A stretch of DNA of 64,000 nt, taken from positions 5,477,501-5,541,500 of the forward strand of contig NZ_CP121668.1 of assembly GCF_029714425.1 (NCBI RefSeq). Reading direction: 5' to 3'. Both the position numbers and the translations under genes were made by a program. This stretch comes from Bradyrhizobium sp. CB2312 (lineage in GTDB: Bacteria > Pseudomonadota > Alphaproteobacteria > Rhizobiales > Xanthobacteraceae). This document shows positions 1 to 64,000 of this stretch, piece after piece (within the stretch, counting starts at the first letter, position 1; each line of letters begins with the position of its first letter). The notes under the pieces were generated by a model, which did not search any database, was not told the origin of the DNA, and saw only the letters and a program-made list of their open reading frames with translations.

Positions 1-311
1 TCGATGATGCGGCAAACCCTGGCGACCAGCGCGGCATTCCCGGCTTCGACCGAAGGCCCGTCCGGATTGCAACGCCTGCACGGCCGAAATCCGGTCGCCT
101 TGGCATCCGCCAGGCTGTCGTGAAGCTGGACATTCTCAGGGTTCGCCGCGCGCGAGGGGCAGGACGGCCGGCAATAGACCGCCGTCGTCGAAACCGAATA
201 CCAGAAATGACCATCTGCGGCCTTGTCTCGCGCAAGGACGCGGGCCCATCGCGGATCATCCGCGACCAGTACGGGCGACTGCTTTCGGAACTGAACGGGC
301 GCTGCGGTCAT
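1..311 (-). CDS. ada: Ada DNA-repair/regulatory protein, N-terminal part (partial at window edge)
   Basis: Reading leftward from an ATG at 311, 103 codons stay open to the window edge, so the 3' part of the gene lies outside. The product matches the N-terminal zinc domain of Ada, which takes a methyl group from DNA phosphotriesters and so becomes a transcription activator of alkylation repair. The segment YCRPSCPSR (about residues 46-54) and the later RPCRRC (77-82) supply four cysteines, Cys47, Cys51, Cys78 and Cys81, spaced as in E. coli Ada (38, 42, 69, 72). Cys47 would be the methyl acceptor. The HTH and O6-methylguanine transferase domains are not in view, so an AdaA-type short form cannot be excluded. 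No clear ribosome binding site is visible. Confidence 0.85.
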   Translation of the reverse strand, partial: MTAAPVQFRKQSPVLVADDPRWARVLARDKAADGHFWYSVSTTAVYCRPSCPSRAANPENVQLHDSLADAKATGFRPCRRCNPDGPSVEAGNAALVARVCRII

Positions 312-399
312 CGGCTTTAGTTTCCACGATACCGGAGACGTCGCCACCCGATTTCCGACGATGTGAAAGACATCATATGCGCCCGGCGCGTAAGAGCAG

Positions 400-429
400 A
401 CGAGGCCCGCACAACGTGCGAGCCTCGTT
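400..429 (-). terminator. Hairpin downstream of the SnoaL-like gene
   Basis: A stem ACGAGGC/GCCTCGT with an additional inner GCAC/GTGC pairing lies 40 bases beyond the stop codon of the leftward SnoaL-like gene. There is no clear U-tract, so it is either a weak terminator or a 3' stabilising hairpin. Confidence 0.4.
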
Positions 430-469
430 CAACGACATCGGGTCTGCCGATGGTGCGGAAGCGCTCCGA

Positions 470-922
470 TCAGGCCGCCGCCTTGAGCAACCCGAGCTGG
501 GTCAGTGCGGTGACGCCGTCATCGAGACCGATCTCCTCGACGATCTTGCCGTCGATGACCTTGAGCACCGTGGTACCCGTGAAGCGCATCTTGCGGCCGG
601 TCGCAGCCGGAAGGCCGCCGACGAGGAAATCGTTGAAGGCCGGGCCGGTGTGGGTACCACCGCCCTCCCATTGACCGACGACATAGTCGCCCTCGGCGAT
701 CAGCTCCGCGGTGCCCCAGAAGTTGAGATCGGGGAACGCGGCGCGGAAGTCGGTCATGAACGCCTTGATGTCGGCGCGGCCACGCCTCGGCTCATGCAGC
801 GAATATTTGAGCAGCATGTCGGGAGCCGCGATCTCGTCGATGACGCCGAGATTGACGGACTCGCCCCAGAACTCGGTGAACCAACGGCCAACGACGGCCT
901 TGTTATCATCTAGCTTGCTCAT
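470..922 (-). CDS. SnoaL-like / ester cyclase family protein
   Basis: This 150-residue protein has the size and sequence style of the SnoaL-like NTF2 fold: an N-terminal helix with VGRWFTEFW, a middle segment with FRAAFPDLNF, and the hydrophobic strand pattern ending in VLKVIDGKIVEE. Such proteins form a cone-shaped pocket and act as cyclases, isomerases or non-catalytic binders; the substrate here cannot be told. I place the start at 922 because GAAGGG precedes it at a normal distance. An in-frame ATG ten codons upstream (952) falls inside a perfect 16-bp tandem repeat and is probably not used. Confidence 0.75.
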   Translation of the reverse strand: MSKLDDNKAVVGRWFTEFWGESVNLGVIDEIAAPDMLLKYSLHEPRRGRADIKAFMTDFRAAFPDLNFWGTAELIAEGDYVVGQWEGGGTHTGPAFNDFLVGGLPAATGRKMRFTGTTVLKVIDGKIVEEIGLDDGVTALTQLGLLKAAA

Positions 923-937
923 CGAAAAACACCCTTC

Positions 938-969
938 ATTTGCAGGACTCATGATTTGCAGGACTCATG
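938..969. repeat. Perfect 16-bp tandem duplication
   Basis: The unit ATTTGCAGGACTCATG occurs twice head to tail (938-953 and 954-969) just upstream of the SnoaL-like gene. The duplication places an extra ATG in frame with that gene. Confidence 0.9.
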
Positions 970-1055
970 GATCGACTGGCGATCGCCGCAATGTCTAGGC
1001 CTCGCCTCCGTGCATCAAACTCCGGTTCTTGTCCTGAAATTGGAGAAATGCTCGA

Positions 1056-1111
1056 TCAAGCCCGCAGCATCAGCTTGAGCGAGGCCACGAGGCGCAGGCT
1101 GCGCTTGCGGT
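1056..1111 (-). pseudogene. GrlR-family gene 3' scar
   Basis: In the leftward frame ending at a TGA (1056-1058) the sequence encodes RKRSLRLVASLKLMLRA, which matches the C-terminus of the complete GrlR-family genes further right (KRSLRLAASLKLMRRA at 16.7 kb). Nothing else of the gene remains. The scar is read in another frame as the last residues of the neighbouring monooxygenase. Confidence 0.75.
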
Positions 1112-2269
1112 TCCCCGAATGACGGCCAAAGCAGCCTTCTCCGCGTCGTAGGGAAAGATCCACTCCGCGGCCGACATCCAGCTGCGCATCCTCTGCGCCT
1201 GCTCCGCGGGATCGCCGCCGGCGGATCGGTAGAATCGGCCGGCAAGGCGTGAGGCTGCCTGCGCGCGGCTGGTCCGCTCCAGCCTCAGATCCTGGTAAGC
1301 CTTCAGTCGCGCCGGGATCTCGCCGCGTCCGGCGTGCTCCAGCAGGACGGCAAGTGCGAAGCCGTCCTCGATGGCTTGTCCCGCGCCTTGGCCGAAATGC
1401 GGCACCATCGGATGGGCGGCGTCACCGAGCAGCGTGACATGCCCGCGCGACCAATACGGCAATTGCGGCCGATCGTAGATGCCCCAGCGAAAGGTGTGAT
1501 CGAGCGCCGTGATCAGGTCCTGGACCGGCGCATCCCAGCCCTCGTACTCACCCGCGAGCGCCCTGACATCGCCCGGCGCAAACCAGGTCTCCTCCATGTC
1601 ACGCATGCTCGGGACGAACGCGACGATGTTGATCAATCGCCCTTGCGACACTGGAAAGCAGATGAAGCTGCGACCATCCCCCATCCACATGTTGAGGCCT
1701 CGCAGCTCCAGGCCCGACGCGAGTTTTTCCGCTGGCACCAGGCCGCGATACGCCACGACGCCTTCGCTGGTCGGGCGCGCCACGAGGCCGACCTGCCGCT
1801 GGACCACCGAATGAATGCCGTCAGCACCGATGACCACGTCCGCATCGCAGACCACGCCATTGGCAAACGTCAATCGCGCTCCGCGCTCGGTGTCAGCGAC
1901 GGCCATGCAACGATGTCCGAACCGGACCGGTCCTTTGACCGCACCGAGCAGCATTTCGAGCAGCTCGACGCGGTGAATCTGATAGCTCAGCGCCATGGGC
2001 GCACCCGGCCTCGACACGGGCTGTCCCTGCGACGTTCGCAGCGTCAGCCCCTGGCTCCTCGTGGTGATCTGCTCGATCGCCTCGCAAAGCGAGGTACGCT
2101 TGAGCAAGGCCAGCGCGTTCGGAGGGATGGAGAGCCCTGCCCCGGCCTCACGCGGCGACTCCGCTCCCTCGAAGACGGTGACGTTCAGGCCCCGCGCGCT
2201 CAGCGTGAGCGCCGCACACAATCCGCCGATCCCCGCGCCGACAATCGCGACATTCAGCCGGCCGGTCAT
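1070..2269 (-). CDS. FAD-dependent monooxygenase (salicylate hydroxylase/UbiH type)
   Basis: The 399-residue product is a class A flavoprotein hydroxylase, which uses NAD(P)H and O2 to hydroxylate an aromatic or related compound in the cytoplasm. The FAD-binding GAGIGG lies at residues 11-16, a VVIGADGIHS segment carries the DG motif near 155, and LLGDAAHP near 290 is the GD motif that binds the flavin ribityl chain. It follows the periplasmic binding protein gene by 45 bases on the same strand, which suggests joint import and catabolism of an aromatic-like substrate. The last 14 or so residues (RGTASAACASWPRSS) are an out-of-frame reading of a GrlR-gene scar, so the natural C-terminus has probably been replaced. 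Confidence 0.85.
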   Translation of the reverse strand: MTGRLNVAIVGAGIGGLCAALTLSARGLNVTVFEGAESPREAGAGLSIPPNALALLKRTSLCEAIEQITTRSQGLTLRTSQGQPVSRPGAPMALSYQIHRVELLEMLLGAVKGPVRFGHRCMAVADTERGARLTFANGVVCDADVVIGADGIHSVVQRQVGLVARPTSEGVVAYRGLVPAEKLASGLELRGLNMWMGDGRSFICFPVSQGRLINIVAFVPSMRDMEETWFAPGDVRALAGEYEGWDAPVQDLITALDHTFRWGIYDRPQLPYWSRGHVTLLGDAAHPMVPHFGQGAGQAIEDGFALAVLLEHAGRGEIPARLKAYQDLRLERTSRAQAASRLAGRFYRSAGGDPAEQAQRMRSWMSAAEWIFPYDAEKAALAVIRGTASAACASWPRSS

Positions 2270-2314
2270 GGCCGGATCCCGTCGAACAGTGTCATTTCAG
2301 GATTCGATCTGTGG

Positions 2315-3514
2315 TCAGTTGCCGACGAAATCATCCAGCAGCACCCATCGGGTGCCGTTGAAACGCGCCATCCTGGCCTTTGTCCAGCCGATCCGGCTCG
2401 ACGGCGTGACGTTGATGGTCAGGCCGGGCAGAAATGTCGGTAGTTGGAGCCCTTGGATGCTGGTGGCCTGCCTGATGAGATTTTCCCGCGACAGGTCGTC
2501 GCCGCACCTTTTCAGGATCTCGACGATCATTTGAGCGGTCGCATACGGGAAGATCGATTCCTCGATGTCGTCGTTCGGTGCCCACTGCTTCATGAAGGCC
2601 CGAAACTCCCGCATGCCGGCATCGTCATCCCACATGGGATCCTCTGACGTCTTCAGCCAGAACGCGCTGACCGCCCCCGTCGATGCTGTAAGTCCGGCCG
2701 GACGCAGGACGGCCGAAATGCTGCTGACGCCAGACAGCAGCACATGCTGGACCTTCCAGTTGAGCTCATGCGCCTTGCGGATCGCTTGCGCGGCGAAGCG
2801 TGCATTGGAGGCATGGAACAAGGTATCGGCGCCGGACGCCTTGAGGACCACCACTTGTGAATCGACCGTGGGCTCCATGATGTCGTAGGCCGCCTCTGCC
2901 ACCACCATGGTCGAGGCTCTCGATCCCAGGGCAGCCTTGAAGCCAGCCAAATTGCCTTTCCCGAGATCGTCGTTCTGATAGATCACGGCGACCTTCGCGT
3001 CAGGCTTGGTCTTCAGCAAATAGTCGGCATAGATCCTGGTCTCGACCGGCTGTGGCATCATGAACGTGGTCGTCCACGGCAGGTTCTCGGGATCGTCGAG
3101 CTTCGGAGTGCTGGCGAGCACCAATATCTGCGGAACCTGCTTGCTGTTGAGATATTTCGTCACGGCGAGATTGGTCGGCGTGCCGATCGATCCAACGATC
3201 GCGAGCACATTGTCGTCCTCGACGAGCTTTCGCGTCTGCTGCACCGTCTTGGTCGGCGAAAAGGCGTCGTCGAGCGAAACGAGCGTTACGTTGCGGCCGT
3301 TGATCCCGCCAGCCGCGTTGATCATGTTGAGATAGGCGGCTTCGATCCGGCCGAATCGGCTCAGCGACGAGAGCGGGCCGCTGTAGGGAGCGGTCTGCCC
3401 GATCCTGATCTCGGTGTCGCTGACGCCGGGGCCGTATTTCTTGTCGGCCGCCGTGACGGGGGAAAGGCCGACGATCGAGAAGCTTAACGCAGCAAGGATC
3501 AGAGGCCGGATCAT
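2315..3514 (-). CDS. Branched-chain amino-acid-type ABC substrate-binding protein
   Basis: This 399-residue protein begins with a signal peptide (MIRPLILAALSFSIVGLSPVTA) and continues with the Peripla_BP_6 pattern: GVSDTEIRIGQTAPYSGP, then a domain with INAAGGINGRNV and VGSIGTPTN, and a second lobe with VAVIYQNDDLGKG. LivK/UrtA-like relatives bind amino acids, urea or aromatic acids in the periplasm. No permease or ATPase genes adjoin it; the only co-directional neighbour is the FAD monooxygenase. The frame is open for 958 codons, but the extra part is antisense to the divergent regulator, so I start at the ATG at 3514 where the signal peptide begins. Confidence 0.85.
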   Translation of the reverse strand: MIRPLILAALSFSIVGLSPVTAADKKYGPGVSDTEIRIGQTAPYSGPLSSLSRFGRIEAAYLNMINAAGGINGRNVTLVSLDDAFSPTKTVQQTRKLVEDDNVLAIVGSIGTPTNLAVTKYLNSKQVPQILVLASTPKLDDPENLPWTTTFMMPQPVETRIYADYLLKTKPDAKVAVIYQNDDLGKGNLAGFKAALGSRASTMVVAEAAYDIMEPTVDSQVVVLKASGADTLFHASNARFAAQAIRKAHELNWKVQHVLLSGVSSISAVLRPAGLTASTGAVSAFWLKTSEDPMWDDDAGMREFRAFMKQWAPNDDIEESIFPYATAQMIVEILKRCGDDLSRENLIRQATSIQGLQLPTFLPGLTINVTPSSRIGWTKARMARFNGTRWVLLDDFVGN

Positions 3515-3535
3515 GGGTACCTCGTACTGACGGCC

Positions 3536-5236
3536 GTGAGGGCGGCGTTTTGCCACCCCGAGCTGCAACATAATGCTGTACAATCGTCCGAGCGTCCCGA
3601 AACTCCGCCGAAATTTTCCGAAAGCAAGTTCCACGAGGCGTTCTTGTTGAGATCGTCGCAGCCCCCGATCCTCGTCGGCGACCGGATGGTGGATCTGGCC
3701 CGTGAAACCTTGCGCGACGGACGCGGCGACATCGTCCCCTTGCGGCCACGCGCCTGGGCGGTGCTGCGGCTGCTTGCGACACGGCCTGGGCAACTGATCA
3801 GCAAGGACGAAATCATGGACGAGGTCTGGTCGGACTGCGAGGTCACGGAGGATTCTCTCGTCCAGGCGATCGGCGACGTCCGGCGCGCTTTGGGAGACGC
3901 CGGCCGCTCGGCTCTGAAGACGATGCCTCGCCGCGGCTACATGCTGGTCGTCGATGAAAAGCCAATCGATGCCACCGTCGTTTCCGGCGACACACCGCGG
4001 CCATCCGATACCGCAGAGCCGCCGGCGGCTTCGATGCCGCATTTGTCGATCGTCGTTCTGCCTTTCGCCAACATCGGCGGCGATCCCGCGCAGGACTATT
4101 TCGTCGATGGTGTGACCGAAAGCCTGACGACGGACTTGTCGCGCATCGCCGGCTCGTTCGTGATCGGCCGCAACACCGCGTTCACCTTCAAGGGAAAGGC
4201 CGTCGACGCCAGGCAAATCGGCCGCGATCTCAACGTGCGCTACGTGCTGGAAGGCTCGGTGCAACGCGGCGGCAACCGCTTTCGGCTGAATGCGCAGCTG
4301 ACCGACACCGAGACCGGAAGCCATGTCTGGGCCGACCGCTTCGACAAGCCCGCGGCCGAACTGCTGGACATGCAGGACGAGATCGTCTCGCGCCTCGCCA
4401 ACACCTTGAATGCCGAGCTCATTGCCGCCGAAGCGCGACGCGCGGAACGATCGCCCCGTCCGGACGCGATGGATCTGTATTTCCAGGGCCGAGCGCTCCA
4501 GAACAGAGGCGTCACTCGCACGCTCCTGACGCAGGCGAGGGATTTCTTCGCGCGATCCCTGGCGCTCGATTCCGGCAACATCGAAGCAGCGGTCGCTGCG
4601 GCCCAGGTCGAGGTGTCCGTGGGATCGGCGTTCATGGCCGACGACGTCAACACTCATTTTCAAGCTGCGGAGACGGCCTTGAACGGCGTGTTGCTCCATG
4701 CCCCCGATCACCCCAGAGCCCACATGCTGCTCGGCGCCGTGCAGATTCAGACGAACCGTATCGAGAACGGCATCGCCCAATGCCGCAGATCTCTGGCGCT
4801 CGACCGGAATCTGGCCGATGCCCACGGGTTCATCGGCCTCGGCAAATATCAGTCCGCCCGTTGCGAGGAAGTCGAGGGTCACATTCAGGAGGCGCTTCGG
4901 CTGTCCCCGCGCGATACGCGTGCCTTTCTGTGGTACATGTTTGTCGGGCTGGCCAAGCTGGGTATCAAGCAAGACCATGAAGCCATCGGCTGGTTTCGCC
5001 GCAGCCTCGAACTCAACCGCAATCACGCGCTCTCGCACTTCCACTTTGCGACCGCCCTGGCGCTGGTGGGCGAATTGAACGAGGCGCGATCGATCGCCGA
5101 AGCGGGACTTGCCCTCGATCCCGGCTTCACGATCCGCCGCTACCGCATCAACGCCAAGGGTGACAATCCGGTCTATCTCGCCCGGCGCCAACGCTACTTC
5201 GAAGGCTTGCGCCTCGCCGGCGTGCCGGAGGGATGA
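3536..5236 (+). CDS. Winged-helix regulator with TolB-like and TPR domains
   Basis: The protein has an OmpR/CadC-type winged helix at about residues 45-135 (LRPRAWAVLRLLATRPGQLISKDEIMDEVW and a wing ending RRGYMLVV). A TolB-like segment follows at 165-275 (VLPFANIGGDPAQDYFVDGV), and TPR-like repeats fill 310-550. This is the HilA/CadC-like layout often seen in rhizobia, lacking a receiver domain and here also a membrane segment, so it is probably a cytosolic DNA-binding regulator. Divergence from the binding protein and monooxygenase genes makes them its likely targets. The GTG at 3536 leaves only 21 bases between the divergent genes; a TTG near 3644-3647 would give a start closer to that of relatives. 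Confidence 0.8.
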   Translation: MRAAFCHPELQHNAVQSSERPETPPKFSESKFHEAFLLRSSQPPILVGDRMVDLARETLRDGRGDIVPLRPRAWAVLRLLATRPGQLISKDEIMDEVWSDCEVTEDSLVQAIGDVRRALGDAGRSALKTMPRRGYMLVVDEKPIDATVVSGDTPRPSDTAEPPAASMPHLSIVVLPFANIGGDPAQDYFVDGVTESLTTDLSRIAGSFVIGRNTAFTFKGKAVDARQIGRDLNVRYVLEGSVQRGGNRFRLNAQLTDTETGSHVWADRFDKPAAELLDMQDEIVSRLANTLNAELIAAEARRAERSPRPDAMDLYFQGRALQNRGVTRTLLTQARDFFARSLALDSGNIEAAVAAAQVEVSVGSAFMADDVNTHFQAAETALNGVLLHAPDHPRAHMLLGAVQIQTNRIENGIAQCRRSLALDRNLADAHGFIGLGKYQSARCEEVEGHIQEALRLSPRDTRAFLWYMFVGLAKLGIKQDHEAIGWFRRSLELNRNHALSHFHFATALALVGELNEARSIAEAGLALDPGFTIRRYRINAKGDNPVYLARRQRYFEGLRLAGVPEG

Positions 5237-5333
5237 CCCGAAGCGCGCGACAGGATCGGCGCCGACGTGGACGGCTCAACGGTTGCCTTGGGGTCACGTG
5301 TTAGCTTAACCGCGCCGATCCCAATGCGGTCCA

Positions 5334-5386
5334 CCAATGCGGCCATAACGGACATGCCACTGCGGACCGTCAAGCGTCGGCTTTTG
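5334..5386 (+). repeat. Dispersed repeat at IS1182 copy 1 left flank
   Basis: The sequence CCAATGCGGCC...GCGGACCGTCAAGCGTCGGCTT recurs with a few changes at 12878-12930, left of the second IS copy. Both IS copies therefore sit in or beside the same kind of repeat. Confidence 0.7.
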
Positions 5387-5389
5387 ACC

Positions 5390-7041
5390 CTGGCTGTGTG
5401 AAAAGTCACGAGTCGGCTAGGATTCTTCCGTTTCCTGATGGGGGATACGGATGGGACGCTTCGTTGAAGGCGCGGACAGATCCCAGCTGACGCTCTTGCC
5501 GGAATGTCTGGAGGATTGGGTAGGCGAGGACAACGCGGTCCACGTGATCGATGTGTTCGTCGAGGCGCTCGACCTGCATGGAATGGGGTTTGAGCGTGTG
5601 ATCGCCAAGGAGACGGGCCGGCCCTCCTATCATCCGGCAGTCCTTCTGAAGCTTTACATCTACGGTTATCTCAATCGGCTGCAATCCAGTCGCCGCCTGG
5701 AACGTGAGACGTGCCGCAATGTCGAGGTAATGTGGCTGATTGGGCGCCTGGCTCCCGATCACAAGACGATCGCCGATTTCCGGAAGGATAACGGCGCGGC
5801 GATCCGGAAGGTTTGCGCGAAGTTCGTTGCACTATGCCGGCAAATGGGCCTGTTGCAGACCGCAAGCGTCGCAATCGACGGCAGCAAGTTCAAGGCGGTG
5901 AACAACCGCGACCGCAACTTCACGCATGCCAAGATGGCAAGGCGGATGGCGCAGATCGAGGAAAGCGTCGGTCGATATCTGCGTCAACTCGATAGCGCCG
6001 ATCGGCAGGAGCCATCGGAAGCGATCAGCATCAAGACGACGAGGATCAAGGAAAAGATCGCTCGGCTGAAGCAGGAGATGAGCCGCCTGGAAGTGCTTGA
6101 TGCGCAGATGCGCAACACGCCGGATCAACAGATATCGCTGACCGATCCGGATGCCCGTTCGATGGCCACCAGCGGACGCGGATCGGGTGTCGTCGGCTAC
6201 AACGTCCAGGTCGCGGTGGACACCGAACACCATCTGATTGTGACGCACGAGGTCATAAACGTCGGCAACGACCGTGGGCAGCTTGCTCGGATGTCGAAGC
6301 AGGCCAAAGAAGTGCTCGCAGTGGACAAACTCGATGCGGTCGCCGATCGTGGCTACTTCGACGGAGAGGAGATATTGGCCTGCGAAGAGGCTGGCGTTGC
6401 AGTCACCTTGCCCAAGCCCATGACGTCGAACGCCAAGGCGGAGGGCCGGTTCGGCAAACAGGACTTCGCCTACCTGCCTGATGAGGATGTCTACCGCTGC
6501 CCATCGGGCCAGCTGCTGCCCTATCACTTCACCAACATCGAGCATGGAATGACGCTGCGCCGTTACTGGTCGACGGCGGCATGCCAAGGCTGCGCGATCA
6601 AGAGCCAATGTACGCCGTCCAAGGAGCGCCGGATCACGCGCTGGGAGCATGAGCATGTGGTCGAGGAGGTCCAGCGACGGCTCGATTCCAATCCTGACGC
6701 CATGCGGACGCGACGTGAGACAGTCGAGCATCCCTTCGGCACGATCAAAGCCCGTATGGGTGCGACCCACTTCCTGATGAAGCGCCTACGGAATGTCGCC
6801 GCTGAGATGGCGCTGCATGTTCTCGCCTATAACCTCACACGGGTGATGAACATCGTCGGCAAACCGCGCCTGATTGCAGCCATCCGCGCCGCCTGAAGGC
6901 CGGAAAGCGCGTCCAAAACCGCAATACCCCGTCGCGATACCCACTTTGGCCGGTCATTGGACGATCCGATGCGTCAGCACCGGCCGCCTGCAATGATTGG
7001 CGACCACGCCGCGTCCGACCTATCCGTTTGCACACAACCAA
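5390..7041 (+). mobile_element. IS1182-family insertion sequence, copy 1
   Basis: The element is about 1,652 bp with imperfect terminal inverted repeats CTGGCTGTGTGAAAA and, at the right end on the other strand, TTGGTTGTGTGCAAA. It is flanked by a perfect 4-bp duplication GACC (5386-5389 and 7042-7045). Comparison with copy 2 at 12981-14632 shows one base difference across the whole element (t at 6974, c at 14565). It carries one transposase gene and no passenger. Confidence 0.85.
5451..6896 (+). CDS. IS1182-family DDE transposase (copy 1)
   Basis: The 481-residue protein has the order expected of IS1182 transposases. An N-terminal InsH-like helical domain with VFVEALDL and HPAVLLKLYIYGYLNRLQSSRRLE lies in about 20-85, then the DDE core with AIDGSKFKAVNNRDRN (first Asp near 143), a coiled stretch at 160-210, AVADRGYFDGEEI with the second Asp near 300, and a C-terminal TVEHPFGTIKARMG carrying the catalytic Glu near 426. 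Four cysteines (YRCPSGQ, CQGCAIKSQC) form a likely zinc knuckle between them. It appears intact and so potentially active. The protein is identical to that of copy 2. Confidence 0.95.
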   Translation: MGRFVEGADRSQLTLLPECLEDWVGEDNAVHVIDVFVEALDLHGMGFERVIAKETGRPSYHPAVLLKLYIYGYLNRLQSSRRLERETCRNVEVMWLIGRLAPDHKTIADFRKDNGAAIRKVCAKFVALCRQMGLLQTASVAIDGSKFKAVNNRDRNFTHAKMARRMAQIEESVGRYLRQLDSADRQEPSEAISIKTTRIKEKIARLKQEMSRLEVLDAQMRNTPDQQISLTDPDARSMATSGRGSGVVGYNVQVAVDTEHHLIVTHEVINVGNDRGQLARMSKQAKEVLAVDKLDAVADRGYFDGEEILACEEAGVAVTLPKPMTSNAKAEGRFGKQDFAYLPDEDVYRCPSGQLLPYHFTNIEHGMTLRRYWSTAACQGCAIKSQCTPSKERRITRWEHEHVVEEVQRRLDSNPDAMRTRRETVEHPFGTIKARMGATHFLMKRLRNVAAEMALHVLAYNLTRVMNIVGKPRLIAAIRAA

Positions 7042-7109
7042 GACCCGAAGCGGCCCTTGGCACTCCTTTATATGACGAGTCGCGCAAGGTGAGCGCGAGA
7101 CCAAAGCGA

Positions 7110-7439
7110 TTACTGTCGGCCTTGTTTCGAAGGGCCAGTCTGGCTGCCAGAACCAGTCGTCTGCTCACTCCCCGGTTGGCCCGGGGGATGCGCAGAGGCG
7201 CCCGGCTTGTCTTGGTCGGCAACGTATCCGGACGCGCCTGAATTGCGTGTCTTGGCCCCTTTATCTGCCTCGCGCTGCATCTCCTCATTGGGCTCGCTCG
7301 TCTTGAGCCCTTTATCTACGTCAGTGCGCATCTCGTCTTTGGTCTGCTCGCTAGGCGCGGCCTTTTGCTGTTGCGCCGTTGCTTGGAAGGCAACCGCGCT
7401 TGCGGCAACTACAATCATCGCGAGAGTTACGGTTCGCAT
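7110..7439 (-). CDS. Small exported protein, unknown function
   Basis: This 109-residue product starts with a clear Sec signal peptide ending near ATAQQQ (residue 23-25) and the rest is hydrophilic, rich in Gly, Ser, Gln, Glu and Lys, with no cysteine. Two short similar segments occur in it, around DKGLKTSEPNEEM and DKGAKTRNSG, suggesting an internal duplication of about 17 residues. I recognise no family. It lies between IS copy 1 and the zinc-ribbon gene, pointing the same way as the glycosyltransferase operon but 275 bases beyond its end. Confidence 0.65.
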   Translation of the reverse strand: MRTVTLAMIVVAASAVAFQATAQQQKAAPSEQTKDEMRTDVDKGLKTSEPNEEMQREADKGAKTRNSGASGYVADQDKPGASAHPPGQPGSEQTTGSGSQTGPSKQGRQ

Positions 7440-7583
7440 GCTTCTTCTCCAGTGCGGTGCCCCATCCCGCTAAACGCGCCACTTTTCCCAACGTTCGTGG
7501 TCCCGATCGCTATTTTCGAAGGAGCTGGCGATCAGACAGGAATGGGCTCCTGACATGCCTGACCTAACGATTAAACGTCAGCT

Positions 7584-7654
7584 TTTGGGCCCAAGACCGA
7601 CGGATGCACGACTTCAACGTCGCCTCGTGACAGCACAGCTGACACGACGAGACT
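7584..7654 (+). repeat. Dispersed repeat related to the GrlR 3' flank
   Basis: This stretch (TTGGGCCCAAGACCGAC then GGATGCACGACTTCAACGTC, then GACAGCACAG) closely matches 16613-16690, the 3' flank of the complete GrlR-family gene. The remainder of the 7440-7714 interval shows no gene or other clear signal. Confidence 0.7.
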
Positions 7655-7714
7655 ACCTCCTCTACTGGTCCGCCCGGGCTCGAAGGCGGCCTCCGCGACC
7701 GGCCGAAGCTCTCG

Positions 7715-7993
7715 TCAATCGTTCCTTCCCGCAGATACCTGTCGAGCGGCTGACGACACCACCATCTCCCTCCGACACTGCGGGCAGCGCGCGCTCACCC
7801 CCACAATCTCGCAAGTGGCATCACTTGAGGCGATGTTCCGGCGGCATTTGGGGCAAGAATATCCATTGGGCTGCAGCCCGAAGTCGTACTCCGGTCCGAC
7901 ATAGGCGCAGATCATGTGATGCATCACTGGAAAAGTCTGCAAACCTTCGGCACCACACGCCGGACACACCGTTTGGCTGCTTTCGATCTGCAT
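7715..7993 (-). CDS. TackOD1-like zinc-ribbon protein, stand-alone
   Basis: The 92-residue protein carries CPAC at 10-13, MHHMICAYVGPEYDF at 24-38, CPKC at 47-50 and CPQC at 70-73. This layout of three CxxC knuckles with a central HH motif is that of the TackOD1 domain, an output or binding domain usually fused to signalling proteins. Here it is free-standing. It begins 36 bases after the membrane fusion protein gene on the same strand and is probably the third gene of that operon. Its role is unknown; I infer a metal-dependent accessory or regulator of the polymer synthase. The match is from memory of the motif, so a profile search is needed. Confidence 0.65.
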   Translation of the reverse strand: MQIESSQTVCPACGAEGLQTFPVMHHMICAYVGPEYDFGLQPNGYSCPKCRRNIASSDATCEIVGVSARCPQCRREMVVSSAARQVSAGRND

Positions 7994-8029
7994 GCTTTGC
8001 CGCTTTGGTTGCTGGGCGGGGTTTTCCGT

Positions 8030-9073
8030 TCAGTAAAGTCCAAAGACACGGACCAGCGCGCTGGCCACCCAAGCAGCGAGCCTGCTGTAATGCATGTGTA
8101 CATAGACGGTGGAGTTGAGCGGCGGCGCCGAAGTGCCTGGATCAAACCGGATGCGCGCAATCTGCGTCGCAGGCCGGTCTCTTAGTTGCATTTGCGTTCC
8201 GGCGTACACGGCCGAGACCGGGAGTATCTGCGCGATCTTCCCGGGGATGCGCCGGTTCCCGAACACGACAAAGACATCTTTGCCGACCTTCGGCTCGATC
8301 AGGCGCTCGTTCGGGATGTACCAGTCAACGAAGGTGTCGGCCGGATCGAGGATTTCGGCGATCGAAACGCCTGCCGTCAAGGACTGACCGACTTGCGCGA
8401 TTCCGGTCGAAACGACGCCGGCGGTGGGGGCGAAGACTTTCCCTTGGCCGAAGTGGCGCTGTACCTCGTCCAGGCGGCCGCGCAGCTGCTGAATGAAATC
8501 ATCCAGCGAAGCGAGTTGCACGGCCGATTCCGCCACTTCGGCCTCATGGGAGACCACGGCTTTGCCGGCAGAAGCGCGTTCTCGCAGAACTTCCATACGG
8601 AACGTTACCGTTGCGGAGGTCATGGCGTTCACTTGCTTCGCTGCCTCTTCGGTCACTTGCAAATATGCGCGCGCTGCGGTGAGCGATTCTTGCGCAATGC
8701 GAGCCTTGATCCGCAACTCCGCCGTGCGGCCGTTGATGTCCGCCAGCGCGCGCATATAGGTTGCGACAATGCTGTCTTGTTCCGGCGAAACCACCTCCGC
8801 AATCTCCTCGCCTGCCTTCACGACCGCGCCAGGCTCCATGTCGATTTTGGTGACCTGCACGGTATAAGGCAGTGACACGAGTTGGCGCGGCGAGGTGACG
8901 GTGCCGGGCCCACCGAGATAGACAACGGGCGCGCCAAAATAGATGACGAAGAATGCGAGGACGCCGAACACGATCGCAGCATAGACGAACCGTACCACTC
9001 GTCCCGCCGCGCGCCGGCGGCTTTCGACAGGATCGGGTACGCTGGGATCGAGGCGGTTGATTTTGATGTCCAT
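8030..9073 (-). CDS. HlyD-family membrane fusion protein
   Basis: The 347-residue protein has one membrane segment at about 29-53, two half-lipoyl motifs at about 72-96 and 212-245, and a helical hairpin likely to form a coiled coil at 105-205, ending in a beta-barrel segment with ALVRV near the C-terminus. Such proteins bridge inner and outer membrane in export. There is no ABC exporter or RND pump nearby; the gene follows the glycosyltransferase gene by 12 bases. This pairing resembles synthase-dependent polysaccharide systems such as Alg8-Alg44, but no PilZ domain is visible here, so c-di-GMP control, if any, would have to lie elsewhere. Confidence 0.85.
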   Translation of the reverse strand: MDIKINRLDPSVPDPVESRRRAAGRVVRFVYAAIVFGVLAFFVIYFGAPVVYLGGPGTVTSPRQLVSLPYTVQVTKIDMEPGAVVKAGEEIAEVVSPEQDSIVATYMRALADINGRTAELRIKARIAQESLTAARAYLQVTEEAAKQVNAMTSATVTFRMEVLRERASAGKAVVSHEAEVAESAVQLASLDDFIQQLRGRLDEVQRHFGQGKVFAPTAGVVSTGIAQVGQSLTAGVSIAEILDPADTFVDWYIPNERLIEPKVGKDVFVVFGNRRIPGKIAQILPVSAVYAGTQMQLRDRPATQIARIRFDPGTSAPPLNSTVYVHMHYSRLAAWVASALVRVFGLY

Positions 9074-9085
9074 TGCGCGGTGCCC

Positions 9086-10336
9086 TCAAACCGGGGTTTC
9101 CAGCAGGGCTCGACGAACACGCGGTGGCACGAAGTCGTCGTGGCGCGACGTGGCGAAGATGATCTCCGACGAGTAGGAGAAGAACCGGGCGCATTTCAGA
9201 TACACACCCTGATAGAAGGGGAAGATTAGCGACGCACCAAGAGCAAAGAAGCCAATAGTTCGATTGAACATGACGAACGCAAGCGCCATGTTGAAAAAAG
9301 AGATCCAGAGCAGCAACACGTAGATCGCACCGAGAAATGAGGCCGCGCTCGAGCCGAACAGCAGAACGACGTAAGCCAGGTAGAACGGCAATGCTAGCGT
9401 CGGGACGAGGTCAAAGACGATGAAGTCCAGCCTCTGTAGCGTGTCCGGCAAGCGTTCGAACGGATGAAAGAAGCTCAATTCACCGTACATCATGAATCGG
9501 ATTCTCAACGCATCGCGATCCCAGCGCGCGCGCTGGCGCAACAAGCCTATGCCGCTTGCCGGGCCGTCCGTTTCCGCCCAGGCGTCGGGAACGAAGCGAA
9601 TGAGATAACCGAGGCGGCGCAGCCGCAAACTGTACTCCAAGTCCTCGCCGGGCCCGACATCGAGTCCGCCGTGCCGCAGGAACGCATCGCGACGATACAT
9701 TGAGCAGGCGCCAGACAGGCACGCGATCGCGCCGGCGACGTCCAATATGGAACGGCCGGCGCTGATCGACATCAGGTACTCGACGCTTTGCAGTCCGGTC
9801 CAGAGCGAGTCGCGTTCGTTGCTGAGCGCGATATTGCCGCTCGCGCCTGCAACGCGTGGATCACGGAACACGGCCGCAAGCCGCGCTACCGCGGTAGGCT
9901 CGAAAACCGTATCCGCATCGACGGTCAGAATGAGATCGCCGCTGGCAAATCGGGCGCCGGCATTGATCGCCGGGCTGCGGCCGCAACGCGTGCCATGACA
10001 GATGAGCATATCCACCAGGCCGAGCGCGCGTGCCCGCTCCGCTACGGCACGAGTCTGATCGGTCGAGCCATCGTCCACGACGATAATTTCGACCGGCCGC
10101 AATGTCTGCCGGTGAAGTGATGCAATTGTTGGTTCGAGACCGGCCCCGCCGTTGAAGGTCGGAATGATGACGCTGACCGTGGCGCCCTCGGCAGGCAGCT
10201 CGGCGCTCGATCGACGCATGCCGAAGAATGCCAGCGACAACAGCGACAGCGTGAAACGGGGAATGTCGAATATCAGCACCGCCAGGAAGAGCTGCAACGG
10301 GTCGGTCCGGGCGACGAGTTGCAACATCTCGAACAT
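9086..10336 (-). CDS. Processive family 2 glycosyltransferase
   Basis: The 416-residue inner-membrane enzyme has a hydrophobic N-terminal segment, a GT2 catalytic domain and three to four membrane segments near 310-400. Visible motifs, counted from an upstream ATG four codons earlier, are VVDDGS (90-95), DAD (144-146), GEDLE (234-238) and QRARW (272-276), the set found in processive synthases such as those for cellulose, hyaluronan or poly-N-acetylglucosamine. The sugar cannot be deduced. I use the ATG at 10336 because GGGAGG lies 4-5 bases upstream; the ATG at 10348 has none. It leads an operon with the membrane fusion and zinc-ribbon genes, behind a FixK/FNR-type box. Confidence 0.85.
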   Translation of the reverse strand: MFEMLQLVARTDPLQLFLAVLIFDIPRFTLSLLSLAFFGMRRSSAELPAEGATVSVIIPTFNGGAGLEPTIASLHRQTLRPVEIIVVDDGSTDQTRAVAERARALGLVDMLICHGTRCGRSPAINAGARFASGDLILTVDADTVFEPTAVARLAAVFRDPRVAGASGNIALSNERDSLWTGLQSVEYLMSISAGRSILDVAGAIACLSGACSMYRRDAFLRHGGLDVGPGEDLEYSLRLRRLGYLIRFVPDAWAETDGPASGIGLLRQRARWDRDALRIRFMMYGELSFFHPFERLPDTLQRLDFIVFDLVPTLALPFYLAYVVLLFGSSAASFLGAIYVLLLWISFFNMALAFVMFNRTIGFFALGASLIFPFYQGVYLKCARFFSYSSEIIFATSRHDDFVPPRVRRALLETPV

Positions 10337-10401
10337 GGAGCCTCCCATAAGCGGCTGACCAGACGCTTGGGCGAGAGGTAGCCCGATGGACTCACCGATG
10401 T

Positions 10402-10415
10402 TTGAGCTGGATCAA
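10402..10415 (-). promoter_or_regulatory. FixK/FNR-type box upstream of the glycosyltransferase operon
   Basis: The palindrome TTGAGCTGGATCAA fits the FixK2/FNR consensus TTGA-N6-TCAA exactly. Its centre is about 72 bases before the operon start codon. With activator spacing of -41.5 the transcript would begin near 10367, about 31 bases before the start codon, a normal class II arrangement. Confidence 0.75.
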
Positions 10416-10605
10416 TGCCCCGTCATGTCCGGCGCATGGATGTCATCGGCGGACTGGCTCCTTGAAGCCGACCTTGTTGTTGATTCAATTCTTATCGTTT
10501 GGCTGAACCTGTGACCGACCTGGTGGGTGTCGCCGACGACCCTCTTGACCCTTCGCAATATCCGGCCGGTTCAAACCAGTTCCGCCAAGGTCGAACCACC
10601 TATCC

Positions 10606-10622
10606 AATGCACAAGGTGCATT
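10606..10622. promoter_or_regulatory. Perfect palindrome, possible operator
   Basis: AATGCAC and GTGCATT pair perfectly around a 3-base spacer in the 558-base gap between the glycosyltransferase operon and the sulfate permease gene. It could be an operator, or chance. Apart from this, two FixK-type boxes and a GrlR scar, I see nothing in that gap. Confidence 0.3.
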
Positions 10623-10641
10623 CACGAACCGCTCAGGGTCC

Positions 10642-10750
10642 TTACGCCCCCTCGCATCAGCGAGACAGAGGCCGCAAGGCGCAGGCTGCGCTTGTCGGCG
10701 AGCGCGCGATCAATCACGCTGAAGAGGCCGGCCCGACTTCAAGAAGGCCG
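10642..10750 (-). pseudogene. Decayed GrlR-family gene 3' fragment
   Basis: From CGCATCAG through AGGCCGCAAGGCGCAGGCTGCGCTTG to CCGACTTCAAGAAGGCCG the sequence follows the 3' end of the complete GrlR gene at 16696-16820, with deletions and substitutions that break the frame. About 100 bases of the gene remain. Confidence 0.7.
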
Positions 10751-10759
10751 TGCGCAGTA

Positions 10760-10773
10760 TTGATCTTGATCAA
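10760..10773 (+). promoter_or_regulatory. FixK/FNR-type box upstream of the sulfate permease
   Basis: TTGATCTTGATCAA is a perfect palindromic match to TTGA-N6-TCAA. Its centre lies about 128 bases before the permease start at 10895; activation from -41.5 would put the transcript start near 10808. Confidence 0.75.
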
Positions 10774-10894
10774 TGGCCTGCCAGGCGATCGCTGAACTCG
10801 ATGACTTTCCAACCCATGAAGTCCTGTTGCGGCGCAGCAGGTTTGCAGCGAACGTCACAGCGGATGCAACGTGGCCTGCCGGGAGGGAGCATTG

Positions 10895-12646
10895 ATGAAG
10901 CACTGGCTGCCCGGACTCGAGACACTTCGCCGGTATCAGGCAGCCTGGCTTCCACACGACGTCTTCGCAGGTCTCGTCCTTGCAACAATGCTGGTCCCGG
11001 TCGGCATTGCCTATGCAACCGCATCGGGCCTGCCCGGCATCTATGGCCTTTACGCAACCATCGTGCCGCTGCTGGCCTACGCGTTGTTCGGCCCAAGCCG
11101 CATTCTTGTCCTCGGACCGGACTCGGCACTGGCAGCAATCCTCCTGGGCGTCATTGCTCCGCTGGCTCAGGGCGATCCTATGCGCGCCGTGACGCTCGCC
11201 GGCATGATGGCGATCGTCTCGGGCACGGTTTGCATCCTGGCAGGCATCGCGCGTCTCGGCTTCGTCACCGAGCTTCTCTCCAAGCCGATCCGCTACGGGT
11301 ACATGAACGGAATTGCGTTGACGGTATTGATCAGCCAACTGCCGAAGCTACTCGGCTTTTCCATCGACAGCGAAGGACCGCTGCGGAGCCTGTGGGCGAT
11401 CGCCAGCGCGATCCTTGCCGGAGAGATAAACTGGGTCGCGTTCGCAATCGGGTTCGCCACGTTGATCGTGATCCTGCTTCTCAAGAACAGCAAGCTGCCG
11501 GGCATCCTGATTGCGGTCGTCGGGGCCACGATCATCGTTGGGACGCTGGATCTCGGAACGCTGCATGCCGTCAAGGTGCTGGGCCCTCTTCCTCAGGGGC
11601 TGCCGGCCTTCGTCATCCCGTGGATCACCACAAGCGACATCGTTTCAGTGGTGCTCGGCGGCTGCGCAATAGCGATGGTCTCGTTTGCCGATACCAGCGT
11701 GCTTTCACGTGCTTACGCCGCGCGATTGGGAGACCGGGTCGATTCCAACCAGGAAATGGTCGGGCTTGGTGCCGCCAATCTGGCGGCCGGATTTTTCCAG
11801 GGGTTTCCGATCAGCAGCAGCAGTTCGCGGACCCCTGTCGCCGAAGCCGCCGGCGCCCGTACGCAACTCACCAGCGTCGTAGGCGCACTTGCCATCGCCT
11901 TGCTGCTTTTGCTCGCGCCAAATCTCCTCCAGCATTTGCCGACCGCCGCATTGGCCGCCGTCGTCATTGCGGCGGCGCTTAGCCTTTTTGAGATTGCCGA
12001 CCTCAGGCGGATCTATCGCATCCAACGCTGGGAATTCTGGCTGGCGGTCGTCTGCTTTGTCGGTGTCGCCGTGTTCGGAGTGATCCAGGGAATTGGTCTT
12101 GCGATCGTCCTCGCGATTATCGAATTCCTGTGGGATGGTTGGCGCCCTCATTCCGCAATATTGGGGCGCGCCCAGGGCGTGAAGGGTTATCACGACATCA
12201 CGCGATATCCGGATGCACGGCGGATCCCGGGGCTCGTGCTGTTCCGCTGGGATGCGCCGTTGTTTTTCGCCAACGCCGAGTTCTTCAGGGAACGCATCCT
12301 GCATGCCGTGGCGACCTCACCGACGCCGGTGCGCTGGCTGGTCGTCGCCGCAGAGCCGGTGACCAGCGTCGATGTAACCGCCTGCGACGTGGTGGCCGAG
12401 TTGGACCAGACGTTAAACGCGGATGGTATCGAGCTCTGCTTCGCCGAGCTGAAGGATCCCGTGAAGGACAAACTGAAGAGATTTGGCTTGTTCGCACAAT
12501 TGGGAGAGCATTACTTCTTCCCAACCATCGGCGTCGCCGTCTCCCGCTATCTCGAGATCAACAACGTGGAGTGGGAGGACTGGGAAGACCATGCTGTGCA
12601 AGCCTCGGAGCCAGTGGCGAGCCGAAATGCCAAATCCGGCTCTTAG
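10895..12646 (+). CDS. SulP-family sulfate/anion permease with STAS domain
   Basis: This 583-residue inner-membrane protein shows the SulP transporter core in about 20-410, including the signature-like GLPGIYGLYATIVPLLAYALFG cut here as GLPGIYGLYA, several hydrophobic helices, and SSSSSRTPVAEAAGARTQ in the middle. A cytoplasmic STAS domain follows at about 435-545 (PGLVLFRWDAPLFFANAEFF). Family members import sulfate or exchange it for bicarbonate or dicarboxylates. Start at 10895 is supported by GGGAGG directly upstream. A FixK/FNR-type box lies upstream and a secreted arylsulfatase lies 2.2 kb downstream beyond IS copy 2, so sulfate uptake is a reasonable inference. Confidence 0.9.
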   Translation: MKHWLPGLETLRRYQAAWLPHDVFAGLVLATMLVPVGIAYATASGLPGIYGLYATIVPLLAYALFGPSRILVLGPDSALAAILLGVIAPLAQGDPMRAVTLAGMMAIVSGTVCILAGIARLGFVTELLSKPIRYGYMNGIALTVLISQLPKLLGFSIDSEGPLRSLWAIASAILAGEINWVAFAIGFATLIVILLLKNSKLPGILIAVVGATIIVGTLDLGTLHAVKVLGPLPQGLPAFVIPWITTSDIVSVVLGGCAIAMVSFADTSVLSRAYAARLGDRVDSNQEMVGLGAANLAAGFFQGFPISSSSSRTPVAEAAGARTQLTSVVGALAIALLLLLAPNLLQHLPTAALAAVVIAAALSLFEIADLRRIYRIQRWEFWLAVVCFVGVAVFGVIQGIGLAIVLAIIEFLWDGWRPHSAILGRAQGVKGYHDITRYPDARRIPGLVLFRWDAPLFFANAEFFRERILHAVATSPTPVRWLVVAAEPVTSVDVTACDVVAELDQTLNADGIELCFAELKDPVKDKLKRFGLFAQLGEHYFFPTIGVAVSRYLEINNVEWEDWEDHAVQASEPVASRNAKSGS

Positions 12647-12716
12647 CCGAGATTTGAGCCCTTTCGTGCGGCGATGTGCAGACGAATGGGTTTCGAAATC
12701 GTCCTCCAAAAACAAG

Positions 12717-12776
12717 GCGGACGCGACGAGTCCATCCGTACACCCCCTACGCCCGTCGCATCAGCTTGAGCGAGGG
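12717..12776. repeat. Short GrlR 3'-flank scar
   Basis: GGACGCGACGA...CCCCTACGCCC and CGCATCAGCTTGAGCGAG follow the junction between the GrlR-gene stop region and its 3' flank at 16670-16730. Only about 18 bases of coding end remain. The rest of the 12647-12980 gap holds the dispersed repeat described next and no gene. Confidence 0.65.
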
Positions 12777-12877
12777 GAAGCCCGACGAAGCACCGATTCG
12801 CCCGCCAGCCACGCTGGCCGGATGCCAGCTCGCTATCGGCTGTTGCCTCGAAAACGCGTAACGAGGCGTAACGTTCG

Positions 12878-12930
12878 CCAATGCGGCCGTAGCGGACTTG
12901 CGGCTGCGGACCGTCAAGCGTCGGCTTGTG
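12878..12930 (+). repeat. Dispersed repeat left of IS1182 copy 2
   Basis: CCAATGCGGCC...GCGGACCGTCAAGCGTCGGCTTGTGGGCCC is the counterpart of 5334-5386, continuing for about 50 bases before the IS end. Confidence 0.7.
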
Positions 12931-12980
12931 GGCCCTTAGCGGACCAATCGAGGCAGTGTGCCCGACGGTAGCTTTTGATC

Positions 12981-14632
12981 CTGGCTGTGTGAAAAGTCAC
13001 GAGTCGGCTAGGATTCTTCCGTTTCCTGATGGGGGATACGGATGGGACGCTTCGTTGAAGGCGCGGACAGATCCCAGCTGACGCTCTTGCCGGAATGTCT
13101 GGAGGATTGGGTAGGCGAGGACAACGCGGTCCACGTGATCGATGTGTTCGTCGAGGCGCTCGACCTGCATGGAATGGGGTTTGAGCGTGTGATCGCCAAG
13201 GAGACGGGCCGGCCCTCCTATCATCCGGCAGTCCTTCTGAAGCTTTACATCTACGGTTATCTCAATCGGCTGCAATCCAGTCGCCGCCTGGAACGTGAGA
13301 CGTGCCGCAATGTCGAGGTAATGTGGCTGATTGGGCGCCTGGCTCCCGATCACAAGACGATCGCCGATTTCCGGAAGGATAACGGCGCGGCGATCCGGAA
13401 GGTTTGCGCGAAGTTCGTTGCACTATGCCGGCAAATGGGCCTGTTGCAGACCGCAAGCGTCGCAATCGACGGCAGCAAGTTCAAGGCGGTGAACAACCGC
13501 GACCGCAACTTCACGCATGCCAAGATGGCAAGGCGGATGGCGCAGATCGAGGAAAGCGTCGGTCGATATCTGCGTCAACTCGATAGCGCCGATCGGCAGG
13601 AGCCATCGGAAGCGATCAGCATCAAGACGACGAGGATCAAGGAAAAGATCGCTCGGCTGAAGCAGGAGATGAGCCGCCTGGAAGTGCTTGATGCGCAGAT
13701 GCGCAACACGCCGGATCAACAGATATCGCTGACCGATCCGGATGCCCGTTCGATGGCCACCAGCGGACGCGGATCGGGTGTCGTCGGCTACAACGTCCAG
13801 GTCGCGGTGGACACCGAACACCATCTGATTGTGACGCACGAGGTCATAAACGTCGGCAACGACCGTGGGCAGCTTGCTCGGATGTCGAAGCAGGCCAAAG
13901 AAGTGCTCGCAGTGGACAAACTCGATGCGGTCGCCGATCGTGGCTACTTCGACGGAGAGGAGATATTGGCCTGCGAAGAGGCTGGCGTTGCAGTCACCTT
14001 GCCCAAGCCCATGACGTCGAACGCCAAGGCGGAGGGCCGGTTCGGCAAACAGGACTTCGCCTACCTGCCTGATGAGGATGTCTACCGCTGCCCATCGGGC
14101 CAGCTGCTGCCCTATCACTTCACCAACATCGAGCATGGAATGACGCTGCGCCGTTACTGGTCGACGGCGGCATGCCAAGGCTGCGCGATCAAGAGCCAAT
14201 GTACGCCGTCCAAGGAGCGCCGGATCACGCGCTGGGAGCATGAGCATGTGGTCGAGGAGGTCCAGCGACGGCTCGATTCCAATCCTGACGCCATGCGGAC
14301 GCGACGTGAGACAGTCGAGCATCCCTTCGGCACGATCAAAGCCCGTATGGGTGCGACCCACTTCCTGATGAAGCGCCTACGGAATGTCGCCGCTGAGATG
14401 GCGCTGCATGTTCTCGCCTATAACCTCACACGGGTGATGAACATCGTCGGCAAACCGCGCCTGATTGCAGCCATCCGCGCCGCCTGAAGGCCGGAAAGCG
14501 CGTCCAAAACCGCAATACCCCGTCGCGATACCCACTTTGGCCGGTCATTGGACGATCCGATGCGCCAGCACCGGCCGCCTGCAATGATTGGCGACCACGC
14601 CGCGTCCGACCTATCCGTTTGCACACAACCAA
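12981..14632 (+). mobile_element. IS1182-family insertion sequence, copy 2
   Basis: This is a second full-length copy, in the same orientation as copy 1 and differing from it by one base (14565). The flanking tetranucleotides are GATC on the left (12977-12980) and GACC on the right (14633-14636), so a perfect target duplication is not present. Left flank GCTTTTGAT and right flank GACCCGCAACGG resemble those of copy 1, indicating the same preferred target. Confidence 0.85.
13042..14487 (+). CDS. IS1182-family DDE transposase (copy 2)
   Basis: The 481-residue product is identical in sequence to the transposase of copy 1, with the same N-terminal InsH-like domain, AIDGSKF and DRGYFDGEEI motifs, zinc-knuckle cysteines and VEHPFGTIKARMG ending of the catalytic core. 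The open frame is intact. Identity over the whole element implies recent duplication or gene conversion. Confidence 0.95.
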   Translation: MGRFVEGADRSQLTLLPECLEDWVGEDNAVHVIDVFVEALDLHGMGFERVIAKETGRPSYHPAVLLKLYIYGYLNRLQSSRRLERETCRNVEVMWLIGRLAPDHKTIADFRKDNGAAIRKVCAKFVALCRQMGLLQTASVAIDGSKFKAVNNRDRNFTHAKMARRMAQIEESVGRYLRQLDSADRQEPSEAISIKTTRIKEKIARLKQEMSRLEVLDAQMRNTPDQQISLTDPDARSMATSGRGSGVVGYNVQVAVDTEHHLIVTHEVINVGNDRGQLARMSKQAKEVLAVDKLDAVADRGYFDGEEILACEEAGVAVTLPKPMTSNAKAEGRFGKQDFAYLPDEDVYRCPSGQLLPYHFTNIEHGMTLRRYWSTAACQGCAIKSQCTPSKERRITRWEHEHVVEEVQRRLDSNPDAMRTRRETVEHPFGTIKARMGATHFLMKRLRNVAAEMALHVLAYNLTRVMNIVGKPRLIAAIRAA

Positions 14633-14696
14633 GACCCGCAACGGACGTCGTGGAGGGACGCCTAGCAAGCGGCATAGGCCCGTCACAATCGGTGTC

Positions 14697-14710
14697 TTGA
14701 TCCAAATCAA
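14697..14710 (+). promoter_or_regulatory. FixK/FNR-type box upstream of the arylsulfatase
   Basis: TTGATCCAAATCAA matches TTGA-N6-TCAA, with symmetric TTGAT/ATCAA arms. The centre lies about 110 bases before the sulfatase start codon; a transcript start near 14745 would give a leader of about 69 bases. Confidence 0.75.
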
Positions 14711-14813
14711 ACAACTGCGCGTTGAAGACGCTCTGGCGTAGAGCTAAAACACGACTGCGACGTAACCATCGTTTGGCACACGTGACCGACCTTTGAAATC
14801 GGAGGAAGCAGTC

Positions 14814-16487
14814 ATGAGTATCCGAAAGAGTGTTGCGCACGGCATGTTCGCGCTGCTCGGCGCGATGGTGGTTGCGGCCCCTCAAGCGACCGCGCAGCAG
14901 CAGAAGGGGCCGAATGTCGTCGTGCTAATGACGGATGACACTGGATGGAATGATTTCGGCGCCTATAGCGGGGGTGGCGCCGCGCTCGGCCATCCAACGC
15001 CAAACATCGACCGGATCGCTAAGGAAGGCGCGACGTTCACGAACTGGTATGGGCAAGCAAGCTGCACGGCAGGCCGCGCCTCGTTTATTACCGGACGCAT
15101 TCCGATCCGTTCGGCGCTCTCCATCGTGGTCGCTCCGGGCGATGAGAATGCGCTCAAAAAGGAGACGCCGACCATAGCCGAATTTTTTCAAAAGAACGGC
15201 TACTCCACCTACTTTTCCGGCAAGTGGCATCTCGGTGATAAGCCGGAGTCCTATCCGATTGAGCACGGGTTCGACGAGATGAAGGCGTTCGCCGCATACT
15301 ATCCGGGCGTCTACACCTATGCCGACACGTCCAAGTGGTTTCATCCATGGTTTCCCTCGTACAACCCAGAGATCGCGAAGGCCTATTTTGAAGTCGTAAA
15401 CATGTACGAGTGGGAGGGAGTTGCCGGACAACCGGCGAAGAGAGGCGAGTACATTACGTACGATTACCTCGCCAACTTTGACGTCCGGCAGGCTGATTAC
15501 GCAATCGACTACATCAAGAAGCACGCCAAGGACGCTAAGCCGTTCTTCATGGACGTCAATTTCATGAAGATGCACAACCCGACCAACGCATCATCAAAAT
15601 TCGCCGGGAAGTCCCGGTTGGGAGATTACTCGGATTCGGTGATGGAACTCGATGACGACATCGGCCGGATCATGGACGCGATCCGTGCCGAAGCGCCGAA
15701 TACGATTGTGATCGTAACGGCAGACAACGGTGCGTGGCAGGATGCTTATCCTGATGCGGGCACCACGCCTTTCCGCGGCGAAAAGGGTTCAGCATTTGAA
15801 GGAGGCTGGCGCGTACCCGGGTTAATGTGGTGGCCCGAACACATTCCCGCCGGTGCAAACTACCATGAAATGATGTCCCATATCGACTGCTGGGCAACGC
15901 TCGCCAAGATGGTCGGCCTGACCCCGCCGCCGCACGGCGCATGGACCGACGATAATGGCAGGCCAATCTACTTCGACAGCATCGACAACAGCGAGTACAT
16001 CCTCGGCCGTACGAAGCACTCGGCACGAAGGTCGTGGATCTACATCGACGGCGAAAACTTCATGGGAGCGCGGGCGGATGTCGGCGGTGATTCAACTAAC
16101 GCCGATCTCAGCATCGCGTGGAAGTATCTCTGGACGGCCAAGGACACTTGGCTCGGTCCGGAACAAAATCTCGGCTCGATTGGCTCGGTCTACAATCTGA
16201 CGATGGATCCATTCGAGAAATACGACATGGTTTTCAACGGCGCGATGTCGGCACGTATGCCATTACAGTCGCCGGGCAAGTACACCGGACAGGACAACGG
16301 CTGGGTCTTGGCGCTGATCTTCCCCGTCGTGATGGAGTTCAACAAATCGATCGTGGATTATCCAAGCATCAAGCGTAAGCCGGGCGGAGCCTCGAACGAT
16401 TGGAGACCGGATCTACAGCGCCCGGAAAACCCGGTCCCGATGCTGGATATGAAGCACCTGCCGAATATCAAGGGGAGCGGTGGATAA
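14814..16487 (+). CDS. Secreted arylsulfatase (FGly sulfatase)
   Basis: The 557-residue enzyme has a Sec signal peptide ending near ATAQQ (residues 26-29), then a sulfatase fold. VLMTDDTGWNDFG (about 37-49) gives metal-binding Asp41 and Asp42. CTAGRASFITGR begins with Cys84 in a C-x-A-x-R motif, the site converted to formylglycine. FSGKWHLGD and VTADNGAWQD carry further active-site Lys, His and metal ligands. It would hydrolyse sulfate esters in the periplasm. I start at 14814 because GGAGGAAG lies just upstream. No dedicated formylglycine-generating enzyme or anaerobic maturase is in the window. A FixK/FNR-type box upstream suggests low-oxygen expression. Confidence 0.9.
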   Translation: MSIRKSVAHGMFALLGAMVVAAPQATAQQQKGPNVVVLMTDDTGWNDFGAYSGGGAALGHPTPNIDRIAKEGATFTNWYGQASCTAGRASFITGRIPIRSALSIVVAPGDENALKKETPTIAEFFQKNGYSTYFSGKWHLGDKPESYPIEHGFDEMKAFAAYYPGVYTYADTSKWFHPWFPSYNPEIAKAYFEVVNMYEWEGVAGQPAKRGEYITYDYLANFDVRQADYAIDYIKKHAKDAKPFFMDVNFMKMHNPTNASSKFAGKSRLGDYSDSVMELDDDIGRIMDAIRAEAPNTIVIVTADNGAWQDAYPDAGTTPFRGEKGSAFEGGWRVPGLMWWPEHIPAGANYHEMMSHIDCWATLAKMVGLTPPPHGAWTDDNGRPIYFDSIDNSEYILGRTKHSARRSWIYIDGENFMGARADVGGDSTNADLSIAWKYLWTAKDTWLGPEQNLGSIGSVYNLTMDPFEKYDMVFNGAMSARMPLQSPGKYTGQDNGWVLALIFPVVMEFNKSIVDYPSIKRKPGGASNDWRPDLQRPENPVPMLDMKHLPNIKGSGG

Positions 16488-16539
16488 TATCGCTACGTCC
16501 CGTGAAGCCATTGGATGACGGGCTGTATCAAGCGGCATA

Positions 16540-16570
16540 CGGCGGGTCGGCCTTCAGGAGCGGCCCGCCG
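16540..16570 (+). terminator. Hairpin after the arylsulfatase gene
   Basis: CGGCGGG and CCCGCCG pair around a GGCC-containing loop, 50 bases past the sulfatase stop. No strong U-tract follows. Confidence 0.5.
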
Positions 16571-16612
16571 TCGTGCATCGAGTGCTAGCGCGGCGAGAGC
16601 CAACGTCGCCTA

Positions 16613-16695
16613 TTGGCCCAAAGACCGACATCCGGATGCACGACTTCAACGTCGCCTTGTGACAGCACAGCGGACGCGACGAAACCACCCGTAGC
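16613..16695. repeat. Dispersed repeat at the 3' flank of the GrlR gene
   Basis: This flank is the parental form of the partial copies at 7584-7654 (its left half) and 12717-12760 (its right half). It abuts the GrlR stop codon. Confidence 0.7.
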
Positions 16696-17400
16696 CTACG
16701 CCCTTCGCATCAGCTTGAGCGAGGCGGCAAGGCGCAGGCTGCGCTTGCCGGCGAGCGCGATGCCTTCGAGCTCGCCGCTGTCGGCGGTGCAGGTCCCGGA
16801 GAAGCCGATCCCGACCTCAAGACCGCCAAACACCGGGTTGTCGTCTTTCGCCGGTGTGTGCTCCTGGTTTAGCATCTCGCCTTTCCAGCGGCCGTCCGCC
16901 GACGAGTAAGAGCCGAGATAGTAGAAGAACGCATCGCCGCCGAGGATGCGGCCGTCCATCAGCAGCATCACGCCGGAGAGCCCGGCATCGACGCCGTCGA
17001 GCGCGCGGATGTGGATGGCGTAAAGCCCGTTGACGATGCCGTCGGGACCGACCGTGCCGCGCGGCGGCAGCGCCTCGTCATCGAGCGGCGCGAGATTGGC
17101 CCAGAACACGTTGCCCGGCATCGGTTCCGCCTCGCCCTCGAACAGGATCGTCGATCCTTCCGTCCGGCCGCGCACCTTGATCGCGGCAAAGTCGGTGCCC
17201 ATCAGCGGCTTGTAATTGGGATCATCGTTGTGGCGCTCGGTGATGACCTCGCCTTCGATCACGCCGTCCCTGACCTCGTAGGAGCCGAGATGGGCGAAGG
17301 CGGAATTGCCGCCGAGCAGCTTGCCCTTGTGCATGCACATGATGCTGCGGCCGAAGGCGCCGCCAACGCCGTATTCAACCTTGTAGAGCCCGTCCAGCAA
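16696..17400 (-). CDS. GrlR-family protein, two tandem domains (paralogue 1)
   Basis: The 234-residue protein is built of two repeats of the GrlR fold, beginning DGLYKVEY (residue 3) and NGLYAIHI (124). Each holds a GG-D/N-x-x-F-x-x-LGSY motif (LLGGNSAFAHLGSY and ILGGDAFFYYLGSY). GrlR was named for the repressor of the E. coli LEE type III secretion island, but no type III genes are here, so the function is unassigned. There is no signal peptide or membrane segment. The start is a TTG at 17400; no better in-frame start is seen. Its last codons and 3' flank are the source type for the scars at 1.06, 7.6, 10.65 and 12.7 kb. Confidence 0.8.
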   Translation of the reverse strand: MLDGLYKVEYGVGGAFGRSIMCMHKGKLLGGNSAFAHLGSYEVRDGVIEGEVITERHNDDPNYKPLMGTDFAAIKVRGRTEGSTILFEGEAEPMPGNVFWANLAPLDDEALPPRGTVGPDGIVNGLYAIHIRALDGVDAGLSGVMLLMDGRILGGDAFFYYLGSYSSADGRWKGEMLNQEHTPAKDDNPVFGGLEVGIGFSGTCTADSGELEGIALAGKRSLRLAASLKLMRRA

Positions 17401-17644
17401 CGTCGTCGACCCGCAAAATCAGAAAAGAATCGCAGGCTACCTAGCATCGTCGCCGGACCAAGGCCATCCGGCTTTTCCGCGCAGGGCCGCTCGCGCAACC
17501 CATCCGTGCATGGTGCCATCATGCCCCTGTTTTGCCCGACGGGTCAAGCTCTACTTCGGTAAATCAGCATCACGCGATTTCAACCACTTGGCTACTGTGC
17601 ATGGGGTTGTTTTTCGACTTTTTGTTTGCGCGGCTGGTCGCGCC

Positions 17645-17794
17645 TCAATGACGCTTGAAATATTGCACCTCACGCTCGTGCTTCTCGGCCGCCGCGCGGC
17701 TCTTGAACGTGCCGAGGTTGCGGCGCTTGCCGGTCTTGGGATTCACCTTGCGTGAATAGAGGCGATATTCGCCGGATGCGAGTTTGCGGATCAT
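17645..17794 (-). CDS. Small basic protein, 49 residues
   Basis: The product is strongly basic (SRKVNPKTGKRRNLGTFKSRAAAEKHEREV) with a pattern like the short three-strand plus helix Arm/AP2-type DNA-binding modules: GEYRLYSRK, then LGTFKSRAAAEKHE. GGGAGGTG stands at a good distance before the ATG at 17794. I recognise it as a conserved small protein type in rhizobia but know no function; DNA or RNA binding is an inference from charge and fold pattern. It diverges from the gene at 17900. The 244-base gap on its other side shows nothing clear. Confidence 0.7.
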   Translation of the reverse strand: MIRKLASGEYRLYSRKVNPKTGKRRNLGTFKSRAAAEKHEREVQYFKRH

Positions 17795-17899
17795 GGCTGC
17801 ACCTCCCGCTCGTTGCGACGTCAACGGCCCGCACCGGTGCTGGTTCCTCCCGTTCGAGGCTCGTTCGAACCGGTTGGCGCAAGCGTGCGACGAAGAGGC

Positions 17900-18358
17900 A
17901 TGAACCAGGCAGAACCATCGGCCGAACAGCAGATCGCGGAATTCATCGACAGCGCGGCGAAGCAACCGCTGCTCGATGCCGCCTTCGAACTCTGGCGCTG
18001 GCGCTACCGGTTGAACTCGATCGAGGGGCGCCCGACCGCCGAAGAGGTCCGCATCAATCGTACCCTCACGCCGCAGCAGATGGCCGAGAAATACCGCTAC
18101 GACCGCGACCACGCCCATGAAGGGCCGATGTTCGGCTATCTCAAGCGTGCCCATCCGCGCGCCGCTGACGACGCGATCCGGCAAGCCATCATCACCGCCG
18201 TCAAGTTCGAGGGCGCGACCGAAGCGCATTTTAAATGGGACGGCGATTTCTGGGACTGCGTCGTGCGCGCGGTGGCGCAGGCCGCAGCGGAGTATCCCGA
18301 TTTCCTCGAGACCACCTATCGCGACGCCCGCAACAATCTCGCCTACTACATGAAGTGA
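17900..18358 (+). CDS. Conserved hypothetical protein, 152 residues
   Basis: This soluble protein has no signal peptide, membrane segment or cysteine-rich motif. It contains LLDAAFELWRWRYRLN in the N-terminal third and FKWDGDFWDCVVRAV, then YPDFLETTYRDARNNLAYYM at the end, all suggesting an all-helical fold rich in aromatic residues. I know no function. The ATG at 17900 follows GAAGAGG; an upstream in-frame start at 17813 would overlap the promoter of the divergent small basic protein. It is convergent with and nearly abuts the Sel1 gene. Confidence 0.7.
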   Translation: MNQAEPSAEQQIAEFIDSAAKQPLLDAAFELWRWRYRLNSIEGRPTAEEVRINRTLTPQQMAEKYRYDRDHAHEGPMFGYLKRAHPRAADDAIRQAIITAVKFEGATEAHFKWDGDFWDCVVRAVAQAAAEYPDFLETTYRDARNNLAYYMK

Positions 18359-18359
18359 G

Positions 18360-19181
18360 TCAGAAGCACAGGGTGGTGACGAGCTTGCCCTGCTTGTCCT
18401 TGATCGCATAGGGACAGCGCAGCCGCTCCAGCGCCTTCTTGGCGTCCTCGTCGCCGAGGGCTGCGGCGCGCTCGTAATAGGCCTTTGCGGCGTCCTTGTC
18501 CTTCGGCCCGCCGCGGCCTTCCTGCGCGAAGGCGCCCATCCGCTCCAGCGCGCCGGGATGGTTTTGCGCGGCCGCCTTCTCGAACAGCGCGCGTGCCGCA
18601 ACGTCGTCCTTCTCACCGCCATTGCCGTTGGCGAGCATCAGGCCGAGCTGGTACTGCGCCTCCGCGTTGGTCTCGGCGGCCTTGCCGAGCAGCGCGCGGG
18701 CCTGGGCGGGGTCGGCCGGCGCCGCGCCACCTGCGCCGCCGAGCGCGGCAAGGTTAGAGACGCCGCGGGGATTGCCTGATTGCGCCGCCTTCTCGAACAG
18801 CCTTCGTGCCTGCGCCTCGTCCTTGGCGACGCCCGAGCCGGTGCCATAGGCGACGCCAAGCTCGACCATCGCTGCGCTCGATCCCTTCTCGGCCGCCTTG
18901 CGCCAGGCGGCGATCGCCTCGTTCGTCTGCCGGTTGGCCGCATAGGCGCGGCCGAGCGCGAACATCGCGCGCCGCGAGGATGACGCCGCCTGCTTGCAGA
19001 ACTTGATCGCTGTCGCGACGTCGGCGGCCGCGATGTCACTCACGCCCTTCACGTCAGCCGGCTTGTCGGGATCGCTGGGATCGGCGGCGACCCTGTCGCA
19101 CAGGACGAGATCGGCCGATTGCGCATGCGCCGCCAGCGGCGCGGCGAGCGTGAAGAGGATGGCAAGGAGATAGGTTCGCAT
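18360..19181 (-). CDS. Sel1-repeat (TPR-like) periplasmic protein
   Basis: The 273-residue protein has a signal peptide (MRTYLLAILFTLAAPLAAHA) and then Sel1-like repeats over about 55-255, recognisable by A-x-x-x-L-G-x-x-Y/L and A-x-x-x-F-E-K-A-A patterns such as ARALFEKAAAQNHPGALERMG. Sel1 repeats form a superhelix that binds other proteins; many such proteins act in the bacterial envelope. C-terminal cysteines (RCPYAIKDKQGK...LCF) may form a disulfide. The start at 19181 is chosen because it begins the signal peptide. It lies 32 bases from the next leftward gene, so the two may be co-transcribed. Confidence 0.8.
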   Translation of the reverse strand: MRTYLLAILFTLAAPLAAHAQSADLVLCDRVAADPSDPDKPADVKGVSDIAAADVATAIKFCKQAASSSRRAMFALGRAYAANRQTNEAIAAWRKAAEKGSSAAMVELGVAYGTGSGVAKDEAQARRLFEKAAQSGNPRGVSNLAALGGAGGAAPADPAQARALLGKAAETNAEAQYQLGLMLANGNGGEKDDVAARALFEKAAAQNHPGALERMGAFAQEGRGGPKDKDAAKAYYERAAALGDEDAKKALERLRCPYAIKDKQGKLVTTLCF

Positions 19182-19213
19182 GAATGCCACGTTGCGTTGT
19201 CGCCCGGGCAAAT

Positions 19214-19897
19214 TCAAGGCTCAAGTCCCGATTGGCGTAGCGCAGGAACGACCTCCGGCGATGACAGGTAGCGGAGCAGTCGATCCGCGGCCTCGGCATG
19301 CTTCGCGCTGGCGATGCGGCCGGCGGAAAACACGGCCGGCGTTTGCAGCTCGTGCGGGATCGGGCCGACCACCTCGATGCCGTCAACTTGCTTGAGCTCG
19401 CTGATCTGCTGCACGGCGAGATCCGCCTCGCCGCTGACGAGCCGCTCCGCCGTAAAGCCCTGCTCGACGATGGTGGCCTTGCCATTGATTTCGGCCGCGA
19501 TCCCCATCCGCACGATGAGCTGGGCGAAGTACACGCCGCTCGCACCCAGCCGCGAATAGGCGACGGACCGCGCCGCGAGCAGCGTCGTGCGCAGCGCGGC
19601 TTCGGTCGCGATGTCGGGATGCGCCTGCCCTGCCCGCACCGCGATGCCGACGAAAGAGCGCGCCAGATCGGCTGCGGTCTCGGCGACCACACGGCCCTCG
19701 CTGATCATCTCGTCGAGCCCTTCGCGCGTGAGGATCACGAGATCGGCGGCCTCGCCGTCACGCAGTCGCTTGAGCAGCGCCAGCGTTGGCGCGAAGTCGG
19801 CATCGACATGGATGGCGTGAGCTGCCTCGAAGGCGGAGGACAGGCTGCGCATCGCGCCCATCAGGCCGAGCGTCGAGAGCATGCGAATTGTTTCCAT
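19214..19897 (-). CDS. ModA-like substrate-binding-domain protein without signal peptide
   Basis: The 227-residue protein has the two-lobe SBP_bac_11/ModA pattern: MRSLSSAFEAAH, then VILTREGLDEMISEGRVV, ARSFVGIAVRAGQAHPDI, and AEADLAVQQISELKQVDGIEVVGPIPHELQ with a C-terminal LLRYLSSPEV. Molybdate-binding proteins of this fold are exported, yet here the protein starts directly in the first strand with no signal peptide, so it is probably cytoplasmic, perhaps a sensor. Some similar rhizobial proteins are annotated only as substrate-binding domain proteins. The gene sits between the Sel1 and GrlR genes on the same strand. Confidence 0.7.
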   Translation of the reverse strand: METIRMLSTLGLMGAMRSLSSAFEAAHAIHVDADFAPTLALLKRLRDGEAADLVILTREGLDEMISEGRVVAETAADLARSFVGIAVRAGQAHPDIATEAALRTTLLAARSVAYSRLGASGVYFAQLIVRMGIAAEINGKATIVEQGFTAERLVSGEADLAVQQISELKQVDGIEVVGPIPHELQTPAVFSAGRIASAKHAEAADRLLRYLSSPEVVPALRQSGLEP

Positions 19898-19918
19898 GGG
19901 TACTTCCTGGGGGAGCGA

Positions 19919-20620
19919 TCAGGCGCGGTGCATCAGCTTGAGCGCGGCGGTGAGGCGCAGGCTGCGCTTGCCGGCAAGGGCGGTCGCCTCCAGCACCGCC
20001 TCTTGGCCATCATAGCGGCCGGAGAAGCCGATGCCGACCTCGTGGCCGCCGAAGATCGGATCGTCCTTCGCCGGCGTATGCTCCTGATTGAGGATCTGGC
20101 CCTTCCAGCGGCCATTCGCGGCGGTGTAGCTGCCGAGATAATAGAACGCGGCATCGCCGCCGAGGATGCGGCCCCCCTTGAGCAGCATCACGCCGGTGAG
20201 GCCGCCGTCGACGCCGTCGAGCATGCGCAGATGCACCGAATAGAGCCCGTCGATGATGCCGCCCTCCCCGACGCCGCCGGCGATCGGCACCTCGTCCTCG
20301 GTGATTGGCGTCATCACCGACTGGAACGGCACGCCGGGCAGCTCCTTGAGCTCGCCCTTGAAGCGGTAGAGATCGCCATCGGCCCAGCCCTTCGCGAGCA
20401 AGGTCGCATCGTCGGTGCCGGCCATGGCGCGGTAATTGGGATCGGGGTTGTGACGGACGGTCTTGATCACGACGTCGACGCCGCCTTCGGTCTTCTCGTA
20501 GGTGCCGATATGGGCGAAGGCCGAATTGCCGCCGAGCATCTTGCCGTTGCCGGCATGCATCACGCTCCGGCCGACCGAGTCGCCGAGCTGAAACCGAACC
20601 TTGTAGAAGCCTTCAAACAC
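19919..20620 (-). CDS. GrlR-family protein, two tandem domains (paralogue 2)
   Basis: This second two-domain GrlR paralogue has 233 residues from the GTG at 20620, nearly the same length as paralogue 1. The repeats begin FEGFYKVRF and IDGLYSVHL and contain MLGGNSAFAHIGTY and ILGGDAAFYYLGSY; it ends KRSLRLTAALKLMHRA. The frame is open further upstream, but that part has no resemblance to the family, and the GTG start matches the first repeat. It lacks a signal peptide. It is transcribed toward the ModA-like and Sel1 genes. Function outside type III secretion is not known to me. Confidence 0.8.
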   Translation of the reverse strand: MFEGFYKVRFQLGDSVGRSVMHAGNGKMLGGNSAFAHIGTYEKTEGGVDVVIKTVRHNPDPNYRAMAGTDDATLLAKGWADGDLYRFKGELKELPGVPFQSVMTPITEDEVPIAGGVGEGGIIDGLYSVHLRMLDGVDGGLTGVMLLKGGRILGGDAAFYYLGSYTAANGRWKGQILNQEHTPAKDDPIFGGHEVGIGFSGRYDGQEAVLEATALAGKRSLRLTAALKLMHRA

Positions 20621-20737
20621 CAGCCGTGTCCCCGGCTCTCGCGCGCATCCCGCCGGTACTCTATCCCGGTTTCGGCGGAGGTAGACAGATTTCGAGCCGG
20701 CATGGCCGGCAGACCGCAAATGATGGACGTCATCAAA

Positions 20738-20776
20738 ACGAAAAATCCGCCGGAGCGTACCTGCTCCGGCGGATTG
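20738..20776 (-). terminator. Rho-independent terminator of glnII
   Basis: On the minus strand AATCCGCCGGAGC pairs with GCTCCGGCGGATT across a 6-base loop, followed by TTTTTCGTTTT. It lies 43 bases beyond the glnII stop and marks the end of that transcript. Confidence 0.85.
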
Positions 20777-20818
20777 AGGACCAATCCGGGCCAGCCCCTA
20801 GCCCGGGCCGGGAGGATG

Positions 20819-21853
20819 TTAGGCCGCGGCCTTCTTGTCGGTCGGCACGGACGAGATCGTCTTCAGGATCTGCGAAGCGATCTGGTAGGGGTCGCCTTGC
20901 GAGTTCGGACGGCGGTCTTCCAGATAGCCCTTGTAGCCGTTGTTGACGAAGGAGTGCGGAACGCGGATCGAGGCGCCGCGGTCGGCCACGCCGTAGCTGA
21001 ACTTGTTCCAGGGCGCGGTCTCGTGCTTGCCGGTCAGACGCTTGTCGTTGTCCGGGCCGTAGACGGCGATGTGGTCCATCAGGTTCTTCTCGAACGCGCC
21101 CATCAGCGCCTCGAAATACTCCTTGCCGCCGACTTCGCGCATATAGGCGGTCGAGAAGTTGGCGTGCATGCCCGAGCCGTTCCAGTCGGTGTCACCGAGC
21201 GGCTTGCAGTGGAACTCGATGTCGATGCCGTACTTCTCGGTGAGGCGCAGCATCAGGTAGCGGGCCATCCACATCTGGTCGGCAGCCGTCTTGGAGCCCT
21301 TGCCGAAGATCTGGAATTCCCACTGGCCCTTGGCGACTTCCGCGTTGATGCCCTCATGGTTGATGCCGGCGGCCAGGCAGAGGTCGAGATGCTCCTCGAC
21401 GATCTTGCGGGCGACGTCGCCGACGTTCGAAAAGCCGACGCCGGTGTAGTACGGGCCCTGCGGCGCCGGATAGCCGGCGGTCGGGAAGCCGAGCGGACGG
21501 CCGTCCTTGTAGAAGAAGTACTCCTGCTCGAAGCCGAACCAGGCGCCGGCGTCATCGAGGATCGTGGCGCGCTTGTTGGACGCATGCGGGGTCTTGCCAT
21601 CGGGCATCATGACTTCGCACATCACGAGCACGCCGTTGGTGCGCGCGGCATCCGGGAAGACGGCGACCGGCTTCAGCACGCAATCGGAGCTGTGGCCTTC
21701 GGCCTGCTGGGTGGAGGAGCCATCGAAGCCCCAGAGCGGAAGCTGCTCGAGCGTCGGGAACGACGCAAATTCCTTGATCTGGGTTTTGCCGCGCAAGTTC
21801 GGAGTCGGCGTATATCCGTCGAGCCAGATGTACTCGAGCTTATACTTGGTCAT
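20819..21853 (-). CDS. glnII: Glutamine synthetase type II
   Basis: The 344-residue enzyme makes glutamine from glutamate, ammonia and ATP in the cytoplasm. Its length and motifs are those of the eukaryote-like GSII of rhizobia rather than the 470-residue GSI: GFDGSSTQQAEG (42-53), GFEQEYFFY (107-115), AGINHEGINAEV and GMHANFST, the last two shaping the ammonia and glutamate sites. GSII is not controlled by the adenylylation that controls GSI. A sigma-54-type promoter lies 85 bases upstream and gstI is divergent, which is the arrangement known from rhizobia, where glnII is NtrC-activated under nitrogen limitation. Confidence 0.97.
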   Translation of the reverse strand: MTKYKLEYIWLDGYTPTPNLRGKTQIKEFASFPTLEQLPLWGFDGSSTQQAEGHSSDCVLKPVAVFPDAARTNGVLVMCEVMMPDGKTPHASNKRATILDDAGAWFGFEQEYFFYKDGRPLGFPTAGYPAPQGPYYTGVGFSNVGDVARKIVEEHLDLCLAAGINHEGINAEVAKGQWEFQIFGKGSKTAADQMWMARYLMLRLTEKYGIDIEFHCKPLGDTDWNGSGMHANFSTAYMREVGGKEYFEALMGAFEKNLMDHIAVYGPDNDKRLTGKHETAPWNKFSYGVADRGASIRVPHSFVNNGYKGYLEDRRPNSQGDPYQIASQILKTISSVPTDKKAAA

Positions 21854-21937
21854 TGAGCCTCTCTGTAGATGATGCGAAAGGTGGGGTTGAGAGCCCCCGC
21901 ACGTTTGTACCCGGCCATCATCGGCCGCCGCCTTATA

Positions 21938-21953
21938 AGCACGTTGCGTGCCA
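21938..21953 (-). promoter_or_regulatory. Sigma-54 (-24/-12) promoter of glnII
   Basis: On the minus strand TGGCACGCAACGTGCT carries GG and GC at the required -24/-12 spacing (consensus TGGCACG-N4-TTGC, with GTGC for TTGC). A transcript would start near 21929, leaving a leader of about 75 bases. The remaining 21.95-22.39 kb gap presumably holds NtrC sites and the gstI promoter, but I see no unambiguous NtrC dyad there. Confidence 0.75.
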
Positions 21954-22389
21954 AATGGCCGTAGCCCGGGAGGTTATCCACCACCGTCGGGCTCCACCCG
22001 CCGGCGCCGGACTGTCCACAGCGACGTGCGTCATAGGCGCGCACCTTCGCGTGAAGCTGCACTGCAAAAATCCCGCGGAAAACGCCCGTTTCTGAAGCAT
22101 GCCGGCTGTTGCCGGAGGTTGCCGATCAAACGCGCATCAACGTCCGGCAATTTTCGTAAAGCCACCGGCCCCTGCCTAGCAACCTTTGGAATGGCACAGG
22201 CGTTGGTCATCCCGACGGTGCCTTAGGAGATGCAGAGGGTCTCCTGCCCATAAATTAGGCTGCAACTGATTTCCTCTTGAGCACTTTTCATTTCGGGGAG
22301 CGCGGCCGATATGGGGATTCCAGTAACCACAATCGAACGAGTCGGGCGCACGATGGAGGCCAAGGCGCTTTGACCAAGGAGAAATCGCA

Positions 22390-22593
22390 ATGATGAACAA
22401 TGGTCTGAGTCAGGGATCTGCAAAGATCTACCAGTTTCCCGTCGGGGGCCGCGCAGCTCTCGCCGGACGCCGCTATGGCGAGACCCGCCTTCCCGCCGAT
22501 CAGGCTTCGCTTCCCGCGAACGTCTCGATCTGCAGCGACAGCTGGTATCACCAGGACGCGGTCGACGAAGCCAAGCCAAAATGGGACCGCTAA
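22390..22593 (+). CDS. gstI: GstI-like inhibitor of glutamine synthetase expression (DUF2735)
   Basis: The 67-residue protein shows the DUF2735 pattern: SAKIYQFPVGGR (10-21) near the N-terminus and SWYHQDAVDEA near the C-terminus. In Rhizobium leguminosarum gstI is a 63-codon gene divergent from glnII whose product lowers GSII synthesis at the translational level. Position, orientation, length and motif all match here. AAGGAG stands upstream of the ATGATG start. It would form a switch with glnII, being made when nitrogen is plentiful. The terminator at 22649 closes its transcript. Confidence 0.85.
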   Translation: MMNNGLSQGSAKIYQFPVGGRAALAGRRYGETRLPADQASLPANVSICSDSWYHQDAVDEAKPKWDR

Positions 22594-22648
22594 TGCCTGT
22601 GGCAGGGTTGATACCGCCGCGCTCTCTCAAGCGGCCGGCGGCAGTTTG

Positions 22649-22684
22649 AAAAAGGGTCGAAACAACGGTGTTTCGGCCCTTTTT
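22649..22684 (+). terminator. Rho-independent terminator after gstI
   Basis: AAAAAGGG-CGAAAC pairs with GTTTCGG-CCCTTTTT around a short loop, ending in a T-run, 55 bases after the gstI stop. Confidence 0.85.
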
Positions 22685-22704
22685 GATTCCGGCTGGCCTC
22701 TCGA

Positions 22705-23031
22705 CTAGAGCGCGGGCTTTTCGACGACCACGCAGGCCGTGACTGGCCGCTTCAAATGCTTGACCGTGGTCGCTCCGGTCTTGCCAATCCTCAGCGTGAT
22801 CCCCGCCCCCGAATAGCGCGCGCCAGACAGCGTCAGCCGCTTCGCCAGCGTGACTGGTTCGCCGCCGATCTGGAGGAAGGCGCGCTTGTCGTGGTCATAA
22901 AACCCCACGATGAATTGCGTACCATCGGCGCAACGGTAGGTCCGGAACGTCTGCGCGTCGGCCTGCCGCGCGCCGGAAATTCCGCCCGCCAGCATGGTGA
23001 TCGCCAAAACAATGGCCTTGTGCCGGTCCAT
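22705..23031 (-). CDS. MliC-like (lysozyme inhibitor) exported protein
   Basis: The 108-residue product has a signal peptide of about 26 residues and then the MliC layout: YRCADGTQFIVGF, LTLSGARYSGAGITLRI and a final TAC. The paired Cys residues (about 33 and 102) and the SGARY loop correspond to the inhibitor family that blocks C-type lysozyme with a conserved Ser and Lys. It probably resides in the periplasm. There is no lipobox. The start at 23031 is preceded by GGGGGCG. The gene overlaps no coding sequence but diverges from the tyrosine phosphatase gene with only about 70 bases between. Confidence 0.7.
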   Translation of the reverse strand: MDRHKAIVLAITMLAGGISGARQADAQTFRTYRCADGTQFIVGFYDHDKRAFLQIGGEPVTLAKRLTLSGARYSGAGITLRIGKTGATTVKHLKRPVTACVVVEKPAL

Positions 23032-23101
23032 GATCGCCCCCGTAATAGACTTGAAGGACGCCAGCCGTGCGTCCAGTGGAACCATAACCCAAGCTGATCT
23101 T

Positions 23102-23860
23102 ATGCAAGACTCCTCCATAACGGACTCCCCTGCCCGTCACCTCGCCTTGCAAGGAGCGAGCAATTTCCGCGATCTCGGCGGCTATCCGACCACCGACGGC
23201 CGCACCACGCGCTGGCGCCACATCTTCCGCTCGAACCATCTCGGCCAGCTCACGGCCGCCGACGTCGAGATCGTCCGCGCGCTGGGCGTGCGCAGCGCGT
23301 TCGACTTTCGCGGCGTCGAGGAGCGCGCGGCCGGCATCTGTGTGGTGGAGGAGATCGCCGTGCATTCGCTGCCGATCGAGCCGACGGTGGTCGCCGCGCT
23401 CCGCGCCGAACTCGTCGCAGGCAGACTGACCGCGCCGGTCGCCAGCGAGATCATGCGCGACTCCTACCGCAACTATGTCCGCCACAACACGCACAGCTTC
23501 CGCACGCTGTTCGGCCATCTCCTGGAAGACCGGGCGCCGCTCGTCATCCACTGCACCGCCGGCAAGGATCGCACCGGCTTTGCCAGCGCGCTGATCCTGC
23601 ATGCGCTGGGCGTGTCCGATGACGTCATTGCCGAGGACTACTTGCTGACCAACCAGCACTACAAGCGCGATGCGCTGGCTGCCATCGACCTGCCCGAGGA
23701 CGTGCGCAACGCGATCGGCAGCGTCGAGGCGTCGTATCTTGCTGCGGCTTTCGAAGCCGTCGGCAAGGAATATGGCGACCTCGAAACCTATTTGCACGAG
23801 GGGCTCAAGCTCGGCACGGCCGAGCGTGATGCGCTGAAGGAGCGCTATCTGCAAGCGTGA
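23102..23860 (+). CDS. Tyrosine-protein phosphatase (dual-specificity-like)
   Basis: The 252-residue protein contains the phosphatase loop HCTAGKDRTG, with nucleophile Cys151 and Arg157, in the C-x5-R form typical of bacterial Y_phosphatase3 enzymes. Upstream, NFRDLGGYPTTDGRTTRW (21-38) and FDFRGVEER are the usual N-terminal signature of this family, which hydrolyses phosphotyrosine or phosphoinositide-like substrates. There is no signal peptide. The ATG at 23102 is preferred since the frame upstream overlaps the divergent MliC-like gene. Confidence 0.88.
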   Translation: MQDSSITDSPARHLALQGASNFRDLGGYPTTDGRTTRWRHIFRSNHLGQLTAADVEIVRALGVRSAFDFRGVEERAAGICVVEEIAVHSLPIEPTVVAALRAELVAGRLTAPVASEIMRDSYRNYVRHNTHSFRTLFGHLLEDRAPLVIHCTAGKDRTGFASALILHALGVSDDVIAEDYLLTNQHYKRDALAAIDLPEDVRNAIGSVEASYLAAAFEAVGKEYGDLETYLHEGLKLGTAERDALKERYLQA

Positions 23861-23875
23861 TCCACACTAGGCGCG

Positions 23876-24595
23876 TCAAGCGGTCAGCCCGATCGCCTTT
23901 ATGATGGTGTTCTTGAGAGCCAAGGAGATCTGTTGGGTGCTCCAATCGTTCTGGTGCAGCTTGTCAGGATCACTCGTATCTATCAATTGCTCGAGCGGCA
24001 CGTTGTTTTGCACGTGCCAATGCCGCATCAGCGCCCAGCGCTGAAACAGATTCACTTCGGCTTCATTGGCAGCATCGCGGATCAGCCGGACCATCTTGTC
24101 CGAGAGCTCGGCACGATCGTCCCAGAGCATCTTGGTCACATACTGGGGATCAATCACCAGAACCTCGAAGCCGCGAGCGCGCAACTGCGCCAACCCCTTC
24201 CTGACGTTTCCGGCAACAACGTCCACGTCGTACTTGTCGTTGTGAAAGACTGCGTTCGTTCCAACCTGCCAGATGACCAGCGCCGGATCGTCGTGAAAAA
24301 TATCTGCCTCGAAGCGCGCGAGCTCTTCGTTCGCCTCTTCTCCGCCCCTGCCCCGATTCAGCACGTCAATGCGGACGTCCGGCCGGTGGACAACGTCCTT
24401 GAAGTATTGCCGCAGATACATCTCCAAACGATAGGGATACGGCACGACATCGCCTCGCCCCGCCGTTGACGACGACCCCATGGCCACGATGCGCACCGGT
24501 CCCTTTCCGTCCAACGCCTGTCGGAGCCGCATCAATGGGTATTTCAGGTCAACGATAGCAGCGGGAAACTCGATGGTCGGCAAATTGTCGGTCAT
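23876..24595 (-). CDS. SGNH/GDSL-family hydrolase
   Basis: The 239-residue protein has the four blocks of the SGNH esterase fold: block I GSSSTAG (about 40-46) with the nucleophile Ser, NRGRGG as block II, GTN as block III and DKLHQND with the catalytic Asp/His as block V. There is no signal peptide, so it is likely to act in the cytoplasm, unless the start is misjudged. Substrates in this family range from lipids to acetylated sugars and none can be assigned here. It converges on the tyrosine phosphatase gene. Confidence 0.85.
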   Translation of the reverse strand: MTDNLPTIEFPAAIVDLKYPLMRLRQALDGKGPVRIVAMGSSSTAGRGDVVPYPYRLEMYLRQYFKDVVHRPDVRIDVLNRGRGGEEANEELARFEADIFHDDPALVIWQVGTNAVFHNDKYDVDVVAGNVRKGLAQLRARGFEVLVIDPQYVTKMLWDDRAELSDKMVRLIRDAANEAEVNLFQRWALMRHWHVQNNVPLEQLIDTSDPDKLHQNDWSTQQISLALKNTIIKAIGLTA

Positions 24596-24714
24596 GAGAC
24601 AACCTCCTCAACGATCTAGAGTTGTATCTATAAGTCAGCCTTGAAGCGGCCGCCATTGCAAGTCCAATTCGAGCGGAGCAATAGTCGGCATGACGCGAAA
24701 CGACGGAGAGTCTC

Positions 24715-25395
24715 GTGCAGGGAAAAGTCATTGTCGTGACCGGCGCGCTCGGCGCGCTCGGCAAGGTGGTCGCCGAGACCGCGCAGTCGCGCGGCGCGCG
24801 CATTGCCGGCATCGACTATGCGCCCTCGCAAGTCCCGGCAACGCCTGAGCGCATCGAGATCGGCGGCGTCGACCTGTCCGACGCGGCCCAGGCGAAGACG
24901 GCGATCGAGGCCGCAGCGGAACATTTCGGCCGGCTGGACGCGCTGATCAACATCGCCGGCGGCTTCGCCTTCGAGACGGTCGGCAACGGCGACATCAAGA
25001 CCTGGCAGCGCATGCACGCGCTCAACGTGCTGACGGCGCTGAACGCCTCGCACGCGGCGCTGCCGCATCTTGCCGCCTCGAAGGCCGGCCGCATCGTCAA
25101 CATCGGCGCGATGGGCGCGCTCCAGGCCGGCTCCGGCATGGGCCCCTACGCCGCGTCGAAGGCCGGCGTGCATCGCCTGACCGAGGCGCTGGCGAACGAA
25201 TGGAAGGGCAAGGTCACCGTGAACGCGGTGCTGCCCTCGATCATCGACACCAAAGCAAACCGCGCCGACATGCCCAAAGCGGACTTTTCGAAATGGGTGA
25301 CGCCGCAGGAACTCGCCGAGGTAATCCTGTTCCTCGCCAGCGACGCGGCGAGCGGCGTTACGGGTGCGCTGATCCCGGTCGGCGGTCGGGTCTGA
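24715..25395 (+). CDS. Short-chain dehydrogenase/reductase
   Basis: The 226-residue protein has the classical SDR features: TGALGALG (9-16) as a variant TGxxxGxG coenzyme site, NIAGG for the NAG motif, and a Y-x-x-x-K catalytic pair in YAASKAG near residue 144. The Ser partner appears replaced or shifted: the usual S before the YxxxK is in the region GALQAGSGMGP. It ends with PVGGRV, as in SDR enzymes where the C-terminus closes the active site. The start is a GTG. It ends exactly where the convergent GrlR-like gene ends. Confidence 0.85.
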   Translation: MQGKVIVVTGALGALGKVVAETAQSRGARIAGIDYAPSQVPATPERIEIGGVDLSDAAQAKTAIEAAAEHFGRLDALINIAGGFAFETVGNGDIKTWQRMHALNVLTALNASHAALPHLAASKAGRIVNIGAMGALQAGSGMGPYAASKAGVHRLTEALANEWKGKVTVNAVLPSIIDTKANRADMPKADFSKWVTPQELAEVILFLASDAASGVTGALIPVGGRV

Positions 25396-25743
25396 TCAAT
25401 CCGGCACCAGCAGCCGCAGATCGCCCTTGAAGCGGATGCTTTGCTTGCCGGCGAGCGCGATGCCCTCGCCATAAGCGGTCTCGTCGGTATAGGTGCCGCT
25501 GAAGCCGATGGTGACGACCTTGCGGCCCCACACCGGGCGCTCGTCGAACGAGGGTGAATGCTCCTCGTTGGTCAGCTCGCCCTTCCACTTGCCGTTGGCC
25601 GAGGTGTAGCTGCCAAAGGCGAAGAAGAATGAATCGCCGCCGCGCATGGTGCCGTCGCGCAGCACCATGACGCCCTGATTGCCGCCCTCGACGCTATCGA
25701 GGAATTTGATCCGGATGTGATAGAGCCCGTTCCTGATCGTCAT
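25396..25743 (-). CDS. GrlR-family protein, single domain
   Basis: This 115-residue product is one GrlR unit, matching in length the original E. coli GrlR (about 123 residues). It has NGLYHIRIKFLD, then MRGGDSFFFAFGSYTSANGKWKGE and ends AGKQSIRFKGDLRLLVPD, close to the second repeat of the two-domain paralogues. It is therefore the third member of the family in this window. No operon partner is clear; it converges on the SDR gene. It carries no DNA-binding motif I can name. Confidence 0.75.
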   Translation of the reverse strand: MTIRNGLYHIRIKFLDSVEGGNQGVMVLRDGTMRGGDSFFFAFGSYTSANGKWKGELTNEEHSPSFDERPVWGRKVVTIGFSGTYTDETAYGEGIALAGKQSIRFKGDLRLLVPD

Positions 25744-25869
25744 GTCGCAAGCCGCCCACCTGTCCCTGTCCGCAGCATAATCGCACCTTCTGTTCCCGAT
25801 CAAATGACGCGGAGGGCGAGTCTGATCCGGGCTAGACTGCCCGCAACTGATTCTCCGATCGGACGTCCT

Positions 25870-26556
25870 GTGGAAACCGCGCTCTATCTCCCCGTCAAAC
25901 GCTTCCTCGAGGAGCTCGGCTTCACCGTGAAGGGCGAGATCGGCGGCTGCGATCTCGTGGGCCTCAGCGCCGGCGATCCGCCCGTCGTCGTGATCGGCGA
26001 GCTCAAGCTCGCGTTCAATCTCGAGCTGATCCTGCAAGCGGTCGATCGTGCATCGGCGGCCGATGAGGTCTGGATCGCCGCCAAGATGTCGATCCGTGGC
26101 AAGGGACGCGAGAGCGATGCGCGCTATCGCAATCTCTGCCGCCGGCTCGGCTTCGGCATGCTCGGGGTGACCGATCGCGGCCAGGTCGAGGTGCTGGTGA
26201 AGCCGCCGACGGCGGCGCCGCGCCGCGAACCGAAGGTACGCTCACGTCTCGTCGCCGAGCATCAGCGCCGCCAGGGCGATCCCGTGCTCGGCGGCAGCAC
26301 GCGCGCGCCGATCATGACAGCCTATCGCCAGCAGGCGCTCGCCTGCGCCACGGCGCTCGCCGATGGTCCGCGGCGCGTGCGCGAATTGCGCGAGCGCTGT
26401 CCCGACGCCGGCAAGATATTGCTTAACAATGTGTATGGCTGGTTCGAACGTGCCGACCGGGGAATCTACGGGCTGACCGAGGCCGGGCACGCAGCGCTGA
26501 AACGCTGGCCGCAGCAGCGTGTTGGGGCCGACGCCGGTGCCGCGTCACCGCCCTGA
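25870..26556 (+). CDS. DUF2161 PD-(D/E)XK-type putative phosphodiesterase
   Basis: The 228-residue protein begins ETALYLPVKRFLEELGFTVKGEIGGCDLVGL and continues VVVIGELKLAFNLELILQAVDRA, the pattern of the DUF2161 family. The D...ELK series (Asp of GGCDLV and Glu-x-Lys of GELKL) makes a PD-(D/E)XK nuclease-like site. A winged-helix-like C-terminal region (VRELRERCPDAGKILLNNVYGWFERADRGIYGLTEAG) may bind DNA. The GTG at 25870 is taken since the family signature starts immediately after; other starts further upstream are possible. Biological role unknown. Confidence 0.75.
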   Translation: METALYLPVKRFLEELGFTVKGEIGGCDLVGLSAGDPPVVVIGELKLAFNLELILQAVDRASAADEVWIAAKMSIRGKGRESDARYRNLCRRLGFGMLGVTDRGQVEVLVKPPTAAPRREPKVRSRLVAEHQRRQGDPVLGGSTRAPIMTAYRQQALACATALADGPRRVRELRERCPDAGKILLNNVYGWFERADRGIYGLTEAGHAALKRWPQQRVGADAGAASPP

Positions 26557-26651
26557 CACCCGACCGGCGCATAGCTGTGATGCCACACGGATTCCATATT
26601 GCAATGCAACATCGGTGGCACTAGGTATCCCGGCATCAAGATGAGGCCGTT

Positions 26652-26957
26652 ATGAGCGCAGACTGGAATACCAAATATGGCACGCGGCGCGTGCGCCACG
26701 ATCCGCCTACCCTGGACGAGGCGATCTTCGCCGCCGTCGGCATTACCGACGACCAGGAGCAGCAGGCCGAGATCGCCGCAGCGCTGATGGGCATGCCGCT
26801 CGAAATCGTCCAGGCCGAAGTGAAGAAGCAGGCCCGCACCAACAGCCGCATCACCGCCACGCGCGTGATCGCCGGCGAACAGGGTGCGCAGCGCTCCGTC
26901 GTGGTCGAGCGCCGCGTCGTTCGCCGCTTCGGCAACGACAAGCGCACCGGCACCTAG
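26652..26957 (+). CDS. Conserved hypothetical protein of Rhizobiales
   Basis: The 101-residue protein begins with a short basic segment (WNTKYGTRRVRHDPPTLDEAIFAA), then a helical region, QAEIAAALMGMPLEIVQAEVKKQ, and ends in a basic tail with RRVVRRFGNDKR. This resembles a small conserved protein widespread in the order for which I know no function. There is no signal peptide. The GTTATG start follows a weak Shine-Dalgarno. It is followed by a strong terminator shared with the convergent GNAT gene. Confidence 0.75.
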   Translation: MSADWNTKYGTRRVRHDPPTLDEAIFAAVGITDDQEQQAEIAAALMGMPLEIVQAEVKKQARTNSRITATRVIAGEQGAQRSVVVERRVVRRFGNDKRTGT

Positions 26958-26982
26958 GCGCTTATTTCACATCCCCAAATAC

Positions 26983-27014
26983 AAAAGCGGACCGGTTTTG
27001 CCGGTCCGCTTTTG
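26983..27014. terminator. Bidirectional terminator
   Basis: AAAAGCGGACCGG pairs with CCGGTCCGCTTTT around a short T-rich loop. Flanking A and T runs allow termination in both directions, between two convergent genes. Confidence 0.9.
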
Positions 27015-27034
27015 ATTCGTGTCCGCTGTTCGAG

Positions 27035-27646
27035 CTAGGCGGCGCGATTGCCGTACATGCTGGAGATGATCTTCCAGCAGGTCGAGTTGAAGCTGAGAAG
27101 CGCGCGCCCGGCCTTGAATGGCGCGGCGGCGAGATCGGCGAGTTCGTCTTCGGTCGTCTTGGTGAGATCGATCGTCCCGGTCGATTCACCATGGCGGAAT
27201 TGCAGATGCGCGCCGAACTTCCGGGCGAGAGCTCGCATCGCGTGATTCTCGGCGCCGGTCGTGATGCGCAGGCGCTTAAAGCCCTTCCAGCGCGCTTCGG
27301 CGATCAGGCGGCTGAACAGGATGGTGCCGACGTTCTGGCGGCGCACCGATGCTTCCACGCTGAACGCCACTTCGGGCAGCGAATCACCTTCCGGCGGATG
27401 CAGTTCGGCCGCGCCGCGCACCACGCCATCGACGATATAGGCGACGATCACAGTGCCGTCCTCGGCGCAGCGGGCGGCGTAACGCTCGATGAAGCTGTCG
27501 TCGAGAAAACCGTTGAAGCGGTCGTGCCGACTTGCGGCATCGAGCCTGAGCAGGTGATCGCGCAGAAGCGGCAATTCTTCCTGCTGGCTCAGGGTCCGCA
27601 CATAGCCCGGAACGGACGTCGTGCGGGCGGTGTCTTCAAGTACCAC
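27035..27646 (-). CDS. GNAT-family N-acetyltransferase
   Basis: The 203-residue protein carries a GNAT fold: LPLLRDHLLRLDAASRHDRF at the N-terminus, VAFSVEASVRRQNVGTILFSRLIAEARWKGFKRLRI as the acetyl-CoA binding motif A (Q/RxxGxG/A variant VRRQNVG), then a helix with NHAMRALARKFG. Target unknown; such enzymes acetylate small molecules or protein N-termini. The stop is next to the bidirectional terminator. The 152-base gap up to the thioesterase gene holds AT-rich sequence that could be its promoter. Confidence 0.8.
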   Translation of the reverse strand: MVLEDTARTTSVPGYVRTLSQQEELPLLRDHLLRLDAASRHDRFNGFLDDSFIERYAARCAEDGTVIVAYIVDGVVRGAAELHPPEGDSLPEVAFSVEASVRRQNVGTILFSRLIAEARWKGFKRLRITTGAENHAMRALARKFGAHLQFRHGESTGTIDLTKTTEDELADLAAAPFKAGRALLSFNSTCWKIISSMYGNRAA

Positions 27647-27798
27647 GTCAAAACTCCTCTTGGTGTCCCTCGAGGAGGCGTTCGAATCCCTAGGCCTCCA
27701 ATATTGTGCGTCGCAACAAATTTTTCAAGACGGGAACCTGCCCAACTTAAAGGCATCGGAAACGACTAATTCGTTAACAAAATCAAGGCCCCGTAATC

Positions 27799-28197
27799 TT
27801 ACAGGACCAGCTGGGTCTGGGTCACGATCGCGACCAGTTTGCCGTCCTCGGTCTCCAGCCGGGTGGTCCAAACCTGGGTTCGCCGGCCCCGGTGCACGGG
27901 GGTCGCCGTGGCGATAACCGTGGTTCCCTCCTTGGCGCCACCGATGAAGTTGGTCTTGCTCTCCAGCGTGGTCGTGCCCTTGGCGTCCTCGGGCAGGTTG
28001 ATCACGGTCGCGGCCGCGCCGACGGAATCGGCCAGCGCCATAACCGCCCCGCCGTGGATGGTGTGGTGAAGCGTGCAGAGATCGGGCCGGACCGTCATCC
28101 GCGCCACCACGCGATCCTTCTCGGCCTCGACGAACTCGACGCCCTTGAGCTCGGCGAACGGCATCTTCATCGCTTTAAGTTTCTCGAGCGGCGTCAT
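27799..28197 (-). CDS. PaaI-like hotdog-fold thioesterase
   Basis: The 132-residue protein has the hotdog signature HHTIHGGAVMALADSVGAAA with the family HGG motif, where Asp further along (ALADS) is the catalytic carboxylate position of PaaI/4HBT-like thioesterases. It would hydrolyse an acyl-CoA such as a phenylacetyl-type CoA, though the substrate is not deduced. The start is set at 28197 since GGGAGGGG precedes it; an ATG five codons upstream is less likely. No paa genes are next to it. Confidence 0.85.
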   Translation of the reverse strand: MTPLEKLKAMKMPFAELKGVEFVEAEKDRVVARMTVRPDLCTLHHTIHGGAVMALADSVGAAATVINLPEDAKGTTTLESKTNFIGGAKEGTTVIATATPVHRGRRTQVWTTRLETEDGKLVAIVTQTQLVL

Positions 28198-28316
28198 CGG
28201 ATCCCCTCCCAATTCATTGTTGTCTCAACGTGAATGGCTTCGCGCGGCAAAGCAATGACGTCCGAGGTAATGGCCGCCGTGACATCGGAGCCCGCATTTG
28301 CGCATATGCTCCTCCC

Positions 28317-29105
28317 ATGCGCGACTTCCCGCCCCGCCGCATCGTCTGCCTGACCGAAGAGACGGTCGAAACGCTGTACCTGCTCGGCGAGCAGGACCGC
28401 ATCGTCGGCGTCTCCGGCTACGCCGTCCGCCCGCCCCAGGTGCGGCGGGAGAAGCCGCGGGTGTCGGCCTTCATCTCCGCGGACATCCCAAAGGTCCTCG
28501 CACTGGAACCGGACCTCGTGCTGGCATTCTCCGACCTCCAGGCCGGCATCGTCGCCGACCTCGTGCGCGCCGGCATCAATGTCCACGTCTTCAATCAGCG
28601 CGACATCGCCGGAATTCTCGCGATGATCCGCACGCTCGGCGCGCTGGTCGGCGCGGCCGCGCGCGCAGAGGACCTCGCGCAAGGTTTCGAGCGCCGCCTC
28701 GCCGCGATCGCCGCAACGCCCCGCCCTTCGCCGCGACCAAAAGTCTATTTCGAGGAGTGGGACGATCCGCTGATCTCGGGCATCGGCTGGGTCTCCGAGT
28801 TGATCGAGGTCGCCGGCGGCGTGGACGTGTTTCCAGAGCTGCGGCATCGGCAGGCCGCGAAGGATCGGATCGTGACGGCCGAGGCAGTGCGCGAGGCCGC
28901 GCCCGACGTAATCCTTGCTTCTTGGTGCGGCAAGAAGGTTGTCCCTGCCCGCATCAGGCAGCGCGATGGCTGGAGCGAAATTCCAGCGGTACGAGACGAC
29001 CGCATCGTCGAGATCAAGTCGCCGATCATCCTGCAGCCGGGTCCGGCGGCTCTGACGGATGGGCTGGATGCGATCGTGGCGGCGTTGTGGCGTAAGTGCC
29101 CTTGA
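28317..29105 (+). CDS. BtuF-like periplasmic-binding-fold protein
   Basis: The 262-residue protein has the helical-backbone type binding-protein fold of cobalamin and siderophore binders: RIVCLTEETVETLYLLGEQDRIVGVSGY, then ALEPDLVLAFSDLQ, and a final VAALWRK. It lacks a signal peptide, so it may be cytoplasmic or use an upstream start, and no transporter genes adjoin. Similar proteins in rhizobia are annotated as cobalamin-binding or ABC-type Fe3+-siderophore binders. The ATG at 28317 is the first codon that gives the family pattern. Confidence 0.7.
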   Translation: MRDFPPRRIVCLTEETVETLYLLGEQDRIVGVSGYAVRPPQVRREKPRVSAFISADIPKVLALEPDLVLAFSDLQAGIVADLVRAGINVHVFNQRDIAGILAMIRTLGALVGAAARAEDLAQGFERRLAAIAATPRPSPRPKVYFEEWDDPLISGIGWVSELIEVAGGVDVFPELRHRQAAKDRIVTAEAVREAAPDVILASWCGKKVVPARIRQRDGWSEIPAVRDDRIVEIKSPIILQPGPAALTDGLDAIVAALWRKCP

Positions 29106-29113
29106 TCTCTCCA

Positions 29114-29202
29114 CCGTCATTGCGAGCGAAGCGAAGCAATCCAGACTGCCCCTGCGGAAAAATTCTGGATTGCTTCGTCGCAAGAGCTCCTCGCAATGAC
29201 GG
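29114..29202. repeat. REP-type palindrome (CGTCATTGCGAG family)
   Basis: Left arm CCGTCATTGCGAG...GAAGCAATCCAGA pairs with right arm TCTGGATTGCTTC...CTCGCAATGACGG. This is the hairpin repeat often found between genes in Bradyrhizobiaceae. It fills most of the gap between the BtuF-like gene and kynU. Confidence 0.85.
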
Positions 29203-29220
29203 CGGGATAGACGCCCGTCT

Positions 29221-30423
29221 TCACGTCACCGCGTTGACGACCTGGTACTCCGGCCGCCGCCACACCTCGCCTGCGATCACCTCCTCGATGATCTCGGCTG
29301 CGCGGATGATCTCGCTTTCGCCGATATAGAGCGGCGTAATCCCGAACCGCATGATGTCGGGCGCGCGGAAGTCTCCGATCACACCACGGGCAATCAGGGC
29401 CTGCATCGCGGCGTAGCCGCCGTCGAAGGCAAACGACACCTGTGAGCCGCGGTCCGCATGCGCGCGCGGCGTCACCAGCTTCAGAGATGGGCAGCGGCGC
29501 TCGACTTCGGCAATCAGCAAATCACCGAGCGCCAGCGAACGCGCGCGGACCTGGTCAATATCAACCCGATCCCAGATATCGAGCGAAGCCTCCAGCGCCG
29601 CCATCGCCAGCACCGGCGGCGTGCCGACGCGCATACGCTCGACGCCGCCGGCGGCCGCATAGCCAAGCTCGAATGCAAAGGGTTTTGCGTGCCCCATCCA
29701 GCCCGACAGCGCAGCGCGTGCGTCGTCGGCATGGCGCGGCGCGACATAAAGGAAGGCCGGCGCGCCGGGCCCGGCGTTGATGTACTTGTAGGTACAGCCT
29801 GCGGCGAAGTCGGCGCCGCAGCCAGCGAGATCAACCGCCAGCGCGCCGGCCGAGTGCGCGAGGTCCCACACCGTGACGATGCCGAGCGCATGCGCCTTCG
29901 CGGTCAGCCCGGCCATGTCATGGCGGCGGCCGGTGCGATAATCGACCTCGGTGATGTAGAGCACCGCGATGTCCTCCGACAGCGCGGCCTCGATCTGCTC
30001 CGGCGTCACCAGGCGCAATTGATGGCCGCGTCCGAGCGTCGCGATCAGGCCCTCGGCCATGTAGAGATCGGTCGGAAAATTGCCGGTGTCTGACAGGACG
30101 ATTTTGCGCGACGCGTTCAGATCGAGCGCGGCCGCGAGCGCCTGATAGACCTTCAGCGACAGCGTGTCGCCGACCATCACCGAGCCGGCCTCCGCGCCGA
30201 TCAGCCGCGCGATGCGATCGCCAACATGGCGCGGCTGGGCATACCAGCCCGCCGTGTTCCAGGCGCGGATCAGCTCATGGCCCCACTCGTCCGTGATGAC
30301 ACGATTGACGCGCTCGGCGACGCCCAGCGGCAGCGCGCCGAGCGAGTTGCCGTCGAGATAGATCACGCCGTCGGGCAGATGAAACAGGGCTTTGGTATCG
30401 TCATAGACGCGATATCTGGTCAT
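29221..30423 (-). CDS. kynU: Kynureninase
   Basis: The 400-residue PLP enzyme splits kynurenine into anthranilate and alanine in the cytoplasm. WDLAHSAGA (186-194) holds the Asp that contacts the pyridine nitrogen, and CTYKYINAGPGAP (210-222) contains the cofactor-binding Lys213. LDGNSLG (23-29) at the N-terminus is a family mark. It is the last gene of a three-gene operon with kynA and the formamidase-like hydrolase, with 8 bases between kynA and kynU. Confidence 0.95.
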   Translation of the reverse strand: MTRYRVYDDTKALFHLPDGVIYLDGNSLGALPLGVAERVNRVITDEWGHELIRAWNTAGWYAQPRHVGDRIARLIGAEAGSVMVGDTLSLKVYQALAAALDLNASRKIVLSDTGNFPTDLYMAEGLIATLGRGHQLRLVTPEQIEAALSEDIAVLYITEVDYRTGRRHDMAGLTAKAHALGIVTVWDLAHSAGALAVDLAGCGADFAAGCTYKYINAGPGAPAFLYVAPRHADDARAALSGWMGHAKPFAFELGYAAAGGVERMRVGTPPVLAMAALEASLDIWDRVDIDQVRARSLALGDLLIAEVERRCPSLKLVTPRAHADRGSQVSFAFDGGYAAMQALIARGVIGDFRAPDIMRFGITPLYIGESEIIRAAEIIEEVIAGEVWRRPEYQVVNAVT

Positions 30424-30431
30424 GGGGATTT

Positions 30432-31271
30432 CTACAGAATGGTACGGACACGCCAGAGTTCGGGAAACAGCTCGACCTCCAGCATGCGCTTGAGGTAGCT
30501 GACGCCGCCGGTACCGCCGGTGCCGCGCTTGAAGCCGATGACGCGCTCGACCGTCGTGACATGGTTGAAGCGCCAGCGGCGAAAGTAATCCTCGAAGTCG
30601 ACTAGCTTTTCGGCGAGCTCGTAGAGCATCCAGTGCGTCTCTGGCGCCTGATAGACGATACGCCAGGCCTGCAGCACGCCTTCGTTGAAGCTGTGGGTCT
30701 CGCGGACGTCGCGGGCCAGCACGGCCACCGGCATTTTCAGCCCGTGGCGGTCGGCGAGCCGCAGCACCTCGTCATAGAGGCTGGGCGTGGCGAGCTCCGC
30801 CTCCAGGAGTTTCGTCGTCTCGGCATCGTGCGCGTGCGGCTTCAGCATGGCGTGATTGCGGTTGCCGAGCAGATATTCGATCAGCCGGTACTGGCGCGAC
30901 TGAAAGCCCGAGGACTGGCCGAGCTGGGAGCGGAAGCGCGTGTACTCGCTCGGTGTCATCGTGCGCAGCACGTCCCAGGCGTTGTTGAGCTGCTCGAAGA
31001 TGCGCGACATCCGCGCCAGCATCTTCATCGCGGGCTGCACCTCGTCTTTGGCGATGGCGCGGCGCGCGGCGCTGAGCTCGTGGATGGCAAGGCGCATCCA
31101 CAGCTCGGTGGTCTGATGCTGGATGATGAACAGCATCTCGTCATGCGCTTCCGAGAGCGGATGCTGCGCACCGAGGATCGCATCCAGCGCCAGATAGTCG
31201 CCGTAAGACATGCGCCGGGCGAAATCGGTCTCGGCGCCTTCGTTTGTGGGATCGTAATCGCTGGACGTCAT
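30432..31271 (-). CDS. kynA: Tryptophan 2,3-dioxygenase
   Basis: The 279-residue heme enzyme opens the indole ring of tryptophan to give N-formylkynurenine. Visible marks are [13 protein letters not shown] (His52 in the substrate site), [26 protein letters not shown] split as FNHVTTVER with heme ligand His237 and KRGTGGTGG (248-256). The length is that of the usual bacterial KynA. The ATG at 31271 is preferred over a longer open frame antisense-like to the upstream gene. It is 35 bases from the formamidase-like gene. Confidence 0.95.
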
Positions 31272-31306
31272 GGCAGTCCCTCCCGATCGATCATCCCTGC
31301 CCTTGC

Positions 31307-32116
31307 TCAGTCGAGCCCAATCAGGCGCGCGGTGATCGGCGACGACGGATCCTTCAATCCGTCGATCACGGTGAAATGGTTCAGCCCGGGATCGACGACG
31401 AGGCGGGTCGGCACGTCGAACCCGGTCCAGACATTGGCCATCAGATCGGACTGGCGGATGAACTCCGGCCGCTCGCCGCCGCCAACCCAGGCAGTCACGG
31501 GCGAATGTCCGCGCGGCAGATGCAGCGCGGCGCTTTCGAGGCTCGCCTCCTCCATGGTCATGCGCAGCGTCTCGTTCATCTTGGTCTTCAGCAACGGACG
31601 CAGATCGTGCAGGCCGCTGATCGAGAGCGTGCCGGCGATGCGGTTGTAGATTGCGCCTTCGAGCCGGCTGTCGTCGCACAGCATGCGGGTGACGAGATGG
31701 CCGCCGGCGGAATGGCCGGCGAGCCGGATCGGGCCGGCGACAAGCGAAGCCGCTTTCGCAATCGCAGCGGTGATTTCCGCGGTGATGTCGGAGATGCGTG
31801 CCGCCGGCGTCAGCGTGTAGCTCGGCAAGCAGACCGTCCAACCGTGGTGCCGTGCGCCTTCGGCCAGATCCGTCCAGGTCGATTTGTCGAAGCGCATCCA
31901 GTAGCCGCCATGGACGAACACGACGAGGCCCTTGCTGTCGCCGTCGGGCAGGATCAGGTCGAGGTGCTGGCGCTCGCCGGAGCCGTAAGCGATGTCAGGG
32001 CGAAAATGCTTGAGCCCGGCGCGGTAGGCCGCCGCCCGCTCCGCCCATTGCGCCGGCATTTTGTGCGAGCCCGGGATATGGGCCGAATTGGCGTAAGCGT
32101 CATCCCAATCGCGCAT
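31307..32116 (-). CDS. Alpha/beta hydrolase, likely kynurenine formamidase (AFMID type)
   Basis: The 269-residue enzyme has an oxyanion segment HGGYW (69-73), nucleophile elbow GHSAG with Ser136 and a C-terminal NHF with the catalytic His. This is the alpha/beta-hydrolase form of N-formylkynurenine formamidase (animal and yeast AFMID-like), not the cyclase-type bacterial KynB. Its place directly upstream of kynA and kynU, same strand, close spacing, makes the assignment strong. The three enzymes together convert tryptophan to anthranilate. Confidence 0.85.
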
Positions 32117-32252
32117 CGTGTCTCCCGAGGACTCGTTCAGCGAACAGGGCCGCAGTCTGCCACTGGTCAGTGCGGCATCCTAGTCTTTCTTTTAAGCTTA
32201 AAGGATTTGGTGCGCCATTGTTTCGGGCAAGTGGGCGCTCCAGCCAAGATGT

Positions 32253-32346
32253 CGTAGGGTGGGCAAAGCGAAGCGTGCCCACGTCCTGATCGTGTCGGAT
32301 ACAACTCGTGGGCACGGCGCAAGTGCGCCTTTGCCCATCCTACGAG
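32253..32346. repeat. REP-type palindrome (GTAGGGTGGGC family)
   Basis: CGTAGGGTGGGCAAAGCG...CGTGCCCACG pairs with CGTGGGCACG...CCTTTGCCCATCCTACG across the 250-base gap between the M20 peptidase and the kyn operon. Confidence 0.85.
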
Positions 32347-32366
32347 AGCTGTGCCTGAGGCAACGG

Positions 32367-33644
32367 CTACGCCTTCTCCACCCCGCACCATTCCGCGATG
32401 AATAACGCCATCGCCTTGGTGGTCTTCTTCAGCGAGTCCAGATCGACGAATTCGTTGAAGCCGTGCATTTCGCCGCCGCTGGCGCCAAAGCACAGGCTGG
32501 GAATGCCGTAGTTGAGGCCGTAGAAGCGCGTGTCGGTGAGCGCGGTGAAGACGAGGTCTTCGACGGCGCCGCCATAGACCTTGTTGAAGGCCTTGCCGAA
32601 CGCGGCCTCCGGCGCGGCGGCGTCGGTCAGCTCATAGCCTTCCGACAGGAAGCCCGACCATTGGACCTCCGGCGGATTGTTGGCAAGGAAGCGGTGATTG
32701 CGCGCCGCGGCGGCGACGCAGGCCATGATCTCCTTCTGGTGATCGGCGACCGACCAGCCCGGCAGGATGGCGATGCGGCAGTCGACATCGCACCAGGCCG
32801 GCACGCTGGAGGCCCAATCGCCGCCCTTGATGATGCCGGGGTTGAAGTTGATGGGATGGTTGAGCGTCTTGAAGTGCCGATCGGCCTTGGCGCGCTCGTT
32901 CCATTCGATCTCGAGCTTTTGCAGCGCCTGGACCAGGTGATAGGCCGCCATGATCGCGTTCGAGCCCGAGCCGGCAAAGGCGACATGGGTCGGATGCCCC
33001 TTCACGCGCAGGCGAAACCAGATCACGCCGACCTGGGAGCGCACCATCTTGCCGCTGGTCGGCTCCGGGATGAAGCAGGCATCGGCGCGATAGCCACGCT
33101 GCAATGTCGAGAGCGCGCCGACGCCGGTGCTCTCCTCCTCGATCACCGACTGGAAATGGATTCGCGCCGTCGGCTTGAAGCCTGCAGCCTTGATCGCATC
33201 CAGCGCATAGAGCGCGCCAATCGTGCCGGACTTCATGTCGCAAGCGCCGCGGCCGAACATCTTGCCGTCCTTGATGACCGGCGAGAATGGCGGGGTGTCC
33301 CACAGTTCTAGGGGGCCAGCCGGCACCACGTCGCAATGGCCCTGGAGGATCAGCGATTTGCCGGCCTCGGTCGTGGGACGATAGGTGCCGACCACGCTCC
33401 GCGCCTTGGAAAAATCATGCTCGATCGGGCCGAAGCCGCGCAGATCCTTGAGATCGTCGACATTGATGTGCCAATCATCGACCTCATAGCCGCGCGCGCG
33501 CAGGAGGTCGCCGATCATGTCCTGGCACGGCCCCTCCGCCCCGCGGGTCGAAGGGATCGCGACGAAATCGCGGGTGGTCGCAAGCTGGGCTTCGAAGCCG
33601 GCGTCGACGGCATCGAGAATCCTCTGCTGCGTTTCGGCATTCAT
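32367..33644 (-). CDS. M20-family deacylase (ArgE/DapE/carboxypeptidase type)
   Basis: The 425-residue metallohydrolase shows the M20 set: LQGHCDVVPAG with metal-ligand His, GRGACDMKSG with the Asp that bridges two zinc ions, and QSVIEEESTG with catalytic Glu pair. In such enzymes the substrate is an N-acyl amino acid or short peptide. Similar proteins are often annotated as ArgE/DapE deacylase. The ATG at 33644 follows CGGAG. It reads toward the kyn operon but is separated from it by a REP palindrome. Confidence 0.88.
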   Translation of the reverse strand: MNAETQQRILDAVDAGFEAQLATTRDFVAIPSTRGAEGPCQDMIGDLLRARGYEVDDWHINVDDLKDLRGFGPIEHDFSKARSVVGTYRPTTEAGKSLILQGHCDVVPAGPLELWDTPPFSPVIKDGKMFGRGACDMKSGTIGALYALDAIKAAGFKPTARIHFQSVIEEESTGVGALSTLQRGYRADACFIPEPTSGKMVRSQVGVIWFRLRVKGHPTHVAFAGSGSNAIMAAYHLVQALQKLEIEWNERAKADRHFKTLNHPINFNPGIIKGGDWASSVPAWCDVDCRIAILPGWSVADHQKEIMACVAAAARNHRFLANNPPEVQWSGFLSEGYELTDAAAPEAAFGKAFNKVYGGAVEDLVFTALTDTRFYGLNYGIPSLCFGASGGEMHGFNEFVDLDSLKKTTKAMALFIAEWCGVEKA

Positions 33645-33695
33645 CAGGCAACTCCGGGCATCCAATGGTCCATGCTGCGCGCAAGCTAGCCGATT

Positions 33696-34421
33696 TCAGC
33701 CGTTCGGGTACTCCACAAAATAAGCATCCCGCAATGCATCTCCGAGCAAGCGGCCTTCCGAATAGCCGTTGAGCGTCGCAGGCCGGCTCACGCCATCGAG
33801 GAGGCGCGGGCAAGGTTCCGGCGCGCCGAGCACGGTGCGGACCGGAATGCGCTCGGCATAGATCGGCAATTCGTAGTCCTCATCGTCGTCGGCCACACCC
33901 TTGGCGCGGATCTTGGCCGAGGCTTCCTCGATCTCCATCGCGATGAAAGACGTCGCCTTGATCTCCTGGGTGTTGCTCGCCCTGAGGCTCGCGGTGCGAT
34001 CGGGGAAGAAGCGATCGACCATGGCGACCACCGCCTGCTCCTTCTCATCAGGGTCGGTGACGAGATAAGCGGTGCCGAACGCCATCACCGCGCGATAGTC
34101 GGCGGAATGGTTGAAGCCGCAGCGCGCCAGCACGAGGCTGTCGAGATGGGCGACCGTGAGGCAGACGCGCTCGCCTTTGGTCTGGTTGCGCAGCATGCGG
34201 CTGGCGCTCGAGCCGTGCCAATAGAGCTTCGTGCCCTCGCGCCAGAAGAAGGTCGGCGTGCAATAGGGCTGGCCGTCGATGACGTAGGAGACGTGGCACA
34301 GCATCGAGGAATCCAGGATGCGGTGAACCGTCTCGTGATCGTAGAAGCCGCGGTCGTGACGGCGCTTGACCTGGTTGCGCGCCGACGTCGGGTAGGAATT
34401 TTGGCTTTCGGTCTGGCTCAC
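33696..34421 (-). CDS. FMN-binding pyridoxamine-oxidase-family protein
   Basis: This 241-residue protein resembles the PNPOx/NimA-like split barrel family: RGFYDHETVHRILDSSMLCHVSYVIDGQPYCTPTFFWREGTKLYWHGS is the N-terminal pattern, then VCLTVAHLDSLVLAR, ADYRAVMAFG. It probably binds FMN and reduces or binds a heterocycle. It is divergent from the broken MocR-type regulator, the usual placement for a gene under such a regulator. There is no membrane segment. Confidence 0.82.
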   Translation of the reverse strand: MSQTESQNSYPTSARNQVKRRHDRGFYDHETVHRILDSSMLCHVSYVIDGQPYCTPTFFWREGTKLYWHGSSASRMLRNQTKGERVCLTVAHLDSLVLARCGFNHSADYRAVMAFGTAYLVTDPDEKEQAVVAMVDRFFPDRTASLRASNTQEIKATSFIAMEIEEASAKIRAKGVADDDEDYELPIYAERIPVRTVLGAPEPCPRLLDGVSRPATLNGYSEGRLLGDALRDAYFVEYPNG

Positions 34422-34466
34422 AGCCGCTCCTGTCGGGATTGGAACAATTCCAGGAGAGTTGTAGCG

Positions 34467-34495
34467 GCCAATTTGGTCTGCGATAGTGCCAATTC
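34467..34495 (+). promoter_or_regulatory. Direct repeat, possible MocR operator
   Basis: GCCAATTT (34467-34474) and GCCAATTC (34488-34495) lie 21 bases apart, two helical turns, in the short gap between the divergent FMN-binding and MocR genes. MocR-type regulators commonly bind direct repeats. Confidence 0.4.
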
Positions 34496-34496
34496 C

Positions 34497-35869
34497 ATGC
34501 GAAAGATTCCGACCAATTCTCTGCCGCCCGCCAAGGCGGAGCTACCGCTCGACCTCACCGGGCCACACATCACGCCAGGTGCCTCCGCCGCGCACCGGCT
34601 GTATCAGGCGCTTTGCGAGATGATCGTCTCCGGTCTGGTCAAGCCCGGCGAGCCGTTGCCGCCGTCGCGCACGCTGGCCAAGCAGACGGGCTTTCGCCGC
34701 AACGCCGTCGTCACTGCCTATGAGCGCCTGATCGCCGACGGCTTTGCCGACGCGACCGTCGGCTCCGGCACCTTCGTTGCGGCGCGCATTCCCGCGCGCG
34801 CGACTGAACCGAACAAGCCGAAGATCGTGGTCGAGGCGCCCCGGCAAGGCGCGTTCGCGCTCGGCTGCACCCATATCGACGAGCGCGCGGTGCAGCGTTT
34901 TCGCGCCTTCGTCGGCCGGCGCATGCGCGCCTTCGGATCCGAGCATCTGCACTATGGCGATCCCCGCGGCAGCCGCGAGCTGCGCGCGGCGATCGCCGAT
35001 CATCTGCTGTCGGCGCGCGGGCTGCGCTGCGACCCTGATCAGATCATGCTCACGTCAGGCACGCTGCATGCGCTCCGCATCGTGCTGAGCGCGATCCTGA
35101 AGGCGGGCGATCAGGTGTGGTGCGAGGACCCCGGCTACCCGGCGGCGCGAAAGACCATCGCGCATTGCGGCTATCGCGCCGTGCCCGTCCCCGTCGACGA
35201 GCATGGGATGCGTGTCGCCAAGGGCCGCACCGCGGCGCCGTCTGCGCGCGCGGCCTATGTGACGCCGTCGCACCAGTTTCCGCTGGGCGTGCAGATGTCG
35301 ATGCCGCGGCGGCTTGAGCTGCTGGATTGGGCGAAGCAGGCCGGCTCCTTCGTGCTGGAGGACGATTACGACAGCGAGTTCCGGTATGACGGCGCGCCGC
35401 TGATGTCGCTCGCCGGCATCGATCACCTTCAGCCGCACGCGCGGCACTCGACCGCTTTCCCGGCACGCTGATGGAAGGCGCCGTCGCAGACATGCTCAAT
35501 TCCGGCGCCTTCGCCGCGAACCTGAAGCGGGTCCGGAAACTCTATCGCGAAGCGCGCGACGCGCTGGCCGAGACGCTGGAAGCCGCATCCGAGGGCGCGC
35601 TGTCGGTGCCGGTGCCCTCGCAAGGGCTGCACCTTGTCGCCCGGTTCGATCCGGCGGTCGACCTGTCGGTCGCTGCAGAGGCCAAGCAGACCGCAAGTGC
35701 GGAAGGCTGGCTCCTCGCCGACACCTATTCTCGCGCGCGTCCCCTGCCCGGCTTCGTGCTGGGATTTTCGGGGCATGCGGTTCCTGAGCTCGTGGCCTCC
35801 GCCCGGCGGCTCGCGCGGGAATCGCGCGCAGCCCTGCGCACCAGAACCAAATCGGCCCAGCGGGCGTGA
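34497..35869 (+). pseudogene. MocR/PdxR-type GntR regulator, broken by an internal deletion
   Basis: The first piece (34497-35471, 324 codons) has a GntR winged helix (LYQALCEMIVSGLVKPGEPLPPSRTLAKQ, about 35-62) and the start of an aminotransferase-like fold up to LMSLAGIDHLQ. It then runs out of frame to a stop. A second piece in another frame resumes with ARAALDRFPGTLMEGAVADM and ends at 35869. What is lost at about 35430-35440 is the stretch of some 35-40 residues that normally contains YIGTFxKxLFP, whose Lys binds PLP. The deletion also shifts the frame, so no full effector domain can be made. Confidence 0.85.
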
Positions 35870-35936
35870 CGAAGGTTCACTATCAGAATCGCCGGCCCGT
35901 CCCTACATTGCGGCTTCAATGCCGGGACCTCTCATC

Positions 35937-36182
35937 ATGCTTCTGCGCCGTGCAGCCTGCCTCTCGCTCCTGATCTCCGCCGCGCTCGTGACGACGGCGC
36001 ATGCCGTCACCGTCGGACGCGAGCAGGACATCCCCGATCTCAAGCTCGGTCAGCGCGTGCAGGTGGACGACGGAACCTGCCCCGCCGGACAGGTCAAGGA
36101 GGTGCGGGGCTCGAAGATGACCGACAAGGGCGTGGCGCGGACCGCCACCTGCGTGCCGCGCTACGGTCCGAAATCGAAATAG
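35937..36182 (+). CDS. Small exported protein, DUF6719-like
   Basis: The 81-residue product has a signal peptide to about AHA (residue 23) and a mature part of 58 residues containing two cysteines in DDGTCPAGQVKEVRG and ARTATCVPRYG, suggesting a disulfide. It resembles a small periplasmic type common in Bradyrhizobium. An alternative ATG lies at 35919, six codons upstream, giving the same signal peptide. The family name is from memory and uncertain; function unknown. Confidence 0.65.
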   Translation: MLLRRAACLSLLISAALVTTAHAVTVGREQDIPDLKLGQRVQVDDGTCPAGQVKEVRGSKMTDKGVARTATCVPRYGPKSK

Positions 36183-36186
36183 CGGA

Positions 36187-36564
36187 TCAGGATTTCGCGG
36201 GATCGAACATGCACTGAAGGGTCGGCTTGGCGATCTTGGTGAAGGTCGGGCCGATCTCGCTCTGCTTGGACGCCGGCACCCAGTCGGTTTCGATGGTCGG
36301 CACGCCGGTTTCGCTGATGCCGCGCAGCAGCGCCTCACGCAAATCGCGGTCCTCGACGGCGGCGGCGGCGTGATCATGCAGGCAGCCGCACACCTCCTCC
36401 GGATGCTCCCAGCGTCCGAGCATGCGCGGCGCGCACTGGCGCACGAATTCGCTGCGAGGATCCGGTAGCCGCGAGGGAGCGCGGACCTGTGCCTGGGCGG
36501 CGCTGATCATCAGAACAGCTACGAATGCGGCGACACAGAAGCGAACGATCATGACGGCCTTCAT
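36187..36564 (-). CDS. Exported protein of unknown function, 125 residues
   Basis: A signal peptide of about 26 residues (ending SAAQAQ) is followed by a small domain with FVRQCAPRMLG, EEVCGCLHDHAAAAVEDRDLREALL and a late LQCMFDPAKS. Four cysteines, two as CGC, are conserved-looking and may make disulfides in the periplasm. An in-frame ATG four codons in is an alternative start. It converges on the small exported protein gene at 35937 with only 4 bases between. Confidence 0.65.
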   Translation of the reverse strand: MKAVMIVRFCVAAFVAVLMISAAQAQVRAPSRLPDPRSEFVRQCAPRMLGRWEHPEEVCGCLHDHAAAAVEDRDLREALLRGISETGVPTIETDWVPASKQSEIGPTFTKIAKPTLQCMFDPAKS

Positions 36565-36586
36565 CGGCTGATGTTCTTGAAGGCGA

Positions 36587-36748
36587 TCAGAAGCGCGCAG
36601 CGACCACGATCGGCTGCTGCGCTGGAGTAACGGGTGAGCCGCTGTACTGGAAGGTGCCGACGCCGGGGATATTGCCGTCCGGCGTGCCCGCAAACGAGGA
36701 ACCCGCGAGCACGAAACCGAAAGCAAGGATGAAGCTGAGTGCGCGCAT
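36587..36748 (-). CDS. Tiny exported protein, 53 residues
   Basis: The product is a signal peptide (MRALSFILAFGFVLAGSSFAG) and a mature peptide of about 32 residues (TPDGNIPGVGTFQYSGSPVTP...). Similar tiny exported proteins occur in Bradyrhizobium genomes, but I know no role. It lies 22 bases upstream of the 125-residue exported protein on the same strand, so the two could form an operon. The ORF could be spurious given its length, but the clean signal peptide supports it. Confidence 0.5.
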   Translation of the reverse strand: MRALSFILAFGFVLAGSSFAGTPDGNIPGVGTFQYSGSPVTPAQQPIVVAARF

Positions 36749-36867
36749 GATCGTGTGTCCCATTCCGTGGCCGGCGATCCGCCGTCGTCGTCGTGACGCT
36801 GATAACCATGCGTCGTTTCGCGCGTGATGCGCCAAAAGCCGAAAATGGTTTCGTCTTTGTGAGAATT

Positions 36868-36894
36868 GTTTCGTCGCAGCCGGAGCGACGAAAC
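36868..36894. promoter_or_regulatory. Perfect 9-bp inverted repeat
   Basis: GTTTCGTCG and CGACGAAAC pair exactly around a 9-base loop in the gap upstream of the tiny exported protein. Further GTTTCGTC-like pieces occur near 36811 and 36848. It may be an operator; it lacks a U-tract for a terminator. Apart from the doubtful gene at 37155 I see nothing else in 36749-37372. Confidence 0.35.
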
Positions 36895-37154
36895 ATTCGG
36901 CGGAAAATCTCAATCTTTTCAGATGGCTCGCCCGGCAGCTCAAAGCCTCTTCGCAAGTGCGTCCAAGCCGGAAGGGATGCCGCGCACGGCACTCCGTCAC
37001 GCCCGTGCCTTCCACACTTCACATGCATTTTACGTTTTTCTGCTGAAGAAGAGCCCGAACGAAGGCTGGGCCCGATCGAACGCGAGACGCTTCGGCCGCG
37101 ACCCAAGCCATCGAAACCAGGACGCCCGGCACACCGGGCGCAATCACGTGAGGG

Positions 37155-37361
37155 ATGGCCATCATGATGGCGCAAGATCGCGCAGCGGCGCGCGACGCGG
37201 AGACGGGCCGCGCCGAGCAACAACCTGTTCGCAGCCGCGTCGCCTCTGCCGGCGCGATGTCGCTACAGTCGAGCCGCGGCTATGAAGCTTCGCCACAAGC
37301 CTTCGTGCGGCTGACCGGCTCGCATCTGGCAAAGCCACGCAGTCGCATCGTGGCTGGGTGA
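37155..37361 (+). CDS. Doubtful small open frame, 68 residues
   Basis: The frame encodes a hydrophilic, Arg/Ala/Ser-rich peptide with no motif. AGGG is near the start codon but no other support exists. High GC makes open frames of this length common by chance, so this entry only marks a possible small protein in an otherwise empty 624-base interval. Confidence 0.2.
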   Translation: MAIMMAQDRAAARDAETGRAEQQPVRSRVASAGAMSLQSSRGYEASPQAFVRLTGSHLAKPRSRIVAG

Positions 37362-37372
37362 ACACAAGTGCG

Positions 37373-37921
37373 TCACTGAGTGAAGAATTCGCCGCACTTC
37401 TGGATGCTGGCGTCTGCCGGTCCCCACGGCATGATCGGCACGGTCGAGGTCGAGTTCTTCGGCGAGCCCTCGATCAGCTTGTCCGAATAAACCATGTAGA
37501 CCAGCACGTTGCGCTTGGCGTCGCAGCCGCGCACGATTTGCATCTTCTTGAAGAACAGCGAGCGGCGATGGCGAAACATGTCGTCGCCCTGCTCCATCTT
37601 GTTCTTGAACTTGATCGGGCCGACCTGGCGGCAGGCCAGCGAGATGTCCGAGACCTCCTCGGCGAGGCCCAGCCAACCCTTGAAGCCGCCCTTCTCCGGC
37701 ACGGTAAAGTGACAGGCCACGCCCTCGACTTCGGGGTCGTCCAGGCCATAGGTCGCGAGCTTGTCGTTCGGGCTCATCCATTTGAACACGGTGGAGCGGC
37801 GGAAGATCAGATCGGGCTCGTCGGCGGCGGATGCGGAAGCTGTCGGCACAGCCAGAGCCAAGAGGAATAAAGCGAGGCCTTTCAAGCGGATGCTGGAAAG
37901 ACCGGGGAAACGAGATGACAT
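37373..37921 (-). CDS. creA: CreA-family exported protein
   Basis: The 182-residue protein has a signal peptide to about residue 33 and then the CreA pattern: VFKWMSPNDKLATYGLDDPEVEGVACHFTVPEKGGFKGWLGLAEEVSDISLACRQVGPI, here cited in parts, followed by RSLFFKKMQIVRGCDAKRNVLVYMVYSDKLIEGSPKNS and a final CGEFF. CreA-type proteins are periplasmic and of unknown function; in E. coli creA lies next to the CreBC regulators but no such genes are here. GGAG precedes the start at 37921. Confidence 0.88.
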   Translation of the reverse strand: MSSRFPGLSSIRLKGLALFLLALAVPTASASAADEPDLIFRRSTVFKWMSPNDKLATYGLDDPEVEGVACHFTVPEKGGFKGWLGLAEEVSDISLACRQVGPIKFKNKMEQGDDMFRHRRSLFFKKMQIVRGCDAKRNVLVYMVYSDKLIEGSPKNSTSTVPIMPWGPADASIQKCGEFFTQ

Positions 37922-38117
37922 GAAGTTCTCCGGTAACAAGTCCCCGCAATGTAGGGAGGTGCTAGCCGGAGAGGAAGACGACGGGCCGCCAAGCCCGGCT
38001 GCCATTTACCGCTCCGTGAGGCTTTTTTGCTACGTCCTGGACAAAAGTAGCGGACCATGGAACCGCCGTGCTGGTGAACGCATGACCCCTCTGCGAGACT
38101 AATGTCTGATTTGGATT

Positions 38118-39755
38118 GTGGATTCGAGGATGAACAGCGTGAACGGGTCCGGTTTCTCTACCAAGCCGGCGCGGCTGTGGCAGGTCGCCATTTTGACGGC
38201 GGCGGGTGCGATCGGCACGACCAGCCGGGCCGACGCAGCGTTTTATTATTGGACGGATTATTCCGACGGATCCTATTACGCCCGGCAGGAGCGGCATCCC
38301 GAAATCCCGCGCCAGAAGCCGCCAAAGCATGGCCTCTCCGGCAAGAAAAAAGAAGTCGTCGCCGAGAAGGAAGCCGGCACGAAGCCGCAAGGGCCGCTCG
38401 TCATCGTCGTCTCGATCGAACGGCAGAAGGTGACGATCTACGACGGCAACGGCGTGTTCGCAGAATCGCCCGTGTCGACCGGCATGAAGGGCCACTCGAC
38501 GCCGATGGGTGTGTTCAGCGTCATCCAGAAACACAAATTCCACCACTCCAACATCTATAGCGGCGCGCCGATGCCGTACATGCAGCGGATCACCTGGTCC
38601 GGTGTCGCCATGCATGCCGGCGTGCTGCCGGGTTATCCGGCCTCGCATGGCTGCATCCGCATGCCGATGGCATTTGCGGTGAAGATGTGGAACTGGACCA
38701 AGATGGGCGCGCGCGTCATCGTCGCCCCCGGCCAGATGTCGCCGCAAAGCTTCTCGCATCCGCTGCTCGCCTCCGTGCGCGTGCCGCCGCAGCCCGCCGC
38801 CAGCCTCGAGCCGCAGACCAATGTCGGCGACAAGGCCGACAAGGGCGCGGCCGATGTCAAGGCGGCTGAAGCAAAGCCGGTCGAAACGAAGACTGCGAGC
38901 GCCGATGGCGTGCTTGAGCTCCGCTCCTCGGTCGGTCACAACGTGATGTCGGACGTGACGACCGGCAATGCGCCGGCACGCGACGAGGCCACCGCGCCGG
39001 CCGACAAGATCGAAGGGCCCGCCCCATCCGAGACGAAGATGGCCGAGGCCTCTGATGCGGCCAAGCCAGCGGCCTCCGCCAACGAAAAGCCCGCCGATAA
39101 GGTCGAGGCTGCAAAGACCGAGCCGGCGAGCGCACCGAAATCCGAACCGGCGAAGTCCGAAGCGACCAAGGCCGAATCCGCCGACAGCGCCAAGAAGCCC
39201 GACGCGGCCGTGACCGCGACGGCGCCCGCGCCGGATGCCAAGAAGGACGAGACCCGGATCGCAGACCCTGCGCCGGCGGCAAAGCCGGAAGCGCCCAAGC
39301 GCGCCGGCCAGATCGCGGTCTTCATCAGCCGCAAGGATTCCAAGCTCTACGTGCGGCAGAACTTTGCGCCGCTGTTCGAGGTGCCGATCACGATCGCCGC
39401 GAGCGACCGGCCGCTCGGCACCCATGTCTTCACCGCCGAGGTCGACAAGACCGATGCCAATGCACTGCATTGGTCGGTGGTGTCGCTGCCGGTCTCGGTC
39501 CGCGCCGCCGCGCGCGAGGACGACGGACGCGTGTCGCGCCGCAAGGGTGGCGCCGTCGTGATCCCGGTCGCCGCCAAGCCCGTGGTCACACCGGACAGCC
39601 CGGCGGAAGCGCTCGACCGCATCACGATCCCCGCCGACACCATGGCGAAGATCAACGAGATGCTGACATCGGGCGGCTCGATCATCGTCTCCGACCAGGG
39701 CATCAACCAGGGCGAGACCGGCGAAGGCACCGACTTCATCGTTCGCCTGTATTAG
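38118..39755 (+). CDS. L,D-transpeptidase (YkuD) with second C-terminal domain
   Basis: The 545-residue envelope protein has an N-terminal export signal (ending near SRADAA, about residue 41) and a YkuD domain at about 95-205 with MHAGVLPGYPASHGCIRMP: His166, Ser176, His177, Gly178 and Cys179 are in the catalytic H-x-SHGC arrangement that cross-links peptidoglycan. A long Ala/Lys/Glu/Pro-rich linker (215-390) follows. The C-terminal part (GQIAVFISRKDSKLYVRQ...TIAASDRPLGTHVFTA) looks like a second YkuD fold without its SHGC motif. The start codon is uncertain: GTG at 38118 or ATG at 38130. Confidence 0.9.
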   Translation: MDSRMNSVNGSGFSTKPARLWQVAILTAAGAIGTTSRADAAFYYWTDYSDGSYYARQERHPEIPRQKPPKHGLSGKKKEVVAEKEAGTKPQGPLVIVVSIERQKVTIYDGNGVFAESPVSTGMKGHSTPMGVFSVIQKHKFHHSNIYSGAPMPYMQRITWSGVAMHAGVLPGYPASHGCIRMPMAFAVKMWNWTKMGARVIVAPGQMSPQSFSHPLLASVRVPPQPAASLEPQTNVGDKADKGAADVKAAEAKPVETKTASADGVLELRSSVGHNVMSDVTTGNAPARDEATAPADKIEGPAPSETKMAEASDAAKPAASANEKPADKVEAAKTEPASAPKSEPAKSEATKAESADSAKKPDAAVTATAPAPDAKKDETRIADPAPAAKPEAPKRAGQIAVFISRKDSKLYVRQNFAPLFEVPITIAASDRPLGTHVFTAEVDKTDANALHWSVVSLPVSVRAAAREDDGRVSRRKGGAVVIPVAAKPVVTPDSPAEALDRITIPADTMAKINEMLTSGGSIIVSDQGINQGETGEGTDFIVRLY

Positions 39756-39848
39756 CCCGCGCGTCGCCACGTCCGATAACGCGGTGTTGAGCGGCCCGAT
39801 CGCGCCGGCGGAGTAACATCCACCCCGGATCATTTCGGGGACGCCGTC

Positions 39849-40427
39849 ATGATGAACCGCAGGACCATGCTGATCGCGGCGCTTGCAGGCACGCTCGCGC
39901 CGGCGGGCCGCGCGCTCGCCGACGGCGGCATGAGCCGGATCTCGGCCTACGCCTTTTCCTTCCCCGCCTTGTCAGGCGACTCAGGCGACGACATCCGCCT
40001 TGCCGCCTTCACCGGCAAACCGCTGCTGGTGGTCAACACCGCCTCGCTGTGCGGCTACACCCCGCAATATGCCGGCCTGCAGGAGCTCTGGAGCGAGTTT
40101 CGCGAGCGCGGACTGACCGTGATCGGTGTGCCCTCCAACGACTTCGGCGGTCAGGAGCCTGGCGGCACCAGCGAGATCACGGAGACCGCGCACCACCAAT
40201 ATGGCGTGACCTTCCCGATCACCGCCAAGTCGGTCGTGGTCGGGGCGAAAGCGCACCCGTTCTACAAATGGGCGGCCGAGGCGCGCCCCCGGGAAGTTCC
40301 GCGCTGGAACTTCCACAAATACCTGATCGGCCGCGACGGCTATATCGCCGAGGTATTTTCATCCGCGGTCGAGCCGGCCGACACCCGGGTCAAGACGGCC
40401 ATCGCCAAGGCGCTGGCCGACAGTTGA
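39849..40427 (+). CDS. Exported glutathione peroxidase
   Basis: The 192-residue protein has an export signal (MMNRRTMLIAALAGTLAPAGRALA) and a glutathione-peroxidase fold. The catalytic triad is visible: Cys68 in NTASLCGYTPQY, Gln102 in SNDFGGQEPGG, and Trp153 in WNFHKYLI. Cys replaces selenocysteine, so it is a Cys-type enzyme that probably uses thioredoxin-like reductants. The export signal implies a periplasmic site and defence against peroxides there. The twin Arg in the signal (NRRTM) hints at Tat export. Confidence 0.9.
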   Translation: MMNRRTMLIAALAGTLAPAGRALADGGMSRISAYAFSFPALSGDSGDDIRLAAFTGKPLLVVNTASLCGYTPQYAGLQELWSEFRERGLTVIGVPSNDFGGQEPGGTSEITETAHHQYGVTFPITAKSVVVGAKAHPFYKWAAEARPREVPRWNFHKYLIGRDGYIAEVFSSAVEPADTRVKTAIAKALADS

Positions 40428-40592
40428 GGCGCTCAACCGCAATCCGGCTGGGCACAATTGTGGCGGGGCGCCAAACAGCCGTTGCAATGGCGAGGGCCCA
40501 CCATCTAGGCTAGGATCGTTTGGGGCAGGATGGGTTTTGCCGCAGGCGAAAAGCCGCGGCGGAACAACGGGATCAATCTCGAGGACAACACC

Positions 40593-41597
40593 ATGCGTGT
40601 GGCGGCAGGACTGATTTTGGCAAGTGCGATGTCTCTTGCAATGACGGGCGCGGCATGGTCGCAGACCCCGGCCGCGAAGCCCGCAGCCGCGACGCAAGCC
40701 GCACCGGCGGCGGCGCCCGCTGCTGCAGCTCCTCCCGCGGCAGCCGCTGCGCCCGCGGGCTTCGTCAATCCGCCCCCGCCGCAACAGGCGCCGCAGCCGG
40801 CGCGCGCCGCCTGCAACACGCCGGGCGCGCTGGGCGTTGCCCGCACCGTCGAGATTGACACCACCGGCGGTCCCGGGTTCGGCTTCGAGCACTTCAAGGA
40901 GCTCGACTTCCTGCGCGACCACGAGGTGGTCCTGACCTTCGACGACGGCCCCTGGCCGAAGAACACGCCCGCGGTGCTGAAGGCGCTCGCCGATGAATGC
41001 ACCACCGGCATCTTCTTCTCGATCGGCAAGCACGCGACCTACGAGCCGGAGATTCTCAAGCAGGTCTATGCAGCCGGCCACACCGTGGGCAGCCACACCT
41101 GGTCGCACGCCAACCTCAACAACAAGAAGCTCAACGAAGCGCAGCGCAAGGAAGAGATCGAGAAGGGCCTGTCCGCGGTCAAGTGGGCGCTCGGCGGCAT
41201 CTCGCCCTCGCCCTTCTTCCGCTTCCCGGCGCTGCAGCATCCGCCGGAGATGGTCACCTATCTCGGCAACCGCAACATCGGGATCTTCTCCTGCGACATC
41301 GACTCCTTCGACTTCAAGGCATCCAAGCCCGAGAAGGTGATCGAGACCGTGATGAAAAAGCTCGAGAACAAGGGCAAGGGCATCATCCTGATGCACGACT
41401 TCCAGAAGCACACCGCGGAAGCCCTGCCCGAGCTGCTCAAGCGCCTGAAGGCCGGCGGTTACAAGGTGGTGGCGATGCGCGCCAAATTCCCGGCCTCGAC
41501 GCTGCCGGAATACGACCAGGAGTTGCTCAAGGACGTTAAGCTGCCGACGGTGAGCCAGCGTCCGGTGAATTCCGTGGTGACGACAGTTTCCGAATAG
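40593..41597 (+). CDS. Exported polysaccharide deacetylase (NodB domain)
   Basis: The 334-residue protein has a signal peptide, then an Ala/Pro-rich stretch (about 25-75), then a NodB domain. TFDDGPWPKNT holds Asp117 and Asp118 (115-120) and SHTWSH (167-172) supplies two metal-ligand histidines; a late LMHDFQKHT carries the last catalytic His. It would remove acetyl groups from a polymer such as peptidoglycan or chitin-like sugar chains in the envelope. It is not near nod genes. The start at 40593 follows GAGG and begins the signal peptide. Confidence 0.9.
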   Translation: MRVAAGLILASAMSLAMTGAAWSQTPAAKPAAATQAAPAAAPAAAAPPAAAAAPAGFVNPPPPQQAPQPARAACNTPGALGVARTVEIDTTGGPGFGFEHFKELDFLRDHEVVLTFDDGPWPKNTPAVLKALADECTTGIFFSIGKHATYEPEILKQVYAAGHTVGSHTWSHANLNNKKLNEAQRKEEIEKGLSAVKWALGGISPSPFFRFPALQHPPEMVTYLGNRNIGIFSCDIDSFDFKASKPEKVIETVMKKLENKGKGIILMHDFQKHTAEALPELLKRLKAGGYKVVAMRAKFPASTLPEYDQELLKDVKLPTVSQRPVNSVVTTVSE

Positions 41598-41600
41598 AAA

Positions 41601-42164
41601 TTGTCTTTCCGGTTCGAAGGCTACGTCATTGTCTCAGCGGACGGCATGCTCGCCGACGCTGCGCATGTGATGCCGGACAGTCTGAAGTTCGAAGGCGACA
41701 AGCTGTTCTTCGAGCAGGCACTCGATCGCGCCGCGCTGATCGTGCACGGCCGCCACTCGCACGAGCAGCAGCCGAACTCGCCGAAGCGAAAGCGCCTGAT
41801 CCTGACCCGCAAGATCAAGGCACTCACCGTCGATCCGGAGATGCCGCACGCGACGCTGTGGAATCCGGAGCATGCCAGCTTCGAGGAGGCCTGCGCCTTC
41901 GCCGACGTCCCTTCCGGTACCGTCGCGATCATCGGCGGCCCCGTCGTGTTCGACAAGTTCATGGACCGCTACGACACCTTCTGGCTGTCGGAGGCTCCGC
42001 ATGTGCGGCTGCCCGGCGGCGAAGGCTGTTTTGTCGGCGTGCCGGCGCGGACGCCGCATGAGGTGCTCGCCTCGCACGGGATGAAACCCGACGCGCCGTA
42101 TTTACTCGACGCGGCCCATGAGGTGACCGTGACTCCGTGGCGGCGGGCCGGAGGCGCCAACTAA
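41601..42164 (+). CDS. Dihydrofolate-reductase-like (RibD C-terminal) protein
   Basis: The 187-residue protein shows VSADGMLADA near the N-terminus and IIGGPVVFDKFM at about 115-126, the GG motif of the DHFR/RibD C-terminal fold that binds NADPH. It is probably an oxidoreductase of unknown substrate. The start is a TTG 3 bases after the deacetylase stop, so the two genes are probably translated from one message. No signal peptide. Confidence 0.75.
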   Translation: MSFRFEGYVIVSADGMLADAAHVMPDSLKFEGDKLFFEQALDRAALIVHGRHSHEQQPNSPKRKRLILTRKIKALTVDPEMPHATLWNPEHASFEEACAFADVPSGTVAIIGGPVVFDKFMDRYDTFWLSEAPHVRLPGGEGCFVGVPARTPHEVLASHGMKPDAPYLLDAAHEVTVTPWRRAGGAN

Positions 42165-42257
42165 AACTCAAAAAACAACCCCATGCAAAGTACCGGTATC
42201 TTAATACCGGCATCTATTGCACCTTGTTGCCACGCAAATAGGGCTCCGCTCGTGGCG

Positions 42258-44279
42258 CTACTCGACGCTTGATCGGGTCAAATTGGATTTCTGGAGTTCA
42301 GCGCGCACGTCCTTGAGAACGCTGCTCCAATCGCCCGGCTGAGGCTGCCGGAATTGCCGCAGCGTCGGATACCAGGGGCTGTCATCGCGGTTCAGCAGCC
42401 AGCGCCAGCACCGGTCGAACCGATTGAGCAGCCAGACAGGGCGGCCAAGCGCGCCTGCAAGATGCACCACGGCGGTGTCGACGCCGATGATGAGGTCGAG
42501 TGCCTCGATCAGCGCGGCGGTTTCGCCGAAGTCGTGGAGATCATCCGTCCAATCATACAGGAACAGACCGGTCGGCGGCGACTGGCTGGCCGCCGGCCCC
42601 TTCTGCAGCGAGACGAAACTTATCCCCGGCAGATCTGCCAGCTCCGAAAAGCGGTCGAGCGAAATCGATCGGCGCCGGTCGCCGCTCATCGTCTGGTTGC
42701 CTGCCCAGACGAGGCCGACCCTGAGGCCATCGAGCTGCCCGACCCGTTGCCGCCAGGCCGCCACGCGTTGCGGATCGGCCCGCAGATAGGGCACCTCTCG
42801 CGGGATGGTTTCGAGCGTGGTGCCAAGGGCGCGCGGCAAGCTCAACAGCGGACAATGCAGATCGAACGGCGGCAGCGGATCGCCCAGCGCGACGATGCTC
42901 TGAAGTCCCGGCACCTCCGCCAAGAGCGGCGCAAGGAGCGGCAGCAACGCCCGCTGAACCTCGAGGACGACCCGCCGCCCCGCCGCGATCGCCGGCACGA
43001 AGCGAACGAACTGGAGCGTGTCGCCCAGGCCCTGCTCGGCATGCAGCAGCAGGACGCGATCACCGATATCTTCTCCACCCCAGAGCGGCTGGCTGAAGCC
43101 ACGCAGATGCGGCTTTTTCTTCGCCTGCTTCCACCGCCACTCATATTCCCGCCAGCCTTCGTCGAACTGGCCGGCCAGCAACAGTGAGGCCGCCAGGTTG
43201 AAATGCGCGTCGGCATAATCCGGCCTTTGCGACACCGCCGTTCGCAGGGTCTGAATGGATTCATCAGGCCGCCCAAGATCGAACAGCACGGCGCCGAGAT
43301 TGTTGAGCGCCTCCGGCAAGGCCGGATCGTGAGCGAGAGCGACCCGATAGCACGGCTCTGCGTCGTGGAAACGACCGGCCTCGCGAAGGGCATTGCCGAG
43401 GGTCAGTTGCGCGGGAAAATAGTCCGGCTCCAGACGCAAAGCTTCCCTGGTGTAGGCTTCCGCCTCTTCCAGCCTCCCCTGGAGTCGCAGCAAGTCACCG
43501 AGATTGTTCAAGGCCCCGGCGAAAGCTGGCTTGAGCTTGCAGGCTTCGCGAAGCTTCACCTCCGCCTCGTCGAAACGGCCCAACTTGATGAGAAGACCAC
43601 CAAGATTGTTATGGACGTCCGCAAATGCCGGGTCGAGGCGCAGGGCCTCGCGATAGCAACGCTCGCATTCCTCGAAAGCGGACAGATTGAACAGCACTAC
43701 CCCAAGGTTGCAATGGGCCGCCGCAAAATCCGGCCGCTGCCGCAGCACATGGCGAAACTCGCCGATCGCATCGTCGAACTGCTTCCGCCTGGCCAGCAGA
43801 TTGGCGAGATTGAAACGGGCATCGACTTGAGCGCGGGCGACGTTGAGGTCGAGTCCGGCGGGACGTCGCAGCACGAGCCGATAATGGGCCTCCGCGCCCG
43901 TGAGGTCCCCGCACTCACCCAGCAGGGTGCCGAGCTGATTATGCACATCCAGATTGTCGGGTTTGTGCAGCAGCGCTTGCCGGTAGCTCGCGATGGCCTC
44001 GTCCCTTCGTCCGAGAGCGCGCAGAGCAGCGGCCATGTTGCCATGATGGACGCTGTTGGAGGGCTGAAGCTTTACGACGCGGGTGATGATATCGAGCGCC
44101 CTGTCGGGCTGGTCTGCCTGGAGCAAGGCAACTCCCAGGAGGTGCAGACAGTCGGCATGATCCGGCTGGGATGTCAGTATCTGCCGATAAATCGCCTCCG
44201 CTTGCGGCAGGCGGCCTGCGCGATGGTGCGCCAGAGCGGCCTCGAATGATGCGGAACCCGACGACGCTTCAGCATACAT
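42258..44279 (-). CDS. TPR array fused to a family 9-like glycosyltransferase domain
   Basis: The 673-residue protein has at least ten TPR-like repeats over about 10-400, with units such as ALNNLGDLLRLQGRLEEAEAYTREALRLEPD. A C-terminal domain from about 410 to 655 has LLLHAEQGLGDTLQFVRFVP and VGLVWAGNQTMSGDRRRSI and IGVDTAVVHLAGALGRPVW, the pattern of heptosyltransferase/GT9 folds. Fusions of this kind glycosylate proteins or cell-surface polymers. The start at 44279 is taken because GAGGGG lies upstream. There are no flagellin or LPS genes next to it, so the acceptor is unknown. Confidence 0.85.
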   Translation of the reverse strand: MYAEASSGSASFEAALAHHRAGRLPQAEAIYRQILTSQPDHADCLHLLGVALLQADQPDRALDIITRVVKLQPSNSVHHGNMAAALRALGRRDEAIASYRQALLHKPDNLDVHNQLGTLLGECGDLTGAEAHYRLVLRRPAGLDLNVARAQVDARFNLANLLARRKQFDDAIGEFRHVLRQRPDFAAAHCNLGVVLFNLSAFEECERCYREALRLDPAFADVHNNLGGLLIKLGRFDEAEVKLREACKLKPAFAGALNNLGDLLRLQGRLEEAEAYTREALRLEPDYFPAQLTLGNALREAGRFHDAEPCYRVALAHDPALPEALNNLGAVLFDLGRPDESIQTLRTAVSQRPDYADAHFNLAASLLLAGQFDEGWREYEWRWKQAKKKPHLRGFSQPLWGGEDIGDRVLLLHAEQGLGDTLQFVRFVPAIAAGRRVVLEVQRALLPLLAPLLAEVPGLQSIVALGDPLPPFDLHCPLLSLPRALGTTLETIPREVPYLRADPQRVAAWRQRVGQLDGLRVGLVWAGNQTMSGDRRRSISLDRFSELADLPGISFVSLQKGPAASQSPPTGLFLYDWTDDLHDFGETAALIEALDLIIGVDTAVVHLAGALGRPVWLLNRFDRCWRWLLNRDDSPWYPTLRQFRQPQPGDWSSVLKDVRAELQKSNLTRSSVE

Positions 44280-44444
44280 TGCGATGGGCCCCCTCATCGA
44301 TGCGACTACGAGAGGTGCGAGGCGGATGCCCCTTCACGCATTCGAATGCTGAGGACTCCTCGAATCTGCCTCACACCTCGCTCCCCGCCATTCTGCGGCA
44401 GCGACCTTGCGCGAAGCTGGGCTCATCCCGTGCGACATATGAGC

Positions 44445-44897
44445 CTACACGTCCCCGTAGGCGGACTCGGCCGGGCGCGTGGTGCGGCCGTAGCCGATGA
44501 TCATGCAGAGCGCGCCGATGATCGCGAGATTCTTCAACGCGTCGACCACCATCTTGGCGTTGTCGGGCGCTGCCAGATTCCAGAAATCGGCGAACAGGAA
44601 GGTCGAGACCGCGATGTAGATGATCATCAGCATCGCGAAGAAGCGCGCGCCGAAATTCAGCGCGATCATCAGGCCTGCGATGATCTCGAGCCCGCCCACC
44701 GCGATCGCCAGCAGTTGTGGCGTGGTCATCGCGGTCGCCGTCTCGATCTGCTTGGCGTAGGGCTCGATCGCTTCAGGCACCACGATCTTGCCGGCGATGA
44801 AATCCGCCGTTGCCTGGATAGCAAAGAGCTTGGTCGCGCCCGTGTAGATGAACAGCACGGCGAACAGGATCCGTCCGAAAGTCACGAACGCTGGCAT
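44445..44897 (-). CDS. DoxX-family membrane protein
   Basis: The 150-residue protein has four hydrophobic membrane segments (about 5-25, 62-82, 88-108, 120-140) and the DoxX-like start LFAVLFIYTGATKLF. Members of this family are often associated with thiosulfate oxidation or redox stress; for isolated members such as this the role is unassigned. It lies alone between the TPR-glycosyltransferase gene and a REP palindrome that occupies much of the 44.9-45.2 kb gap. Confidence 0.85.
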   Translation of the reverse strand: MPAFVTFGRILFAVLFIYTGATKLFAIQATADFIAGKIVVPEAIEPYAKQIETATAMTTPQLLAIAVGGLEIIAGLMIALNFGARFFAMLMIIYIAVSTFLFADFWNLAAPDNAKMVVDALKNLAIIGALCMIIGYGRTTRPAESAYGDV

Positions 44898-45035
44898 GAT
44901 CGGCCTCTTGGCTCAGGCTTATTGAAATCGGAATTTGGACGAAAGCGCCCGGCGATTATGAAGAGTCGTGCGCCGGTTTACAAACGGGGAAATGGAAAAC
45001 TGCAAGTAATTCAAAGTTGGCGGCGCGGGCGACTT

Positions 45036-45188
45036 CCCCTCTCCCCTTGTGGGAGAGGGTGGCTTGCCGCGAAGCGGCGAGACGGGTGAGGGGTATCCAT
45101 CGGCACGGACAACTCTCGCGATCTCGACGCGCGGAGAGATACCCCTCATCCGGCGCTTTGCGCCACCTTCTCCCACAAGGGGGGAAGG
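45036..45188. repeat. REP-type palindrome (CCCCTCTCCCCTTGTGGGAGAG family)
   Basis: Arms CCCCTCTCCCCTTGTGGGAGAGGGTGGC (cited in part) and GCCACCTTCTCCCACAAGG lie 100 bases apart in inverted orientation. It occupies the 323-base gap between doxX and maeB-like genes. Confidence 0.8.
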
Positions 45189-45220
45189 GATTGCACCTCC
45201 CGCGCAGTTACATCGCGCCC

Positions 45221-47530
45221 TTACGTAAACAACGTCGGCTGCTGGCGCGAGGCGCGCTCCTGCGCTTCCACCACGGCGACCGCGGTCATGTTCAGGATGC
45301 CGCGCGCCGTCACCGAGGGGGTGAGGATATGCGCGGGGCGCGCCGGGCCGATCAGGATCGGGCCGACGGGCAGCGCATCCGCCAGCGACTTGATCATCTG
45401 ATAGGCGACGTTGGCGGTATCCAGGCTCGGCATGATCATGATGTTGGCCTCACCCTCGAGCTTGGAGTGCGGCAGCACCATTTTTCGCGCCGCAGCCGAG
45501 AGTGCCGTGTCGCCCTGCATCTCGCCGTCGGCCTCGATCTCCGGATGCTTCTCCTTCAAAAGCTGGGTCGCCCGGCGCATCTTGCGCGAGGAGTCGGTGT
45601 CGTAGCTGCCGAAATCCGAGTGCGAGACAAAGGCGATCTTCGGCTTGATGTTGAAGCGCTGGACGTGGACCGCCGCGAGCGAGGCGATCTCGGCCAGCTC
45701 CTCCGCGCCCGGATTGGGCCGCACCTGGGTGTCGGCGATGAAGAACGCGCCCTTGGTGGTGATCAGCAGCGCCAGCGCCGCATAGTCGCTGACCCCAGCC
45801 GAGAAGCCGACGATCTCACGGACGTGACGCAGATGGTGCATGTAGCGGCCTTCGACGCCGCAGAGCATGGCATCGGCCTCGCCGCGCGTCACCGCGAGCG
45901 CGGCGATGACCGTGTTGTTGGTGCGCACCACCGTGCGCGCCGCATCCGGCGTCACGCCGCGGCGGCCGGCGACCTCGACATAGGATTGCACGTAGGAGCG
46001 GTAGCGCGGATCGTCCTCGGGATTGACGAGGTCGAAATCCTTGCCGGCCTTGATCGACAGGCCGAAGCGCTTGATGCGCGCCTCCACCACCGAGGGACGT
46101 CCGACCAGGATCGGCCGCGCCAGCTTCTCCTCCAGCACCACTTGCGTGGCGCGCAGCACGCGCTCGTCCTCGCCTTCTGCGTAGATCACGCGCACGGGCT
46201 GGGTCTTGGCCTTGGCGAACATCGGCTTCATGACGAGGCCGGAGCGGAAAGCGAAGCGCTCGAGCAGCGCGGTGTATTCGTCGAAATTGGTGATGGGGCG
46301 CGTCGCGACGCCCGACTCCATCGCCGCCTTCGCCACCGCCGGCGCGATGCGCAGAATCAACCTGGGATCGAAGGGGCTCGGGATCAGCGAGCCCGGGCCG
46401 AACCCTTGCGTCTCGCCGGTGTCAAAGCCCTGCGCGACCGCGTCCGACGGCGCCTCGCGCGCCAGCTGCGCGATGGCTTCGACCGCGGCGTGCTTCATCT
46501 CCTCGTTGATCGCGCTGGCGCCGACGTCGAGCGCGCCGCGGAAGATGAAGGGAAAGCACAGGACGTTGTTGACCTGATTCGGATAGTCCGAGCGGCCGGT
46601 GCAGATCATCGCGTCCGGGCGTACCTTGCGCGCCTCCTCCGGCATGATCTCCGGCGTCGGGTTGGCGAGCGCCATGATCAGCGGCTTGTCGCCCATCGCC
46701 TGCGCCATCTCCGGCTTGAGCACGCCGGGCGCCGAGAGGCCGATGAAGATGTCCGCGCCACCGATGACGTCACCCAGCGTGCGCTTGTCGGTCTTCTGGG
46801 CATAGACCGCCTTCCAGCGGTCCATCTGCGTGTTGCGGCCGTCATAGACCAGGCCGTCGATGTCGCAGACCCAGATGTTCTTGCGCTGCGCGCCCATCGA
46901 CACCAGCAGGTTGAGCGTCGCGAGCGCGGCCGCCCCTGCCCCCGATGCCACGATCTTGACGTCGGACAGCTTCTTGCCGTTCAGGCGGAGACCGTTGGTG
47001 ATGGCGGCGGCGACGATGATGGCGGTGCCGTGCTGGTCGTCATGGAAGACCGGGATCTTCATGCGCTCCTTCAGCCGGCTCTCGATCTCGAAGCATTCCG
47101 GTCCGCGGATGTCTTCCAGATTGATGCCGCCGAAGGTCGGCTCGAGCGCGGCCACGGTCTCGACCACGCGGTCGATGGTGTCGGCGGCGATCTCGATGTC
47201 GAACACGTCGATGCCGGCGAATTTCTTGAACAGGACCGCCTTGCCTTCCATCACCGGCTTGGAGGCCAGCGGGCCGATATTGCCGAGGCCGAGCACCGCG
47301 GTGCCGTTCGAGACCACGGCGACCAGGTTGGCGCGGGTGGTGAGCGAGGCGGCTTCGGCCGGGTTCTTGGCGATCTCGGTGCAGGCGGCAGCGACGCCCG
47401 GAGAGTAGGCGAGCGCGAGATCGCGCTGGTTGGCAAGCGGCTTACTTGCCTGGATCTCGAGCTTTCCGGGGCGCGGCAGACGATGGTAGGCGAGCGCCGC
47501 CTGGTGGAGATCATCAGAATAGGACGACAT
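45221..47530 (-). CDS. maeB: NADP-dependent malic enzyme with phosphotransacetylase-like domain
   Basis: The 769-residue protein combines an N-terminal malic enzyme (about 1-430), converting malate to pyruvate with CO2 release, with a C-terminal phosphate acetyl/butyryltransferase-like domain (about 440-765) used for allosteric control. Motifs visible are [20 protein letters not shown] with the metal-binding Asp pair, and VASGAGAAA for the nucleotide site. This is the long MaeB type used by rhizobia. The start ATG at 47530 overlaps nothing. Confidence 0.93.
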
Positions 47531-47776
47531 GCGGTGTCTCGCCTCGCGTTACCGGCCTCAGAATGCACGATCTGGAGCTGCCGCCCAAGCGGACGATATT
47601 TCCGGGCCGTGGAAACGGGATGAAGCACGCCGGGTGGCCCGGTGGCAACATCGGAATGCGCCCCCATCAACAGGCCCCGCTGTCAAATATTTGAAAACCA
47701 TAGCTTTCCCTGGACCGGGCGACGTTTCGCGAATATGGCAGGTTGCGCGCTGCAACACGAGCAACTGGAGCTGGGA

Positions 47777-49747
47777 ATGAAGCGAATCCTGATCGGCCTG
47801 TTCGTGGCAGCCGTGCTCGCGGCGGGCGGATGGTTCGGCTTCAACCTCTATGCCAAGCACCAGGCGACAGCCGAGATCGAGGCGGCGTTCGAGCAGATCC
47901 GCGCAAGCGGCGGCAAGGCGAGCCACGGCAAGATCGGGTTCGATCTGATGAGCCGAACGCTGACGATCGAGGACATCGCGGTCGTTCCGGGCAACGAGCC
48001 GCAGGCGCAGATCAAGATCGCCGGAATCAAGGGCACCGGCGTCCGACAGATCGACGAGACCCGGTTCTCGGCCGACGGTATCGACATCACGGGTCTCGAA
48101 GTCGCGCTGGATCGGATCGGCCCGGCCAAGCTGAAGGCTTCCTACAAGGTCCCGCAACTGACCATGCGCGACTACGCCGGTCCCATTCGCTCCGGCGAGA
48201 CGCCGGTGAGCGGCTCCCTGGCGGACGTGTACCGCTACGTGCTCGGTCAATATGCGAGCATCACGGCAACCTCGCTCACCGCCCCGACCTTGACGATGGA
48301 CTTCGATTCCGGCAGCGCCGCGGGCGGCAGCGGCGAGCTCACCTATTCCGGGCTGACGATGCAGAACCTGAAGCATGGCAAGGTCGATGCGATGAAGGCG
48401 GACCGCGCCGCGATCTCGATTGACGTGAAGCAGCCAGGCAGGGCGGACAAGCTGACAGGCGAGCTGTCCAACATCATCGTCAACGATTTCGATGCGACCG
48501 CGATCATCGCCGCGCTCGATCCAAAGACCAGCAGTGACGAGACCTATCATCGCGTCTACCGGCAAATCTTGGCCGGTCCCTACGCGCTCAAATCGTCGCA
48601 GGGGATGCGTATCGATATCGACGGCTTCGTGATGGAGGACATCGACGTGCAACCGTCGAAATTCCGGCTGGCCGAGCGATTTGACGCGCTGCCGCAGGAT
48701 CAATCGGCTGTTCCGACGCCGGCACAGTCGCGCGAAATGCTGGAGAAGATCGCCGGAATCTATGAGGGTGTTCGCATCGGCAAGGCCGAGGTCAGCAAGA
48801 TCTCGATCGGCACGCCGCAGGGGACCGGCAAGGTCAACACGATCAGATACCGCGAGAGCGAATTCGCGATCGAGGGCGTCGATACGCCGGCCCCGCAAGG
48901 GCAGTTCAAGATGGAGCGCTTCGCGCTGAAGTCGTTCAGCGCTGCACACCTGATGCGCTGGGGGGCGGGCCTCAGCAATCCCGGCGAGGCACCCTCTCCC
49001 GACCAGATGCTGGGCCTGTTCCGGGTGTTCGCAGGCGCCGAGATCAAGGGCGTGGTCTCACCGTTCAAGAACACGCGGCAGTTCGTCACCATCGATACGA
49101 TCAGCCTGGACTGGGGCCAGCTGATCGGATCGATCCCAAGCAAGGCCAACCTGGTCGTGAAGATGGTGACGCCCACCGATCCCACCAGTCCGTCGCAGCG
49201 TGCCCTGGTCATTGCCGGCATCGACAAGCTCGCGATCGACCTCGATCTCGGCGCGGCCTGGACGGAGTCCTCCGGCGCGTTTGCGCTGGCACCGGCCACG
49301 ATCGATCTCGGCAATCTCGCCCGGGCACAGGCGCGCTTCGCGCTCTCCAACGTGCCTCGCGCGGTGTTCACGGCCGATCCGGTGCAGGCCATGAGCGGGG
49401 CCCGCCAGATCGAGGCCGGCGCGATCGAGCTCACCTTGCGCGACAGCGGTGTCGTCGACCTGATCGTGGCGCAGTTCTCGCGGATTCAGAATGTCAGCCG
49501 CGACGCCGCGCGCAGCGCCATCGTCGAGATGATCAAGGCGCAGGGCGAGAAGTTCGCGGCGTCCAATCTCGATGCCAAGGCGGCGGCAGACGCGCTCGCG
49601 GATTTCGTCGCGACCTCGGGGCAGACGCTCACCATCAAGCTGACCCCGCTCGGCAAGGTGCCGCTGGTGCAACTCATGGACGCGCTGAACCACGAGCCGG
49701 TCCTCGCGCTGGCACAGTTCAGGATCGAGGCGTCGACGGGATTGTAG
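47777..49747 (+). CDS. Envelope-anchored protein of unknown family, 656 residues
   Basis: The protein has one N-terminal membrane segment (MKRILIGLFVAAVLAAGGWFGFNL) and a long periplasmic part with no cysteine-rich or catalytic motif. It is rich in alternating short strands such as RTLTIEDIAVVPG and LVIAGIDKLAIDLDLGAA, reminiscent of AsmA/DUF945-like beta-repeat proteins, with a helical C-terminus. I cannot name a family. GAGCTGGGA precedes the ATG at 47777. It diverges from maeB with 246 bases between that show no clear signals. Confidence 0.7.
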   Translation: MKRILIGLFVAAVLAAGGWFGFNLYAKHQATAEIEAAFEQIRASGGKASHGKIGFDLMSRTLTIEDIAVVPGNEPQAQIKIAGIKGTGVRQIDETRFSADGIDITGLEVALDRIGPAKLKASYKVPQLTMRDYAGPIRSGETPVSGSLADVYRYVLGQYASITATSLTAPTLTMDFDSGSAAGGSGELTYSGLTMQNLKHGKVDAMKADRAAISIDVKQPGRADKLTGELSNIIVNDFDATAIIAALDPKTSSDETYHRVYRQILAGPYALKSSQGMRIDIDGFVMEDIDVQPSKFRLAERFDALPQDQSAVPTPAQSREMLEKIAGIYEGVRIGKAEVSKISIGTPQGTGKVNTIRYRESEFAIEGVDTPAPQGQFKMERFALKSFSAAHLMRWGAGLSNPGEAPSPDQMLGLFRVFAGAEIKGVVSPFKNTRQFVTIDTISLDWGQLIGSIPSKANLVVKMVTPTDPTSPSQRALVIAGIDKLAIDLDLGAAWTESSGAFALAPATIDLGNLARAQARFALSNVPRAVFTADPVQAMSGARQIEAGAIELTLRDSGVVDLIVAQFSRIQNVSRDAARSAIVEMIKAQGEKFAASNLDAKAAADALADFVATSGQTLTIKLTPLGKVPLVQLMDALNHEPVLALAQFRIEASTGL

Positions 49748-49777
49748 GGCGCGGCGGGAACGCACGATCCCACCACC

Positions 49778-49863
49778 GTCATGGCCGGGCTTGTCCCGGC
49801 CATCCACGTTCTTTCCAGCGGCAGCCCAAAAACGTGGATGCCCGGGACAAGCCCGGGCATGAC
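49778..49863. repeat. REP-type palindrome (CATGGCCGGGCTTGTCCCGG family)
   Basis: GTCATGGCCGGGCTTGTCCCGG...ATCCACGTT (cited in parts) pairs with AACGTGGAT...CCGGGACAAGCCCGGGCATGAC. It lies between the 656-residue protein and aspS. Confidence 0.85.
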
Positions 49864-49874
49864 GAATTCGTGGC

Positions 49875-49898
49875 CCTCTCCCCGCGTGCGGGGAGAGG
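49875..49898. terminator. GC-rich hairpin beyond aspS
   Basis: CCTCTCCCCGC and GCGGGGAGAGG are perfectly paired around a 2-base loop immediately after the aspS stop on the minus strand. A U-tract is not evident, so it may terminate or protect the 3' end. Confidence 0.45.
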
Positions 49899-49908
49899 CG
49901 AAGGAGAC

Positions 49909-51681
49909 TCACTTCTGCGGCAAGTTCACCCGCACATGCAGCTCGCGGAGCTGCTTGGTCGTGGCTTCCGAGGGCGCGCCCATCAAGAGATCCATGGCCT
50001 GCTGGTTCATCGGGAACAGCGAGATCTCGCGCAGATTGGTGGTGCCGCAGAGCAGCATCACGATGCGGTCGACGCCGGCGGCCATGCCGCCATGCGGCGG
50101 CGCGCCGTACTGGAAGGCGCGGTACATGCCGCCGAAGCGGTCGACCACTTCCTGCTCGCCGTAACCTGCGATCTCGAACGCCTTCACCATGGCTTCCGGC
50201 ACGTGGTTGCGGATGCCGCCCGAGGCGATCTCGTAGCCGTTGCAGGTGATGTCGTACTGGAACGCCTTGATGGTCAGCGGATCCTGGCCCTTCAGCGCGT
50301 CGAGACCACCCTGCGGCATCGAGAACGGGTTGTGCGAGAAGTCGACCTTCTTGTCATCCTCGTTGTACTCGTACATCGGGAAGTCGACGATCCAAGCGAG
50401 CTCGAACCGCTCCTTGTCGGTGAGATTGAGCTCCTCGCCGACCTTGTTGCGGGCAAGGCCTGAGAACTTCCAGAACTTGTCGGGGTCACCGGCGACGAAG
50501 AAGGCGGCATCGCCTTCCTTGGTGCCGAGCTGGGCGCGGATCGCAGCGGTGCGCTCAGGCCCGATGTTGTTGGCAAGGGGACCTGCGCCCTCGCCGCCCT
50601 CGCGCCACATGATGTAGCCGAGGCCGGGCTGGCCCTCGCCCTGCGCCCACGAGTTCATGCGGTCGCAGAACGCGCGGCTGCCGCCGCCCGCGGCCGGGAT
50701 CGCCCAGACCTGGTTCTTGGGGTCTTCGAGCATGCGCGCGAAGACTTTGAAGCCGCTTCCGCGGAAGTGCTCGGAGACGTCCTGCATCTCGATGGGATTG
50801 CGCAGGTCCGGCTTGTCGCTGCCGTATTTGCGCAGCGCTTCGGCGAACGGGATGCGGCGCCAGTTCTTGCTGACCGGCTTGCCCTTGGCGAACTCCTCGA
50901 ATACGCCGGTGATCACAGGCTCCATCGCCGCGAACACGTCTTCCTGCGTGACAAAGCTCATTTCGACGTCGAGCTGGTAGAACTCGCCCGGCAGACGGTC
51001 GGCGCGCGGGTCCTCGTCGCGGAAGCAGGGCGCGATCTGGAAGTAACGGTCGAAGCCCGACATCATCAGCAGCTGCTTGTACTGCTGCGGCGCCTGCGGC
51101 AGCGCGTAGAATTTTCCCGGATGGATGCGCGAGGGCACCAGGAAGTCGCGCGCGCCTTCCGGCGAGGACGCGGTCAGGATCGGGGTGTTGAACTCGAAGA
51201 AGCCCTGCCCCTCCATGCGCCGGCGCATCGACTTGATGATCTCGACGCGCGTCATGATGTTCTGGTGCAGCTTTTCGCGGCGCAGATCGAGGAAGCGGTA
51301 CTTCAGGCGGATGTCTTCAGGATATTCCTGGTCGCCGAACACCGGCAGCGGCAGGTCGCCGGCCGGGCCCAGCACCTCGATCTCGCTGACATAGACCTCG
51401 ACCTTGCCGGTCGGCAGGTCGTCATTGTCGGTGCCCTCGGGGCGACGGCGGACCTTGCCGTCCATCTTGACCACGAATTCCGAGCGCAGCTTTTCGGCCA
51501 GCGAGAACGCCGGCGAGTCCGGATCGACCACGCACTGGGTCAGGCCGTAATGGTCGCGCAGGTCGATGAACAGCACGCCGCCATGGTCGCGAACGCGATG
51601 GACCCAGCCCGAGAGGCGGATGGTCTCGCCGATGTTGCTCTCGCGGAGCGCGCCGCATGTATGTGACCGGTAGCGATGCAT
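49909..51681 (-). CDS. aspS: Aspartyl-tRNA synthetase
   Basis: The 590-residue class II synthetase charges tRNA-Asp and, in many alphaproteobacteria, also tRNA-Asn. It begins with an anticodon-binding OB domain ([35 protein letters not shown] cited in part), then motif 2 [19 protein letters not shown] and motif 3 GVDRIVMLL near the C-terminus. The length fits the bacterial form with its insertion domain. The frame is open for hundreds of codons further upstream but that is antisense to selO, so I start at the ATG at 51681. Confidence 0.97.
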
Positions 51682-51885
51682 GGTCGTCCCAAAATCAATG
51701 TCGGAGGAAGCGAATCGGACGGCCTGAAACGACCGGTCCGAAGTTGCGGCAGGGTTTACCCGACGAGGCCCAAAGCAGCAACCCGAGCCGGCAACCAAGG
51801 GAACGACCTGATTTGGCGCCGAAACGGCCATTTTTGACCTATCGGGGCTCAAGCCTTTGCCATCAGGCGTTCCCCGCCTATCTTT

Positions 51886-53364
51886 ATGGCCATGACCGTC
51901 CATTTCCCCTTCCAGAACTCCTATTCGGCGCTGCCGGACAGCTTCTTTGCCCGCGTCGCGCCGACCCCGGTGGCCGCGCCCCGGCTGATCAAGCTGAACC
52001 GGCCGCTGGCGGTCCAGCTCGGGCTCGATCCCGATATGCTGGAAACCCCGGAAGGTGCCGAGATCCTGGCCGGAAAGACGGTTCCGCCCGGAGCCGATCC
52101 GATTGCCATGGCCTATGCCGGCCACCAGTTCGGGCAATTCGTGCCCCAGCTCGGCGACGGAAGGGCGATCCTGCTTGGCGAGGTCATCGACAAGGATGGC
52201 GTCCGCCGCGACATCCAGCTCAAGGGATCTGGCCCCACCCCATTCTCCCGCCGCGGCGACGGCCGCGCCGCGCTCGGGCCGGTCTTGCGCGAATACATCG
52301 TCAGCGAAGCGATGTTCGCCCTGGGCATCCCGACCACCCGCTCGCTCGCCGCCGTCGTCACCGGCGAGCATGTCATCCGCGAGACCGCACTGCCCGGCGC
52401 GGTGCTGACGCGTATTGCCGCGAGCCACATTCGCGTCGGCACCTTCCAGTTCTTCGCGGTCCGCCGCGACACCGATGCGATCCGCCGGCTCGCCGATCAT
52501 GTCATCACGCGGCACTATCCGGACCTGCTTCATGCTGAGCGGCCCTATCACGCCCTGCTCGCGGCCGTCGTCGCGCGCCAGGCCGAGCTTGTCGCGCGCT
52601 GGCTGCTGGTCGGCTTCATCCATGGCGTCATGAACACCGACAACACCTCCATCTCCGGCGAGACCATCGACTACGGCCCCTGCGCCTTCATGGACGCCTA
52701 CAATCCCGCACAGGTGTTCTCGTCGATCGACGAGATGGGCCGCTATGCCTATGCCAACCAGCCGCGCATCGCGTTGTGGAATCTGACGCGCCTCGCCGAA
52801 TGCCTGCTGCCGTTGTTCTCGGACGAGCAGGAGAAGGCGGTCGCGGAGGCCCAGGACATTCTCGGCGCCTTTGCCGAGACGTTCAGCGCGGCCTATCAGA
52901 CCGGCCTGCGCAAGAAGGTCGGCCTGTTCACGGACCGCGACGGCGACGAAGCCCTGATCCAGGACCTGCTCGAGGCCATGGCCAGGAACCAGGCCGACTT
53001 CACCCTCACCTTCCGCAAGCTCGGCGAGGCCGCAGGCGATGACGCCGCCGACGCCCGCGCGCAGTTCATGGATCCCACGGCGTTCGACGAGTGGGCCAAA
53101 CGCTGGCGCGAGCGCACCGCGCTGGAGCCGCAGAGCGCGGCCGAGCGGCAAGCGGCCATGCACGCCGTCAACCCGGTCTTCATCCCGCGCAACCACCGCG
53201 TCGAGGCCGTGATCCAGGCGGCGGTGAATGACGACAACTACGCGCCGTTCGAGGAGCTGGTGAAGGTGCTGGCGAAGCCGTTCGAGGACCAGCCGGAGTA
53301 CATCGCCTACGCCGATCCGCCGCTGCCGGATCAACGGGTGTTGCAGACGTTCTGCGGCACGTGA
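51886..53364 (+). CDS. selO: SelO-type protein adenylyltransferase
   Basis: The 492-residue protein matches the SelO/YdiU pseudokinase family, which transfers AMP to protein hydroxyls rather than phosphate. Signs are [40 protein letters not shown] (cited in parts) and [25 protein letters not shown] with the catalytic-loop residues. In E. coli SelO responds to redox stress. The start may also be the ATG two codons later (51892). The final residues are FCGT, so the C-terminal redox cysteine motif is C-G rather than selenocysteine. Confidence 0.92.
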
Positions 53365-53378
53365 GGCAAACTCGGTGC

Positions 53379-53410
53379 GTAGGGTGGATTAGCCGAAGGC
53401 GTAATCCACC
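53379..53410. repeat. RAYT-associated REP palindrome 1
   Basis: GTAGGGTGGATTAGCCGAAGG and the rest of this 32-base unit (ending GCGTAATCCACC) form an imperfect hairpin. It is the same family as the units at 53438 and 54055. Confidence 0.85.
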
Positions 53411-53437
53411 ACTTGTCTCACCAAGCGGAAAGTAAAG

Positions 53438-53468
53438 AGGTGGATTACGCTTTGCTAATCCACCCTAC
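53438..53468. repeat. RAYT-associated REP palindrome 2 (inverted)
   Basis: AGGTGGATTACGC...GCTAATCCACCCTAC is the reverse complement type of the first unit, with which it makes a paired, BIME-like arrangement just downstream of the transposase gene. Confidence 0.85.
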
Positions 53469-53480
53469 CAGCTGTAGCGA

Positions 53481-54017
53481 TCAACGCGTCCGCTCGCCGA
53501 ACTCGCCAGCCATCTTGACGTCGCCACCCCAATCCTCCGGAAACAATCCGGCGCGGACATCGCGATGAAACGACGAATACGGCCAGTTGCACACCTTCGA
53601 GACGTGCCCGTGCTTGACGGGATTGTAGTAGCAATACCCAACGTGCCGGGCGTAGTCGGCTTCGTCTCGGATCAGATGCTCCCAGAACCGGCGTTGCCAG
53701 ATGCCGCGTTCGTTGCGCGCGGCGCGGACCGCGCTCAGCCGCTCGTCCGCTGGCAACGCTTTGGCAAACCGCGTTTTGATCAACCGCCAACGAACCGAGA
53801 AATTGGCGTCCCCCGGCGGCAGCCTCCAGATTGCATGGAGATGATCCGGTAGAACCACAAAAGCATCGATCTCGAAGGGATAGCTCCGGCGTGTTGCAGC
53901 GACCGCGTCGCGCAGGATTTCGATCTGATCGATCAAAAGAGCCTTCCGACGATCGAGCAGGTTCACAGTGAAGAACCAGCATCCTCCGGGAACGAACGCG
54001 CGGCGGTAGTCGGACAT
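53481..54017 (-). CDS. REP-associated tyrosine transposase (RAYT)
   Basis: The 178-residue protein is an HUH-type Y1 endonuclease of the RAYT group. PDHLHAIW (57-64) supplies the metal-binding HUH (His59, His61) and GYCYYNPVKHG (127-137) the candidate catalytic tyrosines. An Arg-rich WQRRFWEHLIRDE segment is a family mark. It is flanked on both sides by REP units of the same family, which such proteins are thought to mobilise. The start at 54017 is the first ATG of the domain; another lies six codons upstream. Confidence 0.92.
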   Translation of the reverse strand: MSDYRRAFVPGGCWFFTVNLLDRRKALLIDQIEILRDAVAATRRSYPFEIDAFVVLPDHLHAIWRLPPGDANFSVRWRLIKTRFAKALPADERLSAVRAARNERGIWQRRFWEHLIRDEADYARHVGYCYYNPVKHGHVSKVCNWPYSSFHRDVRAGLFPEDWGGDVKMAGEFGERTR

Positions 54018-54054
54018 GAACCATGAATAGCACAACTTGAAGTTGGCTTACAGC

Positions 54055-54087
54055 GGTGGATTACGCCTTCGGCTAATCCACCCTACG
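54055..54087. repeat. RAYT-associated REP palindrome 3
   Basis: GGTGGATTACGCC...GGCTAATCCACC with CTACG following, same family as 53379 and 53438, on the upstream side of the transposase gene. Confidence 0.85.
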
Positions 54088-54208
54088 CCATGCCAACTGT
54101 GGACACGGGAACCGCTGTCATCAAACTGAAACACATGCGCTCTAACGGGCTGCCAAGGTCGTCCTACCGGAGGCGCCCATCCTCAAGACAGTCCCGACAA
54201 AGCGCGCC

Positions 54209-55060
54209 ATGCCATTCAAATTCATCCACATCACCGACACGCATCTGGCGAACCCCGGGCTGAAGCTCTATGGGCTCGATCCGCGCGCCCGGCTCGATGC
54301 CGCCGTCGCCGACATCAACAAGCATCAATCCGACGCTGCGTTTGCGGTCGTGACCGGCGACCTCACCCATTGGGGCGAGCCTGACTCCTACGCCAATTTC
54401 GCCGAGGCGATGTCTGCGCTGAAAATGCCGTACATCGCCATGGTCGGTAATCACGACAAGCGCGTCGCCTGCCTCGACGGCCTTCGGTCCGCGCCGCGCG
54501 ATCCCAACGGCTTCGTGCAGGGCACGCGGACGACCGAGCACGGCCTGTTCGTTTTCCTCGACACCCTGGACGAGACCAGCCACGCCGGCGAGATGTGCGA
54601 AAAGCGCCTCAACTGGCTCGCCGGCACGCTGGCTGCGGCGCCGGACGACATGCCATTCGTCGTGTTCATGCACCATCCGCCGTTCCCGGTCGGCGTCCAC
54701 GCGATGGACGAGATCGCGCTGAAGCAGAGCGCCGAATTCGCCGAGGTGATCGCGCCGTATCGTTCGCGCATCCGCCACCTGTTCTTCGGCCATGTGCACC
54801 GGCCGATCTTCGGCAGCTACGGCAAGATCCCGTTCTCGACGCTGCGCGGCACCAACCACCAGGTCTGGTTCGAGCTTGATGCTGCCGCCACCGACCATCT
54901 CGCAAGCCACGAGCCGCCGGCTTACGGCGTCGTGCTGATCGACCAGGAGAACCTGGTCGTGCACAGCCACGACTTCCTCGACCAGAGTCTGCGCTTCCCC
55001 TTCGAGCCGCCCGCGGGCGTGGACGGCCGCGACTATGCGCTCAACTTTCCGGCGCGGTGA
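54209..55060 (+). CDS. GpdQ/CpdA-like metallophosphodiesterase
   Basis: The 283-residue protein has the calcineurin-like metallophosphoesterase set: DTHL with Asp10 and His12, GDLTHWGE with Asp51, GNHD with Asn81 and His82, MHHPPFP and GHVHRP. The start FKFIHITDTHLANPGLKLYGLDP (cited in part) resembles glycerophosphodiesterase GpdQ. Being first in an operon with glycerol-3-phosphate-type ABC genes, it probably cleaves imported glycerophosphodiesters in the cytoplasm. It has no signal peptide. Its stop codon lies one base before the next start. Confidence 0.88.
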   Translation: MPFKFIHITDTHLANPGLKLYGLDPRARLDAAVADINKHQSDAAFAVVTGDLTHWGEPDSYANFAEAMSALKMPYIAMVGNHDKRVACLDGLRSAPRDPNGFVQGTRTTEHGLFVFLDTLDETSHAGEMCEKRLNWLAGTLAAAPDDMPFVVFMHHPPFPVGVHAMDEIALKQSAEFAEVIAPYRSRIRHLFFGHVHRPIFGSYGKIPFSTLRGTNHQVWFELDAAATDHLASHEPPAYGVVLIDQENLVVHSHDFLDQSLRFPFEPPAGVDGRDYALNFPAR

Positions 55061-55061
55061 G

Positions 55062-56012
55062 ATGAGCCTCGCTGAACCCGCGGCTCTCCCGGTCGCGGCA
55101 TCGGCGCCGCCGCGCCTCAACGTCCTGAAGCGGTTCTCTCACCGCTTCAAAGCCTCGCTGCCGGCCTATCTGCTGCTGCTGCCCTCGCTCGTCTTCCTCG
55201 CGCTGTTCACCTATGGCGCGATGGGCCGCGTCATCATCGACGCGCTGTATCAGCGCGCGACGCCCAAGGCGCCGGTACGCTTCGTCGGGCTCGAGAACAT
55301 CCACGCGGTGCTGGCCGACCCCGCCTTCACCGGCGCGGTCGTCAACAATCTGATCTACGCCATCGGCACGGCGGTCCCGAGCATCGCGCTTGCGCTCCTG
55401 TTCGCGCTGGCGCTGGCGCGCACCAATGCCGTGACCAGCGCGCTGCGCGCCGCGCTGTTCCTCCCCGTGCTGATCCCGATGGTCGCGGCCTCCGCGCTGT
55501 TCCTGTTCATCTTCCTGCCCAATGTCGGCCTGCTCGACTACTATATCGGCCGGCTGCTGCCGGTGCTGCCGAACTGGCTCGGCGATCCCGATATCGCGCT
55601 GTACGCGATCATGGTCATCACGATCTGGAAGAACGCCGGCTATTACATGCTGTTCTTCCTCGCTGGCCTGCAGTCCGTGTCCGAGGATGTCATGGAGGCC
55701 GCGCATCTCGATGGCGCGGGGCCTTGGCAGCGCTTCCGGCACATTACTCTGCCGGAGCTCAAGCCCACCTTCCTGTTCGTGATCGTGATCGCCACGCTCA
55801 ACGCGGTGACGCAGGTCGACCACGTCTTCGTCATGACCAAGGGCGGGCCGTCGAACGCCACCAACCTCGTGCTGTTCTACGTCTACCAGCAGGCGGTCGA
55901 GCATTACGACGTCGGCAAGGCCTCGGCAGCGACGCTGCTGACGCTCGCCGCCCTGATGGGCCTCACCGCGCTCTCGTTCCGCACCATGGCGAACCGCGAG
56001 GGCGGGCCATGA
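55062..56012 (+). CDS. ABC sugar/glycerol-3-phosphate permease, UgpA-like
   Basis: The 316-residue inner-membrane protein has six or so hydrophobic helices and the EAA loop (VMEAAHLDGAGPWQRFRHITLPEL cited in part). It fits the first permease of a CUT1/Ugp-type importer. The ATG lies 1 base after the phosphodiesterase stop (TGA G ATG) and the following permease gene starts within its last codon, so translation is coupled across the operon. Confidence 0.88.
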   Translation: MSLAEPAALPVAASAPPRLNVLKRFSHRFKASLPAYLLLLPSLVFLALFTYGAMGRVIIDALYQRATPKAPVRFVGLENIHAVLADPAFTGAVVNNLIYAIGTAVPSIALALLFALALARTNAVTSALRAALFLPVLIPMVAASALFLFIFLPNVGLLDYYIGRLLPVLPNWLGDPDIALYAIMVITIWKNAGYYMLFFLAGLQSVSEDVMEAAHLDGAGPWQRFRHITLPELKPTFLFVIVIATLNAVTQVDHVFVMTKGGPSNATNLVLFYVYQQAVEHYDVGKASAATLLTLAALMGLTALSFRTMANREGGP

Positions 56013-56878
56013 AGCTGATCGACGCGCTGTGGAAGGACGCCCCGCTCGCGACCCGCCGCGAGATCACGCCCAAGCTCGGCTTCCTGCTGACCGCGCTGCT
56101 CGCGCTGGTCTGGCTGATCCCGTTCCTGTGGATGGGCGTGGCGACGCTGCGCCCGGCCTCCGACGGCATCAACCTGATGGCCGAGCTGATGCCGAGCCTG
56201 AAGCCCACGCTCGACAACATCAGGGATGCCTGGGAGATCGGTGATTTCCCGCGCTACTTCCTCAACACCACGATCATCTGCACCGGCATCCTCCTGGTGC
56301 AGTTCGTCACGATCACGCTGGCAGGCTTCGCCTTCGCCCGGCTCGACTTCGCCGGCAAGACGCTGATCTTCTATTTGTTCCTGATGCAGCTGATGCTGGT
56401 GCCGGTGCTGCTGATCGTGCCGAATTTGCGCATCGTCGCGCAGTTCGGTCTCTACGACACGCTCGCCGGCGTGATGATGCCGTTCTTCGCCTCCGCCTTC
56501 GGCACCTTCCTGATGCGGCAGGCCTTCGAGGCGATACCGACCGAGCTGGAAGACGCCGCTCTGATCGATGGCGCGAGCCTGTTCCAGCGCATCCGCCACA
56601 TCTACGTGCCGCTGTCGCTGCCGAGCTTCTCGGCCTTTGCGATCATCTCCGTGACCAGCCACTGGAACGACTTCCTGTGGCCGCTGATGGTGATCAATTC
56701 GCCGGACAAGCGGCCGCTCACGGTTGGCCTGTCCGTCTTCACCGCCACGGCGGAGGGCACGCAGGCCTGGGGCACCATCGCCGCCGGCACGCTGATGGTG
56801 ATCGCGCCCCTGCTCATCACCTTCCTGATCTTCCAGAAGCGCTTCATCAGCTCTTTCGTCACCTCAGGCATCAAATAG
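56009..56878 (+). CDS. ABC permease, UgpE-like
   Basis: The 289-residue membrane protein has TLSPxLGFLLTALLALVWLIPFLW-like hydrophobic helices and the EAA motif TELEDAALIDGASLFQRIRHIYVPL (cited in part), typical of the second permease of a CUT1 importer. ATGA overlap with the preceding gene marks coupled translation. It ends with FQKRFISSFVTSGIK. Confidence 0.88.
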   Translation: MKLIDALWKDAPLATRREITPKLGFLLTALLALVWLIPFLWMGVATLRPASDGINLMAELMPSLKPTLDNIRDAWEIGDFPRYFLNTTIICTGILLVQFVTITLAGFAFARLDFAGKTLIFYLFLMQLMLVPVLLIVPNLRIVAQFGLYDTLAGVMMPFFASAFGTFLMRQAFEAIPTELEDAALIDGASLFQRIRHIYVPLSLPSFSAFAIISVTSHWNDFLWPLMVINSPDKRPLTVGLSVFTATAEGTQAWGTIAAGTLMVIAPLLITFLIFQKRFISSFVTSGIK

Positions 56879-56889
56879 GAGATTTCTCG

Positions 56890-58221
56890 ATGCTGTTTAC
56901 CCGCAGGCTCATGCTGGGCCTTGCCATGGCAGGTTCTATGGCTGGCGCCCTCGCCGTCCCGGCGATGGCCGAAGGTCCGACCGAGATCGACCTGTTCTTC
57001 CCTGTGCCCGTCGACGGCAAGCTCGCCCGCGACATGGGCACCTTGATCAAGGAGTTCAACGAGACCCATCCCGCGGTCAAGGCGACCGCCGTCTACACCG
57101 GCTCCTATGACGACACGCTGATCAAGACGCGCGCGTCGATCAAGGCCGGCAAGCCGCCGGCCGCCGTGATCATGTCGGCGAACTTCCTGCTCGACATGCA
57201 GATCGAGAACGAGCTCACCAACCTCGATCCCCTGATCGCCGCCGACGGCACCACCAAGGACCAGTTCCTTGGCCAGTTCTTCCCGGCGCTGCAGGGCAAC
57301 GCGGTGATCAACCGCTCGGTCTACGGCGTTCCCTTCCACAATTCGACGCCGCTGCTCTACATCAACGCCGACAAGGCCAAGGAAGCGGGCCTCGATCCGA
57401 ACAACCCGCCGCAGACCTGGGCCGAGCTCACCGACTGGGCGAAGAAGCTTACCAAGCGCGAGGGCGACAAGGTGACCCAGTGGGGCATCGCGATCCCCTG
57501 CGCCTACGACTATTGCGGCTGGATGATGGAAACGCTCACCATGACCAATGGCGGGCGCTACTACAACGAGGAGTTCGGCGGCGAAGTCTATTACGACACG
57601 CCCTCGATGCTGGGCGCACTGACCTGGTGGAACGACCTCGTCTACAAGCACAAGGTCCACGCGCCCGGCGCCACGCCCGGTCCTGCCGTCAGCACCTCCT
57701 TCATCTCCGGCAACGCCGCGATGATGATGCTCTCGACGGGCTCGCTCACCTACGTGCGCGACAACGCCAAGTTCGCCTACAAGGTCGCGTTCATCCCGCG
57801 CAACGTCCGCAATGCCGTTCCGATCGGCGGCGCCTCCCTGATCGTCCCGGCCGGCCTCGAGGCCGACAAGCAGAAGGCCGCCTGGACGCTGATCAAGTGG
57901 ATGACCTCGCCCGAGAAGAGCGCCTGGTGGAGCCGCGCCACCGGCTACTTCGCGCCCAACATGGCCGCCTACAAGACGCCCGAGATGGTCGACTTCCTCA
58001 ACAAGAACCCGGACGCCAAGACCGCCGTCGAGCAGCTCGACGTCGCAAAGCCCTGGTTTGCGACCTACAAGACCGTCCCCGTCCGCAAGAACCTCGAGGA
58101 CGAGGTCATGCTGGTCCTCAACGGCAAGAAGCAGCCGAAGGAAGCCCTCGCCGCCGCCCAGAAGGCCGCGGATGAGACGCTCAAGCCGTACAATGCGGAG
58201 ACCTCGCTGAAGCTGCCGTAA
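56890..58221 (+). CDS. ABC substrate-binding protein, UgpB-like
   Basis: The 443-residue protein has a signal peptide ending near AVPAMAEG and the extracellular-solute-binding pattern of UgpB-type proteins: TEIDLFFPVPVDGKLARDMGTLIKEFN, then VYGVPFHNSTPLLYIN and TATQWGIAIPC-like segments. AGGAGA precedes the start. It is the last gene of the operon led by the phosphodiesterase. No ATPase gene follows, so the importer needs an ATPase made elsewhere, or shares the one of the neighbouring convergent cluster. Confidence 0.88.
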   Translation: MLFTRRLMLGLAMAGSMAGALAVPAMAEGPTEIDLFFPVPVDGKLARDMGTLIKEFNETHPAVKATAVYTGSYDDTLIKTRASIKAGKPPAAVIMSANFLLDMQIENELTNLDPLIAADGTTKDQFLGQFFPALQGNAVINRSVYGVPFHNSTPLLYINADKAKEAGLDPNNPPQTWAELTDWAKKLTKREGDKVTQWGIAIPCAYDYCGWMMETLTMTNGGRYYNEEFGGEVYYDTPSMLGALTWWNDLVYKHKVHAPGATPGPAVSTSFISGNAAMMMLSTGSLTYVRDNAKFAYKVAFIPRNVRNAVPIGGASLIVPAGLEADKQKAAWTLIKWMTSPEKSAWWSRATGYFAPNMAAYKTPEMVDFLNKNPDAKTAVEQLDVAKPWFATYKTVPVRKNLEDEVMLVLNGKKQPKEALAAAQKAADETLKPYNAETSLKLP

Positions 58222-58240
58222 GGCCGCCGTTCGCAAACGA

Positions 58241-58273
58241 ATGTCGGCGCTCCGCCCCGCGGGGCGCCGACAT
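58241..58273. terminator. Hairpin between the two convergent ABC operons
   Basis: ATGTCGGCGC pairs with GCGCCGACAT around a 13-base GC-rich loop, 20 bases after the UgpB-like stop and about 20 bases before the convergent operon stop. Confidence 0.65.
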
Positions 58274-58294
58274 CATTTCGAGGCCTCGATCGCG

Positions 58295-59116
58295 TCAGTT
58301 ACGCTTGCCGTCGAGCCTGAACACCATCTGCGTCGGACGCACGAACCGCAATGCGACCAGGAGCACGGCCATCACCGTGCACATGTAGATGACGGCCATC
58401 GCGTCGATGGAATAGACCGGCCGGACGCCGCCTGCGAAGACGTTGTAGTACAGCGCGACGACCAGGGTCTGCGAGCCGCCTCCGGCGAGCAGGAATGCCA
58501 GCTCGAAGTTCGAGATGGTGTTGACGAGAACGAGCAGGCCCGCCGTCAGAATGCCCGGCAGCATCAACGGCAGCAGGATGCGGCGGAAAATCTGCATCCG
58601 GCTCGCTCCGAGCATCTGCGCCGACCATTCCAGGTTCAGGCTGATCTGCTCGAAGAACGGCAGCAGGATGAACACGGCCAGCGGAACCATGGGGACGAGC
58701 ACGGCGAGAATGACGCCCAACACGGTGCCGCCCACGCCGAACCCATAGAGCGTCGTGGCGAGCGGAATGCCGTAGGTCATCTGCGGGATCAGCAGCGGCA
58801 GGAAATAGAGCAGCAGCAGGACCGGCTTGGCGTTGAAATTCCGTCGGGCCAGGACGTAAGCCGCCGGAAAGCCGATCGCCAGCGCGATGAACACGACGGC
58901 CAGCGCGATGAACAGCGTGATGAAGAGAACGTGCGAGAGCTCGAACTCCCGCCAGGCGTAGGTGAACCAGTCGGTCGTGAAGGCCGGCGGCAGCGGCTTG
59001 CCGAACCAGCGCTTGGCGAACGAGCTCACGACGACATGCGTCACGATTCCCAGCAGGTTGAGGATGAACCCGAGCAGGAACAGGTAAATCGCCAGTTTCC
59101 ACATCCGTCCACGCAT
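58295..59116 (-). CDS. ABC permease, PotC-like
   Basis: The 273-residue protein has six membrane helices and an EAA-type loop (SAQMLGASRMQIFRRILLPLMLPG cited in part) and an N-terminal signal anchor. It is the last gene of an operon with a PotB-like permease, ATPase and binding protein on the minus strand. PotC-type permeases serve putrescine, spermidine, thiamine, iron or other small cations and anions; the substrate is not deduced. Confidence 0.85.
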   Translation of the reverse strand: MRGRMWKLAIYLFLLGFILNLLGIVTHVVVSSFAKRWFGKPLPPAFTTDWFTYAWREFELSHVLFITLFIALAVVFIALAIGFPAAYVLARRNFNAKPVLLLLYFLPLLIPQMTYGIPLATTLYGFGVGGTVLGVILAVLVPMVPLAVFILLPFFEQISLNLEWSAQMLGASRMQIFRRILLPLMLPGILTAGLLVLVNTISNFELAFLLAGGGSQTLVVALYYNVFAGGVRPVYSIDAMAVIYMCTVMAVLLVALRFVRPTQMVFRLDGKRN

Positions 59117-59126
59117 TGGCGCCCCC

Positions 59127-60011
59127 TCAGCGTTTGCCGACGCCCATGGTCGTCGCGATGGTCATGCGACGGCGCACCAGCACGATGACCACCAGCGCCG
59201 CGAGCTGGCAGAGCCCCATGATGACCGCGATCGCGGACGCGTAGGACATGTCATATTGCTCGAAGGCCTGCTGATAGGCCGCGATCGAGATCGTCCGCGT
59301 CGAGCCGGCCGGCTGGCCGACCATCACCGCGGACGGAAACACGGCAAAGCTCATCACGAAGACAAGCGCGAACGCGATGATCAGGCCCGGCGCGATCAGC
59401 GGGAACATGACGCGGCGGAAGATGGTCCAGGGCCCTGCGCCCAGCATGCGGGCGGAGCTTTCCAGGCTGGGGTCGATGCCGGAGATGTAGCCGAGCAGCA
59501 TCAGGAAGCAGAACGGGAAGTTCTGCATGAACAGCGAGAAGGTGACGCCGATGGAATTATGCGTCAGCTCGAGCGGATTCTGGATCAACCCGACGGCAAG
59601 CAGCAACTGGTTGAGCCAGCCATTGTGACCGTAAAAGCCGAGGATGCCTTCCGACAGGAAGACGACACCGAGCGAGATCGGCAGAACGAGGATGGTCGTG
59701 ATGGTGCGCTCGAACCAGATGCCACGCCGCATCCCGTAGGCGAGGAACAGCGCGACCAGGACGACAGCGATTGTCGTCGGCAACGCCAGCATGAAGGTCG
59801 TCTTGATCGTATTGTACTGGTAGGCGTCGTTGAAGAACGCGACATAATTCGAGAACATGCCGGCATCGCGCTTCTTCGGCTGCAGGCTGATGTAGATCCC
59901 GTACAGGAACGGGTAGACGAACATCGCGAGCACATAGAGCAGCGACGGCACGAGGCAGAGGATCGCGACGAGGTCGAGTTCGCTGCGGGAATCGAAGCGG
60001 ATGCGTGCCAC
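59127..60011 (-). CDS. ABC permease, PotB-like
   Basis: The 294-residue protein has an N-terminal helix and about six membrane segments with the EAA loop ESSARMLGAGPWTIFRRVMFPLIAPG (cited in part). It is 10 bases from the PotC-like gene and 12 bases from the ATPase gene, so the operon is tight. It forms the heterodimeric permease with the PotC-like protein. Confidence 0.85.
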   Translation of the reverse strand: MARIRFDSRSELDLVAILCLVPSLLYVLAMFVYPFLYGIYISLQPKKRDAGMFSNYVAFFNDAYQYNTIKTTFMLALPTTIAVVLVALFLAYGMRRGIWFERTITTILVLPISLGVVFLSEGILGFYGHNGWLNQLLLAVGLIQNPLELTHNSIGVTFSLFMQNFPFCFLMLLGYISGIDPSLESSARMLGAGPWTIFRRVMFPLIAPGLIIAFALVFVMSFAVFPSAVMVGQPAGSTRTISIAAYQQAFEQYDMSYASAIAVIMGLCQLAALVVIVLVRRRMTIATTMGVGKR

Positions 60012-60023
60012 GATCTCTCCCCC

Positions 60024-61088
60024 TCACTCGCGCCGCAGCAGCACGAACTTGTCCGCCGGCAAAGTCAGATCCAGCGTCTCGCCCAGGGTGAGCTTCTCCA
60101 GCGAGCGAATCCAGAGCCGCGCGCCGCCATCGAGCGCGATCTCGGCCTCCTGCTCGCGGCCGAGATATTCGACCAGCTCGACCTTGCCGCGCACGGCATT
60201 GATGCCGTCGGCAACCTTGCCGAGACGCACGTCCTCCGGCCGGATCGCCAGCACGGCGTCCCCACCCGGGCGAAAGCCGTCCCTGGCCCGGGCCTGCAAG
60301 GTCTGGCCCCTGAAACCCGCATCGATCATGCCGCCGGCTTCCGAACCGAGCGTCACATCGAAGAAGTTTCGAAACCCCATGAAGTCGGCCACGAACACAT
60401 TGCTGGGATGGTCATGGATCTCTTGCGGCGTGCCCACCTGCATGAGCACGCCTTCGCGCAGCACGACGATCCGGTCGGAGAGCGACAGCGCTTCAGCCTG
60501 ATCATGGGTGACGTAGATCGAGGTCAGGCCAAGCCGTGCGTGCAGCTGCTTGATCTCGGCACGCATCTCGACGCGGAGCTTTGCATCGAGGTTGGACAGC
60601 GGCTCGTCGAACAGCATCAGGCGCGGATGCAGCACCAGCGCGCGCGCGATGGCGACGCGCTGCTGCTGCCCACCGGAGAGCTGGCCGGGATAGCGGTCTT
60701 CATAGCCGGCAAGACGCACCAGACCCAGCATTTCACGCACGCGCCGGTCTATTTCCGCAGAGGGGCGCTTCTGCAACGAGAGGCCGAACGCGACGTTGCC
60801 GAACACCGTCAGATGCGGAAACAGCGCGTAATTCTGGAACACCATGCCGAAGCCGCGCTTTTCAGGCGGCACGTCATCGATCCGGCGTCCGTTAAGGTGG
60901 ATCTCGCCGTCGCTTGGCGGCACGAGCCCCGCGATGATGCCGAGCGCCGTGGACTTTCCGCACCCGCTTGGCCCGAGAAAGGTGACGAATTCGCCGCCAC
61001 CGATCGCCAGCGGAAAGCGGTCGAGCACGACCTTGCCGCCATAGCGCTTGGTGATCGACATCACGAGCTTATCAATGGAATCGGCCAT
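60024..61088 (-). CDS. ABC ATPase, PotA-like
   Basis: The 354-residue ATPase has Walker [10 protein letters not shown] (39-47), Q-loop near 84, signature LSGGQQQR (137-144), Walker B LFDEP (159-163) and an H-loop in VTHDQAE, followed by a TOBE domain (about 280-350) with [10 protein letters not shown], as in PotA/MalK/UgpC ATPases. The ATG at 61088 begins the domain; a longer open frame upstream is antisense to the binding protein gene. It serves the PotBC-like permeases and might also energise the UgpAE-like pair, whose operon lacks one. Confidence 0.9.
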
Positions 61089-61156
61089 TCCCTGCCCCGC
61101 ATACGCGCGCGAGGGCCGCGCTTCGCGTGCCCCTCGCGTCCTGGTCCCGGTTCTTG

Positions 61157-62296
61157 TTATTTCTTGACCTGGTCGGCACCGACCTCGCGGTCCCACCGTT
61201 CCATCGCGTAGCTCAGCTCGGTCACGCCGAGCGGAGGCGACACTTTCCACTTGGTCCCGATCTCATCGTACTCGGAACGCCAAAACTCCTTCACCTCGTC
61301 CTGGATGTCCTTGGGCGCCGATGCCAGGGTCGCGGCCTTCACGACCGGCCCGATGAAAGCCTTCCAGGTGAGCGCCTGCTGCTCCGGCTTCCACATGAAC
61401 TTCATGAGGTCGACGATGATGTCGACCTGCTCCTGCGGAACACCCTTCGGGATGCACCAATAGTGACCGTCGACCACGAACGTGGTGTTCTCCAGGATCG
61501 CGATCTTCGAATCCGGCGGGATCACGCTCTGCGCGCGGGGCTTCATGTCCCATTCCATGATCCCGGCGATCATCCAGCGCTGTCCCTGCGCAAATTCCTT
61601 CAGGGTGATCGCGGTGCCGGTCGGATAATATTCGACGGACTTGCCGAGCTCCTTCAGGAAATCCCAGCTCTTGTCCCAGCCCTTCTCGGGATCGAGCGGC
61701 TTGGAATCCCCGAGAATGAAGGCAAAGCCCTGCAGCATCGCGCGGCCCGGCCCACTGTTCGCCGGGCGTGCATACATGAACTTACCCGGGTTCGCCTTCA
61801 CCCACGACAGCAAGTCCTGTGCGGTCTTCGGCGGGCTCGGCACCTTGGCGGGATTGTAGATCAGCACGGGACCGCCGGCATTGCCGACGGACGGAATGAG
61901 AAAGCCCTTGCCCTCGTCGTAAAGCGCCTTGCCCGCATCGGTGAGACCATCGCGCGGAAAGCTCTTCTGATAGTCGGGGATGGCGATGAGCTGTCCGTTC
62001 TGGGCGAGCAGCGAGCCGCCGTCCTGCCCGGTCAGCACCAGGTTGATGTCGAGGCGTCCGGCATCCTGCTGCGCCTTGATCTTGGCCGGAAGCTCCGGCG
62101 CCGGCGCGCGCTGGATCTTGATCTCGCTGACCTTGTCCGGATTGGCCTTCTTGTAGTTCTCGATGATGGTCTGGACCGAGGCGAGATCGCCGCCGGTATC
62201 GATGATCGAAAGACTGATCGGAGCGGCAAGGGCTCCGCTGCAAAAAGCCGATCCCATCAAGGCGGCGGCCACCAAGGTCGCGGACCTCATCCTCAT
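61157..62296 (-). CDS. ABC substrate-binding protein, spermidine/iron type
   Basis: The 379-residue protein has a signal peptide (MRMRSATLVAAALMGSAFCSGALA) and the SBP_bac_8-like pattern with SIIDTGGDLASVQTIIENYKK and later GKGFLIPSVGNAGGPVLIYNPAKVPSPPKT, then WKAFIGPVVKAATLASAPKD. It heads the PotABC-like operon and is divergent from a GntR/FCD regulator gene, which is likely to control it. The short run of Tyr/Trp in DGHYWCIPKG is characteristic but the ligand is unknown. Confidence 0.85.
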   Translation of the reverse strand: MRMRSATLVAAALMGSAFCSGALAAPISLSIIDTGGDLASVQTIIENYKKANPDKVSEIKIQRAPAPELPAKIKAQQDAGRLDINLVLTGQDGGSLLAQNGQLIAIPDYQKSFPRDGLTDAGKALYDEGKGFLIPSVGNAGGPVLIYNPAKVPSPPKTAQDLLSWVKANPGKFMYARPANSGPGRAMLQGFAFILGDSKPLDPEKGWDKSWDFLKELGKSVEYYPTGTAITLKEFAQGQRWMIAGIMEWDMKPRAQSVIPPDSKIAILENTTFVVDGHYWCIPKGVPQEQVDIIVDLMKFMWKPEQQALTWKAFIGPVVKAATLASAPKDIQDEVKEFWRSEYDEIGTKWKVSPPLGVTELSYAMERWDREVGADQVKK

Positions 62297-62439
62297 TCTC
62301 GCCTCCCACGCGCTTTATTTCTTGTTTGACTTGTTATTTATTTGTAAGGCGAGCATCGACGAAATTATTGCTGGTTGTCAAGTCGCCTGTTCTGCAGCGG
62401 CTTCGAACTGCGGCCAAGCGCCTCGATGCGCGAACTGAG

Positions 62440-63204
62440 ATGTCAAAAACTTGTCTGGCGGAGCCGGAGTTGAAAAAGCCTGCGATGAAATCCGCGGAGT
62501 TGCCGCTCTCCTCCTCGACCGGACGATTGAGCGACCGGATCTACGACCACGTACTGGGCCAGATCGCGATCGGCATCCTTCCCGTGAACTGCCGGCTGCC
62601 GCCGGAAAACGGCCTTGCTGAACTTCTCGGCGTCTCGCGTCCCGTCGTTCGCGAGGCGCTGACGCGACTGCGCGATGACGGGCTGATCGCATCACGCCAG
62701 GGCGCGGGCTGGTTCGTGACCCGGCGCCCAGCCGCCAATGCCTTCGAATTCGCGCCCGTCAGCAGCATCCCGGACATCCAGCGCTGCTTCGTCTTCCGCA
62801 TGGCCGTCGAGGGCGATGCCGCCGCCCTCGCCGCGCGCAACCGCGACAGGCAAGGTCTGCGCCGGATCCAGCAGGTCCTGACCAAGCTCGACACGATGGT
62901 CGCGCAGGGGCGCGAGGGCGGCCTCGGCGTCGAGGAGGACCTGCTGTTCCACCGCACCATCGCCGAGGCGAGCGGCAACCGGTTCTTTGTCGAGACGCTG
63001 ACCTCGCTACGGGAGCAGATCGCGATCGGCGTCAACCTGAACCGCAACCTCTCGCTCATTCAGCCGCGCGGCCGCATCCTCAGAGGCCAGCAGGAGCACC
63101 GCCGCGTGTTCGAGGCCATCGAGGCTGAAGACGAAGAAGGCGCGCGTCGTGCCATGCGCACGCATATCGAGAACGCGCGAAAGAGGATCTTCGAGGGAGG
63201 CTGA
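62440..63204 (+). CDS. GntR-family regulator with FCD domain
   Basis: The 254-residue protein has a winged helix at about 30-95 (LSDRIYDHVLGQIAIGILPVNCRLPPENGLAELLGVSRPVVREALTRLRDDGLI cited in parts) and an FCD all-helical effector domain (about 110-245) with a metal- or acid-binding His pattern (DLLFHRTIAEASGN, then HRRVFEAIEAEDEEGARRAMRTHIENA). It diverges from the PotA-D operon with 143 bases between, rich in A/T (62.30-62.34 kb), where its operator should lie. ATG at 62485 is an alternative start. Confidence 0.85.
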   Translation: MSKTCLAEPELKKPAMKSAELPLSSSTGRLSDRIYDHVLGQIAIGILPVNCRLPPENGLAELLGVSRPVVREALTRLRDDGLIASRQGAGWFVTRRPAANAFEFAPVSSIPDIQRCFVFRMAVEGDAAALAARNRDRQGLRRIQQVLTKLDTMVAQGREGGLGVEEDLLFHRTIAEASGNRFFVETLTSLREQIAIGVNLNRNLSLIQPRGRILRGQQEHRRVFEAIEAEDEEGARRAMRTHIENARKRIFEGG

Positions 63205-63217
63205 TCGCCGCGCGAAC

Positions 63218-63255
63218 TCAGATCGTCACCACGATCTCAGATCGTCACTACGATC
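63218..63255. repeat. 19-bp tandem duplication over the end of the dehydrogenase gene
   Basis: TCAGATCGTCACCACGATC (63218-63236) is repeated with one change as TCAGATCGTCACTACGATC (63237-63255). The second copy contains the stop codon and the last codons of the leftward dehydrogenase gene; the first is a silent copy just beyond it. Confidence 0.85.
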
Positions 63256-64000
63256 TTGCCGAATTGCTCGTTCGACTCCAGGAAGCGATGCGCCTCGACG
63301 ATCTCCTCGAAGCGGAACGTTCTGGCGATGATCGGGTTCAGCGAGCCATCCGACAGCCCGTCGAGAATGAACGCCTTTGCCCGCGCAAGGCGCACCGGGT
63401 CTCGGATGATCTCGTGGACGAGATAGCCGCGTAACACCAGGCTCTTGGTCAACACGTGGAAGAGCGGAAACGGCGTCGGCTCGGGGCTCAGCCCGCCGTA
63501 CTCGATCAGCACGCCGCCCGGCGACATCGCCGCGGTCAGCGGCTCGAACGCGGGCCCGCCGACAGCGTCAAAGACCGCGCGGACGCCGTTTGGACCGGCG
63601 ATCGCCGCCAGCTGTGCTTCGATGTCCTCCTCGTCCGAGGCGATCACGTGCGCGGCGCCGGCCTCGCGCAAAGCAACCCGCTTGGCCGAGGTCCGCGTCA
63701 GCGCGACCGGGACAGCGCCGATCCGGTTCGCGATCTGGATGGCCGCGAGGGCGACACTGCTCGACGCCGCCGTGATGGCGACGACGTCCCCTCGCCCGAG
63801 CCCGGCGATATCGACCAGCGCACCGTAGGCCGTCAGATACTGCATCCACATCGCGGCGGCCGTCTCGAAGCCGAGCTCGGGCGGATGCTTCACGACGAGC
63901 TCGGCCGGGAACGTCGCGAGCTCGGCATAGGCCGGCCATCGCACCATCGACAGCGGCGGCACGATGCTGACGATGTCGCCCGGCACGAAGCCGGTGACGT
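63237..64000 (-). CDS. Zinc-free alcohol dehydrogenase / quinone oxidoreductase (partial at window edge)
   Basis: The gene reads in from beyond the right edge, so its N-terminus is missing; at least 254 codons are visible. VVAITAASSSVALAAIQIANRIGAVPVALTRT is the Rossmann NADPH-binding segment of the QOR branch of the medium-chain dehydrogenases, where zinc is absent. MWMQYLTAYGALVDIAGLGRGDVV precedes it. It ends with FGKIVVTI. Such enzymes reduce quinones or alpha,beta-unsaturated carbonyls. A 19-bp tandem repeat covers its stop region. Confidence 0.88.
   Translation of the reverse strand, partial: VTGFVPGDIVSIVPPLSMVRWPAYAELATFPAELVVKHPPELGFETAAAMWMQYLTAYGALVDIAGLGRGDVVAITAASSSVALAAIQIANRIGAVPVALTRTSAKRVALREAGAAHVIASDEEDIEAQLAAIAGPNGVRAVFDAVGGPAFEPLTAAMSPGGVLIEYGGLSPEPTPFPLFHVLTKSLVLRGYLVHEIIRDPVRLARAKAFILDGLSDGSLNPIIARTFRFEEIVEAHRFLESNEQFGKIVVTI

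Follow-up and report, generated by a model that had tools for sequence, protein, structure and literature searches.

FixK/FNR-type candidate boxes before sulfatase, FGE maturase and SulP permease genes in Bradyrhizobium

The window, i.e. the whole 64 kb stretch of DNA that was analysed, contains exactly three strict matches to TTGA-N6-TCAA (at 10402, 10760 and 14697), each in front of a separate gene. A preliminary description of this DNA had placed the three sites at these positions and noticed no further one in the intergenic regions it had inspected, and our scan of the window confirmed both points. The candidate boxes, the genes behind them and the IS pair of the region are as follows.

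5380..7047, plus strand: left IS copy, DDE transposase (profile match, sequence comparison)
8030..9073, minus strand: HlyD-like membrane-fusion protein (PF13437), second gene of a probable operon
9086..10348, minus strand: GT2 glycosyltransferase (PF00535, E 1.8e-31)
10402..10415, minus strand: candidate FixK/FNR-type box TTGATCCAGCTCAA before the glycosyltransferase, box start at -67 from the ATG
10760..10773, plus strand: candidate FixK/FNR-type box TTGATCTTGATCAA before SulP, box start at -135 from the ATG
10895..12646, plus strand: SulP permease with STAS domain (PF00916, PF01740; TIGR00815 398.2 bits, cut-off 380.45)
12971..14638, plus strand: right IS copy, transposase gene identical to the left one (profile match, sequence comparison)
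14697..14710, plus strand: candidate FixK/FNR-type box TTGATCCAAATCAA before the sulfatase, box start at -117 from the ATG
14814..16487, plus strand: type I sulfatase (PF00884), active-site motif CTAGR at residue 84

The glycosyltransferase, for which no NCBIfam model scored above its own cut-off, is adjoined by an HlyD match in 11 of the 12 loci of the orthologue search. The HlyD-family protein blr7872 is raised under microoxia (14.1-fold for the transcript, log2 3.5 for the protein) and bears no FixK2-target mark in the excerpts of PMC6515984; a homologue search with the HlyD protein of the window returned no name tying it to blr7872. The predicted substrate of the SulP permease is sulfate or a related anion. 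Type I sulfatases present a modification motif that follows the rule C/S-x-P/A-x-R, and the window sulfatase combines the sulfatase fold (E 3.9e-60 with the solved arylsulfatase 7aj0) with a motif fitting this rule. The two IS copies are in the same orientation, with 2 mismatches in 1668 bases. The three sites had been described as lying across an IS-bounded region: the glycosyltransferase operon and the SulP gene are indeed located between the IS copies, but the third site lies outside.

For the strict pattern, 0.53 matches were expected in the window and 1 of 100 dinucleotide shuffles got to three. With the looser FixK2 consensus TTG[AC]-N6-[TG]CAA, 7 matches were obtained for 3.2 expected, a number reached by 5 of 100 shuffles. 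The boxes of FixK2-dependent units in B. diazoefficiens are found at -22 to -287 before the start codons (Table 2, PMC9104804), and the three window boxes (-67, -135 and -117) are inside this range of published FixK2 targets; counted from an alternative GTG, the SulP box starts at -111. Two of the three sites have the perfect form TTGAT-N4-ATCAA, and the span of the three boxes is 4.3 kb.

We then considered these sites at the scale of the genome, a single contig of 9.78 Mb. The strict pattern occurs 207 times, against 35 for the reversed-pattern control, and the perfect form 59 times, against 1 for its reversed version. The three window sites are therefore part of a genome-wide set. At this density, 1.35 strict sites are expected per 64 kb (P(>=3) = 0.16) and about 0.86 triplets of the window span are expected genome-wide. 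With 207 sites in the genome and such an expected number of triplets, the cluster does not represent a private regulon. In addition, seven other genomes, most of them drafts, carry two of the three genes (glycosyltransferase and SulP in G047, G068 and G084; sulfatase and SulP in G081, G140, G073 and G083). Each time the two genes are on different contigs, except in G047, where the glycosyltransferase and SulP share a contig, at 0.54 and 8.35 Mb. Since the density predicts such triplets, the genes are apart in these seven genomes and the sites are spread genome-wide, the small local programme that had been suggested found no support, and the local cluster was rejected as something special. Among the 59 perfect sites, the neighbours of 50 were listed and Pfam was run on 40 adjoining proteins. 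These include three sulfatases, one SulP paralogue and two matches to the formylglycine-generating enzyme (FGE), a remnant being among the latter, most of the others belonging to another family or to none (CRP/FNR regulator, COX1 oxidase, dehydrogenases, sensor kinases, binding proteins). As most neighbours are something else, sulfate handling is one theme of the box set and not the whole of it.

Of 146 genomes searched, 54 have a SulP orthologue with at least 75% identity. We compared 30 loci from this orthologue search and 80 named loci, of which the closest belong to Bradyrhizobium. The strict box is present in 21 of the 57 distinct 300-bp upstream regions from Bradyrhizobium (36 lack it), against 0 for the reversed pattern and a mean of 0.14 (maximum 2) for shuffles; it was found in 0 of the 36 SulP upstream regions from other named organisms. 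In 17 dereplicated box-bearing promoters, flank identity is 0.31-0.33, i.e. near random; the eight core bases agree because the promoters were selected for them. Three of the SulP loci (L022, L023 and L065) carry TTGATCTGCGTCAA, which is the box given for the FixK2-dependent gene bsl7992 (PMC9104804, Table 2). Clustering of the ORFs from 24 SulP loci gave, besides SulP and overlapping frames, no cluster present in more than 5 of them. From these comparisons, a low-oxygen reading appears well supported for SulP.

The other two boxes of the window are less widely shared by orthologues. The strict box before the window sulfatase is found in 3 of 8 orthologues with at least 66% identity (its own gene included; 5 without), and the surroundings of the boxes in the other two, L153 and L155, are quite unlike the window sequence. 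A low-oxygen reading seems fairly supported for this sulfatase. For the glycosyltransferase, the strict box is limited to 2 of the 11 genomes with the gene, the window genome and its closest orthologue L139, whose box has flanks that differ from those of the window. This box is less certain than the others: among the window boxes, it is the hardest to tell from a chance match, and its low-oxygen reading is weak. The link to an exported polymer made in the preliminary description rests on this box, with its 2 of 11 genomes.

To extend the analysis to other sulfatases, we searched the window genome with PF00884 and obtained 13 matches, 11 of them full-profile. A strict site lies at most 1.5 kb upstream of 6 of these 11 genes. 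For the sulfatases L165, L167, L176, L253 and L271, the site TTGATCCATGTCAA was rejected as a promoter box, being in frame in an upstream FGE gene or remnant. L253 and L271 were removed from the promoter counts because their site is inside an FGE coding sequence, and L165, L167 and L176 are in none of these counts. After removal of L253, 5 of the 11 sulfatases remain with a promoter box and 6 without. All five boxes have the perfect form (window gene and genes at 7157814, 4527102, 3105220 and 4922847, the last one behind an FGE gene). Given 59 perfect sites, the binomial tail for 5 of 11 is 2.7e-8, related genes being treated as independent; L249 and L250, counted as independent in this tail, are close paralogues. 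The same check was made on the first three single-contig relatives by list order (G002, G004 and G005), which were not picked by outcome. It yielded 20 PF00884 rows, of which 14 are full-profile, with a strict site in 8 of them, or 7 without L271 (4 of 8 in G002, 3 of 5 in G004 and 0 of 1 in G005). Several of the sulfatases of G002 are orthologues of genes of the window genome. The least certain site is that of L267 in G004, where the surrounding stretch has one open frame.

Sulfatases of this type are matured by FGE, and PF03781 gave 7 matches in the window genome. One of them, the gene at 4921671, codes for a true FGE (E 5.4e-80 with solved FGE structures, both C-terminal catalytic cysteines aligned). 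The box TTGATCTAGATCAA starts 80 bp before its ATG and a sulfatase gene comes next. Another box, at 4526486, is ahead of an FGE remnant and a sulfatase. The upstream script returned no strict box for the genome's PF03781 matches L240 and L242, L243-L245 being matches that it did not align. At the genus level, an FGE match with E <= 1e-60 is present in 95 of 146 genomes. We read the 30 closest loci returned (at least 79% identity): in 22 loci the strict box is no further than about 250 bp from the aligned FGE start, 8 being without it, and a sulfatase is the next gene downstream on the same strand in 29. In 11 of the 30 loci there is a second strict match, TTGACCCGCTTCAA, located 338-664 bp upstream of FGE, which was left out of the counts. 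In 17 dereplicated FGE boxes, the inner six bases, which were not selected, read T[CT]TA[GA]A, while the flanks are 0.29-0.37 identical. This is the strongest footprint in the analysis. Sulfate handling had been proposed as a theme on the window alone; with boxes before further sulfatases and FGE, this theme is now stronger than a reader of the window could know.

As in described FGE-sulfatase operons, an FGE with both catalytic cysteines directly precedes a Cys-type sulfatase. The difference lies in the conserved box of low-oxygen activator type, although FGE consumes oxygen: according to excerpts of PMC12123546, the sulfatase cysteine is oxidised at a copper site of the enzyme, with O2 as oxidant. 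A profile search of the genome for the radical-SAM maturase TIGR03942 gave a best score of 59.6 bits for a cut-off of 349.45, with nothing above. FGE is therefore the only maturation route recognised.

We also looked for the regulators that might use these boxes. HTH_Crp_2 gave 40 matches in the genome. One of the proteins, L189 (at 7255618), is FixK2, with 93% identity to PDB 4I2O over 232 residues; it has kept Cys183, where the crystallised variant described in excerpts of PMC9104804 has a serine. By eye, five further FixK-like proteins were recognised, as well as L185, which has an N-terminal cysteine cluster. The fixN-type COX1 gene, used as positive control, is preceded by TTGATTTCAATCAA at -72 from its ATG, and nifH is present in the genome. 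In B. diazoefficiens, FixLJ induces fixK2 under microoxia and FixK2 activates from such boxes, the start of nosR being 40.5 bp from its box (excerpts of PMC5582078). Downstream of our boxes, per-column identity gave no consistent hexamer for a -10 element. The resemblance to the FixLJ-FixK2 regulon of B. diazoefficiens concerns the box TTG[AC]-N6-[TG]CAA and its range of positions (PMC9104804 and PMC5582078), the near-identical FixK2 protein and the fixN-type COX1 gene with its box. It differs in content, since Table 2 of PMC9104804 (37 genes, 26 units) names no sulfatase, FGE or SulP.

The motif and its positions, its conservation against diverged flanks, its association with sulfatase and FGE genes, the presence of FixK2 and the catalytic cysteines of FGE were all computed, and together they point to sites that are FixK/FNR-type activator operators. 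We consider it probable, from these sequence comparisons, that this is what they are, with FixK2 as the leading candidate for their regulator and with SulP and the window sulfatase belonging to a larger Bradyrhizobium set in which other sulfatases and an FGE-sulfatase operon also take part. The assignment of the sites to FixK2 in the preliminary description stands in that they have the look of FixK/FNR-type operators, in a Bradyrhizobium host with an intact FixK2, but not as a small local programme. As oxygen falls, an activator dimer would bind TTGA-N6-TCAA upstream of each promoter and recruit RNA polymerase, i.e. activate rather than repress, so that SulP, several sulfatases and FGE would increase under low oxygen. 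The sulfatases would be matured by FGE in the cytoplasm and, once exported, would split sulfate esters to give free sulfate. Sulfate or a related anion would then be imported through SulP.

Real sites might be used by another member of the CRP/FNR group, i.e. a FixK-like paralogue, an FnrN/AadR-like protein or an NO-responsive regulator of NnrR type. With an FnrN/AadR-like protein carrying N-terminal cysteines, oxygen sensing would be direct. The genome leaves room for this, with its 40 HTH_Crp_2 matches, five more FixK-like proteins and L185. The perfect form TTGAT-N4-ATCAA, shown by the FGE boxes and by two of the three sites of the window, also fits the FNR consensus, a likeness to FNR/FnrN-type anaerobic regulons. 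Moreover, excerpts of PMC4999443 describe FnrN and FixK as closely related, with highly conserved DNA-contact residues. However, the genome encodes a FixK2 with 93% identity to that of B. diazoefficiens and the box words match published FixK2-associated boxes, two observations that are also compatible with the use of a paralogue. We therefore regard another regulator of this group as a serious but less probable user of the sites than FixK2.

That the sites are functionless chance matches is unlikely. The genome density alone gives three or more strict sites in a window of this size with the probability reported above, and many orthologues lack the box; but the SulP and FGE promoter boxes are conserved where their flanks are near random, and the FGE boxes have invariant inner bases. 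These observations, together with the shuffled and reversed controls, argue against chance. A mobile IS-bounded unit with its own three-gene low-oxygen programme would account for the near-identical IS copies that bracket, in the same orientation, the glycosyltransferase operon and SulP, and for three boxes in 4.3 kb. It is nevertheless very improbable: the IS pair encloses neither the sulfatase nor its box, the seven other genomes with two of the genes do not have them side by side, and the ORF clustering of the 24 SulP loci gave no widely shared partner apart from SulP and overlapping frames.

If FixK/FNR-type operators are retained as the preferred reading, sulfatases, an O2-using maturase and a SulP-type transporter appear to be under low-oxygen control. 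We lean slightly towards a FixK/FNR-controlled sulfatase regulon in Bradyrhizobium, in which sulfatases, SulP and the O2- and copper-dependent FGE would be raised as oxygen falls. This would be a puzzle, as an enzyme that needs O2 as co-substrate (excerpts of PMC12123546) has a gene preceded by a conserved box of low-oxygen activator type: more of an O2-consuming maturase would be made as O2 gets scarce, with no anaerobic maturase recognised in the genome. The harvest of organic sulfate would then continue in microoxic soil or nodules, the well-studied oxygen regulon of rhizobia would be extended to the use of organic sulfate, and sulfur for the Fe-S proteins of low-oxygen respiration or nitrogen fixation may come in part from sulfate esters.

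The wider find is that Bradyrhizobium has a conserved FixK/FNR-type box in front of FGE-sulfatase operons and further sulfatase genes; its novelty is provisional. The word sulfatase, even as part of a longer word, is absent from the main text of PMC6515984, PMC9104804, PMC10454721, PMC4999443, PMC2908626, PMC6710368 and PMC10888616, and no word of PMC4842269 begins with it. Four papers name sulfatase as well as FixK, and in two of these the mentions proved to have nothing to do with each other. Among the matches listed in our literature search, the 2008 FixK2 regulon paper and supplements being outside its scope, none links a sulfatase or FGE to FixK/FNR, Bradyrhizobium or bacteroids. Bearing no FixK2-target mark in the excerpts of PMC6515984, a sulfate ABC-transporter protein and an aryl-sulfate sulfotransferase are raised under microoxia.

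The SulP permease encoded in the window (10895-12646) shares about 75-78% identity with homologues in Pseudomonas, Thiocapsa, Caballeronia and other organisms, which suggests, from sequence comparison, that this gene has spread horizontally. The strict box (TTGA-N6-TCAA) was found in none of the 36 SulP upstream regions taken from other named organisms. The glycosyltransferase and HlyD-like genes (window 8030-10348) are kept adjacent in relatives, and this arrangement suggests a synthase-type polymer system.

Elsewhere in the genome, perfect boxes (TTGAT-N4-ATCAA) and genes for formylglycine-generating enzyme (FGE) with a sulfatase were located as follows:

Genome 4526486-4526925 (L213:2001-2440), perfect box, FGE remnant and sulfatase
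Genome 5280867-5283369 (L253), second FGE-sulfatase pair
Genome 5466465 (L219:2001), perfect box TTGATCTGGATCAA, 11 kb before the window
Genome 6577074 (L231:2074), perfect box between a second SulP-family gene and an Asp-Al_Ex permease gene

At the first of these loci, the box precedes both the FGE-gene remnant and the sulfatase gene. The PF03781 match of the remnant is limited to the C-terminal part; the FGE gene is degraded, yet its promoter box is retained. The promoter of the second pair was scanned and is without a box, the sole strict match falling inside the FGE coding sequence.

Regarding the further perfect boxes, the one beside the second SulP-family gene is flanked on its other side by the permease gene in divergent orientation, while TTGATCTGGATCAA lies upstream of a DUF937 gene. 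Among the matches listed, three perfect boxes stand inside 1.2 kb near genome 7369000 (L232:2001-3183), and two flank a FixK-like gene on both sides near genome 2445000 (L237:2001-4992).
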